Source: Pseudomonas anguilliseptica
GTDB taxonomy: Bacteria; Pseudomonadota; Gammaproteobacteria; Pseudomonadales; Pseudomonadaceae
Reading direction: 5' to 3'
DNA: 64,000 nucleotides
NCBI RefSeq assembly: GCF_021375795.1
Contig: NZ_JAEIOI010000001.1
Coordinates: 124,001 to 188,000 of the forward strand
Position numbers and translations under genes: made by a program. This document shows positions 1-64,000 of this stretch, piece after piece; position 1 is the stretch's first letter, and each line of letters begins with the position of its first letter. Under the pieces are notes generated by a model. The model worked only from the letters and a program-made list of their open reading frames with translations, ran no database searches and was not told the origin of the DNA.

Positions 1-168
1 GTTCCGCCGGTGGAGCAGGTGATCGCCATCGCCGACTGCCGCCTGCATCACTACGGCAAGGCCTTCAAGGCTGGCCGCAAGGTCGGCCACGCCACCCTGC
101 GCTGCGCGGATCGCGCCACGCTGGACCAGCAGATCGCCGTGGTCGAGGCGCTGATCGCCAAGGCCTGA
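1..168 (+). CDS. purK: PurK C-terminus (N5-carboxyaminoimidazole ribonucleotide synthase), 5' truncated by window edge
   Basis: Only the last 55 codons are present, reading in frame from base 1 to a TGA at 166-168. PurK is the ATP-grasp enzyme that carboxylates AIR in de novo purine synthesis and normally sits next to purE. The visible tail contains HHYGKAFKAGRKVGHATL, which matches the conserved C-terminal K-x-x-R-x-G-R-K-x-G-H segment of PurK proteins. Nothing can be said about the ATP-grasp core, which lies outside the window. Confidence 0.85.
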   Translation, partial: VPPVEQVIAIADCRLHHYGKAFKAGRKVGHATLRCADRATLDQQIAVVEALIAKA

Positions 169-281
169 AAAATCGCTGCGGCCGTCTCACCGGCGGCCGC
201 AGCGGGAACCTTGGCGGCAGATATCCGTCTGATTGCGTAACGCCAGTATTGGCCCCTGCAACACACGCGGAGTGACGCACC

Positions 282-527
282 ATGAGCATTATCGGCATCA
301 TCTTTATCGGCCTGATCGTTGGCCTCATCGCGCGTTTTATCAAACCCGGCAACGACAGCATGGGCTGGATCATGACCATCCTGCTGGGTATCGGTGGCTC
401 CATCGCCGCCACCTACGGCGGCCAGGCACTGGGCATCTACAAGGTGGGCGAATCCGCCGGTTTTATCGGCGCGGTGATCGGCGCTGTGGTGCTGCTGGTA
501 ATCTACGGCGCTGTCAAAAAGGGCTAA
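282..527 (+). CDS. GlsB/YeaQ/YmgE family stress-response membrane protein
   Basis: This 81-residue protein is almost entirely hydrophobic. Three predicted membrane helices lie at about residues 2-18, 28-48 and 57-77, separated by short glycine-rich turns (for example KPGNDSMGW). Length and pattern fit the GlsB/YeaQ/YmgE (transglycosylase-associated) family. These small inner-membrane proteins are associated with general and envelope stress, but their biochemical role is unknown. A good ribosome site (CGGAGTG, nine bases before ATG) supports the start. The gene stands alone between purK and an exported DUF3299 protein. Confidence 0.85.
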   Translation: MSIIGIIFIGLIVGLIARFIKPGNDSMGWIMTILLGIGGSIAATYGGQALGIYKVGESAGFIGAVIGAVVLLVIYGAVKKG

Positions 528-561
528 GGCCCTGTCACTCCGCCGTCCTGTGAGCCCACCA

Positions 562-1095
562 ATGCGCTATCTGTTGTTACCCCTGCTGCTGCTCAGCACC
601 CTGGCCTGCGCCGAACTACCGGAAACCGATTGGCTGGAGCTGATGCCGCCGGAAGACCGCCAGGCCCTGGAGGAGATGCCGGAGATCAGTCACCAGGGCC
701 TTGAGCAGGACAGCGGCTTTTACAACCCCGGCGGCCTCAAGCAGCAGGATCAGAACCTGCCCGCGGTGATGTACTCGACGAAAACCGTTGCTGCCTTCGA
801 CGGTAAAGCTATCCGCCTGGGTGGCTACCCGGTGCCGCTGGAAACCGACAGCAAAGGCCGCAGCATATTGTTCTTCCTGGTTCCCTACCCCGGTGCCTGC
901 ATCCACGTGCCGCCGCCACCGCCGAACCAGCTGGTGCTGGTGCGCTACCCCAAAGGCATCGAACTCGAAGACATCTACAACCCCCTCTGGGTCAGCGGCA
1001 CGCTGAAGATCGAACAGGTCAACAATGAGCTGGCGGATGCGGCGTATGCCATGCAGGCGGATGTGGTTAGAGTGGTGACCGATGATGACCTGTAA
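562..1095 (+). CDS. exported DUF3299 domain protein
   Basis: The 177-residue product starts with a signal peptide (MRYLLLPLLLLSTLACA). A domain follows with the segments GGYPVPLE, VPYPGACIHVPPPPPNQ and DIYNPLWVSG, typical of DUF3299 proteins. These are periplasmic or exported proteins often found beside ABC-transporter or lipoprotein genes; their function is not known. A GTG twelve bases upstream (550) is also in frame, but the ATG at 562 puts the signal sequence right at the N-terminus, so I chose it. The 3' end lies 16 bases before the next start, so the two are probably cotranscribed. Confidence 0.8.
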   Translation: MRYLLLPLLLLSTLACAELPETDWLELMPPEDRQALEEMPEISHQGLEQDSGFYNPGGLKQQDQNLPAVMYSTKTVAAFDGKAIRLGGYPVPLETDSKGRSILFFLVPYPGACIHVPPPPPNQLVLVRYPKGIELEDIYNPLWVSGTLKIEQVNNELADAAYAMQADVVRVVTDDDL

Positions 1096-1111
1096 GCCTG
1101 GAGCCCCTGCC

Positions 1112-1579
1112 ATGAAAGCTGCCATCGTTGTGCTGTTGTGCCTGATCTCCGCCACCAGCATGGCCCTGGAAACCGGTGAGCGTTTGGCACCCTGGACCCT
1201 GCTCGATCAGCATGACCAGGCCTACACCCTGGACGATCAGCTGCAAGTATTGCTGGTAGCCCGCAGCATGGACGCCGCCAAACTCGTTGACGCCGCCCTG
1301 CAGGGCAAGCCCAAGGGCTATCTGGAGCAGCGCCACGCCGTGTTTCTCGCCGATATCAGCCGCATGCCGAGCATCATCGGCAAACTCTTCGCCATCCCCA
1401 AAATGCGTGACTACAACTACCGCATCATCCTCGACCGCGACGCCCGTATTGCCCCTCGCTACCCGGCAGACACTGCCAGCGTGCTGTGGCTCGACCTGCG
1501 CCAGGGCCAGCTACAGGGGCAACGCCGCTTTACCGATGCGGCCGAGTTGGCGCAGGCGTTGGAGGCGGCGGGGCAGTGA
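1112..1579 (+). CDS. exported protein of unknown function, thioredoxin-like without cysteines
   Basis: The product is 155 residues with a signal peptide (MKAAIVVLLCLISATSMA). The mature start, TGERLAPWTLLDQHDQAYTL, resembles the N-terminal strand of AhpC/TSA-type thioredoxin folds. There is no cysteine in the mature chain, so it cannot be a redox-active peroxiredoxin. The start at 1112 has a GGAG eight bases upstream; an in-frame ATG at 1082 would overlap the preceding gene and bury the signal peptide. It follows the DUF3299 gene closely, and the two may act together in the periplasm. Function unknown. Confidence 0.75.
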   Translation: MKAAIVVLLCLISATSMALETGERLAPWTLLDQHDQAYTLDDQLQVLLVARSMDAAKLVDAALQGKPKGYLEQRHAVFLADISRMPSIIGKLFAIPKMRDYNYRIILDRDARIAPRYPADTASVLWLDLRQGQLQGQRRFTDAAELAQALEAAGQ

Positions 1580-1612
1580 GCGTATTGCCGCCAGTCGCCA
1601 GGTAGACCTCTC

Positions 1613-2512
1613 TTATGCCGGTTCAGCCCACAGGCTCAGGTCGAGCTGGTGCTGCTGTCCGGCGCTCAGCACGCGAATGTCGTCCATGACGTTGGCGTGT
1701 TCGATGCACAGCATGCCCTGCCAGGCATCACTGGCGAATTGTGACAGGCGCTGGGCTTTGTCGATCCAGGGGTTCCACAGCACGGCCGAATTCGAGCCGC
1801 TGCTGTGCAGTTGGATGCGCCGCTGCCAGGCGTGATCGAGGATGCTCAGCTGTGCCGGGGTGTCTAGGTAGATGCGGTCAGTCTCGCCGCTGAATGTCAG
1901 CAGACCGTCCTGCTGACGTTGCTGCCAGTCTTCCAGGGTTTCGATATAGCGGCAGCCGTGCAGGCCTTCGACCGCGACGTGGCGAATATCGCTGATAGCA
2001 AAGTAACTGTGCAGCGCCTGGCTGATCGCCAGCGGCGTGTCGCCCAGATTGCGGCTGCTCAGCTGGATATGCAGGCGTTCATTCAGGCGAACCCTCAGGC
2101 GCAGTTCAGCCGCGTGAGGCCAGTCGGTCAGCGGTTGGGTGGTGCTGTTGTAGACGAATTCCAGCTGGACGCCGTCATCGTGCTGGTCGATGCCTAGCAG
2201 CTGCCAGTCAAGGCTGCGCACCAGGCCGTGGGCAGGTGCAGCGTCTGGCTGCCGATGCATGGCCTGCACCGCTTGCGGGTTGCGTTGCAGGTTGCCGAAC
2301 CATGGCCAGCAGACCGGCACACCGCCGCGCACGCCTTGCCCACGCTTGTAGGCAGCCTGCTCGCTGAGCCAGATCAGCGGCGGCTGGTCATCCTGCTGGT
2401 AGCTGAGAATCTGCGCGCCCTGCTGGCTGACCAGCAATTCATTCGCGCCATGGCGCACACGCCAGCAGGTCAGTTCGTCCAGTTCAAGGCGTTCAACAGC
2501 AGATCTGACCAT
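1613..2512 (-). CDS. D-hexose-6-phosphate mutarotase (YeaD type)
   Basis: The product is about 299 residues with the aldose-1-epimerase-like beta-sandwich motifs of the hexose-6-phosphate mutarotase branch. GGVPVCWPWFG is the phosphate/sugar-binding segment, SQALHSYFAI carries the catalytic histidine, and WQGMLCIEHANV carries the catalytic glutamate near the C-terminus. The family interconverts alpha and beta anomers of glucose-6-phosphate and related sugars in the cytoplasm. I prefer the ATG at 2512 (MVRSAVERL); a GTG at 2524 would add four residues. It is convergent with the exported-protein pair upstream and lies downstream of the adhesin locus. Confidence 0.85.
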   Translation of the reverse strand: MVRSAVERLELDELTCWRVRHGANELLVSQQGAQILSYQQDDQPPLIWLSEQAAYKRGQGVRGGVPVCWPWFGNLQRNPQAVQAMHRQPDAAPAHGLVRSLDWQLLGIDQHDDGVQLEFVYNSTTQPLTDWPHAAELRLRVRLNERLHIQLSSRNLGDTPLAISQALHSYFAISDIRHVAVEGLHGCRYIETLEDWQQRQQDGLLTFSGETDRIYLDTPAQLSILDHAWQRRIQLHSSGSNSAVLWNPWIDKAQRLSQFASDAWQGMLCIEHANVMDDIRVLSAGQQHQLDLSLWAEPA

Positions 2513-2571
2513 GGTGTGGCTCACAGGTGATGAAAGTAGCTATTGGAGCGCAGCTTGACCGCAGAAAGCAA

Positions 2572-2594
2572 AACGCCCGTCGGTGACGGGCGTT
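2572..2594 (-). terminator. intrinsic terminator after the adhesin gene
   Basis: A perfect 10-bp stem (AACGCCCGTC / GACGGGCGTT) has a 3-base loop. On the minus strand it is followed by TTTTGCTTT. It lies 25 bases past the adhesin stop. A near-identical hairpin with the same flank occurs at 8093-8123. Confidence 0.8.
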
Positions 2595-2618
2595 GTGTGT
2601 GCCAGGTTGCCAAGTGCT

Positions 2619-4724
2619 TTACCAGGAAACGCCGACGCCTAAGCCATAGGTGGTGGTCCTGGAACTGCCACCATCCGTGCCTGCCACTGAGGCTCGGATG
2701 ACGGTATTGGGGGTTACGCGAAAGGAGGAGCCAATCGCCAGTGAGGTGGCGTTCTGATAGTGACCAACACCAGCGCCCAGCGAGAATTGCTTGCCGGTGT
2801 CGACGTTGGGGATGTTGCTCATGGCCGATATACCGGCGATACCAGCGCTGAGTTGTTCGCGAGTTTGCCGCAGTTGGCGCACGTTGACCGCGTCGAAGTC
2901 AGCCGTGCCATCGGCCACGCCATGCACCTGGATCGGCATGCCCGTCGCCGAGTTGCTGAAGGTGGCGCCGTTATCATTGAGCGTTAGGCTCGATGAGTTG
3001 ATGCCGCCGGACATGGTTGCCTGGGTCTCGTTGACGATAAAGCCATGGGTGTTACCAAGGCCGTTGGTCAAGGTCATGGCCGAGGACGACTGCGCCGAAA
3101 CACCGGGGGTGAGGGCGATCTTGCCGTTCTGGTCCACCGTGGCGTGGGTGGCGTCGGTGTCTTTCATGACCACCGCAGTGCCACCGCTGGTGCTGAGGTT
3201 GGCACCCAGGATACTGCTGCCGGCGGTGCTGGTGACTGTGGTAGTGGCCGCGTTGCTGGAGACGTACTCGAGGGTGCCGTTGATATACACGTTGCCATCG
3301 ACAAACAGGTTGCCGTTGACCTTGTTCTGGTAGGTCTTGCCCGCCAGCAGGTTGCCGATGGTGACGTTCTGACCAATCGTCTGTGCGCTCTGGTGGATCT
3401 GCATGGCTCCTGAACCGATCCCGGATGTAGTGCCGCTGGTGCCATTGGTGGCCATGGTGCCGCCGTATCCGGATATCAGGTTGATGGTCGAGCTGTCGAC
3501 ATTGACCCGCGAGGTGGCGATGTTGCTGGTGGCCTCGATCACATAATTGCCGGCTGTGGCCGTGCTCTGGGTGTGGGCAGCACCGTTGCTGGCACGTAGC
3601 CGGGCCTGGCTGTCGGACAGGTAAAGCGAGCCGTTGTTGGCACCGTTGCTCGACACCATGTTGGCTTCATCGGCCTCGATCACCAGGCTGGTCACGGCGG
3701 TGCCATCGGTGACACTGCCAGCCAACTGGCTTGCTGCGACGCTGAGTGAGCCGCTGTTGTTGCCATTGTTGGAGGCGATGCTGGCCTGACCTGCATTGAT
3801 CGTCTGGCTGGTGCTGGCCGTACCATCGGTGACGGCACTGACAATATTTTGCGGCGTCACTGAATGTGAGGCGACATTGTTGCCGTCGCTGGAGGCGCTC
3901 AATACCTGCCCATTGACCACCACCATGCCGCTGTTGCCGTTGGGCGAGTAGATTTGGGCACCGCCAAAAACACTCAGTTGGCCGAGGGCGGTGATATTGC
4001 CTTGGGCGAACAGGTCCTGCACGTTCAGGCCGTTCCAGGTATTGGTCTGAATCACGCCACCTTGCGAGGTGCCATTGTCAGTGTGATAGGCATAGATGGA
4101 GGTACCACTGAGATCGGCCGCGGTGCCGTAGCACAGCGTCGAGCCGGCGATGACGAACATCCCAGCGCCGATAATCGGGGCGCTGTTGATACAGATGGGC
4201 TGCTGGCTGCCATTGGCACCTGGGGCGACGATGGGGTTGAGGTTGCTGGCGGCATTGCCCAGACTGCCGGCCGGCGCCGCAGGGATGTTTGGAACGATGG
4301 CGGGGGTGGCGCATTGGCCATTGTTCCAGGTCGAAGGGCTTTCGCATGTGCCGGGTGATGAGCTGCCGTTGGCCACGCAGGCGCTGCCGTTGAAGAAGTG
4401 CGTCGTACTGGTGGCCCCGCTGCTCTGGCAGGCCTGGTACTGGCTGGTCGGATTGGCTACGCAGGATGCGCCGTCATAGTAGTAGCCCGCATTGCTGCAG
4501 GATGAATAAGCAGGCGGTGCGGCGACGCAGGCATTGCCGTCATAGTAGGTGCCGGCTGCGCAGGAAATACCGTAGTCCGGAGAGGGCACTGCAACGCAGA
4601 GGCCGCCGGCATCTTCCGTGCCGGGAACACCACCGGCGGCTGTGCAGGGATCGCCCGTGGCCGCTTGTGCATGCAGGGCGAAAATAAACAGCAGCACGGT
4701 TACGGCATACCTGAAGAACTGCAT
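2619..4724 (-). CDS. YadA-like trimeric autotransporter adhesin with cysteine-rich N-terminus
   Basis: The product is 701 residues. A signal peptide occupies residues 1-21. A cysteine-rich region (27-138) holds ten cysteines in five cassettes, each ending in an aromatic-x-(D/N)G-x-x-C-type motif such as YYDGNACVA, YYDGASCVA and FFNGSACVA; two more cysteines are at 178 and 198. A long Ser/Thr/Asn/Gly-rich repetitive stalk follows. The C-terminus has the neck-like segment ADFDAVNVRQLRQ and a roughly 70-residue YadA-type membrane anchor (KQFSLGAGVGHYQNATSLAI) ending in Trp, as outer-membrane strands do. Trimeric autotransporters display a fibre for attachment or biofilm. Cysteines in the passenger are unusual for this family. 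The gene follows a small exported protein and a two-component pair on the same strand, suggesting dedicated control. The ligand is unknown. Confidence 0.85.
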   Translation of the reverse strand: MQFFRYAVTVLLFIFALHAQAATGDPCTAAGGVPGTEDAGGLCVAVPSPDYGISCAAGTYYDGNACVAAPPAYSSCSNAGYYYDGASCVANPTSQYQACQSSGATSTTHFFNGSACVANGSSSPGTCESPSTWNNGQCATPAIVPNIPAAPAGSLGNAASNLNPIVAPGANGSQQPICINSAPIIGAGMFVIAGSTLCYGTAADLSGTSIYAYHTDNGTSQGGVIQTNTWNGLNVQDLFAQGNITALGQLSVFGGAQIYSPNGNSGMVVVNGQVLSASSDGNNVASHSVTPQNIVSAVTDGTASTSQTINAGQASIASNNGNNSGSLSVAASQLAGSVTDGTAVTSLVIEADEANMVSSNGANNGSLYLSDSQARLRASNGAAHTQSTATAGNYVIEATSNIATSRVNVDSSTINLISGYGGTMATNGTSGTTSGIGSGAMQIHQSAQTIGQNVTIGNLLAGKTYQNKVNGNLFVDGNVYINGTLEYVSSNAATTTVTSTAGSSILGANLSTSGGTAVVMKDTDATHATVDQNGKIALTPGVSAQSSSAMTLTNGLGNTHGFIVNETQATMSGGINSSSLTLNDNGATFSNSATGMPIQVHGVADGTADFDAVNVRQLRQTREQLSAGIAGISAMSNIPNVDTGKQFSLGAGVGHYQNATSLAIGSSFRVTPNTVIRASVAGTDGGSSRTTTYGLGVGVSW

Positions 4725-4763
4725 GGCCTGTTACCTCTTATTATTTTATGGAGCTGGCCGGGC

Positions 4764-5312
4764 CTACCTGACCAGTTCTTCACTGACGATCAAGCAGCCT
4801 TTACCGGTGGGTACCAGCAGCGCCTGGATCTTCGGGCCGGGGTTGAGCAGCAGTACCCCGGTTTTGCCCAATGCTTGGGATTTCTGCCCTGGATAGTTCT
4901 TGTCGGCGGCCTTGGTGCAACGCTCATCGACATACACGATCATCCGATAGCTGGCGCTGCAGCCGGCTTGCTGGTTGGGTGCAAACGACATGCTGATCAG
5001 GGTTGTGCTGCCCTTGTCATTGGGCTGCACGAAGGTACCGCTGGCCAGGGCTGCGTCCGGATTATTGGGGAGCACCTGGAGCAGGCTGGTTTCTTTGCCA
5101 TTCGACAGCAGACTGCCCAATTGATGGGCGGTTGAAGCGCAGGAGATAGCGCCTTGCTTGAACATTTCCTGGGCCAGCGGATGCGGCTGTGCCGCTGATG
5201 CAGGTCGATCCTGCGCGCTGACGACCGTGGCCAGGCCTAGCAGCAGTGTGGACAGGAGGCGCCGTGTGGCGCTGAGGCTGGGTGATGTGTGCTGACTGTG
5301 AGTTGTATCCAT
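4764..5312 (-). CDS. small exported protein with four cysteines, upstream partner of the adhesin
   Basis: The 182-residue product has a Tat/Sec-like N-terminus: TRRLLSTLLLGLATVVSA is a basic stretch plus hydrophobic core, with cleavage predicted near residue 33. The mature protein has cysteines at 58, 118, 132 and 173, enough for two disulfides. I do not recognise a family. The start is MDTTHSQ; an upstream in-frame start would add eleven residues without a better signal. It ends 39 bases before the adhesin start on the same strand, so the two are very likely cotranscribed. A role as a periplasmic folding or assembly partner of the cysteine-rich adhesin is a guess from position and cysteine content only. 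Confidence 0.7.
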   Translation of the reverse strand: MDTTHSQHTSPSLSATRRLLSTLLLGLATVVSAQDRPASAAQPHPLAQEMFKQGAISCASTAHQLGSLLSNGKETSLLQVLPNNPDAALASGTFVQPNDKGSTTLISMSFAPNQQAGCSASYRMIVYVDERCTKAADKNYPGQKSQALGKTGVLLLNPGPKIQALLVPTGKGCLIVSEELVR

Positions 5313-5438
5313 CTTGAACACCCGTAACCTTTGCGCAGGCGGCACGTCAGCGCCGCTAATGGCTGAAAGCTATCAGGCTGTTGTGGCGATTCCCTTCAAA
5401 GACCTTCAGCGGTCATCAAGGTATTTGCAGGTACCGGT

Positions 5439-6122
5439 TTAGAGGAGGCGGATCGGTTGGCAGAGTTTGTAGCCCCAGGCGCGAATAGCCTTGATTGCGC
5501 CGGCCGGCGCGCCGGCCTCAATCAGTTTTTTACGTAGGCGGACAATCTGCAGTTCGAGGGCGGCCTTAGGGTCTTGTGCGGCGCTTTTGTCCAGCAATTC
5601 GAGCAATTGCCAGTTTTCCAGGCGGTGATCGGCCGCCAGGCTGAAAGCCCTCAGCAACGCGCTCTCGGCTGCCGTCAGGCTGATACGCTGCGCCGACAGG
5701 CCGTGCAGCATCAGGCTCTGTGGGTCGAGCCGCAGCAGATCGTCTGCGCGGTGCATATGCAGGCGGCGGGACAGGGCGGTGATGGCAGCGCGCAGTTCGT
5801 CGAGATCAGTCGGCTTGGGCAGGTAGATGTCTGCGCCACTGTCATAGCCGCGTACCCGGTCCGAGGGTAGGCGTCGCGCGGTGACCATGATGATGCCAAT
5901 GTCGGGTTGGGCCGCACGAATTCGCCGGGCCAGCGACAGGCCGTCTTCACCGGGCAGGTTGAGGTCGACGACGATCAGCTCGAATGTGCAAGTCTGTTCG
6001 GCTACGGCTTCGGCGCAATCGACGCCGGTAACGTGGTGGCCGTCTTCGCCCAGTACATCCAGCAAGGTGTGACGCAGCTCGTCATTGTCCTCGATGACCA
6101 GAATATTCAAACCGGTATCCAT
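5439..6122 (-). CDS. OmpR-family response regulator
   Basis: The product is 227 residues. The receiver domain occupies residues 1-120, with acidic residues E11/D12, phosphoacceptor D53 (VVDLNLPGEDG), the conserved Thr in MVTA and the Lys in YLPKPTDL. The C-terminal part (about 128-225) is a winged-helix DNA-binding domain (SLTAAESALLRAFS, IVRLRKKLIEAG, IRAWGYKLC). Its start overlaps the end of the kinase gene by 16 bases, so translation is coupled. It lies 127 bases upstream of the exported protein and adhesin genes, which are its most likely targets by position. The signal is unknown. Confidence 0.88.
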   Translation of the reverse strand: MDTGLNILVIEDNDELRHTLLDVLGEDGHHVTGVDCAEAVAEQTCTFELIVVDLNLPGEDGLSLARRIRAAQPDIGIIMVTARRLPSDRVRGYDSGADIYLPKPTDLDELRAAITALSRRLHMHRADDLLRLDPQSLMLHGLSAQRISLTAAESALLRAFSLAADHRLENWQLLELLDKSAAQDPKAALELQIVRLRKKLIEAGAPAGAIKAIRAWGYKLCQPIRLL

Positions 6123-8002
6123 AGACTGAACTCCACTGTGTCGGTGCGCGGTTGATAGTCCAGGCGAGCACCGAGCAATTGCGCCAGGTGATGCGCCAGG
6201 TACAGTCCGAGCCCGGAGCCGCTTTGGCTATGAGCCGTGGTGCCGCGATAGAACTTGCTGAACAGTTGCTCTGCGTCGGGCATCCCCGCTGTGCCAACTG
6301 GATTGCGGATGCGCAGCAGCAGGGCGGATTGTGCGTGTTCCAGGCTCAGCTCGACAAGCTGGTCAGCCGGGGCATATTTCAAGGCGTTGTCGATCAGGTT
6401 GGCGATGATGATCGTCAGTAGGCCCGCATCTGTATTTGCCTCCAGGGCAAAGCCCACCTGGGCCTGGATACGTGCCGGGTTGGTCGAGGTTTCGATGCAT
6501 TCGTAGACCAACTCGCTGATGTTGCTCAGGCTGTTCTGCGGTTGCAGGCGTTGGTGTTCGGCGAGTTCCGACAGGCGTGTGCGCTCGATGATGGCATCGA
6601 TGTTACTCAGCGCACGGCGCGCCCGTTCCATATAGGGGCCGGTGGTGCGGGTGGCGCTCAGGTTCATCACCGCAACCGCCAATGGTGTCTTGATTTCATG
6701 CGTGAGCATATCGATAAAGCGCCCCAGCGATTGTGCGTGGGTACGCTCCTGCTCCAGTTGCAGTTTGGTGGTCGAGGCTTGCAGGCGACCTGCTTCAAGC
6801 TCCTCACGTAGTAGGCGTGAGCGCTGCTGCAGCATGTAGAACATCAGCAGGGCGATCAGAAAACCCTGCATCAGGGTTGACTGCAGCGTCCATTCAGCGG
6901 CGTTACTGATGCCGAGGAAGGGCAACAGGAACAGCAGTTGCGAACTGCCCATGAACAGGTACAACGAGCGAATGTAACGTCGACTTGGAATGCCCTCCTG
7001 GCGTGTAGTGAAGGGCACCAGGGTAATAAACAGACTGGCCAGCAGGCCTGACAGTACATTGGCTTGCAAAGCCTGACGTTCCCAGCCTGCCAGATAAACC
7101 AGTGGCAGCAGCAGGGCTATCAGCAAGAAGACATTGATCCCGTAGAGCATCCAGCGGGCCGGGCGGTAAGGTTGCAGGATCGCTTTGTGGAACACGATGG
7201 CGCTTATATGCACCAGGATTACGGCCAGGCTGGTCATGCGGTCGGCAAAGCCCACCCAACTCTCGGGTACCAGTACCGTGAGGTAGCCCATAAGCGAAAA
7301 GGTATAGAGCACGTTGGTTAACTGATAAAGCACGAACAGCCCAACCACTTTCTGCCGGTACTGGGCGAAATCCTGAATGCCCCAGGCGACGATGCCAATC
7401 AGCAATGCCAGGTAGAAGAAATTCCAGATCGCCAGCTTTGCGTCCTCGCGCATGGCCGCTGCAGGTGGCAGGGCTTCGACGTGCAGCATGGAGGTGCTGC
7501 TGGTCTGCAGGCGCAGGAAGTACACACTGCTGGGGTCCTGGGGCGTGACCAGAAAGCCCAGGGAATTGATGCCTGGATCACTGTCGACGCCGAGTTGTCG
7601 ATCACCGTCGACGCGTTTCAACCACTGGCCGGGTTTATTGGGGTCTGCTTCGAACAGTTGGACCTGGTCGAGAAATGTCGGACGGATGCGCAGCTTCACA
7701 GCCCGATTGTCTGCTCGTGCACGCACTTCAATGCGTAACCAATGCGCACCATCGCTGTAGCCCTTACTCATCACTGCCCCTTGCAGGGGGCTGAAAGGGG
7801 TCTGCGCCACCTCAGCGATCGACAGCGTGCCACTGGGGTCGAGTAGCACGCCCTGCGAAATAAGCAGGCTGTTGGCCTGCGCCGTGGTCATGCACAGGAG
7901 CAGGCCGAGCAGTAACCAGAGGGCTGTAACGTGGCGATAGCGGTGCTGCTGCCCGTTGGTGTCACGCCAGGTCGCAGTGTCTGGGTTGTGCTCACATTCC
8001 AT
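6107..8002 (-). CDS. 7TMR-DISM sensor histidine kinase
   Basis: The product is 631 residues. After an N-terminal hydrophobic segment (about 24-43) comes a periplasmic 7TMR-DISMED2-type domain (about 45-180), a carbohydrate-binding-like fold with SDGAHWLRIEV and LRIRPTFLDQVQLFEAD. Seven membrane helices follow (about 190-392), then a short coiled coil. The kinase core has an H box MLTHEIKTP (phosphoacceptor H435), an N box NLIDNALKYA and a G box SGSGLGLYLAHH. The family senses small extracellular ligands through the DISMED2 domain. It is the first gene of a minus-strand set (kinase, regulator, exported protein, adhesin), which suggests that a surface or ligand signal controls adhesion. Confidence 0.87.
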   Translation of the reverse strand: MECEHNPDTATWRDTNGQQHRYRHVTALWLLLGLLLCMTTAQANSLLISQGVLLDPSGTLSIAEVAQTPFSPLQGAVMSKGYSDGAHWLRIEVRARADNRAVKLRIRPTFLDQVQLFEADPNKPGQWLKRVDGDRQLGVDSDPGINSLGFLVTPQDPSSVYFLRLQTSSTSMLHVEALPPAAAMREDAKLAIWNFFYLALLIGIVAWGIQDFAQYRQKVVGLFVLYQLTNVLYTFSLMGYLTVLVPESWVGFADRMTSLAVILVHISAIVFHKAILQPYRPARWMLYGINVFLLIALLLPLVYLAGWERQALQANVLSGLLASLFITLVPFTTRQEGIPSRRYIRSLYLFMGSSQLLFLLPFLGISNAAEWTLQSTLMQGFLIALLMFYMLQQRSRLLREELEAGRLQASTTKLQLEQERTHAQSLGRFIDMLTHEIKTPLAVAVMNLSATRTTGPYMERARRALSNIDAIIERTRLSELAEHQRLQPQNSLSNISELVYECIETSTNPARIQAQVGFALEANTDAGLLTIIIANLIDNALKYAPADQLVELSLEHAQSALLLRIRNPVGTAGMPDAEQLFSKFYRGTTAHSQSGSGLGLYLAHHLAQLLGARLDYQPRTDTVEFSLWIPV

Positions 8003-8092
8003 GTAATCCCGCTTCTTGTCTGCTGATGGCTAAGCCCGCAGGCGTGATCTTGCACGTGCTGGCCAACGCCTAACAAGTCTTGCCCGCAGAAA

Positions 8093-8123
8093 GCACAACG
8101 CCCGTCGGTGACGGGCGTTGTGC
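8093..8123 (-). terminator. hairpin terminator after the TRAP permease genes
   Basis: A perfect 14-bp stem (GCACAACGCCCGTC / GACGGGCGTTGTGC) has a GGT loop and lies 16 bases beyond the permease stop. It shares about 37 nearly identical bases, including the flank CCGCAGAAAGCA, with the hairpin at 2572-2594. On the minus strand it is followed by TTTCTGC rather than a long T run. Confidence 0.65.
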
Positions 8124-8138
8124 TGTAACAGCGGCGGT

Positions 8139-9515
8139 TTACTTGCCGTAGACCTGTTCCGGCAGCCAGGTGATCAGTCCCGGGAACTGGTAGGCAATCA
8201 CCAGCAGCAGGATCTGGATCAGAATAAACGGCACCACGCCTTTGTAGATGGTGCTGGTGGCCACCGAGGCCGGGGTAACGCCACGCAGGTAGAACAGCGC
8301 GAAGCCGAACGGCGGGGTGAGGAAGGAGGTCTGCAGGTTGAGCGCGATCATCACGCCCAGCCACACCGGATCCAGGCCCATGGCCAGCAATACCGGGCCG
8401 ACAATCGGCACCACCACGAAGGTGATCTCGATAAAGTCGAGGATAAAGCCGAGCAGGAAGATCACCACCATCACCAGGAAGAACGCACCCAGTACGCCGC
8501 CAGGCAGCTGGGCAAAGACGTCCTCGATCAGGGCTTCGCCGCCGAAACCACGGAATACCAGAGAGAACAGCGAAGCACCAATCAGGATAAGGAATACCAT
8601 GGCGCTGATTTCGGTGGTTCCGTAGGCCACTTCGCGCAGCTGGCCGAAGTTCAGTTTGCCCTTGTAGAAGGCCAGCAGCATGGCGCCCAAGGCACCGAGA
8701 GCAGCGGCTTCGGTCGGGGTGGCGTAACCGGCGAGGATCGAGCCAAGTACCGCGCCGATCAGCAGCAGTGGCGGTACCAGCGCGTTGATCAACTTGCCCC
8801 ATTCGATCGGGCCCAGCTCTTCCTGCGGCAGTGCCGGCAGTTTCTTCGGCTGGAAGATCGCCACGCCAATGATGTAGACGATATACAGCCCCACCAACAG
8901 CAGGCCGGGCAGCAGCGCACCGACAAACAGATCGCCGACCGATACGGTTTTGGGCGAGAAGATGCCCATCTTCAGCTGCGCCTGTTGATAGGCGCTGGAC
9001 ATCACGTCGCCGAGCAATACCAGTACGATGGACGGCGGAATGATTTGCCCCAGGGTGCCTGTCGCGGCCAGGGTACCGGTAGAAATGGCGGGATCGTAAC
9101 CACGGCGCAGCATGGTGGGCAGGGCCAGCAAGCCCATGGTCACCACGGTGGCGCCAACGATGCCGGTGCTGGCGGCGAGCAGCGCACCGACCACACACAC
9201 GGAAATCGCCAGGCCGCCGCGCAGGGTGCCGAACAGTCGCGACATGGACTCCAGCAGGTCTTCGGCGACCCTGGATTTCTCCAACATCACGCCCATAAAT
9301 ACGAACAACGGCACGGCCAGCATGGTCTGGTTGTTCATGATGCCAAACAGACGGTTGGGCAGAGCGCTCAGGTAGCCGGCATCGAAAGTGCCGGTAACGA
9401 CACCGATGCCCGCAAACAGCAGGGATACACCAGCCAGGGTAAAGGCCACCGGATAACCGGCCATCAGGGCTGCGCAGATGCTGATAAACAGCAGGATTGC
9501 CATTAACTCAGCCAT
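8139..9515 (-). CDS. TRAP transporter large permease (DctM/TakM type)
   Basis: The 458-residue polytopic membrane protein has the DctM pattern: about twelve helices, the segments AGYPVAFTLAGVSLLFAG and LGQIIPPSIVLVLLGDVM, and a C-terminal FLTPPFGFALFYLRG. It forms the substrate-translocating subunit of a sodium- or proton-driven TRAP transporter with the small permease, whose 3' end it overlaps by eight bases. The extended loop after residue 200 (PKKLPALPQEELGP) fits the subgroup paired with alpha-keto-acid/lactate-type binding proteins. The matching binding protein is encoded divergently at 10249. Confidence 0.9.
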   Translation of the reverse strand: MAELMAILLFISICAALMAGYPVAFTLAGVSLLFAGIGVVTGTFDAGYLSALPNRLFGIMNNQTMLAVPLFVFMGVMLEKSRVAEDLLESMSRLFGTLRGGLAISVCVVGALLAASTGIVGATVVTMGLLALPTMLRRGYDPAISTGTLAATGTLGQIIPPSIVLVLLGDVMSSAYQQAQLKMGIFSPKTVSVGDLFVGALLPGLLLVGLYIVYIIGVAIFQPKKLPALPQEELGPIEWGKLINALVPPLLLIGAVLGSILAGYATPTEAAALGALGAMLLAFYKGKLNFGQLREVAYGTTEISAMVFLILIGASLFSLVFRGFGGEALIEDVFAQLPGGVLGAFFLVMVVIFLLGFILDFIEITFVVVPIVGPVLLAMGLDPVWLGVMIALNLQTSFLTPPFGFALFYLRGVTPASVATSTIYKGVVPFILIQILLLVIAYQFPGLITWLPEQVYGK

Positions 9516-10053
9516 GTTGCACCTCCGCAGCCTGCAGCCGTCCGCTGAGGATGTTGGCGGATTTGATCAAATCGGAGATTCCTTGCAGAACCAGGCTGAC
9601 GACCAGCACCAGGATGATGCTCTTCTGCAGATAGACGAACTTAAGGCCGCCCGATTCGCTGGAGCCTTCCAGGGTCGACCAGGAGTTACTGACGTAGTCC
9701 CAGCTGCTCCAGCCAAGGAACAGGCAGACCGGCAACAGGAAGAACAGGGTGCCTAAGCTGTCTACCAGGGCTTTCCGGCGTGGGCTGAATTTCTGGTAGA
9801 AGATGTCGACGCGCACATGGCCGTTGCGTTGCAACACCCAGGCGGCAGCGCCCATAAACACCAGCGCGTGGCCGTACAGCACGGCTTCCTGCAAGGCAGT
9901 GGCACCAATGCCGAAACCGTAACGCAGCACCACCACGATGGCGGTGCCGATCACCAGAAACAGCGTCAGCCAGGAACAGGCTTTGCCGAAGCGGGCATTG
10001 AATGAGTCGATCAGATGAGCAAGGCCGAGCAGAAGCGGAGGCTTATCGGACAT
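9508..10053 (-). CDS. TRAP transporter small permease (DctQ type)
   Basis: The 181-residue protein has four predicted membrane helices. The typical DctQ segment is LYGHALVFMGAAAWVLQRNG followed by HVRVDIFY. It forms the stalk subunit that holds the large permease in the inner membrane. It is translated first in a two-gene minus-strand operon and overlaps the large permease. The 195-base divergent region to the binding-protein gene probably carries the promoters for both directions. Confidence 0.9.
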   Translation of the reverse strand: MSDKPPLLLGLAHLIDSFNARFGKACSWLTLFLVIGTAIVVVLRYGFGIGATALQEAVLYGHALVFMGAAAWVLQRNGHVRVDIFYQKFSPRRKALVDSLGTLFFLLPVCLFLGWSSWDYVSNSWSTLEGSSESGGLKFVYLQKSIILVLVVSLVLQGISDLIKSANILSGRLQAAEVQHG

Positions 10054-10133
10054 TGTGAGTCCTTCTTGTGGTTATGGGCTTTGTGGGCAGGCCGGCGATT
10101 CTAGGCAGGCCTTCTGGCGTGCGGCAATGGCAC

Positions 10134-10149
10134 TACAACTTTAGTCGTA
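10134..10149. promoter_or_regulatory. inverted repeat TACAAC-N4-GTCGTA in the TRAP divergent promoter region
   Basis: The 16-base sequence is a palindrome with five of six matching pairs in each half (TACAAC / GTCGTA), centred about 108 bases before the binding-protein start. The shape fits a dimeric activator of the LuxR-type response-regulator kind. The actual regulator cannot be named from sequence. Confidence 0.35.
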
Positions 10150-10229
10150 TCCGCTAGGCTTGAGAGTCACTTACCCCTATGTTACTCAGGCGCGGTCTAC
10201 CTGCAGCGATCCTGTGGTCAGACCACTAC

Positions 10230-10237
10230 AACAATAA
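10230..10237 (+). promoter_or_regulatory. candidate Crc/Hfq A-rich motif before the TRAP binding-protein start
   Basis: AACAATAA fits the AAnAAnAA catabolite-repression motif. It lies directly before the AAAGGAG ribosome site of the binding-protein gene. Crc (encoded at 59.9 kb) with Hfq blocks translation at such sites in Pseudomonas. Short motifs like this occur by chance. Confidence 0.4.
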
Positions 10238-10248
10238 AGGAGCTTTGC

Positions 10249-11349
10249 ATGAAACGTCGTCAAATACTCGCAGCAGCCGGTGTCGGCCTCGCAGCCACGG
10301 CTTTGGCCGGTTGCAAGCAAGAAGCCGATACCGCTGGCAAGCCTCAAGAGGGCGCGAGCGCTCAGACCTTCAACTGGAAAATGGTCACCTCCTGGCCGAA
10401 GAACTTCCCGGGTGTAGGCGTGGGCGCCGAACGCTTCGCCAAACTGGTTGAAGAAATGAGCAACGGCCGCCTGAAGATCAAGGTCTATGCCGCTGGCGAA
10501 CTGGTGCCTGCGCTGGAAGTATTCGATGCCGTGAGCCGCGGCACCGCCGAGATGGGCCACGGCGCACCGTACTACTGGAAAGGCAAAGTGCCTGCCGCGC
10601 AGTTTTTCTGCGCGCTGCCGTTTGGCCCCAACGCCCAGGAAATGAATGCCTGGCTGCACCGTGGTGGCGGCATGCAGCTGTGGGAAGAAACCTACAAGCC
10701 GTTCGGCGTGCTGCCGATGGCTTGCGGCGCGACCGGTGTGCAGACTGCAGGCTGGTTCAACAAGGAAATCAACGGCGTGGCCGATTTCCAGGGCCTGAAG
10801 ATGCGCACCCCCGGTCTGGGCGGCGAAGTGCTGACCAAGATGGGCGGCACCGTGGTCAATATGCCGGCTGGTGAGATCTTCACTGCGCTGCAAACCGGTG
10901 CCATCGATGCCACCGAGTGGATCGGACCATACAACGACCAGGCCCTGGGCCTGCACAAAGCCGCCAAGTACTACTACACCCCGGGCTGGCAAGAGCCGAA
11001 CGTCACCTTCGAGCTGGACGTCAACATCAAGGCCTGGGAAACCCTGCCGGCCGATCTGCAAGCCATCGTTCGCGCCGCCGCGCGTGATGTGAACGGCGAC
11101 ATGCTCGACGATTACAACGCGAAGAACATGGAAGCGCTGGAGCAGCTCAAGGCCGAGGGTGTGGAAGTGCGTCGCCTGCCGGACGAAGTGCTGGCCAAAC
11201 TCAAGGAAGTGGCGGCCGAAGTGGTTGATGCCAGCGCCGCCGCCGACCCGGTGGCGAGCAAGGTATGGGCGCAGCAGAAGGCCTACCTCAAGCGTCTGTA
11301 TGACTACGCCGAGCTGAACGAGAAGGATATCTACAACATCCGCAGCTAA
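10249..11349 (+). CDS. TRAP transporter substrate-binding protein (DctP/TakP family)
   Basis: The 366-residue product has a leader MKRRQILAAAGVG with twin arginines, followed by the lipobox LAGC (Cys22). It is therefore probably a Tat- or Sec-exported lipoprotein or anchored binding protein. The mature part shows the DctP fold of the alpha-keto acid/lactate branch: WKMVTSWPKNFPG, EMGHGAPYYWKGK, MRTPGLGGEVLTKMGG and GAIDATEWIGPYND. The Arg of MRTPGLGG is the usual carboxylate clamp. The ribosome site is AAAGGAG. Likely substrates are 2-oxo or hydroxy acids, from family resemblance only. It is divergent from its two permease genes. Confidence 0.9.
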   Translation: MKRRQILAAAGVGLAATALAGCKQEADTAGKPQEGASAQTFNWKMVTSWPKNFPGVGVGAERFAKLVEEMSNGRLKIKVYAAGELVPALEVFDAVSRGTAEMGHGAPYYWKGKVPAAQFFCALPFGPNAQEMNAWLHRGGGMQLWEETYKPFGVLPMACGATGVQTAGWFNKEINGVADFQGLKMRTPGLGGEVLTKMGGTVVNMPAGEIFTALQTGAIDATEWIGPYNDQALGLHKAAKYYYTPGWQEPNVTFELDVNIKAWETLPADLQAIVRAAARDVNGDMLDDYNAKNMEALEQLKAEGVEVRRLPDEVLAKLKEVAAEVVDASAAADPVASKVWAQQKAYLKRLYDYAELNEKDIYNIRS

Positions 11350-11364
11350 TTTTTAGCGCACAGC

Positions 11365-11391
11365 AAAACGCCGGCTCATAGCCGGCGTTTT
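11365..11391. terminator. bidirectional intrinsic terminator
   Basis: A 12-bp perfect stem (AAAACGCCGGCT / AGCCGGCGTTTT) has a CAT loop and is followed by TGTTTTT on the plus strand. It separates the convergent TRAP binding-protein and thioesterase genes. Confidence 0.9.
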
Positions 11392-11426
11392 TGTTTTTGC
11401 GGGCGGATGGGGCTAACCCATCTGGT

Positions 11427-11828
11427 CTAGCGCCGTGCCGGCACCGGACGGGTGCGGCCGCTGCCGTCGATGGCGACAAACACGAAGACCGCTTCGGTGA
11501 CCTTGCGCCATTCGCTGGACAGCGGATCGTCGCTCCACACTTCGACCAGCATCTGGATCGAGCTGCGGCCCACTTCCACGGTTTGCGTATAGAAGGACAG
11601 CTGCGCGCCCACCGCCACCGGCACCAGAAAGGCCATGCGGTCGATGGCCACGGTGGCAACGCGGCCGCCGGCGACCTTGCTGGCCATGGCAGTGCCGGCC
11701 AGGTCCATTTGCGACACCAGCCAGCCGCCGAAAATATCGCCAAATCCGTTGGTTTCACGTGGCAGCGCGGTGATCTGCAAAGCCAGGTCGCCTTGCGGGA
11801 TGGGGTCTTCCTGTTCGAAATCGTGCAT
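11427..11828 (-). CDS. YciA-type acyl-CoA thioesterase
   Basis: The 133-residue single hot-dog domain contains FGDIFGGWLVSQMDLAG, the conserved YciA segment with the catalytic Asp, and FLVPVAVGAQLSFYTQ. YciA enzymes hydrolyse many acyl-CoAs in the cytoplasm and may protect the CoA pool. Length fits the family. It is a single gene, convergent with the TRAP binding-protein gene and divergent from pstS. Confidence 0.88.
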   Translation of the reverse strand: MHDFEQEDPIPQGDLALQITALPRETNGFGDIFGGWLVSQMDLAGTAMASKVAGGRVATVAIDRMAFLVPVAVGAQLSFYTQTVEVGRSSIQMLVEVWSDDPLSSEWRKVTEAVFVFVAIDGSGRTRPVPARR

Positions 11829-12139
11829 CGGATAGGCTCGCGGCGCGGTTGTTTTTATTGGCGCGGTGCAGGGCTTGGCGCTGGCGGCGAGTCTGGCTCT
11901 GCGGCGATCGCGGGGTGGCCCGGCAGGCCCGCGGGAGTGCGGGCGTTGCGAGTATAACGACTCGGCAGTCGCAGGGCGACCATGGCAGTTGGCCGCCAGG
12001 GCTCGGCCTCTCGGTTTATCGACTGCTGCAAAACATGGGTTGCGTTCATCTAACTGTCACATTGCTTACATACAGTCGTCATGCGGCCTACAGATACTTG
12101 GCCCCGTTCAATCCAACACTTGTTTTCCAGGAGTAAGGC
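11829..12139. other. 311-base intergenic region upstream of pstS
   Basis: No convincing gene is seen. The left part carries the thioesterase 5' region and GC-rich sequence. The right part carries the PhoB box described separately, a possible -10 (TACAGA, 12089) and the pstS ribosome site (CAGGAG, 12128). Confidence 0.6.
12054..12082 (+). promoter_or_regulatory. PhoB box of pstS (three 7-base repeats at 11-base period)
   Basis: CTGTCAC-ATTG-CTTACAT-ACAG-TCGTCAT gives three tandem half-sites with exact 4-base spacers. This is the arrangement of PhoB operators (consensus CTGTCAT-N4-CTGTCAT). A TACAGA at 12089 is well placed as the -10. Confidence 0.85.
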
Positions 12140-13108
12140 ATGAAACTTAAGCGTTTGATGGCGGCCATGACTTTTGTCGCCGCTGGCGTGGCTACTGCCA
12201 CTGCGGTTGCTGCTGTCGACCCGGCTCTGCCGAGCTACACCAAGACTTCCGGCGTATCGGGCAACCTGTCCAGCGTCGGCTCCGACTCCCTGGCCAACCT
12301 GATGACCCTGTGGGCTGAAGAGTTCAAAAAGGAATACCCGAACGTCAACATCCAGATTCAGGCCGCCGGTTCTTCTACTGCGCCGCCCGCTCTGACTGAA
12401 GGCACCGCCAGCATGGGCCCGATGAGCCGTGCGATGAAGGATGCCGAGATCCAGGCCTTCGAAGAGAAATACGGCTACAAGCCGACTGCCGTACCGGTAG
12501 CCATCGACGCCCTGGCCGTATTCGTACACAAAGATAACCCGATCAAGTCCCTGGACATGGCTCAGGTTGACGCGATCTTCTCCAGCACCCGCCTGTGCGG
12601 TGGCGCTACCGATATCAAAACCTGGGGTGACCTGGGCATGACCGGTGAGTGGGCGGCCAAGCCGATCCAGCTGTTCGGTCGTAACTCGGTATCCGGTACT
12701 TACGGTTACTTCAAAGAAGAAGCCCTTTGCAAAGGTGACTTCAAGGCCAACGTCAACGAGCAGCCAGGTTCGGCTTCCGTGGTGCAGTCGATCTCCAGCA
12801 CCATCAACGCCATCGGTTACTCGGGTATCGGCTACAAGACTTCCAGCGTGAAGACTGTGCCTTTGTCGAAGAAAGGCGGCGAAGCCTTTGACGCCAACGA
12901 AGAAAACGCCCTGGCTGGCAAGTTCCCGCTGGCTCGCTTCTTCTACGTTTACGTCAACAAGGCGCCGAACAAGCCGCTGAGCCCGCTGGATGCCGAGTTC
13001 GTCAAACTGGTGCTGTCCAAGCAAGGTCAGGAAGTGGTCGTGAAAGACGGCTACATCCCGCTGCCGAGCAAAGTGGTTGAGAAAACCATGAAGGAACTGG
13101 GTCTGTAA
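12140..13108 (+). CDS. pstS: PstS phosphate-binding protein
   Basis: The 322-residue periplasmic phosphate-binding protein of the Pst ABC system has a signal peptide at about residues 1-25 (ending AAVAA region). [19 protein letters not shown] and [19 protein letters not shown] form the phosphate-binding loops, and [19 protein letters not shown] is the third anion-binding loop. This is the Pseudomonas/DING-like PstS branch rather than the E. coli type. It is transcribed from its own PhoB-controlled promoter and separated from pstC by 255 bases that contain a second PhoB box. Confidence 0.95.
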
Positions 13109-13159
13109 GACCGGCCTGTTAGGCAAGGACGCCCCCAAATGGTCGGGAACCCTTTTTAA

Positions 13160-13174
13160 CGTCGCGTAGCGACG
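13160..13174. other. GC-rich hairpin in the pstS-pstC intergenic region
   Basis: CGTCGC-GTA-GCGACG directly follows CCTTTTTAA. It lies 50 bases after the pstS stop. It could attenuate readthrough or be part of an intergenic repeat, but it lacks a following T run. Confidence 0.35.
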
Positions 13175-13218
13175 GCCCGAAGGGTGGTCGCCAGGGATGG
13201 CAGGCCATAAAAACTCGC

Positions 13219-13249
13219 ACGCCCGCCTTCGTTTACGACAGGTGGGCGT
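13219..13249. terminator. possible terminator between pstS and pstC
   Basis: The stem ACGCCCgCCT / AGGtGGGCGT has one G-T mismatch and an 11-base loop, and is followed by TGCTTTGT. It is just upstream of the second PhoB box, so it may end the pstS transcript before the pstC promoter. Confidence 0.45.
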
Positions 13250-13264
13250 TGCTTTGTCAAAGCG

Positions 13265-13282
13265 CTGTAACTTTTCTGTCAT
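13265..13282 (+). promoter_or_regulatory. PhoB box of pstCAB-phoU
   Basis: CTGTAAC-TTTT-CTGTCAT has 4-base spacing, and a TAGAGT -10 starts ten bases after the box (13293). It shows that pstC has its own PhoB-dependent promoter apart from pstS. Confidence 0.85.
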
Positions 13283-13363
13283 ACAGGGCCGCTAGAGTGA
13301 GCACTCGTATAGCGACAGAAATCACTATGGCGCGCTCATGGCTGCGCAGAGACGCTCTTACCT

Positions 13364-15649
13364 ATGAATGACTTGGCTAGTGAAACCATGACCGCCACAT
13401 CCAAATCCCTCGGGCTGGACTTCAACACTCCGGCTCTGCAGCGCAAACGGCGTATCCGTGCGCTGAAAGATCGCTTCGCCCGTTGGGCGGTATCCGTCGG
13501 CGGTCTGGCCGTCCTCGGAACCATCACCCTGATCTTCTTCTACCTGGCTTATGTGGTGCTGCCAATGTTCCAGGGCGCCAGCCTGGAAAGCCGCAAGGCG
13601 GTCAGCGCGCCCTGGCTGAGTGAAGTCGGCGCACCGTTGCTGCTGACGCTGGAAGAGCAGAATCAGGTCGCCATGCGTCTGGATCAGAACGGCAAGGTGC
13701 AGTTCTTCGACGCCAAGAACATGCAGGCCTTGAATGCACAGCAGCTACCGATTCCGGCCAACACCCAGATCGTCTCGGTGGGCCAGGATCAGCCCGGAAC
13801 AAACCGCGTGGCACTGGGCCTGTCCAACGGTCAGGTGCTGGTGTTCCAGCATGTCTACAAGATCACCTACCCGAACGATGTGAAGACCATTAAACCGGGT
13901 GTCGAATATCCCTTCGGTGAGGCACCGATCAGCCTCGACCCACAGGGTCGCGCGCTGGATCATATCGGCATCAGTCTGAACAGCGACACGCTGATGCTCG
14001 CGGGTTCCACCGATATCGAGCTGCATGTGCTGAGCCTGGGTCGCGAAGAAAACCTGATGACCGGCGAAGTGACCCTCAGCGAGGAGCGCCTGGCCCTCCC
14101 GCAGATTGCCGAGCCGATCAAGGCGCTGATCATCGACCCACGTCAGATGTGGTTGTATGTGGTCAACGGCCGCAGCACCGCCGATGTTTTCGACCTGCGT
14201 AGCAAGAGCCTGAACGGCCGCTACAAGCTGCTGGAAGACGGCAAGCTGGAAATCACCAATGCCACCGCGCTACTCGGCGGCATCTCGCTGATGATCGGCG
14301 ACAGCAGCGGTGTCATTCAGCAGTGGTTCATGGTCCGTGACGCCGACGACAAAGCCGCACTCAAGCCGATTCGCCGCTTCGAGATGGCTGGCAGCCCGAT
14401 TGTGCAGATCCTCCCGGAAGAGCGCCGCAAGGGCTTTATCGCGATGGATGCCAAGGGCAACCTCGGTATCTTCCACAGCACTGCACACCGCACCCTGCTG
14501 GTGGAACCCGTTGTTGAAGGACAGGCTGTCGCCGCCCTGTCACCGCGCGCCAACCGTGTGTTGGTGGAAGCGGATGGCAAGCTGCAGCGTTTCGTGGTCG
14601 ATAACCCGCACCCGGAGATTTCCTGGAGCTCGCTGTGGGGCAAGGTGTGGTATGAAAACTACGACGCCCCGGGCTATGTCTGGCAGTCCACGTCGGCCAA
14701 CACCGACGCCGAGCCCAAACTGAGCCTCGCACCGCTGACCTTTGGTACGTTGAAGGCCGCCTTCTACGCCATGCTCCTGGCTGCACCGCTGGCGATTGCG
14801 GCAGCTGTCTACACCGCTTACTTCATGGCCCCGGCCATGCGCCGCAAGGTCAAGCCGGTGATTGAGCTGATGGAGGCGCTGCCCACGGTGATCCTCGGCT
14901 TCTTCGCCGGGCTGTTCCTCGCCCCTTATGTGGAGGGACACCTGCCGGGCATCTTCAGCCTGCTGATCTTCACCCCCATCGGCATCCTGCTGGCAGGTTA
15001 CCTGTGGAGCCGTCTGCCCGAGTCGATTCGTCTGAGCGTGCCGGATGGCTGGGAATCGGCCCTGCTGATCCCGGTGATCCTGCTGGTGGGCTATGTGTCG
15101 CTGGCCATGAGCGGCCATGTGGAGAACTGGCTGTTCGACGGCAACATGCGCCAGTGGCTGAGCAATGATCTGGGCATTCCGTTTGACCAGCGCAATGCCC
15201 TGGTTGTGGGCCTGGCCATGGGCTTTGCGGTGATCCCGAACATCTATTCGATTGCTGAAGACGCCGTGTTCAGCGTGCCGAAAAGCCTGACCTTCGGCTC
15301 TCTGGCCCTGGGTGCCACGCCTTGGCAGACTCTGACCCGCGTGGTGATCCTTACCGCCAGTCCGGGCATCTTCTCGGCGATCATGATCGGCATGGGCCGC
15401 GCCGTGGGCGAAACCATGATCGTGCTGATGGCCACCGGCAACACCGCGATCATGGACATGAACATCTTCGAAGGCCTGCGCACCCTGGCCGCCAACGTGG
15501 CGGTGGAAATGCCCGAATCCGAGGTGGGCGGTACGCACTACCGCGTGCTGTTCCTTTCGGCGCTGGTGCTGCTGACCTTCACCTTTGTCATGAACACCCT
15601 GGCAGAACTGGTGCGCCAGCGTCTGCGCGTCAAGTACGCCTCGCTCTAA
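13364..15649 (+). CDS. pstC: PstC phosphate ABC transporter permease with large periplasmic domain
   Basis: The 761-residue product is more than twice the usual PstC length. An N-terminal helix (about 45-70) is followed by a roughly 350-residue periplasmic region with repeated beta-rich segments (MWLYVVNGRSTADVFDLR, GGISLMIGDSSGVIQQW) that look like propeller blades. Then come the permease helices and the EAA loop (SLALGATPWQTLTRVVI). The C-terminus ends in LVRQRLRVKYASL. It forms the phosphate channel with PstA. A downstream in-frame ATG (13388) is possible; neither start has a strong ribosome site. Long PstC proteins are usual in pseudomonads, but the extra domain has no assigned role. Confidence 0.92.
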   Translation: MNDLASETMTATSKSLGLDFNTPALQRKRRIRALKDRFARWAVSVGGLAVLGTITLIFFYLAYVVLPMFQGASLESRKAVSAPWLSEVGAPLLLTLEEQNQVAMRLDQNGKVQFFDAKNMQALNAQQLPIPANTQIVSVGQDQPGTNRVALGLSNGQVLVFQHVYKITYPNDVKTIKPGVEYPFGEAPISLDPQGRALDHIGISLNSDTLMLAGSTDIELHVLSLGREENLMTGEVTLSEERLALPQIAEPIKALIIDPRQMWLYVVNGRSTADVFDLRSKSLNGRYKLLEDGKLEITNATALLGGISLMIGDSSGVIQQWFMVRDADDKAALKPIRRFEMAGSPIVQILPEERRKGFIAMDAKGNLGIFHSTAHRTLLVEPVVEGQAVAALSPRANRVLVEADGKLQRFVVDNPHPEISWSSLWGKVWYENYDAPGYVWQSTSANTDAEPKLSLAPLTFGTLKAAFYAMLLAAPLAIAAAVYTAYFMAPAMRRKVKPVIELMEALPTVILGFFAGLFLAPYVEGHLPGIFSLLIFTPIGILLAGYLWSRLPESIRLSVPDGWESALLIPVILLVGYVSLAMSGHVENWLFDGNMRQWLSNDLGIPFDQRNALVVGLAMGFAVIPNIYSIAEDAVFSVPKSLTFGSLALGATPWQTLTRVVILTASPGIFSAIMIGMGRAVGETMIVLMATGNTAIMDMNIFEGLRTLAANVAVEMPESEVGGTHYRVLFLSALVLLTFTFVMNTLAELVRQRLRVKYASL

Positions 15650-15664
15650 GGCTTGGGAAGGTAT

Positions 15665-17341
15665 ATGTCCGTGAAACAGAACAACCTGAAAACCTGGTTC
15701 AAGAGCGGTACGCCGTGGATCTGGATGAACGCCGGCGCGGTGTCGATTGCGGTGATCATGACCCTGGGCCTGCTGATGGTGATTGCCGTGCGTGGCCTCG
15801 GCCACTTCTGGCCGGCGGATATCGTTGAGGCCGATTACCGGATTCCTGGTCAGGAAACCAAGGTAATGGCCGGCGAGATCACCCAGATTGAAGAAGTACC
15901 GCGTGCGCGCCTGGCAGCCTCCGGCCTGCCGGTGGACAGCGAAGGCGGCGAGTTCATGACCCGCGAACTGTTCAAGGTGGGTAACCGTGACCTGTATGGT
16001 GCGGACTTCACCTGGGTGGTGGGCGAGTGGTTGAGCAACCCGCGCACCCCGCAAACCCTCACCGCCTTCGAGCGCCGTGAGTGGGGCAACTTCTACGGCT
16101 ACCTGGTCAACGTCAAGGAAAACGGCGAACTGGTCGCTGAGGGCGATGCCAGCTGGGCGGCCCTGCAGGAGCGCCTGGTGCGTGTCGACCAGCTGCATAC
16201 GCAGCTGGTACGCCTGGAGAAAAAGGACATTGGTCGAATCAACGCCGGCCTTGAGCGCATTCGCCTGCAAACCCGCAAGCTGGAGCTGCAGGGCAAGCTG
16301 GATGCCGTGGCCCAGGCTGAACTGGACGCCGAACGTGCCCAGTGGGATGCCGAATACAAGGTGCTGGAAACTGAGTTGATCGCCCTCAACCAGGCGTTCA
16401 ACCGCGACAGTGTGACTGTGCGCAGCGTCGATGGCCGCGAGATCAGCCTGAGCCTGGGCAAGGTGGTCCGCGCCTTCCAGCCCAATGCCATGGGCGTAGC
16501 CGATAAGCTCGGTTTCTATTTCACCAAACTGTGGGAATTCGTCAGCGACGATCCCCGTGAGGCCAACACCGAAGGCGGCATCTTCCCGGCGATCTTCGGC
16601 ACTGTGATGATGACCCTGATCATGGCCGTGATCGTCACCCCGTTTGGTGTGGTGGCGGCCATCTACCTGCGTGAATACGCCAAGCAAGGCCCGCTGACCC
16701 GGGTGATCCGCATCGCGGTAAACAACCTGGCCGGTGTACCGGCGATCGTCTACGGCGTGTTCGGCCTGGGCTTCTTCGTCTATGTGCTGGGTGGCTCGAT
16801 TGACAGCCTGTTTTTCCCGGAAGCTGCACCAGCTCCGACCTTTGGTACGCCAGGTCTGCTCTGGGCCTCGCTGACGCTGGCAATTCTTGCCGTTCCGGTG
16901 GTGATCGTTGCCACTGAAGAAGGCCTGGCGCGAATTCCTCGTGCAGTGCGTGAAGGTTCCCTGGCCCTGGGGGCGACCAAGGTTGAAACCCTCTGGCGCG
17001 TGGTGCTGCCGATGGCCAGCCCGGCCATGATGACCGGCCTGATCCTCGCGGTGGCGCGTGCCGCGGGTGAAGTGGCGCCACTGATGCTGGTCGGTGTGGT
17101 CAAGCTGGCCCCGAGTCTGCCGGTGGATGGCAACTACCCGTACCTGCACCTGGATCAGAAAATCATGCACCTGGGCTTCCATATCTATGACGTCGGCTTC
17201 CAGAGCCCCAACGTCGAAGCCGCGCGTCCGCTGGTATATGCCACTGCGTTGCTGCTGGTGCTGGTTATCGCGTTGCTCAACTTGAGCGCGGTATACCTGC
17301 GTAACCACCTGCGCGAGAAGTACAAAGCGCTGGATCACTGA
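15665..17341 (+). CDS. pstA: PstA phosphate ABC transporter permease, extended form
   Basis: The 558-residue product runs from an ATG at 15665 preceded by GGGAAGG; an in-frame TTG at 15653 is unlikely. One N-terminal helix (about 22-42) is followed by a large periplasmic part. At about 170-250 this contains a charged heptad-like stretch (LRLQTRKLELQGKL region) predicted to form a coiled coil. The core permease helices follow, with the EAA loop EGSLALGATKVETLWRVVLP. It pairs with PstC in phosphate import and lies 15 bases after it, in the same operon. The extension is shared with other pseudomonads. Confidence 0.92.
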   Translation: MSVKQNNLKTWFKSGTPWIWMNAGAVSIAVIMTLGLLMVIAVRGLGHFWPADIVEADYRIPGQETKVMAGEITQIEEVPRARLAASGLPVDSEGGEFMTRELFKVGNRDLYGADFTWVVGEWLSNPRTPQTLTAFERREWGNFYGYLVNVKENGELVAEGDASWAALQERLVRVDQLHTQLVRLEKKDIGRINAGLERIRLQTRKLELQGKLDAVAQAELDAERAQWDAEYKVLETELIALNQAFNRDSVTVRSVDGREISLSLGKVVRAFQPNAMGVADKLGFYFTKLWEFVSDDPREANTEGGIFPAIFGTVMMTLIMAVIVTPFGVVAAIYLREYAKQGPLTRVIRIAVNNLAGVPAIVYGVFGLGFFVYVLGGSIDSLFFPEAAPAPTFGTPGLLWASLTLAILAVPVVIVATEEGLARIPRAVREGSLALGATKVETLWRVVLPMASPAMMTGLILAVARAAGEVAPLMLVGVVKLAPSLPVDGNYPYLHLDQKIMHLGFHIYDVGFQSPNVEAARPLVYATALLLVLVIALLNLSAVYLRNHLREKYKALDH

Positions 17342-17348
17342 TTTTTAC

Positions 17349-17373
17349 GCCGCCTAGCCCATGGCTGGGCGGC
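17349..17373. other. hairpin between pstA and pstB
   Basis: GCCGCC-t-AGCC / GGCT-g-GGCGGC form an imperfect stem with a 3-base CAT loop, eight bases after the pstA stop. There is no T run, so it more likely stabilises or attenuates the operon mRNA than terminates it. Confidence 0.4.
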
Positions 17374-17404
17374 ATAGACGAATTGTTAGCGTAGGGAGCA
17401 TCCC

Positions 17405-18238
17405 ATGCAGCACGAAACACATACACACGGTATCGACATGGCGGCCCTGGGCCGCGATCGTCAGGGTCTGGACATGAGCAAGGAGCGTGTGGCCATCGAC
17501 GTACCGGGCCTGAACCTGTACTACGGCGACAAACAGGCACTGTTCGACGTCAAGATGACCATCCCCAAGCAGCGTGTCACGGCCTTTATCGGCCCGTCCG
17601 GTTGCGGCAAGTCGACCCTGCTGCGCACCTTCAACCGCATGAATGACCTGGTGGACGGCTGCCGCGTTGAAGGCGAAATCAACCTCGATGGCAACAACAT
17701 CTACCGCAAGGGCGAAGACGTGGCCGAGCTGCGTCGCCGCGTCGGCATGGTGTTCCAGAAGCCTAATCCGTTCCCCAAGAGCATCTACGAAAACGTGGTG
17801 TACGGTCTGCGCATCCAGGGCATCAACCAGAAGCGCGTGCTCGATGAAGCGGTTGAGTGGGCACTGAAGAGCGCGGCGCTTTGGGAAGAGGTCAAGGATC
17901 GCCTGCATGAGTCGGCACTGGGCCTGTCTGGCGGTCAGCAACAGCGTCTGGTGATCGCCCGTACTGTCGCCGTGCAGCCGGAAGTGCTGCTGCTCGACGA
18001 ACCCTGCTCGGCACTCGACCCGATCTCCACGCTGAAAGTCGAAGAGCTGATCTACGAACTGAAGTCCAAGTACACCATCGTTATCGTTACCCACAACATG
18101 CAGCAGGCGGCACGGGTGTCGGATTACACGGCGTTTATGTACATGGGCAAACTGATCGAGTTCGGTGATACCGACACGCTGTTCACCAACCCGGCGAAAA
18201 AACAGACTGAAGACTACATCACCGGCCGTTACGGCTGA
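17405..18238 (+). CDS. pstB: PstB phosphate ABC transporter ATPase
   Basis: The 277-residue ATP-binding subunit has Walker [11 protein letters not shown]-loop [11 protein letters not shown], signature LSGGQQQR and Walker B VLLLDEP followed by CSALDP. The roughly 35-residue N-terminal extension before [10 protein letters not shown] includes HETHTHG. It energises phosphate import through PstC/PstA and, with PhoU, passes the phosphate state to PhoR. The ribosome site is GGGAG before ATG 17405. Confidence 0.96.
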
Positions 18239-18380
18239 TGGCCATGTCAGAGTGCGCTGGACTGCGTCGGCGGAACTTGCCGTACTACTTGTACTGTCTG
18301 CGTTCCGCCTCCTTGCCCAGGACCCTCTGCCAAAGCCCATCCTAAGCACAGACGTTTTCGGTTAAACCAAGGGTTTGCAC

Positions 18381-19112
18381 ATGATCAATAAAGAAAACCT
18401 TACCCAGCATATCTCCCAGCAATTCAACGTCGAGCTGGAGGAGGTGCGCAGCCATCTGCTGGCCATGGGCGGCCTGGTCGAGAAACAGGTCAACGACGCA
18501 GTGACCGCGCTGATCGACGCCGACTCCGGTCTGGCTCAGCAGGTGCGTGAGATCGATGACCAGATCAACCAGATGGAACGCAATATCGACGAAGAATGCG
18601 TGCGCATTCTCGCCCGCCGTCAGCCGGCAGCGTCGGACCTGCGTTTGATCATCAGCATCTCCAAGTCGGTGATCGATCTGGAGCGCATCGGCGACGAAGC
18701 CACCAAGATCGCCAAGCGTGCGATCCTGCTGTGCGAGGAAGGCGAAGCGCCGCGCGGCTACGTCGAGGTGCGGCATATCGGCGACCAGGTGCGCAAGATG
18801 GTGCAGGAGGCCCTGGACGCCTTCGCCCGCTTCGACGCCGATCTGGCGCTGTCGGTGGCGCAGTACGACAAGACCGTTGACCGCGAATACAAGACCGCTC
18901 TGCGTGAGCTGGTGACCTTCATGATGGAAGACCCACGCTCGATCTCGCGGGTGCTCAACATCATCTGGGCCCTGCGCTCGCTGGAGCGCATCGGTGACCA
19001 TGCGCGCAATATCGCCGAGCTGGTGATCTACCTGGTGCGCGGCACTGACGTGAAGCACATCGGCCTGACCCGCATGCAGGAAGAAGTACAGGGCACCGGC
19101 AAGGGTAATTAA
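18381..19112 (+). CDS. phoU: PhoU phosphate signalling protein
   Basis: The 243-residue product contains two PhoU three-helix bundles carrying the metal-binding E/D-rich motifs (ERIGDEATKIAKR and ERIGDHARNIAEL). It keeps PhoR in its phosphatase state when phosphate is plentiful, acting with the Pst transporter. I start at MINKEN (18381); a TTG six bases earlier is also in frame. It follows pstB by 142 bases, part of the same Pho cluster. Confidence 0.95.
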   Translation: MINKENLTQHISQQFNVELEEVRSHLLAMGGLVEKQVNDAVTALIDADSGLAQQVREIDDQINQMERNIDEECVRILARRQPAASDLRLIISISKSVIDLERIGDEATKIAKRAILLCEEGEAPRGYVEVRHIGDQVRKMVQEALDAFARFDADLALSVAQYDKTVDREYKTALRELVTFMMEDPRSISRVLNIIWALRSLERIGDHARNIAELVIYLVRGTDVKHIGLTRMQEEVQGTGKGN

Positions 19113-19245
19113 GGCATGCGCCAGCGGGTGATAGGCTGTCGCCCGCCTGGCAAAAAATGCAGGTAATCGCCACATCTGTGCATTTCGGTTGGCCTTTGGC
19201 CAGTAGCCGTGACTATGCTTAAGGCCATTACAAAGGGAGTGGCCG

Positions 19246-20154
19246 ATGAGCAAAGTCAGTGTGCTGGTAGTGGATGACGCAACCTTTATCCGAGATCTGG
19301 TGAAAAAAGGGTTGCGCGACCACTTCCCCGGCATCCAGATCGAAGAAGCAGTGAATGGGCGCAAGGCCCAGCAACTGCTTGGTCGGCAGAGCATCGACCT
19401 GATTCTCTGCGACTGGGAAATGCCGGAGATGTCCGGCCTGGAATTGCTTACCTGGTGCCGCGAGCAGGACAGCCACAAGATCACCCCCTTCATCATGGTC
19501 ACCAGCCGTGGCGACAAGGAAAACGTCGTGCAGGCGATTCAGGCCGGCGTTTCCGACTTTATCGGCAAGCCGTTTTCTAATGAGCAACTGGTCACCAAGG
19601 TGAAAAAGGCCCTGAGCCGCGCTGGCAAGTTGCAGGCGCTGATGTCCAGCGCGCCGCCGAAGATGCTCAGCACCGGGGCCTTTGCCAATGATTCGCTGTC
19701 TGCCCTGACTGGCGGCAAGGCGGATGTGCTCAAGCCTGCCGCTGCGCCACAGGCCAAACCCGCCGCGGCCGGCAAGCCGGCGGCCAGTAAAGCGGCTGCC
19801 AGTGCGGCGCCAACCGGACGCGGGCAAGGCCAGTTGCGTCTGGCCTCGGGCAGCAACATGGCCTGCGTGATCAAGGCATTGAGCCTCAAGGAAGCGCTGC
19901 TGGTGGTTAAACGCAGCGAAAACCTGCCGCAGGTTCTGGACAGTGCTGTGCTTGATCTGGAGCAGGGCGAAGCGGCGGAAACTGCACGGCTTAACGGTTA
20001 CCTGCATGCGGTGGCGGCTTTCGAGCCGAAACCGGACAGCGAATGGTTGCAGTTGACGTTCAAGTTCGTTGACCAGGATCCGCAGAAGCTGGACTACATC
20101 TCCCGGTTGATCGCCCGCGGCACTGCGCAGAAGCACTTCAGTCCGGGTGCCTGA
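19246..20154 (+). CDS. response regulator with unassigned C-terminal domain
   Basis: The product is 302 residues. The receiver is at 1-125 with D10/D11, phosphoacceptor D56 (ILCDWEMPEMSG), the Thr/Ser switch (MVTSRGDKENV) and Lys in FIGKPFSNEQL. A long Ala/Pro/Lys linker (about 165-195) leads to a C-terminal domain of about 105 residues (GQLRLASGSNMACVIKALSL onward). Its beta-rich pattern resembles a PilZ-like barrel, but I see no c-di-GMP RxxxR motif. No DNA-binding domain is visible. It sits between phoU and the M23 peptidase gene, an arrangement also seen in P. aeruginosa. The cognate kinase is unknown. Confidence 0.82.
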   Translation: MSKVSVLVVDDATFIRDLVKKGLRDHFPGIQIEEAVNGRKAQQLLGRQSIDLILCDWEMPEMSGLELLTWCREQDSHKITPFIMVTSRGDKENVVQAIQAGVSDFIGKPFSNEQLVTKVKKALSRAGKLQALMSSAPPKMLSTGAFANDSLSALTGGKADVLKPAAAPQAKPAAAGKPAASKAAASAAPTGRGQGQLRLASGSNMACVIKALSLKEALLVVKRSENLPQVLDSAVLDLEQGEAAETARLNGYLHAVAAFEPKPDSEWLQLTFKFVDQDPQKLDYISRLIARGTAQKHFSPGA

Positions 20155-20274
20155 GTGCCGCGCCCGCAGCGGCCTGCGAGGTGGCTCACAACCCTGGTGC
20201 GCCGGGTCGCATGGCTGCCAAACGGCTGCTAATCTGAACGGCCCGGACAGACCAATCACAAGATCCGAGTCGTT

Positions 20275-21171
20275 ATGCTAGGGCGTCTGATACTTCTCTG
20301 CAGTTTGTTGACCCTTGCCGGCCAGGCAATGGCGTTGACCATTTACAAGTACACCGATGCCAACGGCGTGGTCACCTATACCGACAAGGCCACAGCCGGT
20401 GCCCAGGTCTTTGTATTCCGCGACCGCATGGTTGAACGCCTGGACAACCAGGTAAAGCTGGAAACCAAGAAGCACGAGGCCGGCGAAACCCTGTTGGTGC
20501 GCAATGACCTGCATGCCCCGGTGCAGATCGAGTTGCGTCTGGATGCGCTGGACAACGTCAGCGGTGTCCCCGACAAACCCATCAACTGGGTGCTGCCGCC
20601 GCGCAGCAATATCCGCCTGGCCACCCTGGCCCCGCGTGATGCCAGCAAACCCATGCGCTACACCCCCAAGCTGCGCTATGCCATGGGTGACCCGCGCCTG
20701 TTGCCGACTCAGCAACACTACCCGCTGCCCTGGCGTGGAGGGCCGTTCCGCCTGACCCAGGGGGCGAATGGCAAGTACAGTCACTTCACCCCCAAAGGCC
20801 GTTACGCCATGGACATTGCCATGCCGGAAGGCACGCCGATTGTCGCCGCGCGTAGCGGTGTAGTGGTGAAAACCGAGAACCAGCAGAGCGGCCGTGGCAA
20901 TAACCCGTCCGGCAACTATGTGCGCATCCTGCATGACGACGGCACCATGGGCGTTTACCTGCACCTGATGCAGGGCTCGGTGGCTGTCAGCGAGGGTAGC
21001 CATGTCGCCGCTGGTGCATTTCTGGCGCGCTCCGGTAATACCGGCAACAGCACCGGCCCGCACCTGCACTTCGTGGTGCAGCGCAATGTCGGCCTGGCGC
21101 TGGAGTCGATCCCCTTTGACTTCTCGCAGCCGGTCAACAGCCTGCCTAACTTCGCCGTTGGCGGTGAATAA
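20275..21171 (+). CDS. exported DUF4124-M23 peptidase
   Basis: The product is 298 residues: signal peptide (ends LAGQAMA), a DUF4124 domain at about 21-60 (LTIYKYTDANGVVTYTDK), a middle beta domain, then an M23/LytM domain. The zinc-site pattern is the variant with His in KYSHFTPKG and Asp in RYAMDIAMPEGTP, plus the terminal GPHLHFVV. M23 enzymes cut peptidoglycan cross-bridges, or act as activators when residues are lost; here the metal ligands seem present. It lies downstream of the response-regulator gene and faces the CorC-like gene. The periplasm is the likely site of action. Confidence 0.85.
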   Translation: MLGRLILLCSLLTLAGQAMALTIYKYTDANGVVTYTDKATAGAQVFVFRDRMVERLDNQVKLETKKHEAGETLLVRNDLHAPVQIELRLDALDNVSGVPDKPINWVLPPRSNIRLATLAPRDASKPMRYTPKLRYAMGDPRLLPTQQHYPLPWRGGPFRLTQGANGKYSHFTPKGRYAMDIAMPEGTPIVAARSGVVVKTENQQSGRGNNPSGNYVRILHDDGTMGVYLHLMQGSVAVSEGSHVAAGAFLARSGNTGNSTGPHLHFVVQRNVGLALESIPFDFSQPVNSLPNFAVGGE

Positions 21172-21186
21172 GGTGGTTTGAGGTAG

Positions 21187-21203
21187 GGTGCGCCGTGCGC
21201 ACC
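21187..21203. terminator. short hairpin between convergent genes
   Basis: GGTGCGC-CGT-GCGCACC lies within GTAGGGTGCGCCG, between the peptidase and CorC-like stops. A second stem (GAGCAGC / GCTGCTC, 21221-21242) overlaps the end of the CorC-like gene. Either could terminate, but T runs are short. Confidence 0.4.
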
Positions 21204-21240
21204 GACTCAATATTTAGAGGGAGCAGCAATCCTTAGCTGC

Positions 21241-22581
21241 TCAATCCAGCTTCAGCACCTTGGCCAGTACGATCTTCGGGCCTTTCATCTTTTTCACGAT
21301 GATGCGCAGGCCGTCGACTTCCAGCACTTCTTCTTCCTCGGGCATGCGCTTGAGCGTGTCGTAGATCAGTCCGGCCAGGGTTTCCGCTTCGACGTGATCG
21401 AGGTCGACACCGAGCAGGCGTTCGACCTTGGCCAATGGCGTGTCGCCGCGCACCAGCAGTTTTCCCGGCTGGTAGGCGAGGATGCCGCGTTCGGCCTTGC
21501 GGTGTTCGTCCTGAATATCGCCGACCAGGGCTTCCAGCACGTCTTCCATGGTCAGGTAGCCGATCACCTTGCCGTCGGCTTCCTCAACCAGGGCGAAGTG
21601 CGAACCGCCCTGGCGGAACTGCTCGAGCAGATTGGACAGCGGCATATGCCGGCCAACCCGCTCGATCGGGTGCATCAGCTCGGCCAGTTTCAGCGCCGAG
21701 GGCAGCATTTCCAGCAAGGAGAGGTGCAACAGCAAGTCCTTGATATGCAGCACGCCAACGTATTCGCCGCTGGTGTCGTCATAAATCGGGTAGCGGCTGT
21801 ACTTGTGCCTGCGGAATACGCTGAACACCTCATCCAGTGCAGCGGTCAGCGGCAACGACACCAGGTCTTCGCGGGAGTTGGCCCAGTCCACCACTTCCAG
21901 TTCGCCCAGTTCCACGGCCGAAGCCAGTACGCGCATGTCCTGATCACTGGGGTCGCTGGCGCGGCTGGAGTGCAGGATCAGCTTGAGTTCGTCGCGGCTG
22001 TAATGATGCTCATGGTGCGGCCCCGGCTCGCCCTGGCCAGCGATGCGCAGGATGGCATTGGCACTGGCGTTGAGCAGGAAGATCGCCGGGTACATGGCCC
22101 AGTAGAACAGGTACAGCGGCGCGGCCGTCCACAGCGATAGCAGCTCGGGCTTGCGGATCGCCCAGGACTTGGGTGCCAGCTCGCCGATCACGATGTGCAG
22201 GTAGGAAATGATGAAAAACGCGGTGAAGAAGGCGATGCCATGCACCAGCTTCGGCGATTCGATACCGATGGCTCCGAGCAGCGGTTCCAGCAGGTGAGCA
22301 AAGGCCGGCTCACCGACCCAGCCAAGGCCTAGCGAGGCCAGGGTGATACCCAGCTGACAGGCTGACAGGTAAGCGTCCAGTTGATTGTGCACGGTGCGCA
22401 GGATATGCCCGCGCCAGCCGTTCTGGGCGGCCAGGGCATCCACCTTGGTGGCGCGCAGTTTGACGATGGCGAACTCGGCGGCAACGAAAAAGCCGTTGAG
22501 CAGCACCAGAAACAGGGCGAAGAGGACAAGGCCGAAATCGGCGAAATAGTTGTTGGCGACGTAACTCGTGGAGGGGTCCAT
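21241..22581 (-). CDS. CorC/HlyC-type membrane protein (DUF21-CBS)
   Basis: The product is 446 residues. A DUF21 domain with four hydrophobic segments (about 15-165; FFVAAEFAIVKLRATKVDAL is its signature) is followed by two CBS domains (about 225-340; YPIYDDTSGEYVGVLHIKDL, GYLTMEDVLEALVGDI) and a CorC_HlyC domain at the C-terminus. The family is implicated in magnesium/cobalt efflux and ion homeostasis; the old 'hemolysin' label is misleading. It lies downstream of phoR on the same strand, separated by about 70 bases, and may be read through from phoBR. Confidence 0.88.
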   Translation of the reverse strand: MDPSTSYVANNYFADFGLVLFALFLVLLNGFFVAAEFAIVKLRATKVDALAAQNGWRGHILRTVHNQLDAYLSACQLGITLASLGLGWVGEPAFAHLLEPLLGAIGIESPKLVHGIAFFTAFFIISYLHIVIGELAPKSWAIRKPELLSLWTAAPLYLFYWAMYPAIFLLNASANAILRIAGQGEPGPHHEHHYSRDELKLILHSSRASDPSDQDMRVLASAVELGELEVVDWANSREDLVSLPLTAALDEVFSVFRRHKYSRYPIYDDTSGEYVGVLHIKDLLLHLSLLEMLPSALKLAELMHPIERVGRHMPLSNLLEQFRQGGSHFALVEEADGKVIGYLTMEDVLEALVGDIQDEHRKAERGILAYQPGKLLVRGDTPLAKVERLLGVDLDHVEAETLAGLIYDTLKRMPEEEEVLEVDGLRIIVKKMKGPKIVLAKVLKLD

Positions 22582-22650
22582 ACAGGGTTCGGGTAGTGAA
22601 TGACCGCTAAAGGGTGGAGGTTGCCAGCCGGCTTTGCAAGTAGGACGCGG

Positions 22651-23958
22651 CTACTGGCCGCGTCTGACAACCTGCTGGGTCGGGAAGTGGCAGGTAAAGG
22701 TACTGCCTTTACCCAGGCTGCTGACAATCTCCAGGCGTGCGCGGTGGCGCAGCAGTACATGCTTGACGATGGCCAGGCCCAGGCCCGTGCCACCGGTGTT
22801 GCTGGCGCGGCTGGAGTCGACCCGGTAGAAGCGTTCGGTCAGGCGCGGCAGATGCTTGGCTTCGATCCCCAGGCCGCTGTCCTGCACGCTGAGGTGTGCG
22901 CCCTGTTCATCGCTCCACCAGCGAATCTGGATATTGCCTTCGTCCGGGGTGTATTTCACGGCGTTGAACACCAGATTGGAGAAGGCGCTGCGCAGCTCCG
23001 TCTCGCTGCCTTTGAGCTTGAGGTGCGGGTCTGCCTCCAGGCTGATGCGGTGATGACGTTCGCCGGACAGCGCCTGGGCATCGTTCTTGATGCTCAGCAG
23101 CAGCAGGTCGACGGCCACCGGCTGATTGTCCGAGGGGTAATCGGTGGCTTCCAGTTTGGCCAGCAAGAGCAGATCGTTGAGCAGGTTCTGCATGCGCCCG
23201 CCTTGCTGCTGCATCTGTTGCAGGGCGCGTAGCCAGCGTGGGTTAACGTCTTCAACATTATCCAGCAGAGTTTCCAGGTAGCCGCTGATCACTGTCAGCG
23301 GGGTGCGCAACTCGTGGGAGACGTTGGCAACGAAGTCTTTGCGCATCTGCTCCAGCTGATACAAGCGAGTGATGTCGCGCACCAGCATCAGGTGCTCACG
23401 GTTGCCGTACTGGGTGATATGAAATTGCAGACGCAGGCGGTCACTGACCGGGGAGGGCAACTCCAGCGGCTCGTTGTAATTGTGGTTCTCGAAGTACTCG
23501 ATAAAGCGCGGGTCGCGCACCAGGTTGCTGATCTGCTGGCCGCTGTCTTGCGGGGTTTTCAGGCCCAGCAGCTTTTCCGCGGCGATGTTCCACCACTCCA
23601 GGTTGCCGTCGCGGTCGAGCATGATCACCGCATCTTTCAGCGCGGCCGTGGATTCCTGCACGCGGTCGATCACGGCTTGCAGGCGGCCGCGGACTTTCTG
23701 GTCGCGGCGTTGCAGGTGGTAGATGCTGTCGAACACCTCGCCCCACAGGCCGTAACCATCGGGCGGCGCTTCGTCACCCTGGCGGGTGCGCAGCCACTTA
23801 TGCAGGCGCAGCAGTTGTTGCAGGTGCCAGCCGAGGTAGCCGGCCAGGCCGAGCACCAGCGCCCAGGCGTATTCGCCGGTGATCAGCCCGAGCAGCAGGC
23901 AGACGCCGACCAGCAGCAACAAACGACGTATCAGGGGGCCGCGCCAGTCTTGATTCAA
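22651..23958 (-). CDS. phoR: PhoR phosphate-regulon sensor kinase
   Basis: The product is about 435 residues. Two N-terminal membrane helices (about 10-50) are followed by the PhoR cytoplasmic linker (PPDGYGLWGEVFD), a PAS domain (about 95-190; LDRDGNLEWWN), an H box FVANVSHELRTPLTVISG, an N box and a G box (NTGGTGLGLAIVKHVL). It phosphorylates PhoB when phosphate is scarce. No in-frame ATG is available near the N-terminus. The TTG at 23958, with GGATGAG six bases upstream, gives the usual start NQDWRG; a TTG at 23976 is the alternative. It follows phoB in the same direction. Confidence 0.93.
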   Translation of the reverse strand: MNQDWRGPLIRRLLLLVGVCLLLGLITGEYAWALVLGLAGYLGWHLQQLLRLHKWLRTRQGDEAPPDGYGLWGEVFDSIYHLQRRDQKVRGRLQAVIDRVQESTAALKDAVIMLDRDGNLEWWNIAAEKLLGLKTPQDSGQQISNLVRDPRFIEYFENHNYNEPLELPSPVSDRLRLQFHITQYGNREHLMLVRDITRLYQLEQMRKDFVANVSHELRTPLTVISGYLETLLDNVEDVNPRWLRALQQMQQQGGRMQNLLNDLLLLAKLEATDYPSDNQPVAVDLLLLSIKNDAQALSGERHHRISLEADPHLKLKGSETELRSAFSNLVFNAVKYTPDEGNIQIRWWSDEQGAHLSVQDSGLGIEAKHLPRLTERFYRVDSSRASNTGGTGLGLAIVKHVLLRHRARLEIVSSLGKGSTFTCHFPTQQVVRRGQ

Positions 23959-24011
23959 TTCACACTCATCCGCCAATCAATCCATGCTTGCCTGGTGCCG
24001 CAGAGCTTAAG

Positions 24012-24701
24012 TCAGCTCTTGGTGGAGAAACGGTAACCCGTGCCGCGTACCGTCTGCACCAGATTCTCGTAGACCTCGCCAAGGGCTTTGCGCAGGCGGC
24101 GGATATGCACGTCGACGGTGCGCTCTTCGACATACACGTTGCCGCCCCAGACCTGATCAAGCAGCTGGCCGCGGGTGTAGGCACGTTCCTGGTGGGTCAT
24201 GAAGAATTGCAGCAGGCGGTATTCGGTGGGCCCCATCTCGGCGGGTTTGCCGTCGATGGTCACGCGGTGGCTGACCGGGTCGAGCAGCAGGCCGCCGACT
24301 TCGATCGGGCCTTCACTGTCGGTCGGGCCCGCGCGGCGCAGCACGGCTTTCAAGCGAGCGACGAGTTCGCGGGGCGAGAACGGCTTGGTGATGTAGTCGT
24401 CGGCGCCGACTTCCAGGCCCTGGATCTTGTTGTCCTCTTCGCCTTTGGCAGTGAGCATGATGATCGGGATATCACCGGTCAGCTCATCGCGCTTGAGGCG
24501 GCGCGCCAGTTCGATGCCGCTGGTGCCGGGGAGCATCCAGTCGAGCAGGATCAGATCGGGTTTGCGGTCGACGATGATGGCGTGTGCCTGCTGGGTGTTC
24601 TCCGCTTCCAGGCACTCGTAGCCGGCCATTTCCAGGGCCACGGCGATCATTTCACGGATCGGTGCTTCGTCATCGACGATCAGGATGTTCTTGCCAACCA
24701 T
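24012..24701 (-). CDS. phoB: PhoB phosphate-regulon response regulator
   Basis: The product is 229 residues. The receiver has D10/D11, phosphoacceptor D54 ([11 protein letters not shown]), Thr in MLTAKGEE and Lys in [10 protein letters not shown]. The winged-helix domain (about 130-226) contains LTPTE-like [27 protein letters not shown] and VRGTGYRFS. It binds Pho boxes such as those seen at 12054, 13265 and 24755, and so controls its own gene and the pst genes. phoR follows 53 bases downstream. Confidence 0.96.
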
Positions 24702-24754
24702 GGATCAAGCCTCGGGTCATCTCGCTGTAATGGGCTGCATTAGATAACGGAATT

Positions 24755-24772
24755 ATTGCAGCGATATGACAG
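24755..24772 (-). promoter_or_regulatory. PhoB box of phoBR
   Basis: Read on the minus strand, this is CTGTCAT-ATCG-CTGCAAT with a 4-base spacer, and a TATCTA -10 lies eight bases after it (24741-24746). The position, 54 bases before the phoB start, indicates autoregulation. Confidence 0.82.
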
Positions 24773-24792
24773 CTGCGCGGCAAGCCACCTTT

Positions 24793-25686
24793 CTACCCGC
24801 GCAGCGCGTAGTCCAGAACCAGGCCGATAAAGATCGCCAAGCCGGCCCAGTGGTTGTGCAGAAAGGCATTGAAGCAGGCCATCGGCTTGCGGTTGCGGGT
24901 CTTGTGATACTCCCAGGCAAAGCAGCCGGCGGCGGCCAGCAGGCCTAGGTGGAAGTACAGGCCCAGCTCGAAGCGCGCGGCGGCCAGCAGCAGGCAGAGC
25001 AGCGCCAGGCCCTGGAGGATGACGATGATCAGACGGTCGGCATCGCCAAACAGAATGGCGGTGGAGCGCACGCCGATCTTCAGGTCGTCCTCGCGGTCGG
25101 CCATGGCGTAGTAGGTGTCGTAGGCCACGGTCCATAGCAGGTTGGCGATATACAGCAGCCAGGCTTCCGGCGGCAGGCTGCCGGTTTCGGCGGTAAAAGC
25201 CATCGGCATGCCCCAGGAAAACGCCGCTCCGAGCACCACCTGCGGATAGAAGGTGTAGCGCTTCATAAAGGGGTAGCAGGCGGCCAGGGCCAAACCGCCG
25301 AACGACAGCCAGATGGTGGTGGCGTTGGTAAACAGCACGAGGATAAAGCTGGCTGCCACCAATACGGCGAACAGGATCAAGGCTTCGCGCGGTTTGACCT
25401 TGCCGCTGGCCAGCGGACGCGCCTGGGTACGGTTGACGTGGCCGTCGAAGTTGCGGTCGGCGTAGTCGTTGATCACGCAGCCGGCGGCGCGCATCAGGAT
25501 CACCCCGAAGACGAAGATCAGCAGGTTCCTCAAGCTCGGCATGCCTTCGGCCGCCACCCACAGCGCCCACAGCGTCGGCCACAGCAGCAGGTAGATGCCG
25601 ATGGGCTTGTCCAGGCGCATCAGCTGGATAAAGTCCCAGGTGCGCGGGTGCAGGCGATTGAGTGAATGCAGCAGGCGGGTATACAT
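24793..25686 (-). CDS. ubiA: UbiA 4-hydroxybenzoate octaprenyltransferase
   Basis: The 297-residue inner-membrane prenyltransferase has eight to nine helices and both Asp-rich metal/diphosphate motifs: [15 protein letters not shown] (first) and DREDDLKIG (second). It attaches the polyprenyl tail to 4-hydroxybenzoate in ubiquinone synthesis. It is downstream of ubiC on the same strand, 126 bases apart, and convergent with nothing on its 3' side; phoB begins 92 bases further along the same strand. Confidence 0.95.
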
Positions 25687-25812
25687 CGAGCGCGTCTCCG
25701 TGCGAGGTGCGGCTGATTATACGGGGGAAGCCGGCAGTGGATAGCGAGGTGAGGCCGGAGGCTTTTCATCCACCCCAGGACGCAACGATGGATGGGTGAT
25801 GCGTCATCTGGC

Positions 25813-26367
25813 CTACGGCGTATCGAGCTCGGCGGCCAGCCAGAACTCGGGTAGAAACACCTCGGCCACCAACACGCCCAACGCGCCACGGCTAAAGCAT
25901 GAACGCCGCGCCCACAGGCGCTCGCTACAGGCTTCCACTGGCAGCCACTGGGCCGGGTAGCGGCACACCTGCAGCTCACCGCGATCAAAGGCGCGGTCGC
26001 TGAACAGCAATTCACCCAGCGAGCGGCTGCCGAGTTGGTCCAGTGCCAGGCCGGAGCCTTCCAGCGCGCTGCGCGCCGCCACGCTGCGGGCAAATACCCA
26101 GGGCTGGCCGTGGCCGCGCAGGTACACCTCGCGCACCCAGCCCTGGCTGCCGTTGACTACGCCCAGTGCGCTGCACTCATCGTTGCGCAGGCGCTGCCAG
26201 CCTTCCTGCAGCGGGGTCACGCTAAAGCCATTGGCCGACAGAGCGGTCAGGCGGCGGGTCAGCGAATCTTCATTGAACAGCCAGTCGCGCACCGCTGCCG
26301 TGGGCGCGGGGTGCAGTTGGCTGGCAGTCAGCCAGCGCGGCGGATGAGCGAGAGCGGCGTGGGGCAC
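25813..26367 (-). CDS. ubiC: UbiC chorismate lyase
   Basis: The 184-residue cytoplasmic enzyme splits chorismate into 4-hydroxybenzoate and pyruvate, the first step to ubiquinone. Recognisable segments are VREVYLRGHGQPWVFARSV (which holds the product-binding Arg), LGSRSLGELLF and FLPEFWLA near the C-terminus with the acidic residue expected in the site. The length fits. It is the first gene of ubiC-ubiA and divergent from the rubredoxin genes. Confidence 0.93.
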   Translation of the reverse strand: MPHAALAHPPRWLTASQLHPAPTAAVRDWLFNEDSLTRRLTALSANGFSVTPLQEGWQRLRNDECSALGVVNGSQGWVREVYLRGHGQPWVFARSVAARSALEGSGLALDQLGSRSLGELLFSDRAFDRGELQVCRYPAQWLPVEACSERLWARRSCFSRGALGVLVAEVFLPEFWLAAELDTP

Positions 26368-26582
26368 GGGCAGGTTTCATCGTAGGCAGAGGCGCGCGAG
26401 TCTAACATGAGCCCTCTGCTCGGACAGGTGGCGCAAGACGCGGCGATTGACCGCTACGCCCGGCACAACCCGACTTTGGTTGGCCCCGATGACGGGCTAT
26501 TCATCGCCCGGCGGCTTGGCGCACCTGCACATATACGGTAGTTTCCCCGGCGCAATAGCCGTGTGATCCGCCAGAGGTAGTT

Positions 26583-26750
26583 ATGAAGAAGTGGCAATGT
26601 GTGGTCTGTGGACTGATTTACGACGAGAGCCAAGGCTGGCCTGATGAAGGCATCGCCGCCGGTACGGCGTGGCAGGATGTTCCGGAAGACTGGCTGTGCC
26701 CGGACTGTGGCGTAGGCAAGCTGGATTTTGAAATGATCGAAATCGGCTAA
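26583..26750 (+). CDS. rubA1: rubredoxin
   Basis: The 55-residue single-domain rubredoxin has the iron ligands C6-x-x-C9 (WQCVVCG) and C39-x-x-C42 (WLCPDCG). It carries electrons from rubredoxin reductase to oxidases, such as alkane hydroxylase or oxygen-defence enzymes, in the cytoplasm. The ribosome site AGAGGTAGTT precedes ATG 26583. Its TAA stop is immediately followed by a MITE-like repeat whose first base is the last base of the stop codon. Confidence 0.95.
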   Translation: MKKWQCVVCGLIYDESQGWPDEGIAAGTAWQDVPEDWLCPDCGVGKLDFEMIEIG

Positions 26751-26889
26751 GAACCGTCTCCGATCTGCTGCGCGTCGGCGCTGCTGCGTTAAAAACAGGC
26801 TCGAAATGCTCATTTACAGCCGTAAACTCCGCTTTCTCGCCTGTTTTTGCCTTGCATCGCTCTAGCTCGCGAGATCTGAAACTGGTTCT
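26750..26889. repeat. MITE-like intergenic repeat, copy 1 (140 bp)
   Basis: The ends are imperfect inverted repeats (AGAACCGTCTCCGATCT at left; AGAACCAGTTTCAGATCT at right, read inward). Possible TAA flanks lie on both sides of GAACC...GGTTC. The centre holds the hairpin TTTAC-AGCC-GTAAA (26813-26826) and arms AAAAACAGG / CCTGTTTTT. It is closely similar to the copy at 62614-62781 (about 47 of 52 bases over one arm). It encodes no protein. It separates rubA1 from rubA2 and starts at the rubA1 stop. Confidence 0.8.
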
Positions 26890-26990
26890 AAGTAGATGCT
26901 GCTCTAGGCGGCGACCCAAGGGTCGCCGTTTTGTTTGGCGAGTGCCCATACTCAATACCCCGAACGAGCTGAATCAGCAGCGAGGTGGTT

Positions 26991-27158
26991 ATGCGTAAGT
27001 GGCAGTGTGTGGTGTGCGGTTTTATCTATGACGAAGCCCTAGGCATGCCCGAGGAAGGCATCGCTCCTGGTACGGCCTGGGAAGATATTCCCGCCGACTG
27101 GCTGTGCCCTGACTGTGGCGTCGGCAAGTTGGATTTCGAGATGATCGAGATCGCCTGA
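26991..27158 (+). CDS. rubA2: rubredoxin
   Basis: This second 55-residue rubredoxin has ligands C6, C9, C39 and C42 (WQCVVCG, WLCPDCG), differing from the first by about 11 residues. The ribosome site CGAGGTGG precedes ATG 26991. It is followed by the reductase gene 63 bases on. The tandem pair and reductase match the rubA1-rubA2-rubB cluster of P. aeruginosa. Confidence 0.95.
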
Positions 27159-27221
27159 GCCATCTATCCCCGAAGAATTGACCCCGGTCGCGCCCGCGCG
27201 CCATGAGTGAGGAATGCAGTA

Positions 27222-28370
27222 ATGAGTGCACCTGTCGTTATCGTCGGCACCGGCCTGGCTGGCTACAACCTGGCCCGTGAATTTCGCAAGCTGGACAGCG
27301 AAACCCCACTGCTGCTGATCACTGCCGACGACGGTCGCTCGTACTCCAAGCCCATGCTGTCCACCGGGTTTGCCAAGAACAAGGACGCCGATGGCCTGAG
27401 CATGGCCGAGCCGGGCGCCATGGCTGAGCAGCTCAAGGCAGAAGTACGCACCCATACGCGGATCAGCGGCATTGACCCTGGCCATAAGCAGTTGTGGATC
27501 GGCGAAGAAGCGGTGCCGTACCGTGATCTGGTACTGGCCTGGGGCGCCGAGGTGATTCGCGTACCGGTCGAAGGTGATGCCGATGATGCGATCTTCTCGA
27601 TCAACGATCTGGAAGATTACGCACGCTTTCGTGCGGCAGCCGCCGGCAAGCAGCGCGTTTTGCTGCTGGGCGCCGGGCTGATCGGTTGCGAGTTTGCCAA
27701 TGACCTGAGCCTGGGCGGTTATCAGGTCGAGCTGGTGGCACCCTGCGAGCAGGTGATGCCGGGTCTGCTGCATCCGGCTGCCGCCGCCGCGGTTCAAGCC
27801 GGTCTGGAAGGGTTGGGGGCGCGTTTCCACCTCGGCCCGGTACTGGCCAGCCTGAACCACAAAGGTGCTGCGCTGGAAGCGCACCTGTCCGACGGCACGC
27901 TGATCGAGTGTGATCTGGTGCTGTCCGCCGTCGGCCTGCGCCCGCGCATCGAACTGGCGGCTGCCGCGGGATTGGCGGTCAATCGCGGGGTAGTGGTTGA
28001 CCGCCAGCTGCGCACCTCTCACGCCAATATCTACGCCCTGGGTGATTGCGCCGAGGTCGATGGCATCAACCTGCTCTACGTCATGCCGCTGATGACCGGC
28101 GCCCGTGCGCTGGCGCAAACCCTGGCCGGCACTGCGACGGCGGTGAACTACGGGCCGATGCCGGTCACGGTAAAAACCCCGGTTTGCCCGCTGGTGGTAT
28201 CGCCACCGCCGTGTGGCCTGCAAGGCGAGTGGCGTGTGGAAGGCAGTGGCGGCGATATCAAGGCGCTCTGCCTGGCCGCCGATGGCAGCCTGATCGGGTA
28301 TGCCCTCACCGGTACGGCCGTGCAGGAAAAATTGGCCCTGAATAAGCTGTTACCGGCGCTTTTGGCCTGA
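27222..28370 (+). CDS. rubB: rubredoxin reductase (FAD/NAD(P)H oxidoreductase)
   Basis: The 382-residue flavoprotein has an N-terminal FAD-binding [14 protein letters not shown], a second dinucleotide fold [16 protein letters not shown] for NADH and a C-terminal FAD motif [10 protein letters not shown]. It passes electrons from NADH to the two rubredoxins encoded just upstream. The ATG at 27222 has GAGGAA eleven bases before it; a GTG 15 bases earlier is less likely. Confidence 0.92.
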
Positions 28371-28402
28371 ATAGCGGTCGTTCTGTCGGATATGCCACAA
28401 AA

Positions 28403-28426
28403 TTGCCCGTTCTAACTGTCGGGCAA
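28403..28426. terminator. hairpin after rubB
   Basis: TTGCCCG / CGGGCAA have a 10-base loop and lie 32 bases after the rubB stop. There is no T run, so this may be a weak or factor-dependent end. Confidence 0.4.
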
Positions 28427-28528
28427 GACTGGCGCGGGGCCCCATGGCATGCCATCCTCCCTCAGTCTGCCGCAGCCTAGAGCTGTTGTGGCGCCTTGGT
28501 ATCTGCTCACGCAGAGCAGCCCGGACAC

Positions 28529-28540
28529 AACAACAAAAAA
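28529..28540 (+). promoter_or_regulatory. candidate Crc/Hfq A-rich motif before the HU gene
   Basis: AACAACAAAAAA contains AAnAAnAA and lies 17 bases before the HU start, beside the AAAGAGG ribosome site. It is a possible Hfq/Crc contact. Confidence 0.35.
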
Positions 28541-28556
28541 CCGTAAAGAGGCATTT

Positions 28557-28829
28557 ATGCGTAAACCGGAACTCGCCGCCGCCATCGCCGATAAGGCGGA
28601 TCTGACCAAAGATCAGGCCAACCGTGTACTCAACGCGGTACTTGAAGAAATCACCAACGCCCTGAACCGTAAGGACAGCGTGACTCTGGTGGGCTTCGGT
28701 ACTTTCGTGCAACGTCACCGCGGTGCTCGCACCGGCAAAAACCCGCAGACCGGCCAGCCGGTGAAGATCAAGGCCAGCAACACCGTCGCCTTCAAGCCGG
28801 GCAAGTCCCTGAAAGACGCGGTCAACTGA
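28557..28829 (+). CDS. HU-family nucleoid protein
   Basis: The 90-residue histone-like protein has an N-terminal dimer helix pair (MRKPELAAAIADKADLTK), a beta saddle with VGFGTFVQRHR and the DNA-intercalating arm GARTGKNPQTGQPVKI. Its length is standard for HU. It binds and bends DNA without strong sequence preference. The start is ATG 28557 with AAAGAGG upstream; an upstream in-frame start would add 36 unrelated residues. It is a single gene followed by a GC-rich hairpin. Confidence 0.95.
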   Translation: MRKPELAAAIADKADLTKDQANRVLNAVLEEITNALNRKDSVTLVGFGTFVQRHRGARTGKNPQTGQPVKIKASNTVAFKPGKSLKDAVN

Positions 28830-28837
28830 GTCTCAAG

Positions 28838-28860
28838 GCCCGGAGCGTAAGGCTCCGGGC
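28838..28860. terminator. hairpin after the HU gene
   Basis: GCCCGGAGC / GCTCCGGGC form a perfect 9-bp stem with a GTAAG loop, nine bases after the stop. It is followed by TGCTCT and no T run. Confidence 0.5.
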
Positions 28861-28968
28861 TGCTCTACCAGTACCTGTCCGGCCCTTCTTTCAGCCGGAT
28901 GTAGTCCCCGCCACAAACCGCTACAATGCGCCGCCTTTTCCTTTCCTTTCCTTTGCGAGGCCTCGCGC

Positions 28969-29361
28969 ATGAAATTCCGTTTTCTTCTGTGGATGCTGGG
29001 CCGCCTGATGGCCAAGGCCAGCCGTGAAAACCCGGCGTTCCAACAACAACTGATCGACCGCGATATGGTCTTTCAGCTGCACACCCTGGACGGCAAGGTT
29101 GCCCGTCACTTCATCGTCAAGAACCAGCGCATCACCAGCAAGCGTGGCCCGGCTACTGAGCCAGCCTTTGCCCTGGGCTTCAAGGATGCGGCCTACGGTT
29201 TCGCCACGATGAGCGCGAAAAACAAGCAACTGGCGTTTATGCAAGGTATTCAGAACAAGGACATCCAGATCCAGGGCAACCCGGCACTGGTGATCTGGTT
29301 CCAGGGCCTGACCAAATACCTGATGCCGAAGAAGAAAGACGCCGTCAAAAAAGCGGCCTGA
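28969..29361 (+). CDS. SCP2 sterol-binding domain protein
   Basis: The 130-residue protein reads as a single SCP2-like lipid-binding fold (MVFQLHTLDGKVARHFIVKN, LVIWFQGLTKYLMPKKK). Bacterial SCP2 proteins bind lipids or CoA esters, but the role of this conserved Pseudomonas member is unknown. The C-terminus is lysine-rich. It lies between the HU gene and a DUF2059 gene in the same direction. Confidence 0.8.
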   Translation: MKFRFLLWMLGRLMAKASRENPAFQQQLIDRDMVFQLHTLDGKVARHFIVKNQRITSKRGPATEPAFALGFKDAAYGFATMSAKNKQLAFMQGIQNKDIQIQGNPALVIWFQGLTKYLMPKKKDAVKKAA

Positions 29362-29441
29362 TTGGCACGCTGTGCGCGCCAGGGCTGGCCGGCGCGCACC
29401 GCATTCGCTAGGCTGGGCAAAGCCATAGTGAGAGAGTGCCC

Positions 29442-30185
29442 ATGCGTCTGCTGCTGATTGCCCTGCTGTTTTCCGCCTCCCTTGTCCACGCCGCGCCCCC
29501 CAAAGCCGAAGCCTTTGCGCCGTTATTCGAACTGGCCGGTATTCGTTTGCTCTGTGAACAGAGCGCCCCACTGGTGCAGCGTGGTCTGACTGATAAGCAA
29601 CAAGCGCAGCTGGCCAAGGTGTTTGCTGCCGATGGTTTGTGCCTGGATCTGGCCAAGCGCTTGAGCAGCAAGCTCGACCAGGCGCAGCTGGAACAGGCCA
29701 AACGCCTGCTGGAAAGCCCGCTGGCGCAGGGGTTTACTGCTGCTGAGCGGTCGGTGGGTGAGGGCGGCGCCGAAGGCCTGGCGGCTTACCGCAAGCAGCT
29801 GGGCGAGCGTCCGCCGCGTGAGGAGCGGCTGGCCCTGGTGCGGCGTCTGGATGCCGCTGCCCATACCACCACCCTGGCCACCTTGCTGCGTTATGAAGTG
29901 GGCAAGACCCAGGCTTTTCTGGCCCTGCAGGGGCGCGGGGAAAGCATCGACGAGAAAGCGCTGAGCAGCCAGACCAAGGCCCAGGAAGACGCGCTGCGCA
30001 CGTCCAGCGCCGAGGCGGTGGAGTCCTTTATGCTCTACGCCTACCGGCAGATGCCCAGCGAAAAACTGGCCGAATATGCGGCCGTGTACGAGCAACCGGC
30101 GGTTGCCCAGTTGCTCGACAATAGTGTGCAGATTCTGCCCGAGTTGTTCGCCGCACGGCGTGCCCAGTTGAAGTCGAAGAAGTAA
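29442..30185 (+). CDS. exported DUF2059 protein
   Basis: The 247-residue product has a signal peptide MRLLLIALLFSASLVHA. It is mostly helical, and the C-terminal part (SAEAVESFMLYAYRQMPSEK, YEQPAVAQLL) is typical of DUF2059 repeats. Periplasmic; function unknown. The start at 29442 has GAGAGAG upstream; a GTG at 29436 is possible. It is convergent with the HDOD gene, with a strong terminator between. Confidence 0.78.
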   Translation: MRLLLIALLFSASLVHAAPPKAEAFAPLFELAGIRLLCEQSAPLVQRGLTDKQQAQLAKVFAADGLCLDLAKRLSSKLDQAQLEQAKRLLESPLAQGFTAAERSVGEGGAEGLAAYRKQLGERPPREERLALVRRLDAAAHTTTLATLLRYEVGKTQAFLALQGRGESIDEKALSSQTKAQEDALRTSSAEAVESFMLYAYRQMPSEKLAEYAAVYEQPAVAQLLDNSVQILPELFAARRAQLKSKK

Positions 30186-30201
30186 GGCTTGGTTTGCAAT
30201 G

Positions 30202-30228
30202 AAAAAGGGGCCCGTAGGCCCCTTTTTC
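30202..30228. terminator. bidirectional intrinsic terminator
   Basis: AAAAAGGGGCC-CGTAG-GCCCCTTTTT gives a GC stem with A and T tracts on both sides, between the convergent DUF2059 and HDOD genes. Confidence 0.9.
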
Positions 30229-30240
30229 GTTGCAGCAGGT

Positions 30241-31647
30241 TCAGTGTGCCGGGTGGAATTGCGCCGCCAGTTCGCGCAGGGCGACCTCGGCCGCCAGCAC
30301 CTTGCTTACGGCTTCTTCGGCCTTGTCCCGGCTGATGCCAAGGTTGTCGAACAGGCTCTGTGGAATGTCACTTTGCGGCCCGGCACCAATGCCACGGTTG
30401 CGCAGCAGACTGACCGACAGACACACCAGGTTCGGGTAGACCGCGTGTGCGCCGGCGTATTCCGGGTCGTGCTGAAAGCGCAGGGCGCTGGCCAGTTCTT
30501 CCGGCATGTCCCAGTAGCGCATCAGCCAGGCGCCGATCTGTTCGCGGGTGATGCCCAGCAGGTGCTGTTCGATATAGCTGTGCGAGAGGTGTGGGTTGAC
30601 TTCCAGGTGTCGGCAGATCAGCGAGAAGTGCGGTGGGAAGACGTGTGCCAGGACCAGGTAACCGAAGTTGTGCAGCAGCCCGGCGAGATAGGTCAGCCCG
30701 GTTTCCGGGCGTTGCGCGCGCGGGATGGCGCGTGTCAGGCCTTCGATCACGGCAGCGGTATAGATCGCCTGCTGCCAGTAGGGTGTGGCCTGCTGCGGCT
30801 GATCCTTGGGCAGGCTCAGGGTTTTGCCGAGGGCCAGGCCGAGGGCCAGGTTGATCACCAGGTCGAAGCCGAGTACGCGGACGATGGCGTCCTCCACGGA
30901 GCGGATCTTGCCGGGGGCGGCGTAGTACGGCGAAGCGGCCCAACTGACCACCTGCGCGGCCAGTGCCGGGTCGGTTTCCACCACGCCGGTGATGTCGTCC
31001 ACTGTGGCTTCCGGGTCGACGCGCAGTTTGATGATCTTTTGCGCGGTTTCCGGCAGCGGCGGGATTTCGATGGTTTCTTCCAGGCGTTGCTGGATGCGGC
31101 GGGCGGTAAAGGCCTGCACTGCCTGGGTGATTTCGGCGCGGTCGTCGTCCGGGCGGTCGAGGTTCAGGCGGATATTGCTCAGCGGTTCGCCAAAGCGCGC
31201 AGCGCTGGCCTTGCTCAGAAGGTTCTTGAACGCTTCGGTGTGCAGTTCCAGCAGTACGCCAGGCTGGCCCGATTCGATATACAGGCTGGGCACTTGCAGC
31301 AGGCGTTCGTCATACAGGCACGGCGAGCTGGTCAGTGGTGGCAAGCCTGGCAGCACTTTCAGGTTGTGCTTGCCCAGCATCCGTTCCAGGCGCTCCGGTT
31401 TCACGGCGGTGAGCTGACGACCCGTCAACTCGGTGAGGCGGTTGAGGTCGAGCAACTGATTCTGCGGATAGAGCACCAGCAATGCCCCTACTGCGTCGTC
31501 GAGCAGCACCGCTTGCAGGCGTTGCGCGCTCGGCAGGCTGGGTTGGTCACGGCGGATTTGGTAGGCCAGACCCAGTTTTTCCAGCAATTGCAGAATCACC
31601 GCAGGCGGTTGCGCGGCAGTGTCGGGAGCAAGGGCAAGTTCAGTCAT
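30241..31647 (-). CDS. YbaK-like/HDOD fusion protein
   Basis: The product is 468 residues. The N-terminal part (about 10-150) resembles the YbaK/ProX aminoacyl-tRNA deacylase fold (AVLLDDAVGALLVLYP, ELTGRQLTAVKPERLE). The C-terminal part (about 195-430) is an HDOD domain (IEIPPLPETAQKIIKLR, GLLHNFGYLVLAHVFPPHF, EQIGAWLMRYWDMPEEL). HDOD proteins act in signalling scaffolds and lack the phosphodiesterase centre. The start is MTELALAP (31647), because the 17 residues upstream look untranslated. The combination is known in Pseudomonas; its substrate and role are not. It lies 90 bases downstream of recG. Confidence 0.82.
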   Translation of the reverse strand: MTELALAPDTAAQPPAVILQLLEKLGLAYQIRRDQPSLPSAQRLQAVLLDDAVGALLVLYPQNQLLDLNRLTELTGRQLTAVKPERLERMLGKHNLKVLPGLPPLTSSPCLYDERLLQVPSLYIESGQPGVLLELHTEAFKNLLSKASAARFGEPLSNIRLNLDRPDDDRAEITQAVQAFTARRIQQRLEETIEIPPLPETAQKIIKLRVDPEATVDDITGVVETDPALAAQVVSWAASPYYAAPGKIRSVEDAIVRVLGFDLVINLALGLALGKTLSLPKDQPQQATPYWQQAIYTAAVIEGLTRAIPRAQRPETGLTYLAGLLHNFGYLVLAHVFPPHFSLICRHLEVNPHLSHSYIEQHLLGITREQIGAWLMRYWDMPEELASALRFQHDPEYAGAHAVYPNLVCLSVSLLRNRGIGAGPQSDIPQSLFDNLGISRDKAEEAVSKVLAAEVALRELAAQFHPAH

Positions 31648-31737
31648 GGCGGTATCCGGCAGAGGCGGCAGTGGTTCAAGTATAAACAGCAGACTCACGA
31701 AAATGCGGTGCAGCTGACGGTTGCCCTGTGCGTTGGA

Positions 31738-33813
31738 TCACACTTGCCCGTATTGCTGCCCGTGGCGCAACCAGCGTTCAAGCAGCGGGCTGACGTGCTG
31801 CGGCCAGTGTTCCAGCAGGGTCTGGGCGGCGTCGCGCACAGCGGGCAGCAGGTCAGCGTCGCGCATCAGATCGGCTACTTTGAACTGCAGCAGGCCGGTC
31901 TGGCGAGTGCCGAGCATCTCGCCCGGCCCGCGCAACTCCAGGTCTTTCTCGGCGATTACGAAGCCATCGCAGGTTTCGCGCATGATCGCCAGGCGCTGGC
32001 GGCCGAGTTGTGACAGCGGTGCATGGTAGAGCAGCACACAATGGCTGGCGGCGCTGCCACGACCGACCCGGCCACGCAGTTGGTGCAGCTGGGCCAGACC
32101 CAGGCGCTCAGGGTTCTCGATGATCATCAGGCTGGCGTTGGGCACGTCGACGCCGACCTCGATCACCGTGGTGGCCACCAGCAGTTGCAGTTGGCCCTGC
32201 TTGAACTGGTCCATCACCGCGGCCTTTTCCGCCGGTTTCATGCGGCCGTGGATCAAGCCGACATTTAACCCGCCAAGCGCCGCCGACAAATCCTCGAAGG
32301 TGGTTTCGGCGGCTTGGCAGGTAAGCTCTTCGGATTCCTCGATCAGGGTGCACACCCAATAGGCCTGGCGCCCTTCGTTGCACGCCAGGCGTACCCGTTC
32401 GACCACTTCCAGGCGGCGGCTGTCGGCGATCACCAGGGTGTTCACCGGGGTACGACCGGGCGGCAGTTCGTCGAGAATCGAGGTGTCGAGGTCGGCGTAG
32501 GCACTCATGGCCAGGGTTCTGGGGATCGGCGTGGCGGTCATGATCAACTGATGCGGGCACATGCGCCCGCCCACGCCTTTCTGGCGCAAGGCCAGGCGCT
32601 GCTGCACGCCGAAGCGGTGCTGTTCATCAATGATCACCAGGGCGAGTTTCTGGAACTGTACTTCCTCCTGAAACAGCGCATGGGTGCCAACCACCATGGG
32701 CACGCCGCTGGCGATCTGTTCCAGCGCGTTGGCGCGGGCTTTGCCTTTGAGCTTGCCAGCCAGCCAGGCGATGTCCAGGCCGAGCGGTGCGAGCCATTTG
32801 CTGAAATTGAGGAAATGCTGCTCGGCGAGAATTTCGGTAGGCGCCATCAGCGCCACTTGATAACCGGCTTCCAGCGCCTGCAGTGCGGCAAAGGCCGCTA
32901 CCACGGTCTTGCCGGCACCGACGTCGCCTTGCACCAGGCGCAGCATCGGCTCGCTCTGGCTGAGGTCATAGGCGATTTCCGCACCGACGCGCTGCTGTGC
33001 GCCGGTCGGGGTGAAGCCGAGGTTGGCCAGGTACTGCTGCGGCAGGCTGCGTGCAATGAGCAGGGCGGGTGCCTGCTGCGCGCGCACGCTTTCACGTAGG
33101 CGCTGCAAGGACAGCTGGTGGGTCAGCAGCTCTTCGAACGCCAGGCGATGCTGCGCCCAATGACGGCCTTCGGCGAGTTCTTCCAGATCGGCATCCGGTG
33201 GCGGTCGATGCAAATAGCGGATGGCTTGATCAAGCGGGCTGAGCTGGTAGTCGTCGGCCAGTTCACGTGGCAGCCAGTCGGGCAGGCTGTGCGGGCCGAG
33301 GCGCGCCAGGACCTGCTCGCTGAGTTGACGCAGGCGCTGCTGGGTCAGGCCTTCGGTGGTCGGGTAGATCGGTGTCAGGGTCTGCTCGACAGCGATCGGT
33401 TCGTTGCCGGACAGTGCGCGGTATTCCGGGTGATAGATTTCCAGGCCTGAGGAGCCGGGGCGCACTTCACCGTAGCAACGGATCTGCGTGCCGCGCTTGA
33501 GGCCTTCCTTTTGTGCCTGGCTGAAGTGGTAAAAGCGCAGGCTGAGGGTGCCGCTGCCATCCTGCAGGCGTACCAGCAGGCTGCGGCGACGGCCCATGAC
33601 CACATCCGCGCCGGCGACAATCCCTTCCACCACAGCGTCCTGACCGGGACGCAATGCGCCAATTGGCACGATGCGGGTGCGGTCCTGGTAGCGCAGCGGC
33701 AGGTGAAACAGCACATCCTGCAATGTTTCCAGGCCGACCTTGGCGAGCTTTTCGGCCAATGCCGCGCCCACGCCTTTCAGCGCGGTGACAGAAACCGCGG
33801 CCAGTTCGGTCAT
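31738..33813 (-). CDS. recG: RecG ATP-dependent DNA helicase
   Basis: The product is 691 residues. An N-terminal wedge/OB domain (LRYQDRTRIVPIG) is followed by helicase motifs I (GDVGAGKTVVA), II (IIDEQHRFG), III (MTATPIPRT) and VI (QLRGRVGRGSAASH), with the RecG C-terminal domain. It remodels stalled forks and Holliday junctions. I start at MTELAAVSV; an upstream TTG would add 15 residues that read through the end of oxyR. It is eight bases after oxyR on the same strand. Confidence 0.95.
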   Translation of the reverse strand: MTELAAVSVTALKGVGAALAEKLAKVGLETLQDVLFHLPLRYQDRTRIVPIGALRPGQDAVVEGIVAGADVVMGRRRSLLVRLQDGSGTLSLRFYHFSQAQKEGLKRGTQIRCYGEVRPGSSGLEIYHPEYRALSGNEPIAVEQTLTPIYPTTEGLTQQRLRQLSEQVLARLGPHSLPDWLPRELADDYQLSPLDQAIRYLHRPPPDADLEELAEGRHWAQHRLAFEELLTHQLSLQRLRESVRAQQAPALLIARSLPQQYLANLGFTPTGAQQRVGAEIAYDLSQSEPMLRLVQGDVGAGKTVVAAFAALQALEAGYQVALMAPTEILAEQHFLNFSKWLAPLGLDIAWLAGKLKGKARANALEQIASGVPMVVGTHALFQEEVQFQKLALVIIDEQHRFGVQQRLALRQKGVGGRMCPHQLIMTATPIPRTLAMSAYADLDTSILDELPPGRTPVNTLVIADSRRLEVVERVRLACNEGRQAYWVCTLIEESEELTCQAAETTFEDLSAALGGLNVGLIHGRMKPAEKAAVMDQFKQGQLQLLVATTVIEVGVDVPNASLMIIENPERLGLAQLHQLRGRVGRGSAASHCVLLYHAPLSQLGRQRLAIMRETCDGFVIAEKDLELRGPGEMLGTRQTGLLQFKVADLMRDADLLPAVRDAAQTLLEHWPQHVSPLLERWLRHGQQYGQV

Positions 33814-33821
33814 GGCCTGTC

Positions 33822-34748
33822 TTAGCTGCTCTTGGGCAGTGGTTTGGCCACTGAACACAGGCGGATGGAGTCGGTCAGCACCTCAATCGCATTTGGCCGC
33901 GGGAAGCTGGCGCGCCAGGCAATGGCGACCGTGCGGAACGGGGCCGGTGGGCTGAGCGGTCGCACTTCGATGACGCCAGGGGCGTAGTGGTGGCTGTCAA
34001 CCGCAGAGAACGGCAGGATCGACACGCCAAGACCGGAGGCCACCATGTGGCGGATGGTTTCCAGTGAGCTGGATTCAACCGTGGTGTGCTTGGCGCTGTC
34101 TTCACCGCCCTTGCGCAGGGTTGGGCAGGCTTCCAGCACCTGGTCGCGGAAGCAGTGGCCTTCACCGAGCAGCAACAGGCTCTTGTCGTTGAGCAGTTTG
34201 GTGTCGATGGTTTCCATCGCGGCCCAAGGGTGCCCGGCCGGTAGCAGCGCGTAGAACGGCTCGTCGTACAAGGGTTTGGTCAGTACGTCGGCTTCATGGA
34301 AAGGCAGGGCGATGATGATCGCGTCCAACTCGCCGTTGCGCAGTTTGTCGCGCAGTACGTGGGTGAAGTTTTCTTCGATATACAGCGGCATCTGCGGTGC
34401 GACGCGATGCAGTTGCGGAATCAGGTGCGGGAACAGATAAGGACCGACGGTGTAGATCGCGCCGATTTTCAGGGGGGCGGCCATCTGGTTCTTGCCGGCC
34501 TGGGCCAGTTCGCGGATGCCCTGGGCCTGTTCCAGCACCTTCTGCGCCTGGGTGACAATGCCCTCGCCAACCGGGGTCAGGCGCACTGCGCTCTTGCTGC
34601 GCTCGAAGATCAGTACGCCGAGTTCATCTTCAAGCTTCTTTACCCCCACAGACAGCGTCGGCTGACTGACATGGCAGCGTTCAGCGGCGCGGCCGAAGTG
34701 CTGTTCCTGAGCGAGGGTGACTATGTAGCGCAGTTCGGTGAGGGTCAT
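33822..34748 (-). CDS. oxyR: OxyR peroxide-sensing regulator
   Basis: The 308-residue LysR-type regulator has a winged helix at 1-60 (HFGRAAERCHVSQPTLSVGV). The redox pair is at exactly the canonical positions C199 and C208 (GEGHCFRDQVLEACPT). It activates catalase and peroxidase genes after disulfide formation. The start is MTLTELRYI; a further-upstream start would add nine residues. recG follows, and a candidate OxyR-type site lies just upstream at 34793. Confidence 0.95.
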   Translation of the reverse strand: MTLTELRYIVTLAQEQHFGRAAERCHVSQPTLSVGVKKLEDELGVLIFERSKSAVRLTPVGEGIVTQAQKVLEQAQGIRELAQAGKNQMAAPLKIGAIYTVGPYLFPHLIPQLHRVAPQMPLYIEENFTHVLRDKLRNGELDAIIIALPFHEADVLTKPLYDEPFYALLPAGHPWAAMETIDTKLLNDKSLLLLGEGHCFRDQVLEACPTLRKGGEDSAKHTTVESSSLETIRHMVASGLGVSILPFSAVDSHHYAPGVIEVRPLSPPAPFRTVAIAWRASFPRPNAIEVLTDSIRLCSVAKPLPKSS

Positions 34749-34792
34749 AGTCTTTATCCATTGAGATGCAGCCAAGCATAGCGGCTGTATTC

Positions 34793-34807
34793 ATAGGAAC
34801 CAACTAT
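34793..34807. promoter_or_regulatory. ATAG-N7-CTAT site upstream of oxyR
   Basis: ATAGGAACCAACTAT fits the OxyR half-operator ATAG-N7-CTAT, 45 bases before the oxyR start. The second half-operator is not clear, though two more ATAG words lie nearby (34778, 34810). Autoregulation is possible. Confidence 0.45.
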
Positions 34808-34877
34808 TGATAGCGACCAGCCGTACTGGCGCGGGCTTATAAGGGGCTTTGACGATTGGCTACGCGTTAATGTCGCT

Positions 34878-34924
34878 TTGTGAACAGAAAATAATTGGTT
34901 ACTAATGCGCTGTGAGAATAGAAT
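34878..34924 (+). promoter_or_regulatory. nuoA: possible sigma70 promoter(s) of the nuo operon
   Basis: TTGTGA (34878) with TACTAA (34900, 16-base spacing), or TTGGTT (34895) with TAGAAT (34919, 18-base spacing), lie about 90-135 bases before nuoA. The stretch is locally AT-rich. Which one works cannot be told. Confidence 0.4.
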
Positions 34925-34967
34925 TGCGGCCATACTTGGCGGGTGCCCTTATCCGGGTTTTGCCTGC

Positions 34968-34977
34968 AACAACAAAA
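34968..34977 (+). promoter_or_regulatory. A-rich motif in the nuoA leader
   Basis: AACAACAAAA matches AAnAAnAA. It lies 36 bases before the nuoA start, further from the ribosome site than usual for Crc/Hfq control, so it is weak. Confidence 0.25.
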
Positions 34978-35012
34978 TTATAGAAGCCGTTCCTTTATCA
35001 AGGAGTACCGGC

Positions 35013-35426
35013 ATGCCTGATGCGGTAACGACCATGTCCCATAACTGGGCTTTCGCTGTTTTCCTGCTCGGGGTCTTCGGCCTCATCGCGTTCATGCTTG
35101 GCCTTTCCAGCCTGTTGGGTAGCAAAGCCTGGGGACGTAGCAAGAACGAACCTTTCGAATCCGGCATGTTGCCCGTCGGCAGCGCGCGTCTGCGCCTGTC
35201 AGCCAAATTCTATCTGGTCGCGATGCTCTTCGTGATCTTCGACGTTGAAGCCCTCTTTCTCTTCGCTTGGGCAGTTTCGGTGCGCGAAAGCGGCTGGGCT
35301 GGCCTGATCGAGGCTACAGTCTTTATAGCAATTCTGTTGGCAGGTCTTGTCTACCTTTGGCGGATCGGGGCGCTCGACTGGGCACCTCAGGGACGTCGCG
35401 AGCGGCAGGCGAAGCTAAAACAATGA
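35013..35426 (+). CDS. nuoA: NADH-quinone oxidoreductase subunit A
   Basis: The 137-residue membrane-arm subunit has three helices (about 10-32, 67-90 and 95-117) and the conserved [20 protein letters not shown] and [12 protein letters not shown] segments. It helps form the quinone cavity between the arms. The AGGAG site seven bases before ATG 35013 decides the start. It is the first gene of nuoA-N. Confidence 0.95.
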
Positions 35427-35436
35427 GGCTTTGGCA

Positions 35437-36114
35437 ATGCATTACAAACTTACTCGGATCGATCCGGATGCGCCGAATGAGCACTATCCGGTCGGCGAGC
35501 GGGAGACTGTTTCCGACCCGCTGCTAGACGATCAAGTCCACAAAAATATCTACATGGGCAAACTTGCCGATGTGCTCAATGGTGCAGTGAACTGGGGGCG
35601 CAAGAACTCCCTGTGGCCGTACAACTTCGGCCTGTCCTGCTGCTATGTGGAAATGACCACCGCCTTTACTGCGCCGCACGACGTTGCGCGGTTTGGTGCG
35701 GAAGTGATTCGAGCCTCCCCACGCCAGGCGGACTTCATGGTCATCGCCGGCACCTGCTTTATCAAGATGGCTCCGGTCATCCAGCGCCTGTACGAGCAGA
35801 TGCTGGAACCCAAGTGGGTGATCTCGATGGGCTCCTGCGCCAACTCTGGCGGCATGTACGACATCTACTCTGTGGTCCAGGGTGTCGACAAGTTCCTCCC
35901 GGTCGACGTCTATATTCCCGGTTGCCCGCCGCGCCCCGAGGCGTTTCTGCAAGGCTTGATGCTGCTGCAGGAATCCATCGGTCAGGAGCGCCGCCCGCTG
36001 TCCTGGGTGGTCGGTGATCAGGGGGTTTACCGTGCCGACATGCCTTCGCAGAAAGAACAGCGCCGCGAGCAACGCATCGCCGTGACCAATCTGCGCAGCC
36101 CCGACGAAGTGTGA
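35437..36114 (+). CDS. nuoB: NADH-quinone oxidoreductase subunit B
   Basis: The 225-residue subunit carries cluster N2, next to the quinone. The four cysteine ligands are the tandem pair in [10 protein letters not shown], the one in [10 protein letters not shown] and the one in PGCPPRPEA. The start is ATG 35437 ([10 protein letters not shown]), ten bases after the nuoA stop; a TTG six bases earlier also reads in frame. Confidence 0.96.
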
Positions 36115-36170
36115 GCCTGGGCTCGGTTGAGCCCGCCTACTGACGCCGTTGACCGATAGCGATCGAGACC

Positions 36171-37952
36171 ATGACTGCAGACAGCATTCTGTCCATACCG
36201 CCGTACAAGGCTGACGACCAAGATGTGGTCGTCGAACTGAATTCCCGTTTTGGCGCCGAGGCCTTTACCGTACAGAGCACCCGTACCGGTATGCCGGTGC
36301 TGTGGGTGGCTCGTGATCGTCTGATCAACGTGCTGACCTTCCTGCGCAACCTGCCGCGCCCCTACGTCATGCTGTATGACCTGCATGGTGTCGACGAGCG
36401 CCTGCGCACCCAGCGACGCGGCCTGCCGGGCGCGGACTTCACGGTGTTCTATCACCTGATGTCGCTGGAGCGAAACAGCGACATCATGATCAAAGTCGCG
36501 TTGAAAGAAAGCGACCTCAATGTCCCTACCGTTACCGGTATCTGGCCCAATGCCAACTGGTACGAGCGTGAAGTATGGGACCTCTACGGCATCACATTTA
36601 ATGGTCACCCGCATCTGAGCCGCATCATGATGCCGCCGACCTGGGAAGGTCACCCGCTGCGCAAGGATTACCCGGCGCGCGCCACTGAGTTTGATCCGTT
36701 TAGTCTGACCCTGGCCAAACAGCAGCACGAAGAAGAAGCGGCGCGTTTCAAGCCGGAAGACTGGGGCATGAAACGCGGCAGCGAGCATGAGGACTACATG
36801 TTCCTCAACCTCGGTCCCAACCACCCTTCGGCGCACGGTGCCTTTCGCATCATCCTGCAACTGGACGGCGAAGAGATCGTCGATTGCGTACCGGAAATCG
36901 GTTACCACCACCGTGGTGCCGAGAAGATGGCCGAACGCCAGAGCTGGCACAGTTTTATTCCCTACACCGACCGCATCGACTACCTCGGCGGGGTGATGAA
37001 CAACCTGCCGTACGTGCTGGCGGTGGAAAAACTCGCGGGCATCACCGTGCCGCAACGGGTCGACGTGATTCGCATCATGCTGGCCGAGTTCTTCCGCATC
37101 ACCAGTCACCTGCTGTTCCTCGGTACCTATATCCAGGACGTCGGCGCGATGACGCCGGTGTTCTTCACCTTCACCGACCGCCAGCGCGCCTACAAGGTGA
37201 TCGAAGCCATCACCGGTTTCCGCCTGCACCCGGCCTGGTACCGTATTGGCGGTGTGGCCCATGACCTGCCGCGCGGCTGGGACAAACTGGTCAAGGAGTT
37301 CGTTGACTGGCTGCCCAAGCGCCTCGACGAGTACGAAAAAGCGGCGCTGAAGAACAGCATCCTCAAGGCGCGGACCATTGGTGTGGCGCAATACAACACC
37401 AAGGAAGCGCTGGAGTGGGGCACCACGGGTGCTGGCCTGCGTGCGACGGGCTGCGACTTCGACCTGCGTAAGGCGCGGCCGTATTCCGGTTATGAGAACT
37501 TCGAATTTGAAGTGCCGCTGGCTGCCAATGGCGATGCCTATGACCGCTGCATGGTGCGTGTGGAAGAGATGCGTCAGAGCATCAAGATCATCGATCAGTG
37601 CCTGCGCAATATGCCGGAAGGCCCGTACAAGGCCGATCATCCGCTGACCACGCCGCCGCCAAAAGAGCGCACGCTGCAGCACATCGAAACCCTGATCACC
37701 CACTTCCTGCAAGTTTCCTGGGGCCCGGTCATGCCGGCCAACGAGAGCTTGCAGATGATCGAGGCGACCAAGGGCATCAACAGCTACTACCTGACCAGCG
37801 ACGGCAGCACCATGAGCTACCGCACGCGCATTCGCACGCCGAGCTTCCCGCACCTGCAGCAGATCCCTTCGGTGATCCGCGGCAGCATGGTGGCCGACTT
37901 GATCGCGTACCTGGGCAGTATCGACTTTGTTATGGCTGACGTGGACCGCTGA
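36171..37952 (+). CDS. nuoC: NADH-quinone oxidoreductase subunits C and D, fused
   Basis: The product is 593 residues. The NuoC part (1-190) includes [18 protein letters not shown]. The NuoD part (about 205-593) includes [15 protein letters not shown], which lines the quinone site, [14 protein letters not shown] and the C-terminal [17 protein letters not shown]. Fusion of C and D is normal in gamma-proteobacteria. Together they form the hydrophilic quinone module. It is two bases ahead of nuoE. Confidence 0.96.
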
Positions 37953-37954
37953 TC

Positions 37955-38449
37955 ATGAGCACGCTAATCCAGACTGATCGTTTCACCCTCAGCGCAAGCG
38001 AACGCTCGGCCATCGAGCATGAGATGCACCACTACGAAGACCCGCGCGCGGCCTCCATCGAAGCGCTGAAGATCGTGCAGAAGGCCCGTGGCTGGGTGCC
38101 TGATGGTGCCGCCGATGCGATTGGCGAAATCCTTGGCATTCCTGCCAGCGACGTCGAAGGCGTGGCCACCTTCTATAGTCAGATTTTCCGTCAGCCGGTG
38201 GGCCGTCACATCATCCGCGTCTGCGACAGCATGACCTGTTACGTCGGCGGCCACGAAGGCGTGCTCGCTGGCATCAAGGCGCAACTCGGCATCGTCCCCG
38301 GGCAGACCACTGCCGACGGCCGTTTTACCCTGCTGCCGGTGTGCTGCCTGGGCAACTGCGACAAGGCGCCGGCGGTGATGATCGATGACGACACCTTCGG
38401 CAACCTGAATGCCGATGGCGTGGCTCAACTGCTGGAGGCCTACGTATGA
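37955..38449 (+). CDS. nuoE: NADH-quinone oxidoreductase subunit E
   Basis: The 164-residue thioredoxin-like subunit carries the 2Fe-2S cluster N1a, with ligands in [11 protein letters not shown] and [11 protein letters not shown]. It is part of the NADH-oxidising tip with NuoF and NuoG. Its stop overlaps the nuoF start by four bases (ATGA), so translation is coupled. Confidence 0.95.
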
Positions 38450-39801
38450 GCATCAAAACGCTGACCTCCATTGGTCCGGCTAACCGTATTGCCCGCAGCG
38501 AAGAGACTCATCCGCTGACCTGGCGTCTGCGCGACGATGCCCAGCCGGTGTGGCTGGAGGAATACCAGCAGAAGAATGGTTACGCCGCAGCGCGCAAAGC
38601 CCTGGCCGAAATGGCCCAGGCCGATATCGTGCAGACGGTGAAAGATTCCGGCCTCAAGGGCCGTGGTGGTGCCGGCTTTCCCACCGGGGTGAAGTGGGGT
38701 CTGATGCCCGCCGACGAATCCATGAACATCCGCTATCTGCTGTGCAACGCGGATGAAATGGAGCCCAACACCTGGAAGGACCGCATGCTGATGGAGCAGC
38801 TGCCGCACCTGTTGGTGGAAGGCATGCTGATCAGTGCGCGTGCGCTGAAAGCCTATCGCGGCTACATCTTCCTGCGTGGCGAGTATGTCGACGCTGCCGC
38901 CAACCTCAACCGCGCCATCGAGGAAGCCAAGGCCGCCGGCCTGCTGGGCAAGAATATCCTCGGTAGCGGGTTCGATTTTGAGCTGTTCGTGCACACCGGT
39001 GCCGGCCGCTACATCTGTGGTGAAGAAACTGCGCTGATCAACTCCCTTGAAGGTCGCCGCGCCAACCCGCGTGCCAAACCGCCTTTCCCGGCTGCCGTTG
39101 GGGTGTGGGGCAAGCCGACCTGTGTGAACAACGTCGAGACCCTGTGCAACGTGCCGGCCATCGTTGGCAACGGCGTGGACTGGTACAAGAGCCTGGCTCG
39201 CGAAGGCAGTGAAGATCACGGCACCAAGCTGATGGGGTTCTCCGGCAAGGTGAAGAACCCTGGTTTGTGGGAGCTGCCTTTCGGCATTCCGGCCCGCGAG
39301 CTGTTTGAGGACTACGCCGGCGGCATGCGTGACGGCTACAAGCTGAAATGCTGGCAGCCTGGCGGTGCCGGCACCGGCTTCCTGCTCCCCGAGCACCTTG
39401 ATGCGCTGATGTATGCCGGCGGTATCGGCAAGGTCGGTACGCGTATGGGCACTGGCCTGGCGCTGGCGGTGGACGACAGCATCAGCATGGTCTCGCTGCT
39501 GCGCAATATGGAAGAGTTCTTCGCCCGCGAGTCCTGTGGCTGGTGCACACCCTGCCGCGACGGCCTGCCGTGGAGCGTGAAGATCCTCCGCGCGCTGGAG
39601 CGCAAGCAGGGCACTGCCGAGGACATTCAGACCCTGCTGGGGCTGGTCAACTTCCTCGGTCCCGGCAAGACCTTCTGCGCCCATGCACCGGGTGCCGTTG
39701 AGCCGCTGGGCAGTGCGATCAAGTATTTCCGTTCGGAGTTCGAGGCTGGCGTGGCCAGTTCGGCGGCTTCGACACCGACGGGGCAATTCGTCCCCGCGTG
39801 A
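38446..39801 (+). CDS. nuoF: NADH-quinone oxidoreductase subunit F
   Basis: The 451-residue subunit binds NADH and FMN and holds cluster N3. [17 protein letters not shown] and the [12 protein letters not shown] region form the nucleotide sites. [11 protein letters not shown] plus a downstream Cys ([10 protein letters not shown]) bind the 4Fe-4S cluster. The 94-base gap to nuoG is the longest within the operon, and I see no separate promoter in it. Confidence 0.96.
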
Positions 39802-39895
39802 AGTTAGCGTTGCGGCGGCCACTGACCTGGCCCCGCAGCACACCGTGATTCCATTAGCCAAGCCTGCTTCGGTGGGCAAAGAAGAAACCTGAACC

Positions 39896-42616
39896 ATGGC
39901 CACTATCCACGTAGACGGCAAAGATTTCGAAGTCGATGGGGCGGACAACCTGCTGCAGGCCTGCCTGTCCCTGGGTCTCGATATCCCTTACTTCTGCTGG
40001 CACCCTGCGCTCGGTAGCGTCGGTGCCTGCCGCCAGTGTGCGGTGAAGCAGTACAACGATGAAAACGACACCCGTGGGCGCATCGTCATGTCGTGCATGA
40101 CGCCGGCCGCTGACAACACCTGGATCAGCATCGACGATGAAGAATCCAAGGCGTTCCGCGCCAGCGTTGTCGAGTGGCTGATGACCAACCACCCGCACGA
40201 TTGTCCGGTGTGCGAGGAGGGCGGTCACTGTCACCTGCAGGACATGACGGTGATGACCGGCCACAACCAGCGCCGTTATCGCTTCAGCAAACGCACTCAC
40301 CAGAACCAGCAACTCGGCCCGTTCATTTCCCATGAGATGAACCGCTGCATCGCCTGCTACCGCTGCGTGCGTTACTACAAGGACTACGCCGGCGGCACCG
40401 ACCTCGGGGTGTATGGCGCGCACGACAACGTGTACTTCGGCCGTGTCGAAGATGGTGTGCTGGAAAGCGAGTTCTCCGGCAACCTGGTCGAGGTCTGCCC
40501 GACCGGTGTGTTCACCGACAAGACTCACTCCGAACGCTACAACCGCAAGTGGGACATGCAGTTCGCCCCGAGCATCTGCCATGGCTGCGCCAGCGGCTGC
40601 AACACCAGCCCAGGCGAGCGCTATGGCGAACTGCGGCGCATCGAAAACCGTTTCAACGGTGATGTGAACCAGTATTTCCTCTGTGACCGTGGCCGCTTCG
40701 GCTACGGCTACGTCAACCGCAGTGACCGTCCGCGTCAGCCGCTGCTGCTGAATAGTAACGGTGGCGAGAAACTCGGCATCGATGCCGCGCTGGACAAGGC
40801 CGCCGAGCTGCTCAAGGGCAAACGTGTCATCGGTATCGGTTCGCCACGCGCCAGCCTGGAAAGCAACTTCGCCCTGCGCGAACTGGTCGGCGAAGCCAAT
40901 TTCTACTCCGGTATCGCTGCTGGCGAGCTGGAGAATATCCGCCTGATCCGCGACATTCTGCAAAATGGCCCGCTGCCGGTGCCGACCCTGCGCGAGGTGG
41001 AAAACCATGATGCGGTGTTCGTCCTCGGTGAAGACCTGACCCAGACCGCCGCGCGTCTGGCCCTGGCCCTGCGCCAGGCGGTCAAAGGTAAAGCCACGGA
41101 AATCGCCGCTGCGGCGAAGATTCAGGACTGGCACATGGCGGCGGTGCAAAACGTCGCGCAGGACGCCCTCAACCCGCTGTTTATCGCCAGCGTCACTGCC
41201 ACTCGCCTGGATGATGTGGCCGAAGCCTGTGTGCATGCCGCACCCGCCGATCTGGCCCGTATCGGTTTCGCCGTGGCCCATGCCATCGACCCGAGTGCAC
41301 CGGCTGTAAACGGCCTGGATGGCGATGCTGCCGAGTTGGTGCAACTGATTGCCGATGCCCTGCTCAATGCCAAGCGTCCGCTGATCGTCTCCGGTGCCTC
41401 GTTGGGTGAGAAGAGCCTGATCGAGGCCGCCGCCAATATCGCCAGTGCGCTGAAGAATCGCGAAAAGAACGCCTCCATCAGCCTGGTGGTGCCGGAAGCC
41501 AACAGCATGGGCCTGGCCCTGCTGGGTGGCGAGTCCGTTGATGTGGCGCTGCAGGCGCTGACGTCCGGCCAGGCCGATGCCGTGATTGTGCTGGAGAATG
41601 ACCTGTACCGCCGCGCCGATGCGGTCCAGGTTGATGCCGCATTGGCGGCCGCCCAGCTGGTGATCGTCGCTGACCATCAGCACACCGCCACCAGCGAAAA
41701 AGCCCACCTGCTGCTGCCGGTGGCCAGCTTCGCCGAAGGCGATGGCACCCTGGTCAGCTTCGAAGGCCGCGCCCAGCGCTTCTTCCAGGTGTTCGAACCG
41801 AGCTACTACGACGCCAATATCCTGATTCGTGAGGGCTGGCGCTGGCTGCATGCCCTGCACAGTACCATTCAGGGCAAGCCGCTCGACTGGACCCAACTGG
41901 ATGCGGTGACCGCTGCCGTTGCTGCCAGCAACAGCTTGCTGGCACGTATCGGCGAAGCCGCGCCCAACGCCACTTTCCGTATCAAGGGCCTCAAGCTGGC
42001 GCGCGAGCCGCACCGTTACAGCGGGCGTACCGCCATGCGCGCCAATATCAGCGTGCATGAGCCGCGTCAGCCGCAGGATCAGGACTCGGCCTTTGCCTTC
42101 TCCATGGAAGGCTATGCCGGCAGCAAGGAAGATCGTCAGCAGATTCCGTTCGCTTGGTCGCCAGGCTGGAACTCGCCGCAAGCCTGGAACAAGTTCCAGG
42201 ACGAAGTCGGCGGCCACCTGCGTGCCGGTGATCCGGGCGTGCGCCTGCTGGAAGCCCAAGGCAGCGTGCTGCCCTGGTTCAGCGTACCGGCGGCCTTCAA
42301 CCCGGCGCCGGGCACCCTGCAGGCTGTGGCCTTGCATCACCTGTTCGGCAGTGAGGAAACCTCCGCCGGTGCCGCGCCACTGCAAGAGCGTATCCCAGCG
42401 GCTTATGCGCTGCTGGCCAAGGTCGAAGCGGATCGTCTGGGTGTGAATGACGGTGCGCTGCTCAGCCTGACGGTCGCCGGACAGACCTTGCGTCTGCCAT
42501 TGCAGATCACCGAAGAGCTGGCCATCGGTGTCGTCGGCTTGCCTGTCGGCCTGGCAGGTATCCCGGCGCAGGTCGTCGGTGCCGTGGTCACCCGCATTGA
42601 GGAGGCCGCGCAATGA
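39896..42616 (+). CDS. nuoG: NADH-quinone oxidoreductase subunit G
   Basis: The 906-residue largest subunit has an N-terminal 2Fe-2S domain ([19 protein letters not shown]), a His-Cys3 cluster region ([17 protein letters not shown]), a further 4Fe-4S pair ([18 protein letters not shown]) and the extra N7-cluster motif CHGCASGCN typical of E. coli-like NuoG. A molybdopterin-type domain without cofactor follows. The stop overlaps the nuoH start by four bases. Confidence 0.95.
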
Positions 42617-43605
42617 GCTGGCTGACGCCTGATGTGCTGGATGTGCTGATCGCCGTACTCAAGGCCATCGTGATTCTGCTGGTGGTAGTGATCTGCGGCG
42701 CGCTGCTGAGCTTTGTCGAGCGCCGTCTGCTGGGCTGGTGGCAGGACCGTTACGGCCCCAACCGGGTCGGGCCGTTCGGCATGTTTCAGATCGCTGCGGA
42801 CATGATCAAGATGTTCTTCAAGGAGGACTGGACGCCACCGTTCGCCGACAAGTTCATCTTTATCCTGGCGCCGATGATTGCGTTCTCGGCCATGCTGATC
42901 GCTTTTGCGATCATCCCGATCACCCCGACCTGGGGCGTGGCAGACCTGAACATCGGCATCCTGTTCTTCTTCGCCATGGCCGGTTTGTCGGTGTACGCGG
43001 TGCTGTTCGCCGGCTGGGCCAGTAACAACAAGTTCGCCCTGCTCGGTGCGCTGCGCGCCTCGGCACAGACGGTGTCCTACGAGGTGTTCCTGGCGTTGGC
43101 GCTGATGGGCGTGGTGGCGCAGGTTGGCTCCTTCAACATGCGCGATATCGTCGATTACCAGGCCGAGAATCTGTGGTTCATCATTCCGCAGTTCTTTGGC
43201 TTCTGTACCTTCTTTATCGCTGCCGTCGCCGTGACCCACCGTCACCCGTTCGACCAGCCGGAAGCGGAGCAGGAGCTGGCTGACGGTTACCACATCGAAT
43301 ATGCCGGGATGAAATGGGGCATGTTCTTCGTCGGTGAATACGTGGCCATCGTCACGGTGTCGGCGTTGCTGGTGACCCTGTTCTTCGGTGGCTGGCACGG
43401 CCCGTTCGGCCTTCTGCCGCAGATTCCGTTCTTCTGGTTCGCCCTGAAGACCTGCTTCTTCATCATGATCTTCATCCTGTTGCGCGCCTCGATTCCGCGG
43501 CCACGGTATGACCAGGTCATGGCGTTCAGCTGGAAGTTCTGCCTGCCGCTGACCCTGATCAACCTGCTGGTGACCGGCGCATTCGTGCTGGCCGCGGCCC
43601 AGTAA
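42613..43605 (+). CDS. nuoH: NADH-quinone oxidoreductase subunit H
   Basis: The 330-residue membrane subunit has eight to nine helices and forms the quinone chamber with NuoB and NuoD. Conserved are the loop [20 protein letters not shown] and the charged [26 protein letters not shown] site follows its stop, ahead of nuoI. Confidence 0.96.
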
Positions 43606-43618
43606 GGAGAACCACAGA

Positions 43619-44167
43619 ATGTTCAAATACATATGGGATGTGCTGGTCGGTACCGGCACTCAACTGCGCAGCCTGGCGATGGTATTCAGCCATGGCTTCC
43701 GCAAGCGCGACACCCTGCAGTACCCGGAAGAAGCCGTGTACCTGCCGCCGCGCTACCGTGGCCGCATCGTCCTGACCCGCGACCCCGATGGCGAAGAGCG
43801 CTGCGTGGCCTGCAACCTGTGTGCAGTGGCCTGCCCGGTGGGCTGCATCTCGTTGCAGAAGGCGGAAACCCCGGATGGCCGCTGGTACCCGGATTTCTTC
43901 CGCATCAACTTCTCGCGCTGCATCTTCTGCGGCCTGTGCGAGGAAGCCTGCCCGACCACGGCGATTCAGCTCACCCCGGATTTCGAGATGGGCGAGTTCA
44001 AGCGCCAGGATCTGGTGTACGAGAAGGAAGACCTGCTGATCAGCGGTCCGGGCAAGAACCCGGATTACAACTTCTACCGCGTTGCCGGCATGGCCATTGC
44101 CGGCAAACCGAAAGGCGCGGCGCAGAATGAAGCTGAACCGATCAACGTCAAAGGCCTGCTGCCCTAA
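43619..44167 (+). CDS. nuoI: NADH-quinone oxidoreductase subunit I
   Basis: The 182-residue peripheral subunit has two 4Fe-4S ferredoxin motifs, [15 protein letters not shown] and [13 protein letters not shown] (clusters N6a and N6b), that pass electrons to N2 in NuoB. An amphipathic N-terminus contacts the membrane. The ribosome site is AAGGAGAA. Confidence 0.96.
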
Positions 44168-44176
44168 GGAGGGGAC

Positions 44177-44686
44177 ATGGAATTCGCGTTCTACCTCGCC
44201 GCCGGCGTTGCCGTGGCGTCTACGTTCAGGGTCATCACCGCGAGCAATCCGGTGCATGCTCTGCTGTACCTGATCCTATCGCTGCTGGCGGTGGCGATGA
44301 CCTTCTTCGCCCTCGGTGCGCCCTTTGCCGGCGCCCTGGAGATCATCGTATATGCCGGCGCGATCATGGTGTTGTTCGTCTTCGTGGTGATGATGCTCAA
44401 CCTCGGCCCGGCTGCGGTCGAGCAGGAGCGTAAGTGGCTGACGCCCGGTATCTGGTTTGGGCCGTCGCTGCTTGCGGCGCTGCTGCTGGGTCAGTTGCTG
44501 TATGTGCTGTTCGAGTCGCCCAGTGGCGCGGCATTGGGTTTGCAGACTGTTGATGCCAAGGCCGTCGGTGTCGCGCTGTACGGCCCTTACCTGCTGGTGG
44601 TCGAGCTGGCCTCGATGCTGCTGCTCGGCGCATTGGTCGCGGCCTATCACCTCGGGCGTCACGATGCCAAGGAGCCAACCGCATGA
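44177..44686 (+). CDS. nuoJ: NADH-quinone oxidoreductase subunit J
   Basis: The 169-residue subunit has five membrane helices. The typical [20 protein letters not shown] and [20 protein letters not shown] contain the pi-bulge helix important for coupling. The stop overlaps the nuoK start by four bases. Confidence 0.95.
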
Positions 44687-44991
44687 ATGCGATTCCCATG
44701 GAGCACGGCCTGGCACTGGCCGGCGTGCTGTTCAGCCTGGGCCTGATTGGCCTGATGGTGCGACGCAACATCCTCTTCGTGCTGATGAGCCTGGAAGTGA
44801 TGATGAACGCCACCGCCCTGGCCTTTATCGTGGCCGGCAGCCGTTGGGCTCAGCCTGACGGCCAGGTGATGTTCATTCTGGTGATCACCCTGGCGGCCGC
44901 CGAAGCCAGTATTGGCCTGGCGATCCTGTTGCAGCTGTATCGCCGCTTCAACACCCTCGATGTCGACGCTGCCAGCGAGATGCGCGGATGA
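44683..44991 (+). CDS. nuoK: NADH-quinone oxidoreductase subunit K
   Basis: The 102-residue subunit has three helices. Conserved membrane glutamates lie in [15 protein letters not shown] and [14 protein letters not shown] and take part in proton translocation. A second in-frame ATG at 44698 is possible, but the usual length supports 44683. It overlaps nuoL by four bases. Confidence 0.95.
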
Positions 44992-46838
44992 ACCTTCTAT
45001 TCCTGACCTGTGTATTTCCGCTGCTGGGCTGGTTTCTCCTGGCCTTCTCGCGCGGGCGTTTCTCGGAAAACCTTTCGGCGCTGATTGGCGTGGGCTCGGT
45101 GTGCCTGTCTGCCTTGACCGCAGCCTGGGTGATCGTGCAGTTCAACCTCAATCCGCCGGCAAACGGCGTGTTCACCCAGGTGCTGTGGCAGTGGATGAGC
45201 GTGGCCGGTTTCGCGCCGAGCTTCACCCTCTACCTGGACGGCCTGTCTGTGACCATGCTCGGCGTGGTCACGGGTGTGGGCTTTCTGATCCACCTGTTTG
45301 CCAGCTGGTACATGCGCGGTGAAGAGGGCTACTCGCGGTTCTTCGCCTATACCAACCTGTTTATCTTCAGCATGTTGCTGCTGGTGCTGGGCGATAACCT
45401 GCTGCTGCTGTATTTCGGTTGGGAAGGTGTGGGGCTGTGCTCCTACCTGCTGATCGGCTTCTACTTCAAGCACACGCCGAACGGCAATGCAGCGCTGAAG
45501 GCCTTTATCGTTACCCGTATCGGTGATGTGTTCATGGCCATCGGCCTGTTCATCCTGTTCCTGCATCTGGGTACCCTGAATATTCAGGAGCTGATGGTGC
45601 TGGCGCCGCAGAAGTATGTGGAAGGCGACAGCTGGCTGTGGATCGCCACGCTGATGCTGCTTGGCGGTGCGGTGGGTAAATCCGCTCAGCTGCCGCTGCA
45701 GACCTGGCTGGCGGATGCGATGGCCGGCCCGACCCCAGTCTCCGCACTGATCCACGCGGCGACCATGGTGACGGCGGGTGTTTACCTGATCGCCCGTACC
45801 CATGGCCTGTTCCTGCTGACTCCGGACATCCTCGAGCTGGTTGGCATCGTCGGCGGTGTGACCCTGGTGCTGGCTGGTTTTGCCGCCCTGGTGCAGACCG
45901 ACATCAAACGTATCCTCGCCTATTCGACCATGAGCCAGATCGGCTATATGTTCCTGGCGTTGGGTGTAGGGGCCTGGGACGCAGCGATCTTCCACCTGAT
46001 GACCCACGCTTTCTTCAAGGCCCTGCTGTTCCTCGCTTCCGGTGCGGTGATCAATGCCTGCCATCACGAGCAGAACATCTTCAAGATGGGCGGACTGTGG
46101 AAAAAACTGCCGTTGGCCTACGCCAGCTTTATCGTTGGCGGCGCGGCTCTGGCGGCGCTGCCGCTGATCACGGCCGGTTTCTACTCCAAGGATGAAATCC
46201 TCTGGGAAGCCTTTGCCAGCGGTCATCAGTGGCTGCTGTACGCCGGTTTGGCAGGCGCTTTCCTGACCTCGATCTACACCTTCCGCCTGATTTTCATCGC
46301 CTTCCATGGTGAGCAGAAGACCGAAGCCCATGCCGGCCATGGTGTGGCTCACTGGCTGCCGCTGGTGACGCTGATCGTGCTGTCGACCTTCGTCGGTGCG
46401 CTGATCAGCCCGCCGCTGGCCGGCGTACTGCCGCAAAGCGTTGGCCATGCTGGCGGTGAGGCCAAGCACAGCCTGGAAATCGTTTCCGGGGCCATCGCCA
46501 TCATCGGCATCGTCTTGGCCGCGCTGTTGTTCCTCGGCAAGCGCAGTTTCGCCACCGCAGTGGCGCAGAGTGCACCGGGGCGCTTCCTGTCGGCCTGGTG
46601 GTTCGCCGCCTGGGGCTTCGACTGGCTCTACGACAAGCTGTTTGTGCAGCCGTACCTGCTGCTGTGCCGGCTGCTCGGTCGCGACCCGATTGACCGCAGC
46701 ATTGGCCTGATTCCGCGTCTGGTGCGGGGCGGCAATGCCCTGCTGGCCAGCAGCGAGACTGGCCAGGTGCGCTGGTATGCCACTTCGATTGCCGGGGGTG
46801 CCGTGCTGGTGCTCGCCGTCCTCCTGTTTCTGAATTAA
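44988..46838 (+). CDS. nuoL: NADH-quinone oxidoreductase subunit L
   Basis: The 616-residue antiporter-like proton-pumping subunit at the far end of the membrane arm has core motifs [38 protein letters not shown] and [13 protein letters not shown]. The long amphipathic C-terminal lateral helix region follows about residue 520. An AAGGA site leads into nuoM 13 bases later. Confidence 0.96.
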
Positions 46839-46851
46839 GGAAAACAGCCTG

Positions 46852-48381
46852 ATGATTCTGCCCTGGCTAATCCTGATCCCCTTTATCGGCGGCCTGCTGT
46901 GCTGGCAGTGCGAGCGCTTCGGCAACACCCTGCCACGCTGGATTGCCCTGCTGACCATGGGCCTGCTGTTCGGTCTGGGCCTGTGGCTGTGGGCCACCGG
47001 CGACTTCAGCCTGGCCCCGGCACCGGGTGCTGCGCCGCAGTGGGCGGCGGAGTTCCAGCTGCCATGGATCGAGCGGTTTGGCATCAGCATTCACTTGGCG
47101 CTGGACGGCCTGTCGGTGTTGATGATCAGCCTCACCGGTCTGCTCGGCGTGCTGTCGGTGCTGTGCTCGTGGAATGAGATCCAGAACCGCGTCGGCTTTT
47201 TCCACCTCAACCTGATGTGGATTCTCGGCGGCGTGGTCGGTGTGTTCCTCGCGATCGATCTGTTCCTGTTCTTCTTCTTCTGGGAAATGATGCTGGTGCC
47301 GATGTATTTCCTCATCGCGCTCTGGGGTCATAGCGGCAGTGATGGCAAGACCCGCATCACCGCCGCCACCAAGTTTTTTATCTTCACCCAGGCCAGCGGC
47401 CTGATCATGCTGTTGGCGATCCTCGGTCTGGTGTTCGTGCATTTCGACCAGACCGGTGTGCTGACCTTCAGCTATGCCGACCTGCTGAAAACCGAACTGG
47501 CACCAGGCACCGAGTACATCCTCATGCTGGGTTTCTTTATCGCCTTCGCGGTGAAGTTTCCGGTGGTGCCATTCCACTCCTGGCTGCCAGATGCCCACGC
47601 TCAGGCACCGACCGCCGGCTCCGTGGACCTGGCCGGTATCCTGCTGAAGACTGCAGCCTACGGCCTGATGCGCTTTGCTCTACCGCTGTTCCCCAATGCG
47701 TCGGCGGAGTTTGCGCCGATTGCCCAGTGGCTCGGCGTGTTCGCCATCATCTACGGCGCGTTGCTGTCGTTTGCGCAGACCGACATCAAGCGCCTGGTGG
47801 CTTACTCCAGCGTGTCACACATGGGCTTTGTGCTGATCGCCATCTACTCGGCCAGCGAGATCGCCCTGCAGGGCGCGGTGGTGCAGATGATGGCCCACGG
47901 CCTGTCCGCTGCGGCACTGTTTATCCTCTGCGGCCAGCTCTATGAGCGTTTGCATACCCGCGACATGCGTGAAATGGGCGGTATCTGGGCACGCATGCCC
48001 TGGCTGCCGGCCATCAGCCTGTTCTTCGCTGCTGCGGCCCTGGGCTTGCCGGGTACCGGCAATTTCGTGGGCGAGTTCCTGATTCTGATCGGCAGCTTCC
48101 AGAGCGCGCCGTGGGTCACCGTGCTGGCTGCCACTGGCCTGGTGTTTGGCTCGGTCTACTCGCTGATCATGATTCACCGTGCCTATTTCGGCCCGGCCAA
48201 GACAGAGACTGCCTTGCCAGGCCTGAAGCTGCGCGAGCTGAGCATGGTGCTGGGCCTGGCTGTGCTGCTGATCCTGCTCGGCGTCTACCCGCAGCCGGTG
48301 CTCGACACCTCTGCCGCCAGCATGCAAGGCGTGCAGCAATGGCTGGGCGGTGCCTTCAATCAACTTGCCTCGGCCCGGTAG
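46852..48381 (+). CDS. nuoM: NADH-quinone oxidoreductase subunit M
   Basis: The 509-residue proton-pumping subunit has conserved [19 protein letters not shown] (glutamate pump residue), [20 protein letters not shown] and [13 protein letters not shown]. It has the usual 14-helix antiporter fold. It is followed four bases later by nuoN. Confidence 0.96.
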
Positions 48382-48385
48382 CCTT

Positions 48386-49870
48386 ATGGAACATCACGCT
48401 GTGGAATTCACGACTCAACACTTTATCGCGCTGCTGCCGCTGCTGATCACCAGTGCCACCATCGTGCTGGTGATGCTGGCGATTGCCTGGAAGCGCAATC
48501 ACGCCATGACCTTCGGCCTCTCGGTGCTGGGCCTCAACCTGGCCCTGCTGTCGCTGTTGCCGGCTCTGGACGTGACGCCGATTGAGGTCACGCCGCTGTT
48601 GCTGGTGGATAAATTCGCCTGCTACTACATGGCCCTGGTGCTGGCGGCGACCCTGGCCTGTGTGACGCTGATTCACGCCTACCTGGGCGGTGAATCCGGC
48701 AAGGGCTATCCAGGCAACCGTGAAGAGCTGTACCTGCTGATGCTGCTGTCCGCTGCTGGCGGTCTGGTGCTGGTCAGTGCGCAGCACCTGGCGGGCCTGT
48801 TCATCGGCCTGGAACTGCTGTCGGTGCCGACCTACGGCATGATCGCCTACGCCTTCTTCAACAAGCGTTCGCTGGAAGCCGGCATCAAGTACATGGTGCT
48901 GTCCGCCGCCGGTTCGGCATTTCTGCTGTTCGGCATGGCGCTGCTGTATGCCGAGTCGGGCAACCTGACCTTCGCCGGTATCGGTGCCAAGCTGGCCGCC
49001 GATGGTTTGCCGAGCATGCTGGCGCAGATTGGCGTGGGCATGATGTTGATCGGTCTGGCGTTCAAACTGTCGCTGGTGCCGTTCCACCTGTGGACCCCGG
49101 ACGTCTATGAAGGCGCCCCTGCACCGGTGGCCGCCTTCCTCGCTACAGCCAGCAAAGTGGCGGTGTTTGCCGTGCTGCTGCGCCTGTATCAGGTATCGCC
49201 AGCGGCGGCTGGCGGCTGGCTGAATGACCTGCTGACGCTGATTGCTATTGCCTCGATCCTCTTCGGCAACCTGCTGGCGCTGCTGCAAAACAACCTCAAG
49301 CGTCTGCTCGGTTATTCCTCCATCGCCCACTTCGGTTACCTGCTGGTGGCGCTGATCGCCAGCAAGGGCCTGGCCGTGGAAGCGGTGGGCGTGTACCTGG
49401 CCACCTATGTGCTGACCAGCCTGGGGGCGTTCGGCGTGATCACCCTGATGTCCACGCCTTACAGCGGCCGTGATGCCGACGCCCTGTACGAATACCGTGG
49501 CCTGTTCTGGCGTCGTCCGTACCTGACCGCCGTGCTCACTGTGATGATGTTGTCGCTGGCCGGCATTCCGCTGACCGCCGGGTTTATCGGCAAGTTCTAC
49601 GTGGTCGCTGCCGGTGTGCAATCGCAGCAGTGGTGGCTGCTCGGTGCCCTGGTGTTCGGTAGCGCCATCGGCGTGTTCTATTACCTGCGGGTGATGGTCA
49701 CCCTGTTTATGGTCGAGCCGAATCTGCGCCGCCATGATGCGCCGCTGCATTGGGGGCAACAGGCAGGTGGTCTGATGCTGCTGTTTGTCGCGTTGCTGGC
49801 CTTCGTGCTCGGCGTTTACCCGCAGCCTCTGCTGGAATTGGTGCAGCACGCCGGCCTGACGGCGCTGTGA
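48386..49870 (+). CDS. nuoN: NADH-quinone oxidoreductase subunit N
   Basis: The 494-residue third antiporter-like subunit has conserved FIGLELLSVPTYGMIAYAF, KLSLVPFHLWTPDVYEGAPA and SSIAHFGYLLVALIA. The ATG at 48386 (MEHHAVEF) is four bases after the nuoM stop and gives the expected length. Its TGA overlaps the ATG of the SDR gene that follows. Confidence 0.95.
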   Translation: MEHHAVEFTTQHFIALLPLLITSATIVLVMLAIAWKRNHAMTFGLSVLGLNLALLSLLPALDVTPIEVTPLLLVDKFACYYMALVLAATLACVTLIHAYLGGESGKGYPGNREELYLLMLLSAAGGLVLVSAQHLAGLFIGLELLSVPTYGMIAYAFFNKRSLEAGIKYMVLSAAGSAFLLFGMALLYAESGNLTFAGIGAKLAADGLPSMLAQIGVGMMLIGLAFKLSLVPFHLWTPDVYEGAPAPVAAFLATASKVAVFAVLLRLYQVSPAAAGGWLNDLLTLIAIASILFGNLLALLQNNLKRLLGYSSIAHFGYLLVALIASKGLAVEAVGVYLATYVLTSLGAFGVITLMSTPYSGRDADALYEYRGLFWRRPYLTAVLTVMMLSLAGIPLTAGFIGKFYVVAAGVQSQQWWLLGALVFGSAIGVFYYLRVMVTLFMVEPNLRRHDAPLHWGQQAGGLMLLFVALLAFVLGVYPQPLLELVQHAGLTAL

Positions 49871-50718
49871 TGAGCCGTCTGCTGATTGCTGGCTGTGGTG
49901 ATGTTGGCAGTCGTCTGGGTCAGCAGTTGAATGCGCTCGGCTGGACGGTGTATGGCCTGCGCCGCTCGGTGGCGCAGCTGCCTGCGGGTATTCACCCAGT
50001 AGCCGGTGATCTGCACAGTGATGCGTGCCCGGCTGCCTGGCCGAGCGAGGCGCTGGATTACCTGGTGTATTGCGCCGCCGCGACCACGCACGATGAAGCC
50101 GGCTATCGCGTTGCCTATGTCGACGGTTTGCGCCGTGTGCTGACCTGGCTGGCGCAACAGGGCCAGCGGCCAAAACGCCTGCTGTTTGTCTCCAGCAGTG
50201 GTGTGTATGGTCAGCAGCACGGCGAGTGGGTGGACGAGACCTCAGCGGCGCACGCCGAAGGCTATTCCGGGCGCGTTATGCGTGAAGCGGAGCAGGTGGC
50301 CCTGGCCAGTGACCTGCCGGCCACGGTGGTACGTTTAACCGGCATCTACGGCCCAGGGCGCGAATGGCTGCTTGGCCAGGTGCGGCAGGGCTGTCGGGTG
50401 GCCAGTGAGCCGCCGTTGTATGGCAACCGTATTCATGCCGATGACGCAGCCGGTCTGCTGGCGTACCTGCTGCAGGCCGATGCCCGTGGCGTGGCGTTGG
50501 AAGACTGTTATATCGGCGTCGATGATCAGCCGGCACCGCTGCATGAGGTGGTGGCCTGGCTGCGTGAGCAACTGGGCGTCAGCCACTGGTCGGCCGAGTC
50601 GACCGTGCGCCGTGGCGGCAGCAAACGCTGCAGCAATGCCCGTGCCCGCGCCCTGGGTTGGCAGCCGCAGTACCCCAGCTACCGTGAAGGCTACAGCGCC
50701 ATCTTGCGCGGTGCGTAA
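49870..50718 (+). CDS. NAD(P)-binding SDR-type epimerase-like protein (YeeZ-like)
   Basis: The product is 282 residues with an N-terminal Rossmann motif GCGDVGSRLGQQL, SSSGVYGQQHGEWVDE and RLTGIYGPGRE, an extended-SDR pattern of the YeeZ type. The substrate is unknown. Its ATG uses the last base of the nuoN stop (TGATG), so translation is coupled to complex I, although no link to respiration is known. Confidence 0.82.
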   Translation: MSRLLIAGCGDVGSRLGQQLNALGWTVYGLRRSVAQLPAGIHPVAGDLHSDACPAAWPSEALDYLVYCAAATTHDEAGYRVAYVDGLRRVLTWLAQQGQRPKRLLFVSSSGVYGQQHGEWVDETSAAHAEGYSGRVMREAEQVALASDLPATVVRLTGIYGPGREWLLGQVRQGCRVASEPPLYGNRIHADDAAGLLAYLLQADARGVALEDCYIGVDDQPAPLHEVVAWLREQLGVSHWSAESTVRRGGSKRCSNARARALGWQPQYPSYREGYSAILRGA

Positions 50719-50724
50719 GCGTAC

Positions 50725-51459
50725 TCAGCGTTGTTGCAGCAGCCAGCGCTGCTGGCCCTTGTAGAAGTTTGGCATTTCATCGATCTGCGAACGGTTCAGT
50801 GCTTCAAAGACCCGCAGTTGCTTGCCCTCACGCTCAAACAGCCAGTTCTGGCCTTGCTCGCCAAGTTGCAGCCAGAGGCTGTCGAACTCGCCGCTCATGG
50901 CGGCGCAATCGCCGGCCAGGCACAGCGCATAGCGCTCTGCACCGGGTAGACCTTGCACGCTACCATCGGCCTGGAACAGCACCAGGCCGCCTTCACCCAA
51001 GCCTTCCTGGATCACCCAGGTACCGCCCAGGTAGGCGCTGTAGAGCGCCTGCTCGAAACTGCTGCCAGGGGGTGCAAGCGGGCCGGGCGCGGCCGGGGCG
51101 CGGACAAAGCGTTGCTCTGGCCAGGTGTCGCTTTGGGCCTGGATCAGTTCATCACCGCTAAGGCTCAGTGATTCCTGAAAGTCACCGTAGAAATGCACGC
51201 GCAACTGACCGTTCGTATCACTCTCGAAGGTGCCTTCGCCACGTTCGAAGCCATTGCTGAAGCTGGCCAGCCGGCGTTGGCTGTCGATTTGCCATTCCAG
51301 GTTGGGGCCGTAGGCGAGCAGGGCTTCGCGCAGGTTGCCGCGGTCCACGGCGGCGTCGATGGCGGCCTGGTTGATCCAGGTACCGCTGGGGTCGCGGGGT
51401 GGGCTGGCACAGCCGCTGAGCAGGGCGCAGGTGAACAGAGCAACAAACAGGCAACGCAT
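50725..51459 (-). CDS. lipoprotein of unknown function
   Basis: The 244-residue product has a lipobox LSGC (Cys17). The mature chain seems to hold two related halves, each opening with GTW-(I/V)-x-Q (GTWINQAAID and GTWVIQEGLG) and each beta-rich, which suggests a duplicated lipocalin-like fold. I do not recognise the family. It is convergent with the SDR gene (six bases between stops) and downstream of tonB on the same strand, 125 bases away. Confidence 0.72.
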   Translation of the reverse strand: MRCLFVALFTCALLSGCASPPRDPSGTWINQAAIDAAVDRGNLREALLAYGPNLEWQIDSQRRLASFSNGFERGEGTFESDTNGQLRVHFYGDFQESLSLSGDELIQAQSDTWPEQRFVRAPAAPGPLAPPGSSFEQALYSAYLGGTWVIQEGLGEGGLVLFQADGSVQGLPGAERYALCLAGDCAAMSGEFDSLWLQLGEQGQNWLFEREGKQLRVFEALNRSQIDEMPNFYKGQQRWLLQQR

Positions 51460-51583
51460 GACGGCGTCCTCAAGGGCGAGGCGGTGATGGTGCCGCCCCG
51501 ATGATGGATTCGCTCAGCAGAATAGCGTTATTTGCGCCCGGCGTTACAGCACCAGCCCGTGCAGGTCGCACGGGTTGGCGGGT

Positions 51584-52309
51584 TTAGCGGGTGAGTTCGA
51601 ACTTGACTGGAAAATCCAGGCTGATGCTGCCGCTGCTCAATACTTCCTGTGGCGGCCGTGGCACCGGGCTGGCCTTGCGCAACTGGATCAGCACGTCACG
51701 ATCAAAGGATGGGCGGGCGGTGGAGGCCTTGATCTTGCCCAGCAGAATATCGCCGCGCACATTGACGTCGAACGTCAGGGTCACTGCCTGAATATGACCA
51801 ACCCGGTTGAAGCGCCGCTCGCGATCCGGGTAGTGCAGGCGGCTGCTCAGGTGGGCATGCACCTTACTCAGCCAGAGGGCGCGCGCCGGATTGTCCTCAC
51901 TGGGCGTACTCTGACGTGGCGCTGCCTGCTGCTGCGCTGCCGGAGGAGCGTCGTTGCTGGCCTGGGCTGTTTCCGGGGTAGGTGTTTCCACAGGTTTGGG
52001 CTGTGGTTTGGGCGTAGGCGGGCGCGGTTTGGGTTTCGGCTTGGGTTGGGTGATCACCAACTTCGGCTTGGGCGCTTCGATCAGCTTGGGTAGCGGCTCG
52101 GGTTCCGGCTCTGGTTGCTGGATTACCGGCGGCGTTGGCTTGGGCGCCGCGACCAGCGGTTGCAGTTCGATCAGCATCGCCGCTGGCGGTGGCTCCACGG
52201 CAATTGCCTGTGGCTGCCAATACAGCGCCCAGATAAACAAGGCAACGTGCAGCGCGATCACCAGCAGCAGGCTGGCGGCCCAGGAAAGGTTACGGCGAGA
52301 GCGGGTCAT
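51584..52309 (-). CDS. tonB: TonB energy transducer
   Basis: The product is 241 residues. One N-terminal membrane helix (about 9-30) is followed by a long Pro/Lys/Glu-rich spacer (PEPEPEPLPKLIEAPKPK) and a C-terminal TonB domain (KVHAHLSSRLHYPDRERR, VTLTFDVNVRGDILLGKI). It transmits the proton-motive force from ExbB-ExbD to outer-membrane receptors for iron carriers. It overlaps exbD by four bases, third in exbB-exbD-tonB. Confidence 0.93.
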   Translation of the reverse strand: MTRSRRNLSWAASLLLVIALHVALFIWALYWQPQAIAVEPPPAAMLIELQPLVAAPKPTPPVIQQPEPEPEPLPKLIEAPKPKLVITQPKPKPKPRPPTPKPQPKPVETPTPETAQASNDAPPAAQQQAAPRQSTPSEDNPARALWLSKVHAHLSSRLHYPDRERRFNRVGHIQAVTLTFDVNVRGDILLGKIKASTARPSFDRDVLIQLRKASPVPRPPQEVLSSGSISLDFPVKFELTR

Positions 52310-52731
52310 GGTGTGCCGATCGTCTCCAGACCAACCAGGCCGATTTTCAGGTAGCCGGCACCGCGCAGGTTATCCATCACGGTCATCAGGTCGGCATAGT
52401 CGACGCCCTTGTCACCGCGCACGAAAATAGTCTTTTCCTTGTCGGCCTGAGTCAACTTGTCCAGCGCTGCACCCAGCAGCGCGGGTTCGACCTGATCGTT
52501 GTCGAGGAACAGACGGCTGTCTTCCTTGATGCTCAGATAGATCGGCTTGTCTGGTCGCGGTGTCGGTTTGGCGCTGGAGGCGGGTAGGTCGATTTTCACG
52601 TCTACGGTGGCCAGGGGTGCGGCGACCATGAAAATGATCAGCAATACCAGCATCACGTCGATAAAGGGCGTGACGTTGATCTCGTGGTTTTCCTGGAGGT
52701 CATCGCCACTGTCGTTGAGGTGCAAGCCCAT
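52306..52731 (-). CDS. exbD: ExbD TonB-system energiser
   Basis: The 141-residue product has an N-terminal helix with the functional Asp (INVTPFIDVMLVLLIIFMV) and a periplasmic C-terminal domain (TIFVRGDKGVDYADLMTVM). It forms the proton channel with ExbB. It lies three bases after exbB and overlaps tonB. Confidence 0.94.
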   Translation of the reverse strand: MGLHLNDSGDDLQENHEINVTPFIDVMLVLLIIFMVAAPLATVDVKIDLPASSAKPTPRPDKPIYLSIKEDSRLFLDNDQVEPALLGAALDKLTQADKEKTIFVRGDKGVDYADLMTVMDNLRGAGYLKIGLVGLETIGTP

Positions 52732-52734
52732 GTT

Positions 52735-53820
52735 TCAGACCGCCCTGACCATCTGCGGCGCAGCGTTGCGCTCGGTGCTGTTGGGCATGTCCAGATCACG
52801 GCTGACCAGCAGCAGTACCTGGGCTGAGGCATCGGCAACCTGCGCCTTGTAGCTGGCAATCGAACGGGCAAAGACGTTGTAGATGATAACTGCCGGAATG
52901 GCGGCAACCAGGCCCAGGGCGGTGGCCAGCAAGGCTTCGGCGATACCCGGTGCAACCACCGCAAGGTTGGTGGTTTGCGATTTGGCGATGCCAATAAAGC
53001 TGTTCATGATGCCCCAGACCGTACCGAACAGGCCGACGAAGGGCGCGGTAGAGCCGATGGTGGCCAGCACCCCGGTACCTTTGCTCATGTCACGGCCACA
53101 GGCGGCGACCAGGCGCTCCAGGCGGAAGCTGACGCGCTCCTTGATGCCTTCCTTGAGCTTGCTGTTGGTGGAGAGCTGCAACTCGTCCTGGGCTTCTTCG
53201 ATCAGGATGGTGCTGAAACTGTGCTGTACGCGTGCCTGCTCGGCAGCCTGCTGCAGGTTGCGGGCGCGTTTCAGTTCGGGCAGTTCGCCGCGCAGGCGAC
53301 GGCGGGCGCTGATCAGCTCGATGCTTTTCGCAACCCACACGGTCCAGGTCAGGATCGAAGCGAGGATCAGGCCGATCATCACGCTTTTCACCACCACATC
53401 GGCGTTCTGGTACATGCCCCAGGGGGACAGGTCGTGCAGCAGGGCCTCATCGGCTGCTACTTCAGGCTGCACCTCGCCTTCTTGCAGGGCTGCCAGCAAC
53501 TGCTGGGCCTGCTCGGGGGTCATACTGTTATCGGTGATGAACTGCTGCTGCGCGGCGCTGATCTGCTCAGCATTGGCCTGTTCGCCCAAGGCCGCAAGTT
53601 TTTCTCGCAGGGCTTTCAGCTGAGGATTTTCGACGGCTTCTGGTGCTGCTTCGGGCGTGGCCAGTGGTGCGCTGAGTGCCGAGCTGTTCGGCGCTGTGGC
53701 AGCCGGCTGTTCAGCGAAGCTGGTGACGGGCAGCAGGGCTAGCAGCGACAGGCAGAGCAGCGGCAACCAGCGTGGCTGACGAGGTGTGGCGGTGTGAGCG
53801 ATTGGGCTGGAGAAGAGCAT
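52735..53820 (-). CDS. exbB: ExbB TonB-system energiser, long form
   Basis: The 361-residue product has a cleavable-looking leader ([10 protein letters not shown]) and a roughly 100-residue charged periplasmic segment ([20 protein letters not shown]) not found in short ExbB. Three helices and the MotA/TolQ-ExbB core follow ([40 protein letters not shown]). The long form is common in pseudomonads. It is first in the operon, with a Fur-like site 70-100 bases upstream. Confidence 0.93.
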
Positions 53821-53891
53821 GCTGGCCGGACCTGAGAAGAGGAAAGGTTGCAGGCGCGCTGCAGATAAAGCTGCGCATGATTAAGTGCGAG

Positions 53892-53918
53892 TATTATTGC
53901 AAACAATTCTCGTTAATA
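53892..53918 (-). promoter_or_regulatory. Fur-like operator upstream of exbB-exbD-tonB
   Basis: Read on the minus strand, TAACGAGAATTGTTTGCAA resembles GAGAAT-N-ATT-x-x-CA Fur sites of iron-uptake genes. It lies 72-98 bases before exbB in an AT-rich patch. Iron control is expected for this operon. Confidence 0.6.
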
Positions 53919-54031
53919 AAAGTTTGATTCGTCGTTGCTTCAATGCAGGTGAAGGCAGACGTACCGCGTTGGCTGATGGTGGCAAGACGAATACCAGCGC
54001 TGAAGGCGGGGCTAATGCCCCGCCTGGCGTG

Positions 54032-54412
54032 TTATTCGAGAACCAGAATAGCGTCCATTTCGACTTGTGAGCCGCGCGGCAGGGCAGCGACACCGATGGC
54101 GGCGCGAGCCGGATACGGCTGCTCGAAGTAACGGCCCATGACTTCATTGACCTTGGCGAAGTGCGACAGGTCAGTGAGGAAGATATTCAGTTTGACGATG
54201 TCCTTGAACGAGCCGCCGGCTGCTTCAGCCACGGCCTTGAGGTTCTCGAACACCTGTACGGTCTGGGCCTCAAAGCCTTCCACCAGCTCCATGGTTTTCG
54301 GGTCCAGGGGAATCTGCCCGGACATGTACACGGTGTTGCCGGCCTTGATCGCCTGGGAATAGGTGCCGATGGCGGCGGGTGCTTTATCGCTGCTGATGAC
54401 GCTCTTGCTCAT
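54032..54412 (-). CDS. ridA: RidA reactive-intermediate deaminase
   Basis: The 126-residue product has YjgF/Rid fold motifs [20 protein letters not shown] and [20 protein letters not shown]; the Arg of PARAAIG is the substrate-binding residue. It hydrolyses toxic enamine/imine intermediates made by PLP enzymes. The start MSKSV has GGAG upstream. It lies 62 bases after spoT in the same direction. Confidence 0.95.
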
Positions 54413-54473
54413 GGAGAACTCCAATAAAGGCTGGGAATGACGAGCGCGACGGACGCGCTCAGCGGGAAAGGCT

Positions 54474-56582
54474 TCAGGCGCGGGCGCGGGTGATGCGAAT
54501 CACTCCGGTGAGGGCGCGCAGTTTCTTGATCACCCGGGCCAGGTGTACGCGGTCATGCACGCTGACGACCAGCTGCACGACGCTGATGCGGCCATCACGC
54601 TCGTCCATACTGATCTTCTCGATATTGCCGTCGGCGGCATTCACGCTGCCGGCGAGCAGGGCAATCAGGCCGCGTTGATGCTCCAGCTCGACGCGCAGTT
54701 CGACATTGAATTCGCCGGTAACATCCTTGGCCCAGGACAGCTGGATGCATTTTTCCGGGTTGTGGCGGATCTCGCCGATGTTCTTGCAGCTTTCCAGATG
54801 CACCACCATGCCCTTGCCGGCGGACAAATGGCCGACAATCGGGTCGCCCGGAATCGGCGTACAGCATTTGGCGTAGCTCAGCACCAGGCCTTCGGTGCCA
54901 CGGATGGCCAGTGGGCCTTCGCTGCTCGGCAGCGCTTCGTTGCTGTCGCTGAGCAGGCGACGCGCGACCACGTAGGCCATACGGTTGCCCAGGCCGATGT
55001 CTTCAAGCAGGTCTTCGAGTACATCCTGGTGATATTCGGCGAGCACCGCTTGCACTCGCTCGGGCGAAAGCTTGTCGACGCGGCTGTCGAAGCCTGCCAG
55101 AACCTTGTTCAGCAGGCGTTCGCCGAGGCTGATGGACTCCGAACGGCGCTGCAGCTTCAGCGCGTGACGAATATGCGTACGGGCCTTGCCGGTGACCACG
55201 AAGCTCAGCCAGGCCGGATTTGGTCGTGCGCCTGGTGCGGTGACGATTTCCACCGTCGAGCCACTTTCCAGGGCTTGCGACAGCGGGGCCAGGCGGCGGT
55301 TGATACGGCAGGCGATGCAGGTGTTGCCGACGTCGGTGTGCACCGCGTAAGCGAAGTCGACCGCCGTGGAGCCCTTCGGCAGCTCCATGATGCGGCCCTT
55401 GGGCGTGAACACGTAGACCTCGTCGGGGAACAGGTCGATCTTCACGCTCTCGATAAATTCCAGCGAGTTGCCGGCGCGTTGCTGCATCTCCAGTACGCCC
55501 TTGACCCACTGCCGCGCGCGGGCGTGGCTGCCCTTGGGCTGGTCTTCCTCGTTGGATTTGTACAGCCAGTGTGCGGCAATGCCGTTGTTGGCCAGCTCTT
55601 CCATCTCGCGGGTACGGATCTGGATCTCGATCGGTACGCCGTGCATGCCGAACAGCGTGGTGTGCAGCGACTGGTAGCCGTTGGCCTTGGGGATCGCGAT
55701 GTAATCTTTGAAGCGGCCTGGTAGGGGTTTGTACAGGTTGTGCACGGCGCCGAGCACGCGGTAACAGGTGTCGACCTTGTCGACCACGATGCGGAAGGCG
55801 TAGACGTCCATGATTTCGTTGAACGCCCGGCGCTTGCCGCGCATCTTCTGGTAGATGCCGTAGAGGTGCTTCTCGCGGCCCATCACCTCGCCTTCCATGC
55901 CTTCACGGGCCAGGCAATGGATGATCGACTCTTCGATCTTGTTGACGATTTCCTTGCGGTTGCCCCGAGCCCGCTTGACCGCTGTGCGGATGCGCTCGGA
56001 GCGCATCGGGTGCATGGCCTTGAAGCCCAGGTCTTCGAACTCGATGCGCATGCTGTGCATGCCCAGGCGGTTGGCAATCGGTGCGTAGATTTCCAGGGTT
56101 TCCTTGGCGATGCGCCGGCGCTTTTCGCCGGACAGCACTTCCAGGGTGCGCATGTTGTGCAGGCGGTCGGCCAGCTTGACCAGGATCACGCGGATGTCGC
56201 GAGCCATGGCCATGGCCATTTTCTGAAAGTTCTCGGCTTGCGCTTCGGCCTTGGTCTCGAAGTTCATCTGGGTCAGTTTGCTGACCCCGTCGACCAGTTC
56301 CGCCACGGATTCGCCGAACTGCGCGTCCAGGGCTTCTTTAGCAATACCGGTGTCTTCAATCACGTCATGCAGCATCGCGGCCATCAGGCTCTGATGGTCC
56401 ATGTGCATGTCAGCCAGGATGCTCGCCACTGCCAGGGGGTGGGTGACGTAGGCTTCGCCGCTGCGGCGGCGTTGGCCGTCGTGGGCTTGTTCGGCGTAGA
56501 AATAGGCGCGGCGTACCAGGTTGACCTGGTCGCCGTCGAGGTAGGTCGAAAGTCTGTCGGCGAGGGCGTCTATGCTCGGCAT
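54474..56582 (-). CDS. spoT: SpoT bifunctional (p)ppGpp synthetase/hydrolase
   Basis: The product is 702 residues: HD hydrolase domain ([26 protein letters not shown]), synthetase domain ([20 protein letters not shown]), TGS domain ([20 protein letters not shown]), a helical/zinc-finger-like region ([15 protein letters not shown]) and a C-terminal ACT domain. It sets (p)ppGpp levels in starvation. It is preceded by rpoZ and gmk on the same strand, the standard rpoZ-spoT arrangement. Confidence 0.96.
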
Positions 56583-56642
56583 GGGCGTTCCCCTTGCCGA
56601 TTCAGATGACCCTGCGCCTGACGACGTCGACCCGGCATAGGC

Positions 56643-56906
56643 TTACAGAGGCTCGTTCGCCTCTTCCTCGAATGCGGCAAACAGCGGTTCTTCTTCGACG
56701 ATGTCGTCTTGCGCGATCACATCATAGTTGACCAGGCCAGCAGCGATTTCGCGCAGTGCCACCACGGTCGGCTTGTCGTTTTCCCAGGCCACTTTCGGCT
56801 CTTTGCCGCCGGTAGCCAGCTGGCGCGAACGCTTGGTGGCGAGCATGACCAGCTCAAAGCGGTTATCGACGTTGTCCAGGCAATCTTCAACGGTAACGCG
56901 GGCCAT
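56643..56906 (-). CDS. rpoZ: RNA polymerase omega subunit
   Basis: The 87-residue product has the omega signature [21 protein letters not shown] and RQLATGG. It helps assemble RNA polymerase and forms part of a ppGpp-binding site, in keeping with its place just before spoT (60 bases). The acidic C-terminus is usual in pseudomonads. Confidence 0.96.
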
Positions 56907-56945
56907 GGTATTCCTCGTTGCGACAAAATTAAGAGCGTAAAAATG

Positions 56946-56961
56946 TCGCCCAAATGGGCGA
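56946..56961 (-). terminator. intrinsic terminator after gmk
   Basis: TCGCCCA / TGGGCGA hairpin, followed on the minus strand by CATTTTTACG. It lies 67 bases past the gmk stop and before rpoZ, so rpoZ-spoT probably start from their own promoter or by readthrough. Confidence 0.65.
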
Positions 56962-56998
56962 ACGGACTGAATAGTCTAAAAAATCACCAGCATTTAGG

Positions 56999-57022
56999 GA
57001 AGCACTGATTTCTCAGTGCTTC
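56999..57022. other. 10-bp hairpin directly after gmk
   Basis: GAAGCACTGA-TTTC-TCAGTGCTTC is a perfect inverted repeat ending six bases from the gmk stop. It precedes the T-run terminator at 56946, so two hairpins lie in tandem. Confidence 0.5.
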
Positions 57023-57027
57023 GCGCA

Positions 57028-57651
<624 letters not shown>

Positions 57652-57697
57652 TCAATCCTGAAACGCGTTGTTCGAAGAGTAGCAGTAGCGGTCTGGC

Positions 57698-58561
57698 TTA
57701 TTCGATGTTCTGCACTTGTTCGCGCATCTGCTCGATCAACACCTTGAGGTTGACCGCAGCATTGGTGCTGCGGGTGTCGAAGGCCTTGGAGCCGAGGGTA
57801 TTGGCTTCGCGGTTGAGTTCCTGCATCAGGAAATCCAGGCGGCGACCAGCCTGGCCACCGGTTTTCAACACACGGCGTACTTCGTTGACGTGGGTGCTGA
57901 GGCGATCCAGTTCTTCGGCGACATCGCTTTTCTGCGCCAGAATCACCAGCTCCTGTTCCAGGCGCTGCGGGTCTAGCTCGGCCTGCATTTCGGCGCAGCG
58001 GTCGAGAATCTTCTGCCGTTGCCCGGCGAGCATCTGCGGCACCAGTTCACGCAGGGCGGCCACCTGTTCGAGGATGCTGTCCAGGCGCTCATTGAGCAGC
58101 TTGGCCAGCTCGGCCCCTTCGCGCTCGCGGCCTTTCTTCAGTTCGTTCAGGGCTTGGTTGAACAGTGCCAGAGCGCTCTGGTTCAGCGCCTGCGGATCGG
58201 CGGCATCAGCCACCAGTACGCCGGGCCAGCCAAGCACCTCCAGTGGATTGAGTGCGGCGGGCTGTTTGATCAAGCCGGCGACGCTCTCGGCGGCGGCGAC
58301 CAGTTGCGCGGCGCGTTCAAGGTTTACTTGCAGAGCCTTGCCGGCATTGTCATCGCTAAAGCGCAGGGTGCATTCGACTTTGCCGCGCGACAGGCCATTG
58401 CGCAGCGCTTCGCGTATCGCGCCTTCGAGGTCGCGGAAGCTTTCCGGCAGACGCAGGTGGGGTTCCAGGTAGCGATGGTTGACCGAACGCAGCTCCCAGC
58501 TCAGGGTGCCGTTGGCATTCGCCTGTTCGGCGCGGGCAAAGGCAGTCATGCTGTGGATCAT
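57698..58561 (-). CDS. YicC-family endoribonuclease
   Basis: The 287-residue product has an N-terminal MIHSMTAFARAEQ, RSVNHRYLEPHLRLPE and a C-terminal DUF1732 region (LEQELVILAQKSDVAEELDR, REANTLGSKAFD). YicC proteins act as RNases in mRNA/sRNA turnover. The reading frame stays open well upstream, antisense to rph, but the family N-terminus fixes the start at ATG 58561. Divergent from rph and followed by gmk. Confidence 0.93.
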   Translation of the reverse strand: MIHSMTAFARAEQANANGTLSWELRSVNHRYLEPHLRLPESFRDLEGAIREALRNGLSRGKVECTLRFSDDNAGKALQVNLERAAQLVAAAESVAGLIKQPAALNPLEVLGWPGVLVADAADPQALNQSALALFNQALNELKKGREREGAELAKLLNERLDSILEQVAALRELVPQMLAGQRQKILDRCAEMQAELDPQRLEQELVILAQKSDVAEELDRLSTHVNEVRRVLKTGGQAGRRLDFLMQELNREANTLGSKAFDTRSTNAAVNLKVLIEQMREQVQNIE

Positions 58562-58659
58562 GGGGCGAACCTCGCGAGAAGACGGAACGAAGGGCGCAGG
58601 ATTGTAGCGCAGTGCGCCAGTCGTACCCAATTCGGCATACCGTGATGGGCATACGGCCC

Positions 58660-58665
58660 TATAAT
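58660..58665 (+). promoter_or_regulatory. -10 hexamer of the rph promoter
   Basis: A perfect TATAAT lies 37 bases before the rph start, within the yicC-rph divergent region. No convincing -35 is seen (ATACCG at 17-base spacing). Confidence 0.4.
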
Positions 58666-58702
58666 GCCCGGCAGATTTTTTATTCAGAGCAGGTATTCCT
58701 AG

Positions 58703-59425
58703 ATGAAACGTCCCAGTGGCCGCGCCGCCGATCAGTTGCGCTCGATTCGCATCACCCGCAACTACACCAAGCATGCCGAGGGTTCGGTGCTGGTGGAGTT
58801 TGGCGATACCAAAGTGATTTGCACGGTCAGTGTCGAGTCGGGCGTTCCGCGTTTCCTCAAAGGCCAGGGGCAAGGCTGGCTGACCGCCGAGTACGGCATG
58901 CTGCCGCGTGCCACCGGCGACCGTAACCAGCGTGAAGCCAGCCGTGGCAAGCAAGGCGGTCGCACCCTGGAAATCCAGCGCCTGATTGGCCGTTCGCTGC
59001 GCGCTGCACTGGATATGAGTAAGTTGGGTGAGAACACCCTGTACGTCGATTGCGACGTGATCCAGGCTGACGGCGGCACCCGTACCGCGTCGATCACCGG
59101 CGCCATGGTGGCGGTGATTGATGCGCTGAAAGTGATCAAGAAGCGTGGCGGTCTGAAAGGCGGCGACCCGCTCAAGCAGATGATTGCTGCTGTGTCGGTG
59201 GGCATGTATCAGGGCGAGCCGGTGCTGGATCTGGATTACCTGGAAGATTCCGCCGCCGAGACCGACCTCAATGTGGTGATGACCAGTGCCGGTGGTTTTA
59301 TCGAGGTGCAGGGCACCGCCGAAGGCGCACCGTTCCAGCCGGCCGAGCTGAACGCCATGCTGGCGTTGGCGCAGAAAGGCATGGTTGAACTGTTCGAACT
59401 GCAACAGGCAGCTCTGGCTGACTGA
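58703..59425 (+). CDS. rph: ribonuclease PH
   Basis: The 240-residue 3' exoribonuclease trims tRNA precursors using phosphate. The phosphate-binding segment [20 protein letters not shown] and N-terminal [17 protein letters not shown] are typical, with full length. No frameshift of the E. coli K-12 kind is present. Confidence 0.96.
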
Positions 59426-59465
59426 TTGAGCTGCACCAAAAGCCCATCAAGCAAGGAGAAGCACC

Positions 59466-59837
59466 ATGAGCGACGAGTCCCAAGCGCCACAGCCGGTTCC
59501 CGGCCCTGAAGCCCGTCAGTGGGCGATGTTCTGTCACTTTGCGGCCTTTCTTGGCCTGGTGATTCCTTTTGGCAATCTGCTTGGGCCGTTGATCGTCTGG
59601 CAGATCAAGAAGGATCTGGATCCGTTCGTCGATGCCCAGGGCAAGGAAGCGCTGAACTTCCAGATCAGCGTGGCTCTGGCTGCGTTGCTGTGCTTCCTGC
59701 TGATGGTTGTGGTGGTGGGCTTCCCGTTGCTGGTGCTGGTCAGCATTGCGGCGCTGGTGCTGACTATCATTGCCGGGATCAAGGCCAATGAAGGTCAGGC
59801 TTACCGTTATCCCTTTGCCTGGCGCCTGGTGAAATAG
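59466..59837 (+). CDS. DUF4870 membrane protein
   Basis: The 123-residue product has three hydrophobic segments in the DUF4870 pattern (MFCHFAAFLGLVIPFGNLLG, WQIKKDLDPFVDAQGKEALN, a C-terminal double helix). Inner membrane, unknown function. It follows rph by 40 bases with an AAGGAG site, so it may be cotranscribed. The same neighbour order occurs in P. aeruginosa. Confidence 0.85.
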   Translation: MSDESQAPQPVPGPEARQWAMFCHFAAFLGLVIPFGNLLGPLIVWQIKKDLDPFVDAQGKEALNFQISVALAALLCFLLMVVVVGFPLLVLVSIAALVLTIIAGIKANEGQAYRYPFAWRLVK

Positions 59838-59853
59838 GCGCTCTTGAGTTCAG

Positions 59854-59890
59854 TTAATAAAAAACCGGCTTTTAGCCGGTTTTTTATTAA
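59854..59890. terminator. bidirectional intrinsic terminator
   Basis: A perfect 17-bp stem (TTAATAAAAAACCGGCT / AGCCGGTTTTTTATTAA) has a TTT loop and T tracts on both strands, between the DUF4870 gene and crc. Its right arm ends within four bases of the crc stop. Confidence 0.95.
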
Positions 59891-59893
59891 GCG

Positions 59894-60673
59894 CTATACG
59901 CTGAGTATCCAGTCGTAATCGACGATCAGCGGCGCGTGCTGCGAGAAGCGTGGCTGGCGTGGCAGACGGGCGCTGCGGATGCTGCGGCGCATGCCTGGCG
60001 TGAGCAGTTGATAGTCAAAGCGATAGCCGAGATTAAGCAGCTCGGCCTGCTCGCTGTCTGGCCACCAACTGAACTGATCACCTTCGCGGCTGACTTCGCG
60101 CAGTGCATCGACATAACCCATGGTGCCAATCACTTCATCCAGCCAGGCCCGTTCTGGGGCAAGGAAGCCCGGTGACTGCTGGCAGTCGCGCCAGTTCTTC
60201 ACGTCGAGCTTCTGATGTGCCACGTAGAACGAGCCGCAATAGATGTACTCGCGGCGTTTGCGGCGCTGCTTGTCCAAATAATGGGTGAAGTCATCCATAA
60301 ACTTGAATTTCTGATTCAAGCTCTCGTCACCGTTCTGCCCCGAAGGCATCAGCATGGTGGCAATACTTACTTTGTCGAAATCGGCCTGCAGGTAGCGCCC
60401 ATAGCGATCGGCCATTTCAAAGCCGAGGCCGCTGATTACCGCCTTGGGTTGCAACCGCGAATACAGCGCCACGCCACCTTGGCTGGGCACTTCTGCATCG
60501 CAGGCATAGAGGAAATAGCCATCCAGTTGGAGGGCTTGGTCGTCCAGTTCAAAGGCGGAGGCGCGGGTGTCCTGCAGGCAGATGACGTCGGCATTCTGTG
60601 CTTGCAGCCAACTGAGCAAACCGCGCTCGACTGCCGCATGAATACCATTCACGTTCACACTGATGATCCGCAT
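59894..60673 (-). CDS. crc: Crc catabolite repression control protein
   Basis: The 259-residue product has the exonuclease III/AP-endonuclease fold (MRIISVNVNGIHAAVERG, ADVICLQDTRASAFELDD, CSQHAPLIVDYDW-like end FSQHAPLIVDYDW). It is nearly identical in pattern to the Crc of P. aeruginosa. Crc has no nuclease activity; it partners Hfq to block translation of catabolic mRNAs at A-rich motifs. Divergent from pyrE. Confidence 0.95.
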   Translation of the reverse strand: MRIISVNVNGIHAAVERGLLSWLQAQNADVICLQDTRASAFELDDQALQLDGYFLYACDAEVPSQGGVALYSRLQPKAVISGLGFEMADRYGRYLQADFDKVSIATMLMPSGQNGDESLNQKFKFMDDFTHYLDKQRRKRREYIYCGSFYVAHQKLDVKNWRDCQQSPGFLAPERAWLDEVIGTMGYVDALREVSREGDQFSWWPDSEQAELLNLGYRFDYQLLTPGMRRSIRSARLPRQPRFSQHAPLIVDYDWILSV

Positions 60674-60766
60674 AAATGGCCCCCAAAATCACGTGCGTGT
60701 ATGATACCCGAGCTCACCTCTATTAGCTAAATTACCTAGTAAATCCGTGCTGTCCGGGGCTTTTTA

Positions 60767-61408
60767 ATGCAAGCGTATCAACGCGACTTTATCCGTTTTG
60801 CCATCGAGCGTGGGGTTTTGCGCTTTGGTCAGTTCACCCTGAAATCCGGGCGTATCAGTCCTTATTTCTTCAATGCCGGGCTGTTTGACAGCGGCTTGGC
60901 CCTGGCTCAGCTCGGGCGCTTCTATGCGGCGGCCGTGGTGGACAGTGGTATCGACTTCGATGTGCTGTTTGGCCCGGCCTATAAAGGTATTCCCCTGGCA
61001 GCGACCACTGCGGTGGCGCTGGCCGAGCACCATCAGCGTGATGTGCCCTGGTGTTTCAACCGCAAGGAAGCCAAGGATCATGGCGAAGGTGGCACCCTGG
61101 TAGGCGCTCCGCTGGCTGGTCGCGTGCTGATCATTGACGACGTGATCACCGCTGGTACGGCGATTCGCGAAGTGATGCAGATTATCCAGGCACAGGGCGC
61201 ACAAGCGGCCGGTGTGCTGATCGCCCTGAATCGCCAGGAGCGCGGTAAAGGCGAGCTGTCGGCGATTCAGGAAGTCGAGCGTGATTACGGCATGCCGGTG
61301 GTGAGCATTGTTTCACTCGAACAGGTACTGGAATATCTGGCAGAGGATGCTGAACTCAAGCAGTATCTGCCGGCGGTACAAGCCTACCGCGCCGAATACG
61401 GAATCTAA
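60767..61408 (+). CDS. pyrE: orotate phosphoribosyltransferase
   Basis: The 213-residue pyrimidine enzyme joins orotate and PRPP to give OMP. The PRPP-binding motif [16 protein letters not shown] and the loop [12 protein letters not shown] are present, with [16 protein letters not shown] near the N-terminus. Divergent from crc with 93 bases between. A TATGAT at 60700 could be its -10. Confidence 0.96.
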
Positions 61409-61432
61409 CCTGCCGAAGAAGGTGCTGCATCG

Positions 61433-62026
61433 ATGCATAGACCTGCCCTGACCTGCTGTTCGCTGTTGCTAGGCCTACTGCTGCCGGTTGTGGCGGGAGC
61501 GGCCGAGCTGTACCGCTATGTCGATGACAAGGGCACCACGGTGCTCAGCCGTCAGGGTGTGCCGCCGGAGCACATCAGCAAGGGTTACGAAGTGCTGAAT
61601 GACCAGGGCCGGGTGATCCAGGTGATTCCACCAGCCCCCAGCGCTGAAGAGATGAAGCGCATCCTCGCCGATAAGGCCCGTGCCAGTTCCGATGCGCAAT
61701 TGCTGCGCCTGTACAGCACGCCTGACGACGTCGAGCGTGCGCGTCAGCGCAAGCTGGCCGAACTTGATGGTCTGATTGGTGTGGCGCGCAGCAATCTGCA
61801 ATCGGTGCGTACCCAGCAGGCCAACCTGCAAAGTCAGGCCGCTGACCATGAGCGTGCAGGGCGTACAGTGCCGGCGCATTTGCTGGCGCAGATCGACAAC
61901 CAGAAGGCCGAGCAGGCGCGTCTCAAGAGCGACATAGTGCGCTATCAGGCTGCGCGCAAGGAGGCTGATAGCAGCTTCAATGCCGACGGCGAGCGCCTCA
62001 AGGAACTGCTGGGCCGCCGCCAGTAG
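61433..62026 (+). CDS. exported DUF4124 protein
   Basis: The 197-residue product has a signal peptide (LLLPVVAGA), a DUF4124 domain at about 22-65 (AELYRYVDDKGTTVLSRQG), then a long charged helical coiled-coil region (DVERARQRKLAELDGLIGVA onward). Periplasmic; function unknown. It follows pyrE by 24 bases. The domain is shared with the M23 peptidase at 20275. Confidence 0.8.
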   Translation: MHRPALTCCSLLLGLLLPVVAGAAELYRYVDDKGTTVLSRQGVPPEHISKGYEVLNDQGRVIQVIPPAPSAEEMKRILADKARASSDAQLLRLYSTPDDVERARQRKLAELDGLIGVARSNLQSVRTQQANLQSQAADHERAGRTVPAHLLAQIDNQKAEQARLKSDIVRYQAARKEADSSFNADGERLKELLGRRQ

Positions 62027-62036
62027 GTTGCGACAG

Positions 62037-62483
62037 CTATTGCTGCGGTGCGCAGCGCTCAAAAGCCAGAATTTTTTCCCTCAGCCATGTCGGTAGCGGA
62101 CTGCTAGTGCGGCTGGCGCTGTCTGCGTGCACGTAAATCACTTCGCCACTGGTCAGTGCTTGTTCGTCGCGCCAGATACCCATGGCAAAGCTCAGGCTGG
62201 AGCGGCCCAGACGGGCGACGCGAATGCCGATCTGCAACGGGTCATCGAAGCGCGCCGGGGCCAGGTACTCCAGCACGGTCTTGATGGCGAAGAAGTCGCC
62301 GCCATCGCCGCTTAGGTCCTCTGGATAACGAATGCCCAGGGCACGGAAATACTCGGTGATGGCGACATCGGCGTAGGTCAGGTAATGACCGTTGAACACG
62401 ATGCTCTGCGGGTCGACTTCTGCCCAGCGCACACGCAGTGTGTGGAAGAAGCTGAAAACGTCGCGGGAAAGGGCTGTGGTCAT
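62037..62483 (-). CDS. acyl-CoA thioesterase (YbgC/4HBT type)
   Basis: The 148-residue hot-dog domain contains RWAEVDPQSIVFNGHYLTYA, with the catalytic Asp-like position of the 4-hydroxybenzoyl-CoA thioesterase group. It hydrolyses short acyl-CoAs in related enzymes. I start at MTTALSRD, with AAGGTG seven bases upstream. Convergent with the DUF4124 gene by ten bases. Confidence 0.85.
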   Translation of the reverse strand: MTTALSRDVFSFFHTLRVRWAEVDPQSIVFNGHYLTYADVAITEYFRALGIRYPEDLSGDGGDFFAIKTVLEYLAPARFDDPLQIGIRVARLGRSSLSFAMGIWRDEQALTSGEVIYVHADSASRTSSPLPTWLREKILAFERCAPQQ

Positions 62484-62534
62484 GCAGTACACCTTTTGGC
62501 GAGGGCTGAGCCCTTGAGCTTCGGTGTTACGGCG

Positions 62535-62599
62535 GCCTGCTGCAAGGGTTGCAGCAGGCTATCAGGCGGCTGAATCAGCCAGGATTACCCGGCTGATTC
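62535..62599. other. two tandem hairpins upstream of the thioesterase
   Basis: GCCTGCTGCAA-GGG-TTGCAGCAGGC (62535-62559, perfect 11-bp stem) and GAATCAGCC / GGCTGATTC (62572-62599, 10-base loop) lie between the thioesterase start and the MITE-like copy. No T run follows, so they could be stability elements rather than terminators. Confidence 0.5.
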
Positions 62600-62613
62600 G
62601 CTTATGGATGCTT

Positions 62614-62780
62614 AGAAGCTATTTACGATCTTGCGAGCTAGAGCCATACAAGGCGCTACGTTAGTAACAGCCTCCGGCTGGTCAAAGCGGCGAGGAAGCG
62701 GAGTGTACTTTTGTACATGAGCATTCCGAGCCTGTTTTTAACGCAGTAGGGCCGAAGCGCAGCAGATCGTAAACCGGTTC

Positions 62781-62781
<1 letters not shown>
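62614..62781. repeat. MITE-like intergenic repeat, copy 2 (168 bp, inverted relative to copy 1)
   Basis: Inverted ends AGAACCGGTTTACGATCT and AGAAGCTATTTACGATCT match at 15 of 18 positions, and the arm carries the same AAAAACAGGCTCG as copy 1. The central hairpin is TGTAC-TTTT-GTACA (62704-62717). Its outer base (62781) is the last base of the argB stop codon, as copy 1 is for rubA1. It is about 28 bases longer than copy 1 in one arm. Confidence 0.8.
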
Positions 62782-63713
<932 letters not shown>

Positions 63714-63717
63714 TCAG

Positions 63718-64000
63718 TCAGAACGGCAGGTCGAGGTCCGGCACCGTGCTGTACAGCTGTGCACGGAAGACTTCCTTGATGCGTTCGAGTTCCTGTTCGG
63801 TTTCGGCCTCGAAGCGCAGCACCAGTACCGGTGTGGTGTTGGAGGCGCGTACCAGGCCCCAGCCTTTGGGGTAATCGACGCGCACGCCATCGAGGTTGGT
63901 GATATTGCCCTCGCCCCATACGCCATCGCGCTGCAGGCGTTCGATGATGCTGAACTTGCTCTGCTCGGTGACCGGGATGTTGATCTCCGGGGTGGCGATG
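63718..64000 (-). CDS. algC: AlgC phosphomannomutase/phosphoglucomutase C-terminus, truncated by window edge
   Basis: The last roughly 94 residues run on the minus strand to a TGA at 63718-63720. They include VDYPKGWGLVRASNTTPVLV, with the phosphosugar-binding RASNT loop of domain 4, and end in DLDLPF. AlgC makes mannose-1-phosphate and glucose-1-phosphate for alginate, LPS and rhamnolipid. The argB-algC pairing is the usual Pseudomonas order. Confidence 0.92.
   Translation of the reverse strand, partial: IATPEINIPVTEQSKFSIIERLQRDGVWGEGNITNLDGVRVDYPKGWGLVRASNTTPVLVLRFEAETEQELERIKEVFRAQLYSTVPDLDLPF

Follow-up and report, generated by a model that had tools for sequence, protein, structure and literature searches.

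Four genes on the minus strand of the 64,000-nucleotide stretch of Pseudomonas anguilliseptica DNA analysed here (the window) are read in a single direction from 8002 to 2619, all with open frames and with a terminator following the last of them. The first gene (8002-6107, 631 aa) codes for a histidine kinase and overlaps by 16 nt the gene of an OmpR-type response regulator (6122-5439, 227 aa). The latter is separated by 126 nt (5313-5438), where a regulated promoter, if any, would most likely lie, from a gene for an exported four-cysteine protein (P0003; 5312-4764, 182 aa), whose start was chosen as the ATG at 5312 within a mechanical ORF beginning with the GTG at 5345. After another 39 nt comes the gene of a putative trimeric autotransporter adhesin (4724-2619, 701 aa), past which lies a terminator-like hairpin of 10 pairs at 2594-2572, the first-listed site of a region (1600-8600) that holds 10 terminator-like sites versus a mean of 5.3 in shuffles. 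The sequence-only reading of this DNA had described four co-directed genes with the same domains, and the open frames, the Pfam matches and the terminator at 2594-2572 bear it out; it did not state the strand and overlooked a second copy of this terminator beyond the other end of the block. The 82 nt from the kinase start to that second copy (8003-8084) would contain the first promoter of the block, if there is one. No sigma-70-like promoter site was found on the minus strand in 1600-8600, and a comparison of 5313-5438 with 8003-8139 for a shared regulator motif returned short weak matches only, which were not used.

The kinase has the make-up of a 7TMR-DISM histidine kinase, with matches to 7TMR-DISMED2 (6.6e-15; about 7478-7849), 7TMR-DISM_7TM (8e-9; about 6830-7429), HisKA (1.5e-6) and HATPase_c (1.6e-14; the two together at about 6113-6727), and the regulator combines Response_reg (1.8e-21) with Trans_reg_C (8.3e-9), as expected of the OmpR type. 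The catalytic motifs of the kinase and those of the receiver are both present. In a fold comparison, the sensor domain of the kinase matched best the periplasmic domain of RetS (Z 14.7, rmsd 3.4, 134 aligned residues), the next-best other structure reaching only Z 9.7. The tie of this kinase family to surface proteins is loose: large exoproteins share the gene run of the kinase relatives at 3 of 19 loci, namely L060, with an ESPR+TPS exoprotein, and L017 and L016, with HlyD/M50/Ig-cadherin genes, and no adhesin was seen in the gene run at the other 16, three of which end early downstream. At L066, outside the three exoprotein loci, a 1477-aa FG-GAP/RTX protein is encoded on the opposite strand, ~2.4 kb past the regulator. 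The L062 kinase, the sensor part of which is NMT1, was omitted from the sensor alignment (A2). A single plasmid-borne kinase relative was found at an E-value of 1e-30 or better, in Gemmobacter aquarius; an autotransporter gene on the opposite strand lies ~6 kb upstream, outside the gene run of that kinase.

The adhesin is assigned to the trimeric autotransporters (type Vc) on the strength of its predicted anchor and stalk. The YadA anchor (PF03895, 1.2e-11; 2622-2810) covers residues 639-701 of 701, that is, the C-terminus, and is preceded by a YadA stalk (PF05662, 6.1e-9; ~2823-2930) and by a cysteine-rich N-terminal part (~4131-4646). This is the only YadA anchor match in the genome, and such anchors are present in 18 of 249 genomes. 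Response-regulator genes occur at five (L093, L095, L097, L099 and L101) of the 12 other same-genus adhesin loci viewed, a raw count with no chance control that is not used as evidence.

The exported protein, with cysteines at residues 58, 118, 132 and 173, has no Pfam match up to an E-value of 1 and belongs to no NCBIfam family; in particular, it does not match the IalB family (PF06776). A lipobox cysteine after the signal peptide, as in SadB, is absent, the first cysteine being residue 58, and so is, for lack of any Pfam match, a peptidoglycan-binding domain like that of TpgA, which is OmpA-like. The single-sequence fold of the protein was discarded (mean pLDDT 42). Among 398 genomes of the genus the protein was found in one. 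Its relatives form a family (P3fam) that holds without circularity, since a model built without P0003 still recovers it at 1.7e-16 and a model built on the two plasmid sequences alone recovers it at 5.8e-9. In a tree P0003 groups with the protein of locus L135 (93/93), with a warning from the program about long branches.

These relatives adjoin a YadA adhesin in 10 of the 22 genomes checked and at the rhizobial plasmid loci L018 and L019, where the matches are weak alone (E-values of 0.08 and 0.02) and are supported by later models of the family. The 22 genomes leave out G540 and G926, which have the weakest matches and in-frame stops; neighbours were counted with the curated PF03895 model, as a home-made anchor model missed the known L053 adhesin and its negatives were not used, and in G767 the adhesin neighbour was judged from head repeats at two contig ends. 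The remaining 12 of the 22 carrier genomes have no YadA neighbour (11 of them lack any YadA anchor), and the family is thus not specific to adhesins. The pair of exported protein and adhesin occurs at 12 other places, the closest being L135, where gene order and direction are identical and the adhesin C-terminus shares 48% identity over 179 columns. The regulators beside these 12 pairs are of the AraC type at six loci, a TetR at one and an unrelated divergent two-component system at one, with none recognised at four. A 7TMR-DISM kinase or a two-component system of the present kind was seen beside none of the 12 pairs in the stretches examined, of which that from G970 ends within the adhesin gene. 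The scan relied on the kinase core and the regulator of the window (threshold 1e-5) and on gene lists inspected by eye, in part for L046 to L049; having missed a hybrid kinase in G767 that Pfam revealed, it could miss distant kinases at other loci. Since the pair is found with AraC-type, TetR or other two-component regulators, it appears to be a reusable output module for which the kinase is an inconstant partner. The sequence-only reading had named frequent occurrence of the adhesin pair without these two-component genes as the finding that would speak against a dedicated unit, and the 12 other places largely amount to that. What stands of the proposed unit is one discrete block with a RetS-like sensor, in a kinase family with exoprotein links at 3 of 19 loci; its generality does not, as kinase-regulator relatives mostly have no adhesin nearby and the four-gene set was found in no other genome searched.

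A repeat of 38 bp that includes the terminator marks the edges of the block. With up to three mismatches allowed, exactly two copies exist in the 4.04-Mb genome, one on the aldose-epimerase side (2560-2597) and one on the DctM side (8085-8122), and exactly the four genes lie between them. In G014, G012 and G008, the best three genomes after that of the window among 57 searched for DctM (94-95% protein identity), the aldose-epimerase gene comes directly after that of DctM, with a single terminator-like hairpin, and the four genes are absent. As the repeat brackets exactly these genes and the site is empty in relatives, the block most simply entered as one piece. An old block, lost together with one terminator copy from the three relatives by recombination between the two copies, seems improbable: direct repeats at the edges would ease such a deletion, but the block is missing from all three closest relatives found, the exported protein was found in only one of 398 genomes of the genus, and the two copies are more alike (37/38) than either is to the single copy of G014. 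Base composition gave no sign of foreign origin (GC 0.59-0.62 in the four genes versus 0.613 in the window), and a search for a plasmid donor returned just three short regulator matches covering 3-4% of the block, the two viewed being from Azotobacter.

We therefore favour, with a probability of roughly 0.55, a reading drawn from gene content and arrangement, in which the block would be a self-contained, lineage-specific and most simply acquired adhesion cassette whose two-component system switches helper and adhesin. The RetS-like DISMED2 domain may bind an external ligand, such as a glycan or an ion, upon which the kinase would phosphorylate the OmpR-type regulator; the regulator might then act within the 126-nt gap and switch transcription of the exported protein and the adhesin. 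The former could be a disulphide-bonded periplasmic helper for export or assembly of the latter, which, anchored in the outer membrane, would make the cell stick to a surface. The helper-adhesin pair would be the conserved output, and the attached regulator would differ by lineage. Control of adhesion by the block's kinase is plausible. It is possible, though we find it the weaker account, that the genes are neighbours only, the two-component system having its targets elsewhere and the pair having its own promoter and other control, so that two independent modules lie side by side; the separation of the two halves in the other genomes examined and the gap between them fit this, while the confinement of exactly these four genes between the repeats and the occurrence of the kinase family beside other exoproteins argue against it. 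Small exported proteins can modulate kinases, and within the block the exported-protein gene separates the regulator gene from that of the adhesin; the protein might accordingly be a periplasmic co-sensor that informs the kinase of adhesin export or of contact with a surface, instead of helping the adhesin to fold. We regard this as very unlikely, given that its relatives accompany adhesins where no such kinase or regulator is seen. More tentatively than for the cassette itself, we suggest that the YadA-paired four-cysteine proteins may constitute an unnamed periplasmic accessory class and the block a mobile, complete sense-and-stick cassette, the coupling of its RetS-like sensor being one instance among several in which the regulator of the pair was exchanged (AraC, TetR and two two-component kinds). 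Sensor, regulator, helper and fibre in one compact inserted block would be tractable for finding the surface cue that switches a single trimeric adhesin, and the unnamed family offers a candidate, open to experiment, for one more dedicated adhesin helper alongside SadB and TpgA.

Searches of the full-text literature, within the terms and collection used, found neither the four-gene set nor the four-cysteine family beside adhesins. The earlier claim to know of no described sensor-to-fibre system of this make-up was nonetheless too strong, because Burkholderia cenocepacia is known to carry a cluster (BCAM0218-BCAM0228) in which trimeric autotransporter genes accompany those of sensor kinases and response regulators, and for which a sensor-to-adhesin cascade has been proposed (PMC3404963). 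By its description, that cluster resembles the block in uniting trimeric autotransporter, kinase and regulator; it differs in being larger (~30 kb), with three adhesins, two kinases, three response regulators and six transcription units, and the available part of the account reports no co-transcription of kinase and adhesin (PMC3404963). The SadBA and AtaA-TpgA operons likewise place an exported accessory gene beside a trimeric autotransporter, but SadB is described as a lipoprotein and TpgA as a peptidoglycan binder (PMC8151025), features not recognised in the present protein. LadS and RetS share with the block's kinase the DISMED2 and 7TM sensor part and the sensor fold; they are orphan kinases feeding GacS (PMC7695008), whereas the block's kinase has its own adjacent regulator. 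In the Brucellaceae, a small exported protein adjoins a trimeric autotransporter in the BatA-IalB pair (PMC7688925), and IalB belongs to PF06776, which the block's protein does not match. The IalB genes at the rhizobial-type loci L018 and L044 do match PF06776.

The four co-directed genes described by the sequence-only reading were confirmed, all of them on the minus strand: a histidine kinase (8002-6107; DISMED2, 7TM, HisKA and HATPase domains in Pfam), an OmpR-type regulator (6122-5439; receiver and Trans_reg_C), an exported protein with four cysteines (P0003; 5312-4764) and a trimeric adhesin (4724-2619; stalk and YadA anchor). The kinase and regulator genes overlap by 16 nt and the exported protein and adhesin genes lie 39 nt apart, with a 126-nt gap between the two halves. 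The exported protein has no family match in Pfam or NCBIfam, and the adhesin provides the only YadA anchor match of the whole genome. The adhesin has 12 cysteines, all of them within residues 27-198; such a number is unusual because proteins of type V secretion systems generally contain few cysteines (PMC8151025). In this N-terminal part (4131-4646) the cysteines sit in short repeats of the form C..YYYDG..C.

The block is bounded by two copies of a 38-bp terminator repeat (2560-2597 and 8085-8122) that differ by one mismatch and, in a search allowing up to 3 mismatches, occur nowhere else in the genome. The four genes, together with 21 nt past the adhesin stop codon and 82 nt ahead of the kinase start, take up the whole interval between them. 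On the right, beyond 8122, stands a DctM gene (PF06808), and on the left an aldose-epimerase-type gene (1613-2524; PF01263). When the DctM protein was used as query against 57 genomes, the three best matches after the window's own (94-95% identical) all had the aldose-epimerase-type gene directly after DctM, with one terminator-like hairpin between them, and the four block genes were missing from this site in all three. BLAST mapped window segments 1619-2599 and 8090-10038 to two stretches of the locus in one of these genomes, G014, which have 35 bases in common at the terminator there; it is this terminator that the window carries in two copies. The repeated sequence extends beyond the hairpin into bases partly common to the G014 site. 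A gain of the block in the window's lineage fits best, because the exported protein was found in just 1 of 398 genomes of the genus and 1 of 95 relatives, its own included in both counts. The repeats could also have served for a loss from the relatives, which we consider improbable.

Searches with P0003 alone gave matches in 5 of 369 genomes of the class, and those with a six-row alignment of its family (A1) in 14 of 398 genomes of the phylum and 8 of 293 of the order; all three counts include the window's own genome. None of the four cysteines varies across the six rows, and the protein of G1249 (locus L135) has kept them as well. As a control against circular family building, models were rebuilt leaving out chosen members: the one built without P0003 recovered it at 1.7e-16, the one from the two plasmid sequences alone recovered it at 5.8e-9, and the one without these plasmid sequences gave values of 3.1e-7 to 2.5e-13 for the eight members of rhizobial type. 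The exported protein thus belongs to a family without a name. Family matches were found in 24 other genomes, of which two weak ones were left out and 22 checked for YadA anchors. In ten of these the family gene has a YadA adhesin as its neighbour (G842, G948, G903, G839, G970, G1047, G921, G1147, G1249 and G767); in G1147 the anchor is ~2.4 kb away, with intervening genes that are DUF2827-like by eye, and in G767 the head repeats leave one contig and continue at the end of another. Eleven of the 22 genomes lack a YadA anchor, and those of G947 all lie away from the family gene. Two rhizobial plasmids found by tblastn (~29% identity, E 0.08 and 0.02) carry the pair of exported protein and adhesin as well. 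One part of the family is therefore linked to adhesins, and another has different neighbours, as at L136, where the family gene lies between SCO1/SenC and PCuAC copper-chaperone genes (Pfam). The exported protein of the window may act as a helper of its adhesin.

By eye, the gene runs around two remote four-cysteine relatives (L136:7801-8325 and L137:7907-8419) resemble cytochrome-oxidase loci. DUF2827-type genes adjoin the four-cysteine gene in L050 (7931-12058) and in L052/L070; L050 has three of them after that gene, one recognized by Pfam and the others by eye.

The sequence-only reading had proposed the block as a candidate for a dedicated surface-sensing module, and this is partly supported. 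In this genome the block has the look of a single genetic unit, but when genomes are compared the two-component genes and the adhesin pair come apart as two modules; at the other pair loci viewed, no two-component system of the window's kind was seen. An AraC-type HTH gene lies upstream of the adhesin in six of the eight rhizobial-type loci (two plasmids, six genomes); L044 has none within the stretch viewed, and L046 stops at a contig edge. A divergent TetR-type gene adjoins the pair in G1249, and in G767 a different two-component system does, with an OmpR-type regulator and a hybrid kinase bearing an Hpt domain, both divergent; no regulator was seen beside the pair in G921 and G1147. When the kinase core and the regulator of the window were used to scan the pair loci at a threshold of 1e-5, two-component matches came up only in G767; the hybrid kinase seen there by Pfam was missed, so distant kinases at other loci could escape such a scan. 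The nearest pair, in G1249, has the gene order and direction of the window, and its adhesin C-terminus is 48% identical to the window adhesin over 179 columns; unlike the latter, that adhesin has no cysteines. Within the block itself, the kinase and regulator may control the adhesin. Behind each of four other trimeric adhesins of the same genus (L094, L095, L096 and L098) comes a gene of ~280-296 codons that by eye resembles a lipoprotein gene; the one after the L094 adhesin has no Pfam match.

This kind of arrangement is already known: a Burkholderia cenocepacia cluster holds three trimeric adhesins, two kinases and three response regulators, a two-component cascade being suggested to control the adhesins (PMC3404963); bimA of B. 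pseudomallei is activated by VirAG, according to a review (PMC13391677); two accessory proteins of adhesins, SadB and TpgA, are known (PMC8151025); and IalB adjoins the BatA gene (PMC7688925). As far as the literature was searched, the new points are this gene combination, the clean way in which it is inserted and the recurring partnership of the four-cysteine family with adhesins.

The DISMED2 domain of the kinase, as predicted (pLDDT 77), has its best structural match in the periplasmic domain of RetS (Foldseek E 6e-7; Z 14.7 in the structural comparison), though likeness of fold does not establish the ligand. The structure of the RetS domain is described as revealing a carbohydrate-binding module, and calcium binding is reported for the LadS counterpart (PMC7695008). 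The best-scoring long kinase relatives among 95 genomes are 26-29% identical, and those at 13 loci from a GTDB contig scan 27-34%. Altogether 19 kinase loci were viewed in three sets (five, the thirteen from the contig scan, and one), L064 being incomplete and L013 laid out differently. A response-regulator match comes right behind the kinase in 16 of the 19. No large exoprotein was found in the gene run of 16 loci, the stretches of L056, L059 and L064 being short downstream, and one was found in the other three: in L060 an ESPR/TPS two-partner-secretion protein directly behind the regulator; in L017 HlyD and M50/HlyD genes with an Ig-domain protein, followed by a DISMED2-7TM kinase and an OmpR regulator; and in L016 a comparable arrangement, with cadherin-like domains and a kinase lacking a DISMED2 match. 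The exoprotein region of L017 also contains an integrase-core gene. In L122 the response regulator lies beyond an IS21 element, which on this Gemmobacter aquarius plasmid (L122:7857-13102) parts the related kinase from its presumed regulator.
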